27,053 bases of DNA from a virus, in IMG/VR virus record IMGVR_UViG_3300030406_003009, positions 1-27,053 of that record; one strand, given 5' to 3'. Under the pieces are notes generated by a model. The model was not told the DNA's origin. It made no database searches and worked only from the letters and a program-made list of their open reading frames with translations. This document shows, in pieces, positions 1 to 27,053 of this stretch. The position numbers were made by a program, and so were the translations under genes. Numbering within the stretch: the first letter of the stretch is position 1; each line of letters starts with the position of its first letter.

Positions 1-210
1 CTCAAGCCAGTAGGTGCCAGGGTCTGTAGTGCAGGCAAACTCACGAGTCACCCATGTACCTGTGTCGTCTCTGTACACCAAAGCAATCGTATCGTCGAAG
101 GTGTTGGGCTCACCCTTGTTGCGAATGCCAATGATGTTGACGTTCCAGTTACCAGCAACAAAGATCCGATAGCCTTTGGCCTTCACCTTCTGGAGAAGTA
201 GAGGGATCAT
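1..210 (-). CDS. Putative lysis-module protein (endolysin candidate), 3' part cut by window edge
   Basis: The first 70 codons of a leftward gene are present and open to the window edge, so the C-terminal part is missing. The protein begins MIPLLLQKVKAKGYRIF. It contains the stretch NIIGIR (residues 25-30), a FDD (38-40) and TTDPGTYWL (61-69). I recall this pattern (NIIGIR, FDD, then a TTDPGTYWL-like motif) from phage proteins annotated as hypothetical or as putative endolysins; that is memory of a family, not a search result. The start is set by an ATGA overlap with the preceding small membrane gene. Its place directly after two small membrane proteins fits a lysis role. A catalytic core cannot be judged because it would lie outside the window. 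It could instead be a virion-associated protein. Confidence 0.6.
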   Translation of the reverse strand, partial: MIPLLLQKVKAKGYRIFVAGNWNVNIIGIRNKGEPNTFDDTIALVYRDDTGTWVTREFACTTDPGTYWLE

Positions 211-365
211 TCGACTGCCTTCAGTACACGCTCAAACAGCTCTTCATATTTCCTTGTCATCTTAGTAAGTTGCATCCCCATCTTCTTGTTCTGGTAGATG
301 AGATAGCCAATAAACATGCCGGTGATGCCAAGGTCAATAAGCTGGGCAACAAACTCGGATTCCAT
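207..365 (-). CDS. Small membrane protein, holin candidate (BhlA/UviB-like layout)
   Basis: A 52-residue protein with one hydrophobic segment at about residues 8-26 (LIDLGITGMFIGYLIYQ), followed by a charged tail (NKKMGMQLTKMTRKYEELFERVLKAVE, residues 26-52). This layout, an N-terminal membrane helix and an amphipathic charged C-terminus, is that of small BhlA/UviB-type holins; I infer the likeness from shape only. I chose the ATG at 365 over a start eight codons upstream because it follows the previous stop after one base, whereas the longer form would begin inside the neighbour and add a Cys-rich leader (MCCTCGGS). It overlaps the next gene by ATGA. Between an XhlA-like gene and an endolysin candidate, a holin or accessory lysis role is the simplest reading. 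Confidence 0.65.
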   Translation of the reverse strand: MESEFVAQLIDLGITGMFIGYLIYQNKKMGMQLTKMTRKYEELFERVLKAVE

Positions 366-366
366 G

Positions 367-552
367 CTACCCCCACATGTGCAGCACAACAGGGACGATG
401 ACGACCAGGGCTCCTACGATTGCGTTGCCACGGTCCATGTGAGTACGGAGCGCACGGATGTCTTCCTCAACACGAGACATACGATGCTCGCTGACCTTCA
501 TGCGTTGGTCTAATACTGCCACGTCTTTCTCCAGCCCACTCACACGGTCCAT
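367..552 (-). CDS. XhlA-like coiled-coil membrane protein (lysis cassette)
   Basis: A 61-residue protein with a predicted N-terminal coiled coil (about residues 3-41, with hydrophobic residues spaced in heptads such as VSGLEKDVAVLDQRM and SRVEEDIRALRTHM). A C-terminal membrane segment follows at about 43-60 (NAIVGALVVIVPVVLHMW). Haemolysin XhlA proteins and related phage lysis accessories have exactly this order and a similar size; they act at the inner membrane with a holin. The start has a good ribosome site, AGGGGTG, a few bases upstream. It could also be a spanin-like or structural membrane protein, but the gene order (this, holin-like, endolysin candidate) favours lysis. Confidence 0.6.
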   Translation of the reverse strand: MDRVSGLEKDVAVLDQRMKVSEHRMSRVEEDIRALRTHMDRGNAIVGALVVIVPVVLHMWG

Positions 553-561
553 GGTTCACCC

Positions 562-840
562 CTACAGTTGACCGCGTAGATACCACAGTTTCTCTTCAGA
601 TGAGGCATCGGTGAACGAATAAACATCGTGGATGTGGACTTCCATGCTGACGTTCTCAGGGATAGCACCCAACAGATTAGACACACGAGTAGCAGTGGCC
701 TCGACTACAGCGTAGTTCGAATAGGAAGCAGCCTTGGAGGTAGTGCCCATGTCCACTCCCCAAAGACTCTGTGCTTGCACTGCTGCTACGATGTCCTCGG
801 CTGCTGCACTGCTGGCTGTCTCGAATAGAATAACGTCCAT
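562..840 (-). CDS. Hypothetical 92-aa protein
   Basis: I do not recognise this protein. It is mildly acidic, Ala/Val-rich in the N-terminal half (ETASSAAAEDIVAAVQAQ, residues 7-24) and ends in a more polar region with the motif HIHDVYSF (69-76). There is no signal peptide, membrane segment or Cys cluster. It lies three bases after a fibre-like gene and nine bases before the XhlA-like gene, so it is translated within the tail-to-lysis run. Codon use matches its neighbours and the frame is intact, which supports a real gene. It could be a small virion protein or a lysis regulator; the sequence does not decide. Confidence 0.6.
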   Translation of the reverse strand: MDVILFETASSAAAEDIVAAVQAQSLWGVDMGTTSKAASYSNYAVVEATATRVSNLLGAIPENVSMEVHIHDVYSFTDASSEEKLWYLRGQL

Positions 841-843
841 GGT

Positions 844-1830
844 CTACTCCGCAGTGAATGCTTCACGGTTAGCAATCGGCTGAATAAGGTAGCGCACTCG
901 CTTCACCCTGACCTGAAAGACATTCCCGTTAGTGCTGTTGAATGCACAGAATCCAAGAGCAATGTGAACGTATCTGTCGTTTACACCAGTAAAGGCGTTC
1001 GAGCCCAGCCCAGATAACCCTGTGCCTGGACCAAGAAAACGAGCACGTGGATTAGTCGTTGAGTACGAGCCTCCGTTTACCCAGACACGATCCAAGTTGG
1101 TACGGCTTACTGCACCAAAGTTCCCTTCAAAGACAAGGGCATTGTGGTCAGCGTCTCGTCTCGGGTTGTATTGGCACTTCCAAGTCGCTCCTCCCACTCC
1201 TGCCTGAGCGTTACCGGTCATGTACCCAGACTTGAACATATCGGTTTGCGTACCAGTCTCTGGGTTCACTCCGCGATACTTGTACATGCGAGCCATACAA
1301 AAACCGTTGGTGACATCTGGCAGTGCTGGTGCGTTGCTTTGGTCGCTCCCATAATGCACGAACCCGGCGAGAACCTGACCATTCGCTCCGTAAGTGCTAC
1401 TTGGTGCAGTGGTATCGCTGACTGGTCCCGTGATTGGAATGTCATCGAACAGCACCTCTACCTTAATGGAGAACTGCTCAGGCCAAATCTGGTTTGCGCC
1501 AACCCCTGAAGGCTCTGCTAAACCGGATTCTTCATAGGGCTTCAAGTGTGCTTTGGCGATGTAGAAGGTTCCCTTGATAATCCCAGGCTGAATGTGCTTC
1601 TTGCCCGACGTTTCCATGTTGTAGGTAAGCACGCCACCAGCACTACTAATGGTGCCTGTTGATCCCACAGCGGTTCCAGTCCCGTCTTGACGCTGCCAAA
1701 GGCTGGCATCATGGATGTCAATTTCCGTCCAGTCTCTGTAGTTTTGCGAACTGCCACCACCGCCCCCACCTGCGTCTGGAGCGGGCTCAGTCCGTGTGGA
1801 TGTTGCCAATGGGATAGTACGGTCGGCCAT
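844..1830 (-). CDS. Putative virion surface / tail fibre-like protein with Gly-rich linker
   Basis: A 328-residue protein with a short N-terminal segment, then a flexible linker PAPDAGGGGGGSS (residues 17-29). The long body is rich in Gly, Asn, Thr, Tyr and Trp and short on charged clusters, as in beta-sandwich or lectin-like virion proteins. The C-terminus (about 290-322, HIALGFCAFNSTNG followed by VFQVRVKRVRYLIQPI) reads as alternating beta strands. The linker suggests a small anchoring head and a separate binding domain. The gene starts directly behind the previous stop (TAGATG). I infer a tail-fibre, spike or capsid-surface role from composition and position in the late block. No specific receptor or enzyme motif is visible. 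Confidence 0.55.
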   Translation of the reverse strand: MADRTIPLATSTRTEPAPDAGGGGGGSSQNYRDWTEIDIHDASLWQRQDGTGTAVGSTGTISSAGGVLTYNMETSGKKHIQPGIIKGTFYIAKAHLKPYEESGLAEPSGVGANQIWPEQFSIKVEVLFDDIPITGPVSDTTAPSSTYGANGQVLAGFVHYGSDQSNAPALPDVTNGFCMARMYKYRGVNPETGTQTDMFKSGYMTGNAQAGVGGATWKCQYNPRRDADHNALVFEGNFGAVSRTNLDRVWVNGGSYSTTNPRARFLGPGTGLSGLGSNAFTGVNDRYVHIALGFCAFNSTNGNVFQVRVKRVRYLIQPIANREAFTAE

Positions 1831-2187
1831 CTAAGCCACCTTCTCGATGTCGAGGCGAGCAATGTAGGTGTTAGTTCCAGCGTCAGGCACAACAGAAATA
1901 AACAAGGTTCCAACACCAGGGCTTGTTTCTGAAACCTGATAGAAGATAGATTCTTCATTGTCTACAGAAGCAGCAGTAGCGTAAGCAATAGCAACATCTG
2001 ATCCTGTGCCACCAGAAGTCTCAAGAACCTTGACCACAGCAGTGGTTGCAGTACCAGCCGTTTTTGAGACACGGACACGCTTGATAATGCCACGAGGTGG
2101 AACAGACATTGTGATCTCTGAGGATGAAGACGAAGTGATACTGCCTTCTGTTCCATTGGATCGGGCGTAGACGGGAAGGGTAGTCAT
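1831..2187 (-). CDS. Putative small virion structural protein (118 aa)
   Basis: A 118-residue protein, Ser/Thr/Val-rich and nearly without aromatic core clusters, with an opening low-complexity run TSSSSSEITMS (residues 18-28). The rest looks like alternating beta strands (VPPRGIIKRVRVSKTAG, TAVVKVLET, GTLFISVVPDAGTNTYIARLDI). That texture is usual for small phage decoration, tail or fibre-base proteins; no named family is recognised. It has a clear ribosome site (GGAG, eight bases before ATG). It is the first gene after the 50-base gap that follows the giant internal protein gene, and a promoter-like element lies in that gap, so it may head a tail/lysis transcript. It is coupled to the next gene by TAGATG. 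Confidence 0.6.
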   Translation of the reverse strand: MTTLPVYARSNGTEGSITSSSSSEITMSVPPRGIIKRVRVSKTAGTATTAVVKVLETSGGTGSDVAIAYATAASVDNEESIFYQVSETSPGVGTLFISVVPDAGTNTYIARLDIEKVA

Positions 2188-2211
2188 TGTGGGTTCTCCA
2201 AGTGGTATCTA

Positions 2212-2240
2212 TTTATACTGTTTACGGGTAAAGAAGTCTA
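2212..2240 (-). promoter_or_regulatory. Candidate sigma70-type promoter for the tail/lysis genes
   Basis: On the minus strand TAGACT (2235-2240) and TATAAA (2212-2217) are separated by exactly 17 bases. They match the -35 and -10 consensus at four of six and five of six positions. The pair sits in the only gap between the 1771-codon gene and the 118-codon gene, 25-53 bases upstream of the latter's start. Its -35 overlaps the stop codon of the upstream gene. Promoter function is inference. Confidence 0.35.
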
Positions 2241-5200
2241 CCGCGCTCGACGAGTTAGAGGGCCTGTTGTTGGGCGTCTGCTAAGTTCAATAAGCTCTCT
2301 CTCAAGCTGGCGTTCGATCCTGTCCACCGCAGCGATAGGATCTCGGTACGAACCAACCGTTCCACCGAATCCAAATAGTGGGCCACCAAGCCCTTCTTTA
2401 CGCCACTCAACAGAGTCAGGACCAATGCCCATGCCCGCAAGAATCCGAGGAACATCCTCGATAGCTCGCTTCTGACCAAGCATAAGAGCACCAACTTGGA
2501 ACATACGGAACATGGCGTTGGCTTCCTCACCCTTGAACCTGTACTGCTTGCCATCTATAAGAGCGATGTCTTGGCGAACATCAGCATTGGGAACCTGCTC
2601 CAACTCAAACAAGCTGATGAACTCATCCTGCATTCCAAAGGCAGCAGCAGCAGCAAGATATTGGGGAGGCATGTACCCACTTGGTGCTCCACTCTTACCA
2701 TCCAGTGTGGTCACATCAAACAATGCTTGAAGTCGAGGATCACTCAATAAAAACTTACCAGTGCCTTTTACTCTTTCACCAATCGGAAAAGAATCCCGAT
2801 ACCTGCTGTCCATGATCAAACCAATGATGTTGGCAATGCCTGTAAACGGCTCTGCAAAAGGCGCATCTGGACCAAGAGAACCAGCAACCCACTCTCTAAA
2901 CTTGCCTTTGTAGTCTTTCCACAGACGGGTCTTCATCCAGTCAGGCTCAAGCACCCACTCTTCCATGTCCTTTCTTTGACCATTGATCCAGTTCAAAGTA
3001 CCAGCCATGTTGTTCAAAGCTCTACCGTCACGGGCAAATGCAAGTGCTGTCTCTACCGCCATGTTGTAGCGAAAGGCAAAGAAAGCCATGTTGCGAGCCA
3101 TAGTTTGAGCGGCCCTGTTGTTGAGAGAGGCGTAGTCAAGAAGAGAAGCACGGGCCAATGCAGCAGCATCAGACTGCTTCATGCCTACTTTCAAAGCATT
3201 AGCAAACACAGCCATGCGTTGGGCGTTGTCAAACTCCTCAGACACTGAGGTCCAGATGGTCTTGCGGTCTGGCCTCAAGAACTCCCAGTATCGAGTACGG
3301 TTGACGCCACTTGTACCAGGCACCCTAAGCATTGCTTCAATAGGCTTGCCACCCGGACCAAGCCTCGATGCACGGATAGCTCCTTGCAAGGTATCGGATC
3401 CAAACTCAAACGTAGCTTGCGAGAATCGCAGTGCGTTCTTTTCTACCGCTTCCTCAAAAGCCCCTTTGGTCCAGATCTTTCCAGTGGCAGACCTAAAGGC
3501 AATGTCACCCTCGCTGCCTGTGTACATCATGCGAAGAGGATCGTATGCGCCCGGACCATTGATTCCACCTGCACGCCTAAACGCATTGACAAAGCCTTGT
3601 GCCAGAGTGCTTGGTGTCTTGAGTGCAATGTTGAGCGCATAGCCAGGGACTGTAATGGCACCAATGATTGAGTTGGTAAGTGCGTTTACGCCAATGAATC
3701 GAGTGCCAGGAATGATGGAGCCACCCAGCACACCCGTCACTGTTGTCTTTCGAGTGGTGTTCCACAACGAAAGAATTGAAGAACCAAGGAACCTGTCCTG
3801 CTCTCTAAGCATGCTGAGTTGTTTTTCGATCTTACCCCTAAAGTCAGGAGACGCCATTCTGTCAGCAAACTCTCTCATGCGAGAATCAAACATCATCACA
3901 CCGTTCTCACCAAACGGCTTGGATGGATAGGCAAGCCCTCTTAGGCTCCTGTCTCCAGCAGTAGACTTTGTGCCGAGGCCACTGAACACACCCCGCACAT
4001 CGTTCATGTTAATGCCAGCAACCGACTTCACATAAGCAGGGACGATGATCTTCTCAAGCTCAGTAAGCGTAGGGCCGTCAGGGTTCTTTGCTACAAAGCC
4101 TTTGATAGCATCCCTTAGATCCTTGATAGATGCCTGCGTTGTCTTGGTCATCACGATGCCAGCAACAGTACCTGTAGCTGCGTTATACATGCGCTGAAGA
4201 TCGTCTTGAGTTGCAAGCCCTCCCTTTGTAAACAAGTCACGCATAATGGCTGTTGCAACGGTTCGTCTGTCAGCATTGCTTGTTTTGAATGCACGACCAA
4301 CAATCTTAGACAAGTCGTTTGCAAGCTCTTCAGGAATGTCGTTGTTCTTGGCAATGTTCTTGAACAACTCGATCCTTGCTGACTCGTCTGCACGAGTGGG
4401 AACCTTGACCAACAACGAGGGATAAAGATCCTCAAAGTTTCTAACAGCTTGTTTGTAGACCTCTTCACTAACGTTGTTGACAACGTAAGCAGACAACAAA
4501 GCGCTAAGGTCATCGTCACCAGTCAGCCGACCATAGAATGTCTGTCTCTTAATTGCAGACTTTTCTAAATCAACAGCCCTGCCTGTACTGCGACGAACAA
4601 CCTCGATGGCCTCCTTCATTGTCTCAATGGTCAGCGGTTTTTTAGCAAGACCTGCTTTTCGCAACGCTGCCTGAAGCTCTCCGTTGCCACCAAAGTAGGC
4701 ATCCAAAGCACCCTGCTGTTTTACAGCAAAGAAGATGTTGAGGATGTTGGAGTAGTCCTGAATGTTGTCGCCAGAGCTTACACGGTTCAAGACAGAGTTC
4801 ATGCCTGCCACTGGATCAGAAGACTTCTGAGCCTCCAAGATCATTGTCTCGGCTTTCTTTGCCGTGTCGTTTAGCGTCTTGATTGTTTGTTCTTGGAACT
4901 CAATCAATGCAGGGTCTGGTGTCTTACCAAACATATCTGCCTTGGGGCGAGACCACAACAAGCCTCGTTTGCCAGGGTTGGCAACAAGCGCAGCGTAGTC
5001 AGACTGACCACCAAAGAATGCCCGTGTTCCCTTGACTGCTCGCTGTGCATACTGAGCAACTGCAAGGTTTCTACCCTGTCCAAGCTCTGCTGCTTTTCTT
5101 GACAATAGCTGTGTACCGTCACGAACAGCAAAGGCTGTGATGGGCAACTCATCGAGGATGATCTTATTCGACGCCAAGCTGTGAACAATGTTGTACTCAT

Positions 5201-7553
5201 TACGAGTAATCGCTTGGTTCTTCCTGACTTTATCCAGTGTCTTTATAACAGCAGGAGCAAATGAAGATCGTTTGAATCCTTCTGTTGCAAGGTCTGCAAC
5301 TTCCTTGCCGTTCTTGAAGCGAAACACTTCGTCTTTACGAGCACCTGCCCCACGCTTGAGAAGTACATCAGCATCAAGTTTTTTCCTCAATGCTTTGTTG
5401 ATCTTGTCTTGATTGGCCTGCCAAACAGGTTTTCTAACAATCAGTGTTGAGTCGCCAGCAAACACAAAGTTGTCTGGGATGTGCTCGGCAGTAAAGCGAC
5501 GAATGGGATTCTTCATCACGCCTTGCATCACATTGTGAGCAAGAACCTTATCGGGAAGCTTTGGGTACATGGTTTTCATACCCTTGGCAATCTTCATTTC
5601 AGCAAGCAGTTCACGTCCACGCTTGTACTTAGATAAGTCCTTCACCATGTTGGAGAACATCTTAGGATTCTTGGCAACGCCCTGAAGTCGCCTGAAGTCC
5701 ATTAGTGTAGAGAAGCTTTCATTGATGACTTCATCTAAGAAGCTGCCTTCTTTGATTCCCGCAAAGGTCTTTCTAAGATCTTCTGCCTTGTCAACAGTCA
5801 ACATCTTGGCAGCAAGGTCGGCAGCCATTTGATCAGCAATCTTTTCTGGAGCTTCTACAGCACCACGAATCGTAGCGGGTCTGGTAAGAGGAATGTCTGC
5901 CTCTTCATACACTTGACGCTGCAATCGACGCAGTGTAAGCGCTTCACCAAGAGACTCAGAAGAGTTAGACCAAGTGCGGACAGCATCAAAAACTTCAGCA
6001 ACATTGTCTGCTTTTGCTGCTCTTGCAACGTTAGCAAGCGACTCCGATGTTCGACCAAGCGCATAAGTTCCTGCTTTGAATGGAGCAGCAGCAATTCTAA
6101 CTGGAGCAATAACCTCAAGACCAAGCGCTGTGTGCTCCCACCAGTGAGGAAGCAAACCCTGCTGTTGCATTGTTTGAATGCCAGTCAGGTTGCTCCAATC
6201 GCTACTCATCATTTCGCCACGAGCATGAGACAACGCTAAGTCACGAAGCCAGTGACCCGTGTTTGCGTTGCGATCAAGCTCATAGCCCTGGCCAACAGGA
6301 AGCAGATTGCCAACAATAGAAGCAGACTGAATCAGCTTCAATGTGTCTTGCATAGACTCAGGAATCAAGGCATCAAAGAACTGACTGATCTTGTACATCG
6401 GATCATCAGGGTTGATCGGCTTGCCAGTCACAGGGTCCATGTCCCATGTCACTGCACGGAGGACAGGGTAGGTCACAGCACGAGGAAGTAACGCTACATC
6501 ACGGATAGCAGCACCAAGCCAGCTTTCAGATACTTCACCAGAACCAGGGTCAAAGTTGTGCCACTGGCTGTAAAGAGCAAGCCCTGCTTGTGTCCAGAAA
6601 CCAGCCTCGTCTTTCTGCACACGACTCATGGCCCTGCGGATAGCGCCAGGTGCTGCGTCAGGAACAAGAGGCTCACCATTAGGGCCTAAGACCTGACCCA
6701 AGTCCTCGAAAGCAAGGGGCGTAATAAAGTCATACGCCTGAGTAGCGCGTGAACGAGCCTCTACAAGAAGCTCGTCTTTCATGTCAGCAGGATAGTCGCC
6801 TTCTGGATCAAGGTTGTTCTCTCTAAGAACGTCCTTCTTAGACTGCTTGTAGAAGTCACGGTACAGAAGACGCAACTCGTTTGCTGCAATCTTAGAAAAC
6901 TCTTGGTCTGCTAATTGGTTAAACTCTTCAGAGTTCTCTTCAAGCCCCCTGTCTCGTGCAACTTGACGAGCTTTTACCTTAGACTCAACAATCACACGGT
7001 CACGAAGAGCATCAATCTCTTGCTCAGAAAACCCAATCTCGTTTAGTTGTTGCTGTGTACCAACACGAACATTCTGAGGACCAAGCGACTTTACAAATGC
7101 ACCTACCGCAGAACCGGCATCACGAACTTCTTGCTCAGTAGTTCCTGTGACATGGCGCCCAGCCACAGTTGTTCCCGCAGCAAATTGATCCATCTTGGCT
7201 TGGACTTCTGCTGATGCTCTTTCCCCAGCCTCTTCCCAGGTGACATCTTCAGACTGAAAGATCTCATTGCGGAGAGTTGTATACGCATCACCTTGAGCAA
7301 CATCAATGTCCAACTGAGTGGTGCCAATAGGACGAGGAGGGGCATCAGGTGCCAAGTCTTCGGACACAGGCTGTGTGTTTATTGGGGCTTGTTGCTGCTG
7401 TTGCTGCTGTACGTCTTCATAGTACGACGTAATAAACGAGTGGCTTACAGCGTTACCAGGGCCGTACCTTTGGTCATACTCATCAACAACAGAAAGGATC
7501 TCAGGGGGGAGTGCCCCCCGTTGCTCATCAGTAATCGTAAGGCCTTCAGCCAT
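2238..7553 (-). CDS. Giant internal virion / DNA-ejection protein (1771 aa)
   Basis: This protein is the largest in the window, about a fifth of its length. It opens with a Gln run (residues 49-55) and a Pro-rich stretch (57-76), then is mostly helical and charged. A hydrophobic, Gly-rich region lies at about 1265-1320 (includes NSIIGAITVPGYALNIAL), and an Ala/Phe-rich helical part follows (ARNMAFFAFRYNMAVETALAF). It ends with a basic tail (RRPTTGPLTRRAR). Size and position, last of three long proteins after the nozzle and fibre genes, match the T7 gp16 type of core protein that is ejected into the host envelope and helps move DNA. I found no lysozyme or transglycosylase signature, which T7 gp16 has, and no protease or nuclease motif. 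The start follows the previous stop directly (TAAATG). The role is inferred from context. Confidence 0.7.
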   Translation of the reverse strand: MAEGLTITDEQRGALPPEILSVVDEYDQRYGPGNAVSHSFITSYYEDVQQQQQQQAPINTQPVSEDLAPDAPPRPIGTTQLDIDVAQGDAYTTLRNEIFQSEDVTWEEAGERASAEVQAKMDQFAAGTTVAGRHVTGTTEQEVRDAGSAVGAFVKSLGPQNVRVGTQQQLNEIGFSEQEIDALRDRVIVESKVKARQVARDRGLEENSEEFNQLADQEFSKIAANELRLLYRDFYKQSKKDVLRENNLDPEGDYPADMKDELLVEARSRATQAYDFITPLAFEDLGQVLGPNGEPLVPDAAPGAIRRAMSRVQKDEAGFWTQAGLALYSQWHNFDPGSGEVSESWLGAAIRDVALLPRAVTYPVLRAVTWDMDPVTGKPINPDDPMYKISQFFDALIPESMQDTLKLIQSASIVGNLLPVGQGYELDRNANTGHWLRDLALSHARGEMMSSDWSNLTGIQTMQQQGLLPHWWEHTALGLEVIAPVRIAAAPFKAGTYALGRTSESLANVARAAKADNVAEVFDAVRTWSNSSESLGEALTLRRLQRQVYEEADIPLTRPATIRGAVEAPEKIADQMAADLAAKMLTVDKAEDLRKTFAGIKEGSFLDEVINESFSTLMDFRRLQGVAKNPKMFSNMVKDLSKYKRGRELLAEMKIAKGMKTMYPKLPDKVLAHNVMQGVMKNPIRRFTAEHIPDNFVFAGDSTLIVRKPVWQANQDKINKALRKKLDADVLLKRGAGARKDEVFRFKNGKEVADLATEGFKRSSFAPAVIKTLDKVRKNQAITRNEYNIVHSLASNKIILDELPITAFAVRDGTQLLSRKAAELGQGRNLAVAQYAQRAVKGTRAFFGGQSDYAALVANPGKRGLLWSRPKADMFGKTPDPALIEFQEQTIKTLNDTAKKAETMILEAQKSSDPVAGMNSVLNRVSSGDNIQDYSNILNIFFAVKQQGALDAYFGGNGELQAALRKAGLAKKPLTIETMKEAIEVVRRSTGRAVDLEKSAIKRQTFYGRLTGDDDLSALLSAYVVNNVSEEVYKQAVRNFEDLYPSLLVKVPTRADESARIELFKNIAKNNDIPEELANDLSKIVGRAFKTSNADRRTVATAIMRDLFTKGGLATQDDLQRMYNAATGTVAGIVMTKTTQASIKDLRDAIKGFVAKNPDGPTLTELEKIIVPAYVKSVAGINMNDVRGVFSGLGTKSTAGDRSLRGLAYPSKPFGENGVMMFDSRMREFADRMASPDFRGKIEKQLSMLREQDRFLGSSILSLWNTTRKTTVTGVLGGSIIPGTRFIGVNALTNSIIGAITVPGYALNIALKTPSTLAQGFVNAFRRAGGINGPGAYDPLRMMYTGSEGDIAFRSATGKIWTKGAFEEAVEKNALRFSQATFEFGSDTLQGAIRASRLGPGGKPIEAMLRVPGTSGVNRTRYWEFLRPDRKTIWTSVSEEFDNAQRMAVFANALKVGMKQSDAAALARASLLDYASLNNRAAQTMARNMAFFAFRYNMAVETALAFARDGRALNNMAGTLNWINGQRKDMEEWVLEPDWMKTRLWKDYKGKFREWVAGSLGPDAPFAEPFTGIANIIGLIMDSRYRDSFPIGERVKGTGKFLLSDPRLQALFDVTTLDGKSGAPSGYMPPQYLAAAAAFGMQDEFISLFELEQVPNADVRQDIALIDGKQYRFKGEEANAMFRMFQVGALMLGQKRAIEDVPRILAGMGIGPDSVEWRKEGLGGPLFGFGGTVGSYRDPIAAVDRIERQLERELIELSRRPTTGPLTRRAR

Positions 7554-9551
7554 TTACTTGAACTCCCGTGCCAAGCTCTGGAACAAAGCAATGTCTGCTT
7601 GCCCCATACCAAGGTTTGCAGCACCACGAGCAAACTCAGTGTCTTCTACCACTGGAGGTGGTGGAGCAGGGGCAGGAGGTGGTGGCCTCATATCACTGTA
7701 TATTCCGTAGGCTTCTTGACCCAGGTATTCTGCTTGTCTTAGGTTTTTCTCTAAATCATTGGCAACATAAGCAGACCCACCAGGCTGGAACATATCTCCG
7801 TATGTACCAAGCTCTTTAGAAAGAGCCCGCTGGCTTTGGAACGGTAGTTGTTCACCACGGCGAAGTGCATCAAAGTATTTTTCAGTAAGCTCTTGAACGC
7901 TCATACCCCTTAGCTCATCCGCAGATAGAGTCCGTGGCCGCTCCACAACTTCTCTACCTCTTGCGGCAATAGGACCAGCGCCGCGCATTGCAGCAGCACC
8001 AAGTGTAAGAAGCTCTTCTTGGGAGAATGGGAAAGCCCCCTCAGCTTCAGCCTCGCTGACAATCTGTTCAACATGCTCTCTTGAGCCCGCTTGCCTTTGA
8101 GCAGCCTCATTCTCCAAACGCAAACGCTCAGACGGATCTCGTGTAATCGTCTCATCTTCCAACTGGAACGCTGGTTGTGGTGCTTCCCAACCCTCAAGCT
8201 GCTGCATAGATGCAAACTCAAGAAGTTGGTTCAACGCCACCTGTTTTTGCTCAGGGGACATCTCGTTGAGTTTGCCCTCTGGAGTGTCAGAAATCAACTG
8301 GCGAGCCTCCTGCACCATCTTGTCCAGATTAGCAAAGCCACCCCTCTTGTTCATGGTTGCAATCTGACCGCCAAGCTGCCAAAGCGTAGGGTTGGCACCG
8401 TCAGGCATTGAAGAACCAAAGCGGTTGTAAGACTGACGAGCCTTTGCCGTTGCTTCATACACAAGGCGCTCGTTTTCACTCATAGCGTTGAGACGATTAC
8501 TTTCTGCTTGAGCAGATGAAAATCTCGCATTAGCTGCTTCCATTCTTCGTTTGTTGTGAGCCCTAAACCTCATTGCTCCAAGAAGCCCACCTCCATATTG
8601 AAGACCCTGACCAACTCCTCGTGTCCTGCGAGCCATCTCTTGCTCAAGCATTGCGTCTAAGTCTGACTCACCAGCACGTTGAGCCTGAGCAGCAGCCAAG
8701 TCAGCCTTCATCTTCTCACGCCTTGCCTTGAGTGCGTTAACCTCCATCTCAGGCAAGAAGTCAAAGGGATCAAAGCCACGGGCTTCTAAGTCATTAGCTA
8801 CTTGCACAGCACCAGCAGCACCAGTTGGAGCAGACTGCACAGTCCGTGCTGCACGAGCACCTTGTGCTTGAACCAATGCGTTGTAGGTTCCAATCTTTGA
8901 TCTGTTGACAGTAGTGTTTTCAAGACCAACAAGGTTTAGTGCAGTACCGTTGATGACGTTTTCATTGATTCCGGCACCAGGGTTTCTGCGTGCAGTTTCC
9001 CTTAGCGTCCTGCGAATACCGTGTGCTGCTGCAAGTCTTGTAGCCTCATCAGCAGTGCCACCCCGCTCAAGACCATACTTAGCAATGTCTTTAGCCAAGT
9101 CAGTGCCCACCCCTCCCATTTGGCTGGTAAGCGAAGCAATCATTTGACTGTCAGGAATGTTTCTGCCTTGAGCACGTTCAAAAGCACTTGCTGTTTCGGC
9201 CTGACCTGTAGACGATTGAGCAAGCCTGCTCTCTACCTTGGTCATTGCATCAGTAGCGCCACGGATAGCAGAGCTTGTAGCCCTTGAACGAGCACGAGCA
9301 GCAGCAGCACGGTTTCTGTCTGACTCTAAAATAAATTGCCTGTCGGCTCTCTCACGAGCATCAGACACCTGTGCCCAGCCTCGGATGTCATCGTCTGCTG
9401 CACGAATAGCGGCCTCAAGGCTTTTGATGTAAGCGTCTTGTTCACCGCGCTCACGAACCAATAGAGCACGAGCCTCGGCACGCTGCTTATCCCAGTAATC
9501 TACAACTGACTTTGCATAGTAGTCAGTAAACATTTGAGCGTTGCTTGGCAT
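7554..9551 (-). CDS. Internal virion protein, middle member of the core set (665 aa)
   Basis: A 665-residue helical protein. Long Ala/Arg/Glu-rich coiled-coil-like stretches occur at about residues 15-120 (YYAKSVVDYWDKQRAEARAL onwards) and 265-360. A Pro-rich patch near the C-terminus (PPPPAPAPPPPVVED, about 632-646) precedes a last helix ending SLAREFK. There is no membrane segment or enzyme motif. It lies between a Gly-zipper protein and the 1771-residue protein, the place taken by gp15 in the T7 order gp14-gp15-gp16; these three form an ejected channel in T7-type phages. Sequence likeness to gp15 is not claimed. It starts at a TAATG junction and ends at TAAATG, so all three core genes are probably translated as a coupled unit. 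Confidence 0.65.
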   Translation of the reverse strand: MPSNAQMFTDYYAKSVVDYWDKQRAEARALLVRERGEQDAYIKSLEAAIRAADDDIRGWAQVSDARERADRQFILESDRNRAAAARARSRATSSAIRGATDAMTKVESRLAQSSTGQAETASAFERAQGRNIPDSQMIASLTSQMGGVGTDLAKDIAKYGLERGGTADEATRLAAAHGIRRTLRETARRNPGAGINENVINGTALNLVGLENTTVNRSKIGTYNALVQAQGARAARTVQSAPTGAAGAVQVANDLEARGFDPFDFLPEMEVNALKARREKMKADLAAAQAQRAGESDLDAMLEQEMARRTRGVGQGLQYGGGLLGAMRFRAHNKRRMEAANARFSSAQAESNRLNAMSENERLVYEATAKARQSYNRFGSSMPDGANPTLWQLGGQIATMNKRGGFANLDKMVQEARQLISDTPEGKLNEMSPEQKQVALNQLLEFASMQQLEGWEAPQPAFQLEDETITRDPSERLRLENEAAQRQAGSREHVEQIVSEAEAEGAFPFSQEELLTLGAAAMRGAGPIAARGREVVERPRTLSADELRGMSVQELTEKYFDALRRGEQLPFQSQRALSKELGTYGDMFQPGGSAYVANDLEKNLRQAEYLGQEAYGIYSDMRPPPPAPAPPPPVVEDTEFARGAANLGMGQADIALFQSLAREFK

Positions 9552-10483
9552 TAGATTTGGCCTCCTGCCCTCATAATGTACTCTCTAAGAACATCAGGAT
9601 TGCCACCAGCCCTGAGCATAAGTTGGTCGATTAGTGCAGGGTCAAGACCTGATCGTAAAAGTGCTGACTCTGCGCTTTCTGCAAGAAACGAAGGACCGAG
9701 AGCACCACCAGCGGGAAACAACCCATCGGCTGCTCTACCAGTACCCATAGGCTGGTTATCGGCTACAACATCAGCCATAGTCTGCTGAAACCCACCGCCA
9801 GAAATCCGTTCAAAGTCAGCGTTTACAGTAGCGGCAGACTGACCCGCTCTTGCAGCTTTGTTCTGTGCTTCAAAAGCAGCAGCAGCATCTTCTTGTTGTT
9901 TGGCCTGCAACTCAATAGCAGCCTCACGTTGGGAAACAAGATTTCCAGCAGTAGACAATTCAGTAGCAAGACCACCAAGAGCATTAATCATTGCTTCTTG
10001 TTCTTGTGCTGCACGCTGTTGTTCAAGTGCCCCAAGCTGTATAAGCTGTTCTTCTTCTGCACGTCGTTGTGCAACGTCGGCTTCTTCTACTCGCTGACGG
10101 GCTTCAGCCATCTCACGACGCTGCTGCGCTGCTTCCTCCTGACCAGCCCTCATAGCTGCCCCGGCACCTACACCTGTCGTAGCAAGCAACGCTGCCTGCT
10201 GTGCCCTCTGAGCTTGCTGTTGTTGACTAAGAGCACCCTGTGCCTTACCCAGCGCCACGTTCATTTCTTCATCTGTAAGCCCAAGCTGGCCAAGCTCTTG
10301 ACGGCGCATAAGCTCTTCCATGCGCTCACGCTGCATACGCTCGGCGTCAGTCTCACCACCCATCAATGCGCCACCAAGTGCGCCAACACCAGCACCGATA
10401 GCTGTGCCAACACCTGGAGCTATAGCCGTTCCAATTGCAGCGCCCGTTGTTGCTCCTTGTGCTCCTGATGTCAATCTACTCAT
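9551..10483 (-). CDS. Internal virion protein with Gly-zipper membrane segment (310 aa)
   Basis: The N-terminus (residues 7-43) is a glycine zipper, with repeated GxxxG/AxxxG spacing in ATTGAAIGTAIAPGVGTAIG and onward to GALMGG. This motif packs membrane helices and can form pores. It is followed by a long Gln/Glu/Ala/Arg-rich coiled coil (about 45-215), then a less ordered Gly/Ala-rich C-terminal part. A small membrane-inserting protein followed by two longer ones is the T7 gp14-gp15-gp16 arrangement, where gp14 makes the outer-membrane channel after ejection; I infer an equal role here. The start at 10483 has AGGA five bases upstream. It ends in TAATG overlap with the 665-residue protein. 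It could also be a scaffold-like assembly factor. Confidence 0.65.
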   Translation of the reverse strand: MSRLTSGAQGATTGAAIGTAIAPGVGTAIGAGVGALGGALMGGETDAERMQRERMEELMRRQELGQLGLTDEEMNVALGKAQGALSQQQQAQRAQQAALLATTGVGAGAAMRAGQEEAAQQRREMAEARQRVEEADVAQRRAEEEQLIQLGALEQQRAAQEQEAMINALGGLATELSTAGNLVSQREAAIELQAKQQEDAAAAFEAQNKAARAGQSAATVNADFERISGGGFQQTMADVVADNQPMGTGRAADGLFPAGGALGPSFLAESAESALLRSGLDPALIDQLMLRAGGNPDVLREYIMRAGGQI

Positions 10484-10489
10484 GTTGTC

Positions 10490-11161
10490 CTACCTGTAAA
10501 ACGCTTCAAGGCTGACCGAGAAATTCATAAGATAACTATAGCGACCCTCGGTTTGGCCTCTAATTGTAATGGTATGCTCTCCTTGCCCAAGACCAGAAGA
10601 CATAAAGAAACCAGACCACACATTCCAGTTGTGGGGTAACCAAAAATCAGATGCTTGATGACTGCCTGAATCTGTAATGTGACGGGTGGCTACTTGTGTT
10701 TGGAATGCCCTGACCCCATCAATGTACACAGATGCTTTTGTAAGTGGCTTCTCGTTAAGACCTTGAACAGACGGTGTGATTGGGTACGCGGTAAACTGAA
10801 ACAATACATCAGCCGTTGCCCTTAAAAAGAAACTTGTGCCGGTGTTTGAAAAAGTTGTTTGTTCTGGGTTGGTAGGCGCTCCTCTTGCAGTGGGGCCATC
10901 TGCAACAAAAGAAAATTCATTCTCATTAGATATAAATCCACCATTCAAACCGCTTACAAAACTGTGCATGTTTACAATGGGGTTGTAGTGTCCTCGCATA
11001 ATGTGCTTTGGTTGAACCCAACCATCAGCAGCCATGTCAGAAACAGCAACACCACCATCAACATAATTTTTCATTTTGTCGAGGTTGTCTTGAACTCCTT
11101 GGCCCCCCGCGTTGGTGGCTAAAATAGCACCTGCTGGCATTGTGACTGGTGTATACGCCAT
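10490..11161 (-). CDS. Fibre-like virion protein, third of a related trio (223 aa)
   Basis: A 223-residue protein. The N-terminal 50 residues are helical and acidic (VQDNLDKMKNYVDGGVAVSD), followed by a beta-rich domain with strands such as SFFLRATADVLFQFTAYP and ASVYIDGVRAFQTQV, closing with GEHTITIRGQTEGRYSYLMN. The closing strand pattern (small residue, x, His, alternating hydrophobics, Arg) recalls GRHEIALRWRF in the 231-residue protein two genes upstream. I read the trio as virion side or tail-fibre proteins that dock by the N-terminus and expose a jelly-roll-type C-terminus. That is inference; no receptor motif is visible. It starts at a TAATG junction. Base composition is more AT-rich than the packaging genes. 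Confidence 0.55.
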   Translation of the reverse strand: MAYTPVTMPAGAILATNAGGQGVQDNLDKMKNYVDGGVAVSDMAADGWVQPKHIMRGHYNPIVNMHSFVSGLNGGFISNENEFSFVADGPTARGAPTNPEQTTFSNTGTSFFLRATADVLFQFTAYPITPSVQGLNEKPLTKASVYIDGVRAFQTQVATRHITDSGSHQASDFWLPHNWNVWSGFFMSSGLGQGEHTITIRGQTEGRYSYLMNFSVSLEAFYR

Positions 11162-12057
11162 TAGCTATCCCCCCTCATAACCATGATACTAAGCTGTCCG
11201 TTTGACATAGTAAAATCAAACGTAGTGCCAGACCCTGGAATTTCCATGAGGCTTGCCGCATATCGATCAGCACCCCATGTCGGAACATAAAGCTGTCTGT
11301 CTCCTTGGTAAACCATTGGCCCACGACCGTACAATCTAAGCTCATAAACCGTGTATGCTTGAGTAGCTACATGGCTCCATGAACCATGAACCATGCGTTC
11401 AGGCCATGAATCACCAGAATCCGCCTCCCCTTCCATTGAAACAAATGAGATTGAATCCGTCTTTGCGTTCGAGTTGTTGAATGTCACACCTGCGCTTGGG
11501 CCAAAGTTGTTGACAAGGTTTACCTCGTTTGGAAACATCTCATGCGTTCCTGCACCTGTTAGTTTCCAAGTGGGGAAAATCACTAAGCCAATACCGTCAG
11601 CAGGATTTCCTTCTTTTCCAACCCCAACACTGTTGTCCCCACAAGAAGCAAACCCCGCATCGCTATGTTTTTTTAGGTAAATCGTATAATGAATGCGAAT
11701 CAGGTCACCAGACGCAATGGCAAGGTGGCCGCCAGGAAGACCAGTAAAACTGATAACAAGATCTGGATTGGCCCCACCATTCAACTCAAACTTCTGAGTT
11801 CCGTTCTGTGCAGAATAGGTTGTATCTACAATAGCGCCGGAGTTTAGGTTGTCAGTTGCACTCAAATAAACCACTGGTTCCATGCGACCAATAGAGTACG
11901 CATGAGTTGTAAGTTGACGAGTATCAATGCCTTCTGACCTTACGTTCTCTTCATTGATAGAACCAGTTGCTGTAGCCACAGCAGAGAACTTGTTGTTGGC
12001 ATCGGTGCGATTGGTGGTTTCACCGGCTTCAAAGTTGGTTGTGCTGATTGTGCTCAT
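11161..12057 (-). CDS. Fibre-like virion protein, second of a related trio (298 aa)
   Basis: A 298-residue protein. The N-terminus (1-50) has the pattern TTNRTDANNKFSAVATATGS followed by INEENVRSEGIDTRQL. This parallels DADEFNNSFNAFKGEINGG followed by LDRENLPNGSISNDEL in the 231-residue neighbour: an Asn-rich helix, then I/L-x-x-EN, then a Gly-Ile/Ser-Ile turn. The body is beta-rich, with strands such as DLIRIHYTIYLKK, TVYELRLYGRGPMVYQ and GQLSIMVMRG. The shared N-terminal module probably attaches the proteins to the same virion site and the differing C-terminal domains face outward. TAATG overlaps on both sides couple it to its relatives. Receptor binding is likely but not shown by the sequence. 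Confidence 0.55.
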   Translation of the reverse strand: MSTISTTNFEAGETTNRTDANNKFSAVATATGSINEENVRSEGIDTRQLTTHAYSIGRMEPVVYLSATDNLNSGAIVDTTYSAQNGTQKFELNGGANPDLVISFTGLPGGHLAIASGDLIRIHYTIYLKKHSDAGFASCGDNSVGVGKEGNPADGIGLVIFPTWKLTGAGTHEMFPNEVNLVNNFGPSAGVTFNNSNAKTDSISFVSMEGEADSGDSWPERMVHGSWSHVATQAYTVYELRLYGRGPMVYQGDRQLYVPTWGADRYAASLMEIPGSGTTFDFTMSNGQLSIMVMRGDS

Positions 12058-12752
12058 TATCGATACCTGTTGACGACTGTGATCTGACCACCATCATAAT
12101 AAAAGATAGGTCTTGCAAATTCAGAGCCAGATGTTGGTGCTGTTATTGTGCTTTTGTCTGGATTAGCAGAAAACCTCCACCGCAGTGCAATTTCATGCCG
12201 TCCTGTAGTAATAGGAATGTCTGCGACTAAATGAACCTGACCTACATTTTGGTAATGGCGACCACTTGTAACAACAGTATTGCCATCAAGTGCTATTTCA
12301 AACTGACACCATCCTTGCTGATTTGCGGCAGCCCTGGCAACGCCTTGGGTCGCAACATGGTTTCGTAGCCAATACCAGCCATTGTATTCAATGTGAAGCA
12401 TTCCTTCTTGATACAACGAATTAATCTTTTGGTTGTTGTTGGTTACCCAACCACCCGTATAGTTGTTGTAGTTCGTACAACGAAATTGCTGGTTAACAGC
12501 ACCGGCACCAGCATCATTTAGCCAGGTTGCGGTAGCTAAAACAGTGTCTTGCATCCGAATGCCTGCTTCAACAGAGTACTTGACCATTGCATTAGAAGCC
12601 AACTCATCGTTAGATATGCTGCCATTAGGCAGGTTCTCCCTATCTAATCCTCCGTTGATCTCACCCTTGAATGCGTTGAATGAGTTATTAAACTCGTCAG
12701 CATCAAGGATGTTGCCACTACGGTGTTCACCTTCTGTCCACTTGAATGCCAT
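12057..12752 (-). CDS. Fibre-like virion protein, first of a related trio (231 aa)
   Basis: A 231-residue protein that starts MAFKWTEGEHRSGNILDADE, followed by an Asn/Phe-rich helix (FNNSFNAFKGEINGG) and the linker ENLPNGSISNDELA, ending at about residue 53. The C-terminal beta domain holds IEYNGWYWLRNHVATQG, WCQFEIALDGNTVVTSG and GRHEIALRWRFSANPD, a texture like collar-domain and fibre-tip jelly rolls. Its N-terminus lines up with that of the next gene downstream, so the two look like paralogues with exchanged C-termini. It begins at a TAATG overlap with the nozzle gene, fitting a part mounted on the tail nozzle. No enzymatic motif is visible. Confidence 0.55.
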   Translation of the reverse strand: MAFKWTEGEHRSGNILDADEFNNSFNAFKGEINGGLDRENLPNGSISNDELASNAMVKYSVEAGIRMQDTVLATATWLNDAGAGAVNQQFRCTNYNNYTGGWVTNNNQKINSLYQEGMLHIEYNGWYWLRNHVATQGVARAAANQQGWCQFEIALDGNTVVTSGRHYQNVGQVHLVADIPITTGRHEIALRWRFSANPDKSTITAPTSGSEFARPIFYYDGGQITVVNRYR

Positions 12753-14905
12753 TAGCGTTTGCCCTTGATGGTGTGGGTCTTGTTGGCTGCGAACTCCAGC
12801 GAGTACCCTACGAGAACCATGTCGTTGTTTGTCTCTACCTCAAAGGCAAAGAACGAAGCTGCACCCAGTGCAATCGGGTAGCGAATCGTAGTGAAGAACG
12901 GGTCTTCCCACACAGCAGTGTCCCATACCCCTGTGTCAAACACACCCTGATCTACATGGTCTGCACGCTGCATCTTCTCACCAGAAGACGTTGTGCCGTT
13001 GTAGTCGAAGTCTTTGTAGTAGGTAATGGGTATGGCGTTGTCGCCCTTGGTCATCACATGCAAGTACAGGTACTTGACAAACTTCTTCTGCGCTGCCTTG
13101 CCCATGTCCATCCAGTTGGACTTATAGGTGCTAATAGGCGCAGCCCTTGGTGTAGCAGTGTCTCCACCAGTAACTGTGTATCCAGCCTGTCTTGCTCTGG
13201 AGATAACAAACAAGCCAGTCTCCCAAGTAGAAGGTACACCGCTTGGCTTGCCAGTATTGTGTCCGAACACAAGCTCACCATTCTGGTCAGCAGCAATACA
13301 ACCCACCGGAAAGCTTGTACGAGTAGACCATGCGTTCTTGTCTACATGGTACACAAGACCAAACGATGGTTTCTCTTCCCCGTCCACAGGCATGTAGCAG
13401 TGCCACTCACGCCACTTAGGGCTGTAAGTAGCAGATGCTCGGGCCAACAGTGCAGGATTGAACCGCTTCTCGGTCTTGACCAGGTTGGTGGTCATCTTCT
13501 CAATCTGAACTTGAGAGCCACCATCAAGGCCACCGTAGATTCGGTAGACACCATCGTTGCCCAAGAACATAATGCCAACGCCAGGAACAGCACTCACCGA
13601 GTTGATTGCCCTGCAACCAATACCTTGGATAAACGGAACAACATTGAAACCGTTAGCAGGATCTCCACGAACCAACTCGATGGATGACTCACGAAACAGG
13701 ATCAAGCTGTTGTAGTAGGCAAACATACCAGTGACATCACCACCATCTCGCACTCCTACATCAAAGTAGTCAGAGGCAGAAAATGAATCGGGATTCAGTG
13801 GATTTGAATAGTAGATTCGAGTAGGGTCAGCTTGACCACCATCAAGAAACAAGCAGTTTTTAAAGGTAGCTGCGAACCTGGCACCAGGGCACGGAAACAA
13901 AACACTCTCTGTTTCTAAAGGTGCAAGAGTCACCAAGAACTGGTCTGACGTGTAGTCTATGTATGTATCTTCTACATTGTTTTTTATTTCGCCAACAAAA
14001 TAATATCTGGCCGATATTTCTGATCCATCTCCAAGGTTTTTAGTCCTATAAATTCTTCTTGCAACTGTGCCCGCAGGACCAATAGGAAGACCCTCAAGAA
14101 ACACGCCTTGTCTTTTTTGCAATGAAACACCCGAAGGCGTAACCCAGCTTGCATTTTCAGATGATGGAGACAAAGGGCTTTCACTGCCGGTTTCGCTTAC
14201 AAAAGAAACCTTCCATCTATAGGTATTTTGAGCGTCTGCCGTAAGAGACCCAAGGCCATAAATATCATCAAAACCAAAAGGCAAGCCCGCGTTTTGAACA
14301 TTGGAGGAAGCTCCGCCAGAAAGCTCATTGTAAAACTTAATCCATTGATAACGACCTTCTCCAGTACCGGAAAGGCCAGAGGGGTCGGGAGTCCAAGGCC
14401 TTACTGTTCCGGGCACTGCCTCCCAACCAAGACGACGAACTTGATTGTTCTCCTTTTCACCATCAAACTTCAGCGGCTTGTCATGGCCGTTGACAATAAT
14501 GAGGTATCTACCAAACGGTTCGTAGTCGGTAACAGGCTCGTTCAACGTAGGAATCCTACGGAACCGATCAATGTCTACAATGCCACCACCAGAACCTGTG
14601 TTGCCTACCAAGTAGCTTAGATCACATCTATTGGTTCCAACATTCTCTGCTTCGTACAAGTAAAACGTGCGAGCACCATTGTGTGTGCTCCACACATACA
14701 AGCTATGAACCCGCCTTTCTAAAATAAAAGGCAGGTACAACGCAGTATTTGGAAAAAACTTTTCGTAGCCAATCCGGTTGTCCCAGCCACCCGTAGCAGG
14801 ATCTACAGTAAAATTTTCTACTTTGGTTGCAGACCCGTTTGCTTGTGGCAGAAGCTCATCTACACCACCAAGTCTTGGAACTTCAAGCTTGAGCCTTGGA
14901 TCCAT
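12752..14905 (-). CDS. Tail nozzle / tail tubular protein (T7 gp12- or P22 gp10-like)
   Basis: A 717-residue beta-rich protein. Hallmarks of podovirus nozzle proteins are visible: an N-terminal motif GGVDELLPQANGSATKVENF (residues 13-32) that introduces the first blade, a repeated WxxxxG/YLIIVNGHDKPLKFDG strand set (134-149), and the block CLFLDGGQADPTRIYYSNPL (351-370) with DSFSASDYFDVG and SLILFRESSIELV after it. A fibronectin-like module with Y-W-K-V-S-F...ESPLSP...RRIYRT...YIDY is inserted at about 228-318. The family forms the hexameric tail tube that closes the portal exit and carries fibres. The gene lies directly after the adaptor gene, as in most podoviruses, and is coupled by TAATG to the first fibre-like gene. 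I am confident of the role, less so of which subfamily it is closest to. Confidence 0.8.
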   Translation of the reverse strand: MDPRLKLEVPRLGGVDELLPQANGSATKVENFTVDPATGGWDNRIGYEKFFPNTALYLPFILERRVHSLYVWSTHNGARTFYLYEAENVGTNRCDLSYLVGNTGSGGGIVDIDRFRRIPTLNEPVTDYEPFGRYLIIVNGHDKPLKFDGEKENNQVRRLGWEAVPGTVRPWTPDPSGLSGTGEGRYQWIKFYNELSGGASSNVQNAGLPFGFDDIYGLGSLTADAQNTYRWKVSFVSETGSESPLSPSSENASWVTPSGVSLQKRQGVFLEGLPIGPAGTVARRIYRTKNLGDGSEISARYYFVGEIKNNVEDTYIDYTSDQFLVTLAPLETESVLFPCPGARFAATFKNCLFLDGGQADPTRIYYSNPLNPDSFSASDYFDVGVRDGGDVTGMFAYYNSLILFRESSIELVRGDPANGFNVVPFIQGIGCRAINSVSAVPGVGIMFLGNDGVYRIYGGLDGGSQVQIEKMTTNLVKTEKRFNPALLARASATYSPKWREWHCYMPVDGEEKPSFGLVYHVDKNAWSTRTSFPVGCIAADQNGELVFGHNTGKPSGVPSTWETGLFVISRARQAGYTVTGGDTATPRAAPISTYKSNWMDMGKAAQKKFVKYLYLHVMTKGDNAIPITYYKDFDYNGTTSSGEKMQRADHVDQGVFDTGVWDTAVWEDPFFTTIRYPIALGAASFFAFEVETNNDMVLVGYSLEFAANKTHTIKGKR

Positions 14906-14908
14906 GGA

Positions 14909-16174
14909 TTAGCCTCTGTGCGTTAGAGATGTCTGAGAAGTGTAGCGAACCTGAGACTCACGGTAACCCTGCTTGATCCACACACCAGCCCCCTCGGACA
15001 GATAGGTGTTCTCTATCCGTAGAAGCTCTGTATCCGCTTTGCGTCGGTAAAGCTCTGAGTGCTGCAAGTTGTCGTGCTTTACAAAAAGTTCCTGACAAGC
15101 CCTGTAGACCAGATAGCGGTGGTGAGCAGGCGGAAACTCAGGGACATCGGTGTCCTCAATGAGTCGATCAGGACGGTACACAAAGCGTACCTCCACCAAG
15201 TAATCGTCATCCTGCCGAGGGTAGAGACGAACTCGTTTGTAGTGGCCATCGTTTTCAGGCAGTCTACGAGCATTAGTTAGGTGGTCAACAGCTACGTTTA
15301 GATCATCAATAGTTGTTGTAGTCTCATTGATGTCTGCATTAGTTACCTGATAAAAAGCGCTATTCGTTGTTGTCCTAAGATAAAAGCGTTTAAAAATGCC
15401 TGAGTTGGTTCCTGTGTTTTGAATGTTTGAAAGATCCAACTGCCAATTGCCAGTAGTGCCTGTAGCAGTAGCTACTGGAGATGGGGCGCTTTCTTTGTTC
15501 TTGTGAACAAATGTGTATTGAACATAATAAGTTCCTACCGTTGACCATCTGGTTCCTGATCCATCAGCATCAAGAACAGGCTGCAACACAGGCTGTGTCA
15601 TGGTCACATCATCATAGATAAGCCAATCAGTAGGCAGCCCAGTGGAGCTAAGGAGCAGGGAATACTCCTCGTCACGAGCACGGGACAGGTAATCAAAGTG
15701 AGCCTGCGTTCCTGCGGTGGGGCTACGAATCCCAATGGAGAGCACCTCGTTGCAGTCTTCAGGCATGTCGACAAACCGCTGCTTGATAACGGCTGTGACG
15801 TTGGGCTTGTTTTGAGTAGAAGAAAAACCCTCAAGATACAAGACACCAGCCGTTGACTTGGCAATGACGTACTCGCCAGTGTTGGCTGCGTCTGCATCTT
15901 TAATCTCAACAATCGCACCTTCCATCCAGTCTAAGAATGGGTTGGATGCACTGGTGATTGTGTTCTGGCCTGCGTTGATGACGCCATCTGTGACCGTCAC
16001 ATCCTTATAGACTTGTACTTCCTCAGTCTCTTGGGCAAACTTCCAGGGACGGTCAGTGAAGAAGTCTAAGTAGAGTTCATTCAGAATGCGTGTGACCTCA
16101 TCTCTGTAGGTCTGCACGTTGGGGTCGTAGTCTACAATAGACCCAACCATGTCTCTCATCTCAGCGAGGTTCAT
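14909..16174 (-). CDS. Head-to-tail adaptor / tail tubular A-like protein
   Basis: A 421-residue protein. An N-terminal helical part (MNLAEMRDMVGSIVDYDPNV, then RILNELYLDFFTDRPWKFAQ) and a C-terminal helical part (HRYLVYRACQELFVKHDNLQ, about 352-371) surround a beta-rich middle. That is the architecture of the T7 gp11 and P22 gp4 adaptor groups, whose N- and C-terminal helices clasp the portal. A fibronectin-like module (about 213-293, YYVQYTF...ESAPSP...FKRFYLRTTT...TTIDDL) sits inside. I chose ATG at 16174 because GGAG lies five bases upstream; a TTG start at 16189 would add five residues and lacks that site. Lying between capsid/decoration and nozzle genes, it should link portal to nozzle. 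Confidence 0.75.
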   Translation of the reverse strand: MNLAEMRDMVGSIVDYDPNVQTYRDEVTRILNELYLDFFTDRPWKFAQETEEVQVYKDVTVTDGVINAGQNTITSASNPFLDWMEGAIVEIKDADAANTGEYVIAKSTAGVLYLEGFSSTQNKPNVTAVIKQRFVDMPEDCNEVLSIGIRSPTAGTQAHFDYLSRARDEEYSLLLSSTGLPTDWLIYDDVTMTQPVLQPVLDADGSGTRWSTVGTYYVQYTFVHKNKESAPSPVATATGTTGNWQLDLSNIQNTGTNSGIFKRFYLRTTTNSAFYQVTNADINETTTTIDDLNVAVDHLTNARRLPENDGHYKRVRLYPRQDDDYLVEVRFVYRPDRLIEDTDVPEFPPAHHRYLVYRACQELFVKHDNLQHSELYRRKADTELLRIENTYLSEGAGVWIKQGYRESQVRYTSQTSLTHRG

Positions 16175-16192
16175 CAGAACTCCATGCAAATA

Positions 16193-16220
16193 GGGCGAGC
16201 ACCCAAGTGGATGCCCGCCC
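16193..16220 (-). terminator. Terminator- or attenuator-like hairpin after the capsid/decoration genes
   Basis: In the leftward RNA, GGGCGGGCA (16220-16212) pairs with UGCUCGCCC (16201-16193) over nine base pairs including one G-U, with a ten-base loop, and is followed by UAUUUG. The G-U pair forms only in the minus-strand RNA; in plus-strand RNA it would be an A-C mismatch, which supports leftward function. The trailing U-tract is short, so leaky termination or attenuation is more likely than a full stop. Its place after the capsid and decoration genes matches the late terminator of T7, which follows the capsid gene. Confidence 0.45.
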
Positions 16221-16244
16221 CAAGATTAGCACGCGGGCTGTAGT

Positions 16245-16673
16245 CTACAGCTTACGGAAGATGTACATGGTGACAGTGCCACCAGCAAGATCGTCCAAAG
16301 CAACGCCAAAGCAAGGAAGTGTTGCACCGGCAGCAGAGTCATCTACCTCGCCAGAAGCAGCAGCATACAAAGCTTCACCAGCGGTAACGCCAGCAGCGCA
16401 GTTTACGCCCTCGATGTAGCCTGCAATGCAAACTCGAACGACTTCACCTGCTGCACTTGCAGCCTCAAGTGCCACACCAATAGCAGCAGCAGAAGCATCG
16501 CTTTGCACAATGGTACGAGCTTGATCGTCACCAGTAGCAGTGACATCAAGTTTTACAACATCGCCTGCAACAATAGCGCCACCAGACTCAAACTCAATAA
16601 TGTCAGAGCCTGGACCGGTAACAATGGACACCTCAAGAGGCGACTTACCATGATTCAAATGACCGAATGACAT
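16245..16673 (-). CDS. Capsid decoration / head stabilising protein (DUF2190-like)
   Basis: A 142-residue Ala/Gly/Val-rich protein with pseudo-repeated strands: AGDVVKLDVTATGD (36-49), AAIGVALEAASAAGEVVRV (63-81), AGEALYAAASGEVDD (97-111), FGVALDDLAGGTVTMYI (122-138). This cadence (AGDVVKLD, then A-IGVALEAA, then G-ALYAAASG-V) is that of the DUF2190 family, which includes trimeric capsid decoration proteins. It lies three bases after the major capsid gene with a strong ribosome site, GGAGG, lying in the end of the capsid gene, so high expression with the capsid protein is expected. The stop codon lies in a perfect 15-base palindrome (16237-16251, arms GCTGTAG/CTACAGC). Confidence 0.75.
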   Translation of the reverse strand: MSFGHLNHGKSPLEVSIVTGPGSDIIEFESGGAIVAGDVVKLDVTATGDDQARTIVQSDASAAAIGVALEAASAAGEVVRVCIAGYIEGVNCAAGVTAGEALYAAASGEVDDSAAGATLPCFGVALDDLAGGTVTMYIFRKL

Positions 16674-16676
16674 TGT

Positions 16677-17693
16677 CTAAGCCTCCGCATCTACGAGCAA
16701 ACCGAGGCTTGCAAGGTGATCAGCAACAAGCTGAGTACGAACGAACATGTGAGCCTCACGAGCAGCGAATCCGCTCTTGTGCTCGAAGTCCGTCATCTCG
16801 AAGTTAGCATCGGAATCAAACACAACCTTCATGCTCTTGGTGTTCAAGAAATACATAGAAGGAGTGTTGGCACCAACAGCGTGTCCGAGGTTGTTCTCAA
16901 CGTACATCAGAGCGCCGTTGTAAGCCAGTGCGAGGCGTCCTGCATCGAGGATTGTCTCTTTAGGCATGTAGCGCTCTTGAGCCTGAAGGGTGTTCTTGTA
17001 CAGACGGTACGAGGTGGGGCTTGCAAGAATCAGATCCACAGAACCTTCAGGTGCGTAAATTTGAGTCTGAAGCATCAACTCAGCCATTCCGTTCAAGCCT
17101 TGAGTAGCAAAAGCACCACCACCGGCAGACACGTCAAACACTTGGTTGTTCCAGTTGCTGGAAGCATAGGTGGTCTTGGACAGTCCACCAACAGTGTTGG
17201 CCTGACCAGTTCCAAATGCGCCCTCTTCCAGCCAACCCGTAGCGGTGTTCACACCGTTCAGGGACTGAAGCTCAGTCAGAGTTGCAGAAGTTCCACGAAT
17301 AGTCTGGAGTTCCCACTCACGCTTGAGCATTCCGAGAACCGACTTCATACGAGAGTCAGCAATCGAGATGACAGCGTTCTCACCACGGTTGGAAAGTTCT
17401 TCCTTCTTGGTGATGACGATGGGAGCTACGAAGTCGCAGAACTCGAACTCGGGCGAACGCAGAACGTCAGCCACGGAGGACGAAACAGCCTCGTAACCAG
17501 TGGAAAGCTGGGTGATGTTGGAGTGCTCAGCAAGGATTGCTGCGCGAGTAATGCGTTGACCACCATTAATAATCTCAACACCACCTGCTTTCTTGATGTG
17601 ATCAAGAAGAGGTACTGTCTGGAAAAGGTTGTCCAACGCTTTCTTAGACCGCGCACGAGCGGTTGAACTAAGAATATCGTTTTGGATAGCCAT
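16677..17693 (-). CDS. Major capsid protein (HK97-type fold)
   Basis: A 338-residue protein. It opens with a helical arm (STARARSKKALDNLFQTVPL, residues 10-29). Later come KREWELQTIRG (a spine-helix-like segment), the loop-rich GTGQANTVGGLSKTTYASSN, and a P-domain-type strand set (VDLILASPTSYRLYKNTLQ, then GALMYVENNLG, then SMYFLNTKSMKVVFDS). The last part, FEMTDFEHKSGFAAREAHMF followed by VRTQLVADHLASLGLLVDA, is typical of phage major capsid proteins. It follows the scaffold gene and precedes the decoration gene, the canonical order. Length is within the family range with no extra domain. AGGA lies about ten bases before the ATG. No maturation-protease gene is evident nearby, fitting scaffold-based assembly without a delta domain. 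Confidence 0.85.
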   Translation of the reverse strand: MAIQNDILSSTARARSKKALDNLFQTVPLLDHIKKAGGVEIINGGQRITRAAILAEHSNITQLSTGYEAVSSSVADVLRSPEFEFCDFVAPIVITKKEELSNRGENAVISIADSRMKSVLGMLKREWELQTIRGTSATLTELQSLNGVNTATGWLEEGAFGTGQANTVGGLSKTTYASSNWNNQVFDVSAGGGAFATQGLNGMAELMLQTQIYAPEGSVDLILASPTSYRLYKNTLQAQERYMPKETILDAGRLALAYNGALMYVENNLGHAVGANTPSMYFLNTKSMKVVFDSDANFEMTDFEHKSGFAAREAHMFVRTQLVADHLASLGLLVDAEA

Positions 17694-17708
17694 GATAAAC
17701 GAGTCCTA

Positions 17709-17843
17709 TTAGGCCAGAAGGCCAGGGAAAAGATAGAAAGACTTGCGGTTGTCCCAGTCGGGGCCGGAAGACTTTGCTTGTCCTGTCAAGGGGCTCTCGT
17801 CTTCAGTGCAAACAATAGCAAAGAAGAATGAAGTGGGCAAATA
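17709..17843 (-). other. Open in-frame extension after the scaffold TGA (possible readthrough product or small gene)
   Basis: Directly after the scaffold stop codon (TGA, 17844-17846) the same frame stays open for 44 codons and ends in tandem stops TAA TAG at 17706-17711. The predicted residues start YLPTSFFFAIVCTEDESPLT and end GQAKSSGPDWDNRKSFYLFP plus GLLA, a composition that looks coded. It fills nearly the whole gap to the capsid gene, whose AGGA ribosome site follows at once. There is no ATG; a TTG at 17840 has no ribosome site. By chance 44 open codons would occur about one time in eight, so the evidence is suggestive only. Options are stop-codon readthrough giving a minor longer scaffold, a small gene with an odd start, or a decayed former C-terminus. 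Confidence 0.35.
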
Positions 17844-18704
17844 TCAAATCTTGACTTTGCCCTTGTTCTCCCGAATCCAGTTGTAAATCGCTACCGGATC
17901 GTCCTTCTCCATGATGTGCTTTGGAACACCACCAACAGAACCACGAGATGCACCACCAACTTTTAGACCAGCCTCACGAGCAACCTTCTTGTAGTTTGCC
18001 AAGTCAGCCTCTTGTGTCTTCATGTCTTCTGCAAGCTTGCGACCCTTGACCTGCCAGTAAGCTTGCTCAAGGTTCATGTGCTTGTGCTCTTTCAGCACGT
18101 CAACAATCTCACCCTTGAACGTCTCAAGGTCAGGATGCTGTGCCTTGAACTGCTCAAGCTTGTGCTTTTGCTGCTGGAGAACGTGAGCCTGACGCATAGG
18201 CTCCATCATCTCCGTCATGCGTTTAGCAACTTCCTGCTCAATGCGTGACTCGAATGACTTGGTGTCGTAAGGATCAAAGTCCTTGTTTTCTACAACTGCT
18301 TTTTCAGAAACGGACTTGTAGAAGTCGGACTCAAACAGCGCCTTTTCGCGAGCGTGAAGTGCAGCCTTTGCGTTTTCCAAGGCTTTCTTCTGGTCTGACA
18401 GTGACTGCGTTTTCTTTGTAAATGACGAGCGCAAGTTGTGGAAAAGCTTCTTTGCTTCAGGAGACAAGTCCTGCATGACAGCTTTGTAGTCCACGCCTTT
18501 GTAGTCTTCTTCTGACTTGAAAATCTCATCATCAAGTTTCTCAGCAGCAAACTCGTCAATCGACGGAGTAGCTTCTTCTTCCGTAGCCGGGGCAGCCTCC
18601 TGCTCAGGGGCCGACTCCGTTGCAGGGGCTGCCTCAACGGCTGGGGTTTCTGGTGCAGCAGGTGCTGCGGTTTCTTGTGGTGCTTGTGCTTGTGCCTCGG
18701 ACAT
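17844..18704 (-). CDS. Capsid scaffolding protein
   Basis: A 286-residue protein. The N-terminal 50 residues are almost only Ala, Glu, Pro, Thr and Gln (low complexity, acidic). Lys/Glu-rich coiled-coil-like helices follow (about 75-120, SPEAKKLFHNLRSSFTKKTQ onward, and 155-200, RMTEMMEPMRQAHVLQQQKH onward). A basic C-terminal end (KKVAREAGLKVGGASRGSVG, then WIRENKGKVKI) is of the kind that contacts the capsid protein in known scaffolds. Composition, helix content and position just before the capsid gene make scaffold the clear reading. It starts at a TAAATG junction with AGAGG upstream. The same frame remains open past its TGA, see the entry for 17709-17843. Confidence 0.8.
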   Translation of the reverse strand: MSEAQAQAPQETAAPAAPETPAVEAAPATESAPEQEAAPATEEEATPSIDEFAAEKLDDEIFKSEEDYKGVDYKAVMQDLSPEAKKLFHNLRSSFTKKTQSLSDQKKALENAKAALHAREKALFESDFYKSVSEKAVVENKDFDPYDTKSFESRIEQEVAKRMTEMMEPMRQAHVLQQQKHKLEQFKAQHPDLETFKGEIVDVLKEHKHMNLEQAYWQVKGRKLAEDMKTQEADLANYKKVAREAGLKVGGASRGSVGGVPKHIMEKDDPVAIYNWIRENKGKVKI

Positions 18705-19211
18705 TTACATCCTCTCCATCATTAGGGCTTCCATGTCTACACCGCCTGGACCCTCTTCCACGACGGCTTCCATCTCAAAAGGTGCAGCATCTTCAGAAGG
18801 TTCTTCAGGTGCTTTTTCTTCTGCTTCTGATCGCAGAAAAGTCTTGAAAGACTGGTTGTTGGCCAGCGTATCCAGCCGAGCTTGGATCTCTTCCAATCCT
18901 GCGGAGTCCGTAGCAGAGGCCACGTCGAAAGACAGACGCTCTAAGCCAGCAGCATTAGCAGCATCAGCCACCATCGCAAGCTGTTGGACGAACTCGGTTG
19001 GTAGTGGTCCATCGAGATCGGCTGTAAAGGAGGGATAAGCAGGGAGGTCGAAGAGAGGCAAGACACCGTTGAGGGAGTCCACGAGGGCATTGAGATCACC
19101 TACAGGATAGTCTCCAGACGGAGCCATTTCCTCAAAAGCAGTTTCACGAGCAGCATCAGCTTCACGGGCACGAGACATCAGGGCTTCTTCTTGGGGCAGC
19201 ATTTCAGCCAT
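18705..19211 (-). CDS. Acidic hypothetical protein upstream of scaffold (168 aa)
   Basis: I do not recognise this family. The protein is strongly acidic (EEALMSRAREADAARETAFE near the start; EAEEKAPEEPSEDAAPFEME near the end), largely helical with a central less charged part (LPLFDLPAYPSFTADLDGPL, about 51-70). It ends in a Met-rich tail (MEALMMERM). No Cys pair, membrane segment or enzyme motif is seen. It sits between the zinc-ribbon gene and the scaffold gene, joined at both ends by TAAATG, with GGAGG before its own start. A role in procapsid assembly, as a scaffold partner or head accessory, is a fair inference from position and charge; nothing more can be said. Confidence 0.6.
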   Translation of the reverse strand: MAEMLPQEEALMSRAREADAARETAFEEMAPSGDYPVGDLNALVDSLNGVLPLFDLPAYPSFTADLDGPLPTEFVQQLAMVADAANAAGLERLSFDVASATDSAGLEEIQARLDTLANNQSFKTFLRSEAEEKAPEEPSEDAAPFEMEAVVEEGPGGVDMEALMMERM

Positions 19212-19682
19212 TTAGGCCTCCTTAGCGGCATCTTGTGCCAGCGTTCCTTGTTTTTTCATTTCAGCAATAGAGAAAGTCTCTGCAACTGCACGACTCTTAT
19301 CACCTTCAAACTTCTTCATGTTGGCTTTGTAACGCGCAATGTTAGCATCTTGCTGCTTTTGGTGGGCAGTCTGACGCTGTAGAGTGTCCTCGACAAAGTG
19401 CTTGTCGAAGTCCCCAGTCGATACAAGGCCTTTCTTTTCCATGATGGCTTCCCGTTCCATCGAGGTCTGGTAACGAGCACCAAGGCCACGATCGTAGAAA
19501 CCGTCAACACCGTATTTACCTGTTTGGTCACCCCAACGACCCGGTGTAGAGGCTGGCATCGAGAGTTGTTTGAGGGCAAGCTTCCCGCATTGTGGGCAGT
19601 CGATTGAATCAGGCACCTCCTCTTTAGGCAAGAAGAGCGCCTCATGCACATGCTCTCCACAGAAGTAGTCAAACAGTGGCAT
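19212..19682 (-). CDS. FmdB-type zinc-ribbon protein (156 aa)
   Basis: The N-terminal 40 residues follow the FmdB zinc-ribbon pattern: MPLFDYFCGEHVHEALF, then DCPQCGKLALKQLS. Candidate zinc ligands are C8 and H11 or H13 in the first knuckle and C29 and C32 in the second; the usual second Cys of the first pair is replaced by a His region, which is a variation. The rest is a charged helical tail (ARYQTSMEREAIMEKKGLVS, then KHFVEDTLQRQTAHQKQQ). Such short ribbon proteins occur in phage head modules next to portal and scaffold; their job is unknown. It is coupled by TAATG to the preceding 49-residue basic protein and by TAAATG to the acidic protein. Confidence 0.65.
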   Translation of the reverse strand: MPLFDYFCGEHVHEALFLPKEEVPDSIDCPQCGKLALKQLSMPASTPGRWGDQTGKYGVDGFYDRGLGARYQTSMEREAIMEKKGLVSTGDFDKHFVEDTLQRQTAHQKQQDANIARYKANMKKFEGDKSRAVAETFSIAEMKKQGTLAQDAAKEA

Positions 19683-19831
19683 TATTTCTTCTTCTTTTTA
19701 GGCTTGAAGGAGCCAGTCTTGCTTTTCATGGCCTTGTACACAGATGGCTTGATTGTAGACTTAGCCTTAGAGCGGCTGGTCCCTGCTTTTTTTCGCTTGT
19801 TGATATTCGCGTATAGCCCTTTCTTTGCCAT
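19682..19831 (-). CDS. Small very basic protein ending in poly-Lys (49 aa)
   Basis: A 49-residue protein beginning MAKKGLYANINKRKKAGTSR and ending SFKPKKKKK; about a third of residues are Lys or Arg and only a trace of acid is present. The opening MxKxGLYANI-x-x-KRK is common in small phage proteins of unknown function found near portal genes, as I remember them. I chose the ATG at 19831 because it makes a TAATG overlap with the previous stop, matching the other junctions here; a longer form from 19864 would reach into the neighbour and break this pattern. The charge suggests DNA or RNA binding, possibly within the head, but this is inference. Confidence 0.7.
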   Translation of the reverse strand: MAKKGLYANINKRKKAGTSRSKAKSTIKPSVYKAMKSKTGSFKPKKKKK

Positions 19832-20073
19832 TACTTGGTGCTCCTTGTGCCTTTGCACTTCCAACGCTTGCGACTAAGACGCAGCGGACTATTGGGATCC
19901 TTAGCAGCCTTGGGGTGTTTCTTCATCTGACCAGCAGAACGAGCGCAATACGAGTTGCCCTTCTTAGTACCCGGCTTGACCTTAGCTCCCTTCTGGCCAT
20001 ACGACACTTTCTTGCCAGAAGCGGTGCGTTTTACCTTGGCTTTTCCTTTTGCTGGTCCTCTTCTGGTCGGCAT
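19831..20073 (-). CDS. Small very basic phage protein (80 aa)
   Basis: An 80-residue protein: MPTRRGPAKGKAKVKRTASG, then KKVSYGQKGAKVKPGTKKGN, then SYCARSAGQMKKHPKAAKDP and NSPLRLSRKRWKCKG. It is highly basic, with two Cys far apart. The block PGTKKGxSYCARSxGxMKKH followed by DPNSPLxLSRxxWxC is strongly conserved in aquatic-phage small proteins (I believe DUF6321, from memory); function unknown. It lies between two other tiny basic genes, all joined by TAATG. A packaged DNA-compacting or portal-associated role is possible but not shown by sequence. Confidence 0.75.
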   Translation of the reverse strand: MPTRRGPAKGKAKVKRTASGKKVSYGQKGAKVKPGTKKGNSYCARSAGQMKKHPKAAKDPNSPLRLSRKRWKCKGTRSTK

Positions 20074-20198
20074 TACTTCCTCTTCTTGCTGGCATAAATG
20101 GCTTTTTGCTGCCGTTGTGCTTGTGCTTTAGTCATGCGCTTCTTGGTCTTAGTGTTCTTGACCTTGTAGCCGCCACCTTTTCGTTTGATCACTGGCAT
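20073..20198 (-). CDS. Tiny basic protein directly after portal (41 aa)
   Basis: A 41-codon frame, MPVIKRKGGGYKVKNTKTKK followed by RMTKAQAQRQQKAIYASKKR and a last K. It is flanked by TAATG overlaps on both sides (with the portal stop at 20198 and the 80-residue protein start at 20073), which strongly supports translation even though it is short. The opening resembles a family of minute phage proteins (MPVIKRKGGGYKV) seen near structural genes, as I remember it. About 40% of residues are Lys or Arg. Function unknown; nucleic acid binding is the natural guess. Confidence 0.75.
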   Translation of the reverse strand: MPVIKRKGGGYKVKNTKTKKRMTKAQAQRQQKAIYASKKRK

Positions 20199-21883
20199 TA
20201 CTGGGTAAATCCTACGCCACCACCCAAGAGCATGTCAGACACGTTCTGAGGTGTAGGGGTATTGATGAGATCCTGCGCGGTGGGCGGCTCGTCAGGGTTA
20301 GAAACGCCAGGAATCCCTGCACCTGCCTGCTGTTGCTGCATCTGCTGCATTTGAGCCTGTGCTGCCTCAAGGAAAGTCTCAGGAAGACCCATAGTCCGCA
20401 CGATTTCCTCCAGAATCTTGATGTTTGGAACACCCAAAGCCTGCAAGAGTTGTGCGTTTTGCAGCAATCGCTGCTCACGAATAGCTTCAGAGATAGGCGT
20501 AGACGCCTGATCTGCTGCGAAAATCTGGAAATCACCCGTCAAATCGTCAGGCTTTACCGTCTGAGCCTCGCCATCCAGCAGAACCATGGTCGGAACCTTG
20601 GCTTCTTCAATAAACAAAGCAATCATCAGCAGGTAAACCCTGCCCATCATTTCGATTGCTCCGTCTCGCTCACGAGCCATTCGGCCAATCTCACTCGTTG
20701 TGTACGCTGCCAGTGCTGCAATCTCCGTTGCAGTTGCCTTTGTAGCCTCTCCACGAGTAAATGCTGCGGTGACAGAGCCCGAATCCTTGTCTCGAATGAC
20801 ATCTTGCATGTACCGAGAGACTTCAGCGGGGAGATTCTGGTGTGGAACGGGGCGGATAATCGTGTCCAACGGATCATCTGACTCTACCTCTACAAACAAA
20901 CCATCAATGCCACTGGTAACCTGAGCCATCTCATCGTCGGTCATGGCTCCTTTCTTCACCAACCACTGCCGAGAAGCCTTCCGAACAGCGTTTGCTTGGA
21001 AGGAACGGATGATGTTCATTTCGTACAACTGGTCATATATCCGTTTGATAGCCGAATATCCGTGCATCGGCTGGTCAGGAACACGGTTGTAGTACAGCGG
21101 AACAATCGGAGGATGCGGCTGATCCTCAGAATCGCGGAAAGGAATGAACTCAGCACTGTCGAGCCACTTGTCTCCACGCTCAGGACACCACCAGTACAGC
21201 TTGTCCTCCACCATGTCGTACATCTCAACGATCTTGACGTACTTAAACATGGGGGAAACAGGGGATTCACGCTCACTTTGGGGCGTGTAAGAGTCGTATG
21301 CGTCCCCATTGTGCTGGTCAAAGTAGCCAATCAACTCGCCACCGATGTCGTCAAACTTCCCGCCAAAGCGTTTCTTGGCTTCTTGCACGGTCATATAGTA
21401 GCAATGACCCACAAACCGCTGAGTATCCCAACGAGCAGCATCCCGATCCACAATGATCTGCCAAGGAGGTACAGCCACAGGTAGCACCCTTTCATAGATG
21501 TTCTCCCGTTCAGTTACTGTCAGCTTCAGGAAGCTCATGGGGTAGATAAGAGCCATGCGTGAGGCGTTCTCAATCTCGTTTCTGCTGCCAAGAAGGAAAT
21601 GATTGATGATGCTTTGTGACTTGTCGGCATTGCCTTTACCAAGGATTCCGCTCTTCACAGAAACAGCAGGGTTCTTAGCAAACAAGGAAGCCTGAAAGGA
21701 CTCGATGTAGCCATACCCATCATTAGTCTGAATGCGAATCTGGGTGTCTACCTGCAACTCTTGGTCGGCTTCATCCCAGAAGTCCATCTCGTAGACCGAC
21801 TTGTAGCGCAACATCTCTTCACGACGATCTCCCCAATAGTTGTCATGTGCATCGAGAATGACTCTCAGATCTTCTGGCTTCAT
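20198..21883 (-). CDS. Portal protein
   Basis: A 561-residue protein, close to the size of podovirus portals. Visible features: an N-terminal helical part (YWGDRREEMLRYKSVYEMDF, residues 17-36), a wing region (QASLFAKNPAVSVKSG, 64-79), and WQIIVDRDAARWDTQRFVGH (141-160), a strand set common in phage portals. Then follow the family-typical segment TRGEATKATATEIAALAAYT (376-395) and the long stem-to-crown helices after it (MARERDGAIEMMGRVYLLMI). A Gln/Met-rich tail (QAQMQQMQQQQAG) precedes the end. It forms the dodecameric ring through which DNA is packaged and to which the adaptor binds. It lies between terL and the small basic genes and is coupled to both by TAATG. Confidence 0.85.
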   Translation of the reverse strand: MKPEDLRVILDAHDNYWGDRREEMLRYKSVYEMDFWDEADQELQVDTQIRIQTNDGYGYIESFQASLFAKNPAVSVKSGILGKGNADKSQSIINHFLLGSRNEIENASRMALIYPMSFLKLTVTERENIYERVLPVAVPPWQIIVDRDAARWDTQRFVGHCYYMTVQEAKKRFGGKFDDIGGELIGYFDQHNGDAYDSYTPQSERESPVSPMFKYVKIVEMYDMVEDKLYWWCPERGDKWLDSAEFIPFRDSEDQPHPPIVPLYYNRVPDQPMHGYSAIKRIYDQLYEMNIIRSFQANAVRKASRQWLVKKGAMTDDEMAQVTSGIDGLFVEVESDDPLDTIIRPVPHQNLPAEVSRYMQDVIRDKDSGSVTAAFTRGEATKATATEIAALAAYTTSEIGRMARERDGAIEMMGRVYLLMIALFIEEAKVPTMVLLDGEAQTVKPDDLTGDFQIFAADQASTPISEAIREQRLLQNAQLLQALGVPNIKILEEIVRTMGLPETFLEAAQAQMQQMQQQQAGAGIPGVSNPDEPPTAQDLINTPTPQNVSDMLLGGGVGFTQ

Positions 21884-23421
21884 TAGTAACTACCCGTCTT
21901 GTTCCCACCCCTGACGTTCCAGGGAAGTGTTCGTGTGGACTTCTTGGCTCTCATTGCTGCAATATGCCGTTCCATCATCGCTCTCTTGACAGAGTGAGAC
22001 ACAACCAAAGGCATCTTCTCAAGCAAGTAATAGCACAGCGCCATAGAAATCGTCACATCATCATTCTTCCTCTTTGCCGCTTGAGGCTTGTCTTTGATGT
22101 AGACAATCGTTTTCAACTCTTCCAAAACGTGCTGATCAAGGGCCGTAATCACGCCACTGTCCACCACATCCTTGATGGCCTGGAACATCAGAGGCCTTGT
22201 GCCCACAGAAGTCCTGAACGGCTTTCCATTCTTGTCCTTGTAGAGGTTCCTGACCTTGAGTTCTTTTAGGCGGTGGATGACCCACATGCCGTTTCCATTG
22301 CTCTCTACAATCACTTTCGGCTCATTGTAGCGCTTCCAGATGTCCACAATCTTCTCAGCAAGCTTAGATGGCGGGGTGGTGTTGCTGATGAAGTGGTAAA
22401 CAGGCTGACGAGTAGAGGCTGAAACCACGGTAATCGCAGAGAAGTCCGTCTTCTTGCCAAGACCACTCCCGACATCTACACCCAGAACATACGCCTCACC
22501 AGGGTCTGGAGGGCAATACTGCCGGTGCTCATGGCTTCCCATGTTCAAGGGCTCAATCTCATCCAGTGCTTCAGAATCAAAGAACTGTACGCCACTGGAC
22601 CTGAACGCTTCCTCAATCGAAGCAGGGTACTCACGAATAAACTTGTCCTGCCCCAGCGTCTTCAACTGCTGACGACGCCAAAACAACTGCTCTACCGTAA
22701 GCTGATGCTGCTCCTGCACCATCTTCTCTACCTGCGTAGGGATATACCAACCCGGCAACTCCTCAGCTTGATAGTGCTTGTGGATATACCAAGGGAAGAA
22801 CACCAGCTTCCAGCCGTTCTCATTCTTGTGAGCACCCATTACTAAGTCATGGAACTTATCCCCAGGGGCATTTGGCGTACTTTCAATAATGATCTGCCCA
22901 TCACCTACAGCAGCCAGAACCGTAGCCATTACCTCTTCTTGGTTCTCATAGAACGCAAACTCAGAAAGATGCACAGAGTTCATGGCAAACGAACGTGTAC
23001 CGCCCTTACCACCAGCCGTATACGTCCGTACAGCAGCGCCTGAGTCCTTGAACTTCAGTGTCTTGGCAGAAGAACGCTCCAAGGGCCTACGCAAGGCTTC
23101 AGGCAGATTCTCGTAGAACGTCTTCTCCATCCTGTGAAGCTCTTCAGCAGAATCCCTTGTATGGCTAATCACAGCATACTGCCGAGGCTGATCCGCCATG
23201 TACGCCTGCCAGAAGTGCCATCCACGAGTAAGAGTCGAAATACCCATCTGACGTGCTTTCAGAATGATGACCCTGTTGTGATTCCTCAATGTTTCCAGCA
23301 AAATTTTCTGCGGAGTATTGAGGTCGAACTTGCTCAAGCGTTGTCTTTGCTTGTGCATAATCGTCAGCCGAGAAATGAACTTCTCAGGATCTTTCAGCAA
23401 CTCCTCTACTTCAGGACTCAT
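21883..23421 (-). CDS. terL: Terminase large subunit
   Basis: A 512-residue packaging motor. ATPase part: Walker A variant VIILKARQMGIST (residues 51-63, the R-Q-x-G form found in terminases), Walker B with catalytic Glu in HLSEFAF (E154), coupling motif ESTPN (180-184). Nuclease part: VLGVDVGSG (D316), KVIVESNGNG (E373) and KNDDVTISMAL (D454/D455), the three acid groups of the RNase H-like domain. All key residues are present and order and length are normal, so it should be functional. I chose ATG at 23421, overlapping terS by 11 bases; GTG at 23427 would add two residues. The stop makes TAATG with the portal gene. The packaging mode (cos, pac or terminal repeats) cannot be told from this alone. 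Confidence 0.9.
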   Translation of the reverse strand: MSPEVEELLKDPEKFISRLTIMHKQRQRLSKFDLNTPQKILLETLRNHNRVIILKARQMGISTLTRGWHFWQAYMADQPRQYAVISHTRDSAEELHRMEKTFYENLPEALRRPLERSSAKTLKFKDSGAAVRTYTAGGKGGTRSFAMNSVHLSEFAFYENQEEVMATVLAAVGDGQIIIESTPNAPGDKFHDLVMGAHKNENGWKLVFFPWYIHKHYQAEELPGWYIPTQVEKMVQEQHQLTVEQLFWRRQQLKTLGQDKFIREYPASIEEAFRSSGVQFFDSEALDEIEPLNMGSHEHRQYCPPDPGEAYVLGVDVGSGLGKKTDFSAITVVSASTRQPVYHFISNTTPPSKLAEKIVDIWKRYNEPKVIVESNGNGMWVIHRLKELKVRNLYKDKNGKPFRTSVGTRPLMFQAIKDVVDSGVITALDQHVLEELKTIVYIKDKPQAAKRKNDDVTISMALCYYLLEKMPLVVSHSVKRAMMERHIAAMRAKKSTRTLPWNVRGGNKTGSY

Positions 23422-23791
23422 CGTCACTACCCAGCCACTTCTCTAAAGCGTCGGCACCACCCTTCACCTTCACCTTAGCATCGGTCAACTGCAACTTGGA
23501 CCTGTCCAGCACGATCTTAGCCGCCTCAGTCCTTTCCTTGTTCGTAGAGTCCTCGTCCGCCATGATGTGCCTAAGAACCTCTACAGCCTCGTACACAGCG
23601 TGACTCAAAGCCATCTGTGCGCCAGCAGCTTCCTTGTTCTTGTAGATCGTCAACTCAGCCGAGAACTCAGGCTCCTTGGTCCACTTCCAGAGCGTAGCCC
23701 TGCCAACACCTACCTTTTCGGCAGCCTTGGGTATCGTGTGACCAGAAGAGAGCAGTCTCAACGCTTCTTGCTTCTTTTCGCTTAGTGCCAT
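23411..23791 (-). CDS. terS: Terminase small subunit candidate with helix-turn-helix
   Basis: A 126-residue protein. An N-terminal helix-turn-helix is clear: LSEKKQEALRLLSSGHTIPK and then AAEKVGVGRATLWKWTKEPE (residues 3-42), a terminase small-subunit type DNA-binding domain. The middle (about 44-100) is helical and suits ring formation, and the end is basic then acidic (TDAKVKVKGGADALEKWLGS, then DDES). It directly precedes and overlaps terL. I chose the ATG at 23791: the frame runs 54 codons further back, but that part crosses a strong hairpin at 23872-23901 and looks non-coding. No good ribosome site precedes the ATG. It would recognise the packaging site, often located in or near its own gene. 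Confidence 0.75.
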   Translation of the reverse strand: MALSEKKQEALRLLSSGHTIPKAAEKVGVGRATLWKWTKEPEFSAELTIYKNKEAAGAQMALSHAVYEAVEVLRHIMADEDSTNKERTEAAKIVLDRSKLQLTDAKVKVKGGADALEKWLGSDDES

Positions 23792-23871
23792 GCGGGGAGA
23801 GTAACATATGGAAATGTTTCCCGGATTTGTAATAACAATATTGAAAACAAAATTCGGGGTCCGTTTAGGGG

Positions 23872-23901
23872 GGCCCCTCTCAGCAAAGCTGAGAGAGGGC
23901 C
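23872..23901. repeat. Strong inverted repeat (hairpin) upstream of terS
   Basis: GGCCC CTCTCAGC (23872-23884) and GCTGAGAG then GGGCC (23888-23895, 23897-23901) pair over 13 base pairs with a three-base AAA loop and a single bulged A at 23896. It lies 81 bases upstream of the terS start. No T-run follows on either strand, so it is not a textbook intrinsic terminator. It could be an operator, a packaging-site element or a structured 5' leader of the late RNA. Confidence 0.7.
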
Positions 23902-24007
23902 GAACTTCGACATTGAACATAATGGAGATTATCAGACTATTCAATGATTTCAACTATTTAGCCAACAATCAACTCCCCCTTCAATAAAAGAAGGAAGACC
24001 CCACCCC

Positions 24008-24095
24008 TTTAGATTCTTCCTTTAGATTCTTCCTTTAGATTCTTTGGGTTCATTCTTCTTTATATAAAAGAGGATTCAGATTCTTTAGATTGTTT
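24008..24095. repeat. Tandem 13-base repeats TTTAGATTCTTCC with degenerate copies
   Basis: Two exact copies of TTTAGATTCTTCC follow each other without a gap (24008-24020, 24021-24033), then a third as TTTAGATTCTTTG (24034-24046). Two looser copies lie further on, TTCAGATTCTTT (24075-24086) and TTTAGATTGTTT (24084-24095). On the minus strand the unit is GGAAGAATCTAAA. Direct repeats of this size at a divergent control region resemble iterons of a replication origin or repeated operator sites. This is inference. Confidence 0.65.
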
Positions 24096-24223
24096 GCAAT
24101 ATCCCACAAATCCTTCCCCCTTCAAGCCAACCACAGACCACACAGACCAACGATAAATACTCACCGACTAAAAAAAAATTCGATGGACGTCGAGCCTGTT
24201 TGGTGGAATCTGAAAAAAAATAG

Positions 24224-24252
24224 TTGCGCTTCAGTCTACCCCATGTTCTATT
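24224..24252 (+). promoter_or_regulatory. Weak rightward promoter candidate for the small-gene cassette
   Basis: TTGCGC (24224-24229) and TCTATT (24247-24252) are 17 bases apart and match the sigma70 consensus at three and four of six positions. They lie about 50 bases upstream of the first cassette gene, behind an A-tract that could act as an UP element. The match is weak; spacing and position are the main argument. Confidence 0.2.
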
Positions 24253-24302
24253 GAGAATGTCAGCAACGACACACACCAACCAACACACACCGAGACAGAC
24301 AC

Positions 24303-24494
24303 ATGAACACCTCAGAGAAACTTGAGAGCCTGGAATCAGAACTGCGCGAAACCCAATGGGAGTTTGATCACTGGTTAGCTAGCGAGGAAGCCAACACGAT
24401 GGAGGACGAACAATACGAGATTCTTTACTGGGAACAGGCGCAAAAGATTGACGACCTCACAGCCCAAATCATTGAGATGATCAACACCCTCTAA
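24303..24494 (+). CDS. Small acidic coiled-coil protein (63 aa)
   Basis: A 63-residue acidic protein, MNTSEKLESLESELRETQWE onward, with heptad-like spacing over most of its length and Trp residues at about 19, 24 and 43. No known family is recognised. It is the first gene of the rightward cassette and carries the CACCAACCA leader 20 bases before its ATG, the longest spacing of the five. Early phage genes of this size and charge often bind host proteins, but the sequence gives no direct clue. The absence of a standard ribosome site (the leader is almost only A and C) is notable. Confidence 0.6.
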   Translation: MNTSEKLESLESELRETQWEFDHWLASEEANTMEDEQYEILYWEQAQKIDDLTAQIIEMINTL

Positions 24495-24522
24495 CCCCCA
24501 CCAACCAACCAAGGATAAGACA

Positions 24523-24864
24523 ATGACTAACCCAACCACCCCACTCCAGACTGCTGTTCACGACTGGTACCAGGCACAGGTGGACGACGACTACACCACC
24601 GCCATCGACGACCTACTCCAACACGGCTGCCAGTCCGGCATGGTGTCCGACCTCATCTACTACACCGACACCACGGCCTTCTACCGCAAGCATAAGAAAG
24701 AAATCTGGAGACTGCTTGACGAGTTGCTTGACGACACTGGACTGGAGCGCACACAAGACTTGCTTCGAGACTGGGACGGATCCGACAGGTGGGCAGAAGA
24801 GACGCACAACCAAAACCTTCTGGCATGGTTTGGCTTTGAAGAGACTGCTCGGAGGATGCAATGA
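24523..24864 (+). CDS. Conserved phage hypothetical protein (DUF7222-like, 113 aa)
   Basis: A 113-residue acidic helical protein. The central block DDLLQHGCQSGMVSDLIYYT followed by DTTAFYRKHKKEIWRLLDEL (residues 27-66) and the end NLLAWFGFEETARRM (98-112) are a pattern I know from many phage hypothetical proteins; I believe the family is DUF7222, from memory. Function is unknown. It has the clearest ribosome site of the cassette, AAGGA inside AACCAAGGATAAGACAATG. The stop overlaps the next tiny frame as ATGA. These proteins usually sit among early genes, which fits the cassette being early-expressed. Confidence 0.75.
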   Translation: MTNPTTPLQTAVHDWYQAQVDDDYTTAIDDLLQHGCQSGMVSDLIYYTDTTAFYRKHKKEIWRLLDELLDDTGLERTQDLLRDWDGSDRWAEETHNQNLLAWFGFEETARRMQ

Positions 24865-24941
24865 CTCAAGCACTGATTGAACTATTCCTGCTCTCAACCA
24901 TCACTTACTTTGGCTTCCTTGCCATCACCAACCACGGATAG
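24861..24941 (+). CDS. Membrane microprotein candidate (26 aa)
   Basis: A 26-codon frame, MTQALIELFLLSTITYFGFL followed by AITNHG, starts in an ATGA overlap with the previous gene and ends just before the next one. Residues 4-22 form a hydrophobic helix long enough to span a membrane. Its last codons and stop (ACC AAC CAC GGA TAG) are made of the CACCAACCA leader of the following gene, so one stretch serves as coding end and leader. Upstream GGAGGATGCA holds GGAGG five bases before the ATG. Size alone makes it uncertain, but start, ribosome site and composition agree. Confidence 0.55.
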   Translation: MTQALIELFLLSTITYFGFLAITNHG

Positions 24942-24945
24942 ACAA

Positions 24946-25251
24946 ATGACAACGATCTTAACCATTGACCCTACTAACAACGCTCACACGTACAAAACAG
25001 AAGAGGGGCTATCGTTTACCTATGATCCAAAAAACAAAACCTGGACTAACGGAGACACAACCCACACCACTGACTGGATCATAGGAGATATTGAAAACAG
25101 AATGTATGAGGACGCCTTTAGATTTGATGACTGCTTTGGGGTGCATAGCACGCTGAGCCCCGAAGAAATCAGGGGGGCAAGAGCTGCTTTCTTAGCAGAC
25201 CAGGAAGCTTTGTCTTCAACCATTAAGCTGATTGAAACCCTTACGAGCTAA
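24946..25251 (+). CDS. Hypothetical 101-aa protein
   Basis: A 101-residue protein. The first half is beta-like (MTTILTIDPTNNAHTYKTEE, then GLSFTYDPKNKTWTNGD) and the second helical and acidic (STLSPEEIRGARAAFLADQE). No family is recognised. I chose the ATG at 24946 because it follows the repeated leader CACCAACCACGGATAGACAA; a frame-open start at 24877 would run through the microprotein and its leader. Base composition is more AT-rich than the gene before it, which hints at a different origin within the cassette. Confidence 0.65.
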   Translation: MTTILTIDPTNNAHTYKTEEGLSFTYDPKNKTWTNGDTTHTTDWIIGDIENRMYEDAFRFDDCFGVHSTLSPEEIRGARAAFLADQEALSSTIKLIETLTS

Positions 25252-25276
25252 CCTCCACCAACCACAGGGCAGAACT

Positions 25277-25432
25277 ATGAACACCTACAAAAAACTGAAC
25301 GAAGAAATCTGTTTGCCACTCACTCCCGAGAACCTGAAACAAGTACTCGAAAGAATCCAAAAGTGGAAGGAGTGCAAGACCTGCAAAGGATTCGGCAGCA
25401 CTGACAGCGGGAAGGCCTGCCCTAACTGCTAA
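25277..25432 (+). CDS. Small zinc-finger protein with DnaJ-type CxxCxGxG (51 aa)
   Basis: A 51-residue protein ending in a zinc-binding pattern: CKTCKGFG (C33, C36) and CPNC (C48, C51), i.e. CxxCxGxG then CxxC, as in half of a DnaJ Cys-rich domain or a small zinc ribbon. The protein stops right at the last Cys. The N-terminal 30 residues form a basic/acidic helix (LTPENLKQVLERIQKWKE). I chose the ATG at 25277 because the CACCAACCA leader precedes it by 12 bases; the frame is open to 25232 but that would overlap the previous gene. It may bind a partner protein or nucleic acid. Confidence 0.65.
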   Translation: MNTYKKLNEEICLPLTPENLKQVLERIQKWKECKTCKGFGSTDSGKACPNC

Positions 25433-25442
25433 CCCCCACCAC

Positions 25443-25477
25443 AGGGGAAGGGTAGGGTGACCCCCTACCTGACCCCT
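25443..25477 (+). repeat. Two-step hairpin between cassette genes
   Basis: AGGGG (25443-25447) pairs with CCCCT (25473-25477), and GGTAGGG (25451-25457) pairs with CCCTACC (25463-25469). A 3x3 internal loop separates the two stems and a five-base loop closes them. No T-run follows, so a Rho-independent terminator is not well supported; attenuation, RNA processing or RNA stability are options. The 100-base gap it lies in holds no gene that I can see. Confidence 0.5.
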
Positions 25478-25532
25478 GCCCCTACCTCAGAACGGCGTAC
25501 AGCGCCAGCAAACACCAACCACGGATAGAACA

Positions 25533-25721
25533 ATGAACAAATACATCATCACGGCAGAGAAGACACACGACAACGGAGAGTCATGGGAGACTTGGAGACT
25601 TGAGGTCACCGGCTACCATGCTGCACTAAGAGTTGCGAAAGCAATGCACGCTGCGAATACGGGCGCTGTTCTATTGCGGAACGACAAAACAGGTAGAGCC
25701 AGACTAATCAACCACCCGTAA
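25533..25721 (+). CDS. Hypothetical 62-aa protein, last of the cassette
   Basis: A 62-residue basic protein, MNKYIITAEKTHDNGESWET onward, with a beta-helix-beta look (WRLEVTGYHAALRVAKAMHA, then TGAVLLRNDKTGRARLINHP). Small phage proteins with this order are common but I do not recognise a family. The CACCAACCA leader and GGATAGAACA precede the ATG. Its last 18 bases overlap the end of the helicase gene on the other strand (25704-25721), so rightward and leftward transcripts meet here without a spacer and no terminator is visible between them. Confidence 0.65.
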   Translation: MNKYIITAEKTHDNGESWETWRLEVTGYHAALRVAKAMHAANTGAVLLRNDKTGRARLINHP

Positions 25722-27053
25722 CCGCGCATTTACTGGTGCGGCGAACTCAGCCCGGTGCCGGTCCCCTACAAACTTAGTGCGACCGCACCATCTGAGGTCA
25801 ATCACTGACAGAGCCCCGGTCCTGCGCTTCTTACTGTACACCTGCAAAGTATCGCGCGGCCCCTTGATATCTGCTCGAGGGTCGCGCTCCCGATAGTAGT
25901 CTGGACGGTGGAGGGTGTACACCTCTTCAGCAGTTTGGTGTGCCACCGAGGAGAACTGTATATCAAACATCTCGGGTGGGGCTGGTGCCTTGCCTTGCTT
26001 CTCACCTGATACCTGTGCGCCAAGTAGAATCGGGACACCGAGGTCGCTCGCTAACTCCGATAGCATCACCGACTTGTGTGCTGTTTGCTGAACCCGATCC
26101 CCCAACCTGACACCGAGCCCACTGCTATCGTGAATGGCCTGCAAGTAATCGATGATGATGCAGTCAAGCCTGCCCTGTGCGTGTAGCTGCCTTGACTTGG
26201 TGCAGATCTGCTCAACTGTCAGCCCCGTCCCGGTGATGGTGAGGGGCTTAGACCTGAGCCACTCCACTTGCTCAACTGTCCTGTCGTACCAGGCTGCAAC
26301 GTCCGCTGCTATGTCGAGGTCATCATCCCCCGATGCTCGGATGTCGGCTAACTCCTTGGTAAGAAGTGCCCACTTCCTACCCTCAAGTCCTGCCCTGGAT
26401 CTCGCCATATCCGAGAGCCGCCTCTGCACTGTCGTCTCCACGCCGTGGATGTAGACCTTGAGTCCCTTGGCAAGCATGCCCATAGCCATCGTGTTTAGCA
26501 GTGTCGTCTTTCCTGAGCCGCTACGCCCTGCGAATAGGGACAACCCCTCTCGACTGACACCGACAAAGTTCGGATCGTCATCCCATTCGGGGATACCACT
26601 CGGCATGTACGCAAGCTTGGTCCCCTCAGCCACCGCTACCAAATCATCAATGAGTGCATCGGCTGCCTCGTCCATGCTGGTAGTGCTCAAGTCTGAGATG
26701 TTCGAGGCTGCTCCTACCATCTCAACGCTTGCTTGGTAGGCATCGGTCTTCCCTTGCTCCAACTCGTGAGAGATAACGCGCAGTTTGCTGATCAGCTTTC
26801 TCTTCTGGCTGGCCTTCCTCATCTCCAAGATGTAGCGCTCGATGTTCAGGCCAATGGCACCTCGATCTCCCAGTGACATCACATATTGGAAGTCAATATC
26901 TGGATTCGATTCTTTCAACAGGTACTTAGAAATAGATTCGGTACTGACGGGCAAGCCCTTGTCCCACCTCTTGACCATCAACTCGTAGAGCTTGGAGTGC
27001 ATCTCGATTTCGGTGAAGTCATCAGGACTAAGGTCTAACTGATTGGGAGACAC
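25704..27053 (-). CDS. DnaB-type replicative DNA helicase, start at or beyond window edge
   Basis: 449 codons are present and the frame is open at the right edge, where the first codon is GTG. RecA-like motor motifs are all visible: Walker A GRSGSGKTT (176-184), glutamate-region GVETTVQ (204-210), Walker B IIIDYLQ (299-305), H3-type LGAQVSGE (344-351) and the arginine-finger region SKKRRTGA (407-414). The N-terminal part resembles a DnaB N-terminal domain (ELMVKRWDKGLPVSTESISK, 24-43) but appears to lack the usual first 20-30 residues, so I expect the true start outside the window. It would unwind the phage genome at the fork. It runs leftward and its 3' end overlaps a rightward gene. It is more GC-rich than the fibre genes. 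Confidence 0.85.
   Translation of the reverse strand: MSPNQLDLSPDDFTEIEMHSKLYELMVKRWDKGLPVSTESISKYLLKESNPDIDFQYVMSLGDRGAIGLNIERYILEMRKASQKRKLISKLRVISHELEQGKTDAYQASVEMVGAASNISDLSTTSMDEAADALIDDLVAVAEGTKLAYMPSGIPEWDDDPNFVGVSREGLSLFAGRSGSGKTTLLNTMAMGMLAKGLKVYIHGVETTVQRRLSDMARSRAGLEGRKWALLTKELADIRASGDDDLDIAADVAAWYDRTVEQVEWLRSKPLTITGTGLTVEQICTKSRQLHAQGRLDCIIIDYLQAIHDSSGLGVRLGDRVQQTAHKSVMLSELASDLGVPILLGAQVSGEKQGKAPAPPEMFDIQFSSVAHQTAEEVYTLHRPDYYRERDPRADIKGPRDTLQVYSKKRRTGALSVIDLRWCGRTKFVGDRHRAEFAAPVNARLRVVD

Follow-up and report, generated by a model that had tools for sequence, protein, structure and literature searches.

A G-free nonamer precedes start codons in a gene cassette of an uncultured tailed phage and in apparently unrelated phages

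The fragment analysed here (the window, 27,053 bases, as long as the virus record itself) comes from an uncultured tailed phage and carries a six-gene plus-strand cassette (24303-25721) in which five genes are preceded by exact copies of one nonamer, CACCAACCA. We judge it rather probable that this nonamer is the core of a phage start-associated leader, (C)ACCAACCAAGGA-N4-9-ATG, that gives each gene independent ribosome entry and makes it portable. The cassette lies between the structural genes (terminase, portal and others, on the minus strand) and a DnaB-type helicase gene, also on the minus strand, at the right end of the window. Its features, and one further copy of the nonamer, are the following.

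20957..20965, plus strand: sixth exact copy of CACCAACCA, antisense within the portal gene, probably not a leader
24221..24270, plus strand: conserved block TAGTTGCGC ... GTCAGCAACGAC upstream of cassette gene 1, conserved in relatives G002, G003 and G006, less closely in G004
24274..24282, plus strand: CACCAACCA, leader of gene 1 (ATG at 24303)
24303..24494, plus strand: cassette gene 1, 63 aa, no family, one weak match below the cut-off
24499..24517, plus strand: leader of gene 2, CACCAACCA-ACCAAGGATA, the nonamer plus a Shine-Dalgarno core
24523..24864, plus strand: cassette gene 2, 113 aa, DUF7222, with a homologue in G002 (80% amino acid identity)
24861..24941, plus strand: microprotein gene, 26 aa, in ATGA overlap with gene 2, without a leader
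24926..24940, plus strand: leader of gene 3, CACCAACCACGGATA, shared with the 3' end of the microprotein gene
24946..25251, plus strand: cassette gene 3, 101 aa, no family
25256..25269, plus strand: leader of gene 4, CACCAACCACAGGG, nonamer copy at 25256
25277..25432, plus strand: cassette gene 4, 51 aa, weak match to phrog_3931
25443..25506, plus strand: RNA-like intergenic element, a hairpin (25443-25477) and a small hairpin (25494-25506), directly 5' of the last leader
25513..25527, plus strand: leader of gene 5, CACCAACCACGGATA, nonamer copy at 25513
25533..25721, plus strand: cassette gene 5, 62 aa, no family

All six copies of the nonamer, a word composed of C and A only, lie on the plus strand of the window. 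Five of them (at 24274, 24499, 24926, 25256 and 25513) end 20, 15, 11, 12 and 11 nt before the cassette ATGs at 24303, 24523, 24946, 25277 and 25533 respectively, which bears out the preliminary description of exact copies 11-20 bases upstream of five of six cassette genes; the GGATA-type bases that it reported downstream in three leaders are likewise present, at 24513-24517, 24936-24940 and 25523-25527. Its further statement, that the motif is confined to this strand and this cassette, holds for the strand, but the copy at 20957 breaks the part about the cassette. Because that copy is kept at the same place of the portal gene, as coding sequence, in most relatives, codon constraint and not a leader role probably accounts for it. 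None of the 26 other window ORFs of at least 60 aa has the nonamer upstream. Every cassette gene that follows a gap is tagged with the leader, since the single leaderless gene, that of the microprotein, overlaps its predecessor (ATGA).

Counted against shuffles of the whole window, as had been suggested at the outset, the six observed copies compare with a mean of 0.43 and a maximum of two. Local dinucleotide shuffles of the cassette gave a mean of 0.053 copies, with none of 5000 reaching five, and in shuffled sets of the five leaders a single 9-mer was common to three at most, against the five observed. These local shuffles, together with the permuted-word control described below, led us to reject chance or composition as the source of the repeats. 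On the cassette strand A and C are abundant (0.32 and 0.28), and ordinary Shine-Dalgarno leaders in such a strand might share a word for compositional reasons; we regard this as highly improbable, since besides the two controls the leader is conserved across gene turnover and recurs in Arthrobacter phage Sonali.

Relatives of the window were drawn from a terminase search, which gave 20 loci, and a DnaB search, which gave one (G001, 98% identical); few of them are complete, and their ORF annotation is mechanical. Among named phages no close DNA relative of the window was found. In the close relatives the terminase is 87-98% identical and the cassette genes are mostly unrelated, and the leader (C)ACCAACCAAGGA-N4-9-ATG, a spacing that holds as a rule, recurs in G001, G002, G003, G004 and G008, the relatives with a cassette (four nonamer copies each in G002 and G004). 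In G008 and G005, part of the cassette genes show no more than looser forms of the leader, and the more distant relatives G005 and G016 carry looser CCAAC/CTAAC leaders. An all-versus-all blastp comparison of the leader-bearing genes returned few homologous pairs (the DUF7222 genes of the window and G002, one G006/G008 pair involving a terminal fragment, and two G005/G008 pairs), the genes being of different families; gene 2 is the only leader-bearing gene of the window with a close homologue in a relative's cassette, where it occupies a different position. That close relatives carry this leader in front of non-homologous genes fits the proposal, made in the preliminary description, that leader and gene are exchanged as a module. 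Gene 4 encodes a product that by eye appears zinc-ribbon-like (CxxC...CPNC). Enterococcus and Staphylococcus phages, too, encode DUF7222 proteins, with ~40% identity to that at 24523-24864. The junction of the small and large terminase genes is contiguous in the window (23421), unlike that of G001 (L085), where an extra 135-aa gene (31645-32052, contig coordinates), by eye resembling a DNA adenine methylase, is inserted.

DNA homology between the window and its relatives often ends at a leader or start codon: with respect to gene 1 at ATG+2 in both G002 and G006, to gene 2 at ATG-24 (G002), and to gene 5 at ATG+11 (G004) and ATG+19 (G001). Leader and start positions cover 21% of the cassette, and the five ends are a small sample and, the comparisons being related, not an independent one. 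The leaders of genes 3 and 5 both read CACCAACCACGGATAGA, a form that G001 and G004 lack at the corresponding position. A further trace of turnover may lie in the microprotein gene, 24861-24941, which encodes MTQALIELFLLSTITYFGFLAITNHG and whose final residues are read from the gene 3 leader, as had been noticed before. We take this gene to be real because its membrane-like product has homologues of ~25 aa (MTQALIELxFLxACFYAGWLxLPKH) in G001 (at 1050), G002, G005 and G008 (at 3732); these follow different upstream genes, with stop-start overlap in several phages, and in the window the conserved C terminus is replaced by residues from the leader of the next gene. The homology ends, the form shared by genes 3 and 5, and this replacement could all reflect a repeat that serves mainly as a recombination linker, its short homology at each gene start aiding exchange and translation being incidental. 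We find this improbable, given that selection on a functional leader would leave ends at leaders too, and that a linker requires neither the fixed strand, nor the short Shine-Dalgarno distance, nor the absence before overlapping genes.

The RNA-like element is also found in G001 (L084, ~1420-1490) and G004 (L095, ~3760-3830), and it is kept before the last cassette gene though that gene differs between relatives. The arms of its main hairpin, AGGGG..GGGTAGGG/CCCTACCT..CCCCT, are predicted to pair strongly, the mini-hairpin is GGCGYACAGCGCC, and the consensus fold of the three sequences reaches -32.4 kcal/mol. No two-sided covariation was seen among the three, and Rfam gave no match for 25443-25506 or elsewhere in the cassette.

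In most genes the nonamer adjoins or closely precedes the Shine-Dalgarno core (AAGGA/GGATA); the gene 4 leader has CAGGG, and that of gene 1 has no clear core. In a profile anchored on GGA, nearly all positions from -12 to -3 are A or C. The predicted mean unpaired fraction is 0.67 for cassette leaders versus 0.45 for structural-gene leaders (p=0.0007), and the nonamer itself is predicted to be 0.84-0.90 unpaired. Compared with sliding windows across the cassette, several of the five leaders do not stand out in openness, and low structure alone does not prove function, because the composition already yields it. We propose that the leader acts on the mRNA as an unstructured, G-free landing segment coupled to the Shine-Dalgarno core; this segment would raise or insulate ribosome entry, and each small early-type gene would be translated independently of its neighbours. 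Because the leader is self-contained and nearly identical before each gene, leader-plus-gene units would be portable, and could be gained, lost or swapped without loss of expression. In E. coli, CA-rich sequence near starts stimulates translation (PMC4611024). Of the initiation roles suggested in the preliminary description, a translation enhancer agrees with the position of the leader 5' of the Shine-Dalgarno core, with its predicted openness and with its absence from the overlapping gene alone, and a host-specific initiation mode is disfavoured by the bacterial genomes sampled (see below). Pairing of CCAACC with GGUUGG near the 3' end of 16S rRNA was considered and is not favoured, the order relative to the Shine-Dalgarno being wrong for simultaneous pairing; the 16S segment containing GGUUGG normally lies in a helix.

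The nonamer might instead be a DNA element, a small promoter or operator for each gene, as the ESAS repeats of cluster K mycobacteriophages proved to contain SigA-like promoters (PMC11373665). To this we give very little chance here. The distance from copy to ATG is 11-20 nt, most copies occupy gaps of 4-28 nt, and one is inside the preceding gene; no -10/-35 pattern was seen, nor any promoter-like site in 23750-25800; and a single conserved block resembling a promoter was seen, that upstream of gene 1. Because this block (24221..24270) has no sigma-70 consensus match, we infer rather than recognize its role, which is probably that of promoter or 5' end of the cassette transcript.

Among viral sequences, an extended form, CACCAACCAACCAAGGA, occurs at 61 loci, compared with four for a composition-matched permuted 17-mer (15 times rarer). 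Outside the family an ATG ORF begins 3-12 nt after CACCAACCAACCAAGGA in 33 of 57 loci, versus 7% at control offsets, and in other-phage loci with the discovery sites excluded such an ORF follows AACCAAGGA in 23 of 32 cases and ACCAAGGA in 28 of 53. The start association of AAGGA in motif-bearing phages rises from 16% alone to 53-72% in ACC context; since the loci were picked for carrying the motif and include near-duplicates, these rates apply to motif-bearing phages and not to phages generally. With near-duplicates collapsed (31 representatives), ACC still outranks all other trinucleotides preceding AAGGA in start rate (15/33 versus 17%).

Arthrobacter phage Sonali (MK411746), cultured on Arthrobacter globiformis, contains 17 nonamers. 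Nine lie at most 35 nt from an annotated start, where about 3% (2.9%) would be expected, and these start-associated copies are nearly all 10-21 nt from the start; two more stand before ATG ORFs (gp35 and gp99), so that 11 of the 17 precede starts or ATG ORFs, and none of the 19 structural-arm genes is preceded by the nonamer. Judged by leader position, the annotated starts of gp35 and gp99 (minus strand, ~31270 and 61001) look too far upstream. Equal frequency at non-leader positions, which the preliminary description had named as evidence against a leader, was found neither in the window nor in the relatives nor in Sonali. Similar leaders occur in Rhodococcus phage Weasels2; one of them, AAAGGATAAGACAATG, almost matches the tail of the leader before gene 2 of the window. 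No such leader was seen in Roseobacter phage CRP-7 or Octadecabacter virus DB2, both of which were examined for it. The likeness to the Arthrobacter and Rhodococcus phages tentatively suggests an actinobacterial host for the window phage. Host assignment from the terminase and DnaB matches was dropped, these matches being too distant. Bacterial genomes yielded eight matches to the long form in 257 Gb, and a sample of 296 Actinomycetota genomes yielded six versus three for a permuted word; on these samples a host ribosome-binding-site convention is tentatively disfavoured as the source of the leader.

A plain unstructured leader would have no obvious need for one particular 9-base word. That the permuted word is nevertheless much scarcer is a hint that the sequence itself is recognized. 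One candidate, raised in the preliminary description as a common RNA-binding regulator, is an operator function: a phage- or host-encoded RNA-binding protein, or a small RNA, would bind the word and switch all cassette genes together. Consistent with an operator are the preference for the exact word over C/A-rich strings (61 loci against four for the permuted control), the predicted single-strandedness of the nonamer beside the start, and the limitation of the start-associated word to non-structural genes in the window and Sonali; a precedent exists in T4 RegA, an initiation-region repressor that acts at ~30 initiation regions through unstructured sites (PMC3014915). However, no candidate regulator gene was identified, and the word's presence in apparently unrelated phages (Sonali and several uncultured groups) would need a shared host factor, whereas bacterial genomes are not clearly above background for the leader; we therefore consider an operator doubtful. 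A bolder idea, to which we give a similarly small chance, is that CACCAACCA could be a sequence-specific translation signal common to unrelated phages, read by a conserved ribosomal component or a phage-induced factor, the early genes forming an exchangeable pool, tagged by the leader and preferred for translation in infected cells.

Whatever reads it, a start-associated leader for independent ribosome entry, the reading we prefer, is of interest in that it stays nearly invariant while the downstream genes change, appears in apparently unrelated phages and has a simple, testable form. The leader is a practical marker for true start codons, which suggests re-annotating Sonali gp35 and gp99, and it also marks tagged accessory genes in metagenomic phages.

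The role of phage start-associated repeats has been an open question since 2011; such repeats (SAS) were described in cluster K mycobacteriophages (PMC3203893), and their role is still stated to be unknown (PMC11373665). Like the SAS, the window leader is a short asymmetric word before the start codons of genes of different families, conserved beyond the needs of 16S pairing (PMC3203893), but the SAS, GGGATAGGAGCCC, overlaps the Shine-Dalgarno, whereas the window word is G-free and lies just upstream of it. On inspection of the leaders examined, neither the SAS consensus GGGATAGGAGCCC nor the 17-bp inverted repeats of the ESAS were present. The 18-bp motif of Microbacterium cluster EC phages (PMC7302621), of unknown function, likewise lies in the same orientation in small gaps, 5' of the ribosome-binding sequence and mostly before non-structural genes, but differs in sequence (TAGaCTATaGGTgTaAgC) and in its distance from the start (21-30 bp versus 11-20 for the window leader). 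Cluster EG 18-bp inverted repeats (PMC7302621) are also near starts (14-22 bp) and kept despite differing flanking genes; they consist of inverted GATCAACCNNGGTTGATC, whereas the window word is asymmetric. E. coli CA-repeat enhancers (Martin-Farmer and Janssen 1999, cited in PMC4611024) resemble the leader in that C/A-rich sequence near the start raises ribosome binding, but the repeats studied lie downstream of the start codon and the window leader upstream. A text search of the open-access literature found no description of the nonamer leader, including that of Sonali, and among the matches listed for the motif letters (8 of 25) all titles were unrelated to phages. In Sonali the leaders share the exact nonamer, in most cases with AGGAG after it, at 10-21 nt from non-structural starts, but on both strands and over a larger region, in a phage for which no likeness to that of the window was noticed apart from the leader. 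Repeated, in the same orientation to the genes, just upstream of starts, before genes of different families and outside the Shine-Dalgarno core, the window word is, judged by its letters and placement, of the start-associated-repeat kind but, because it differs from each in sequence, a member of neither the SAS nor the EC family.
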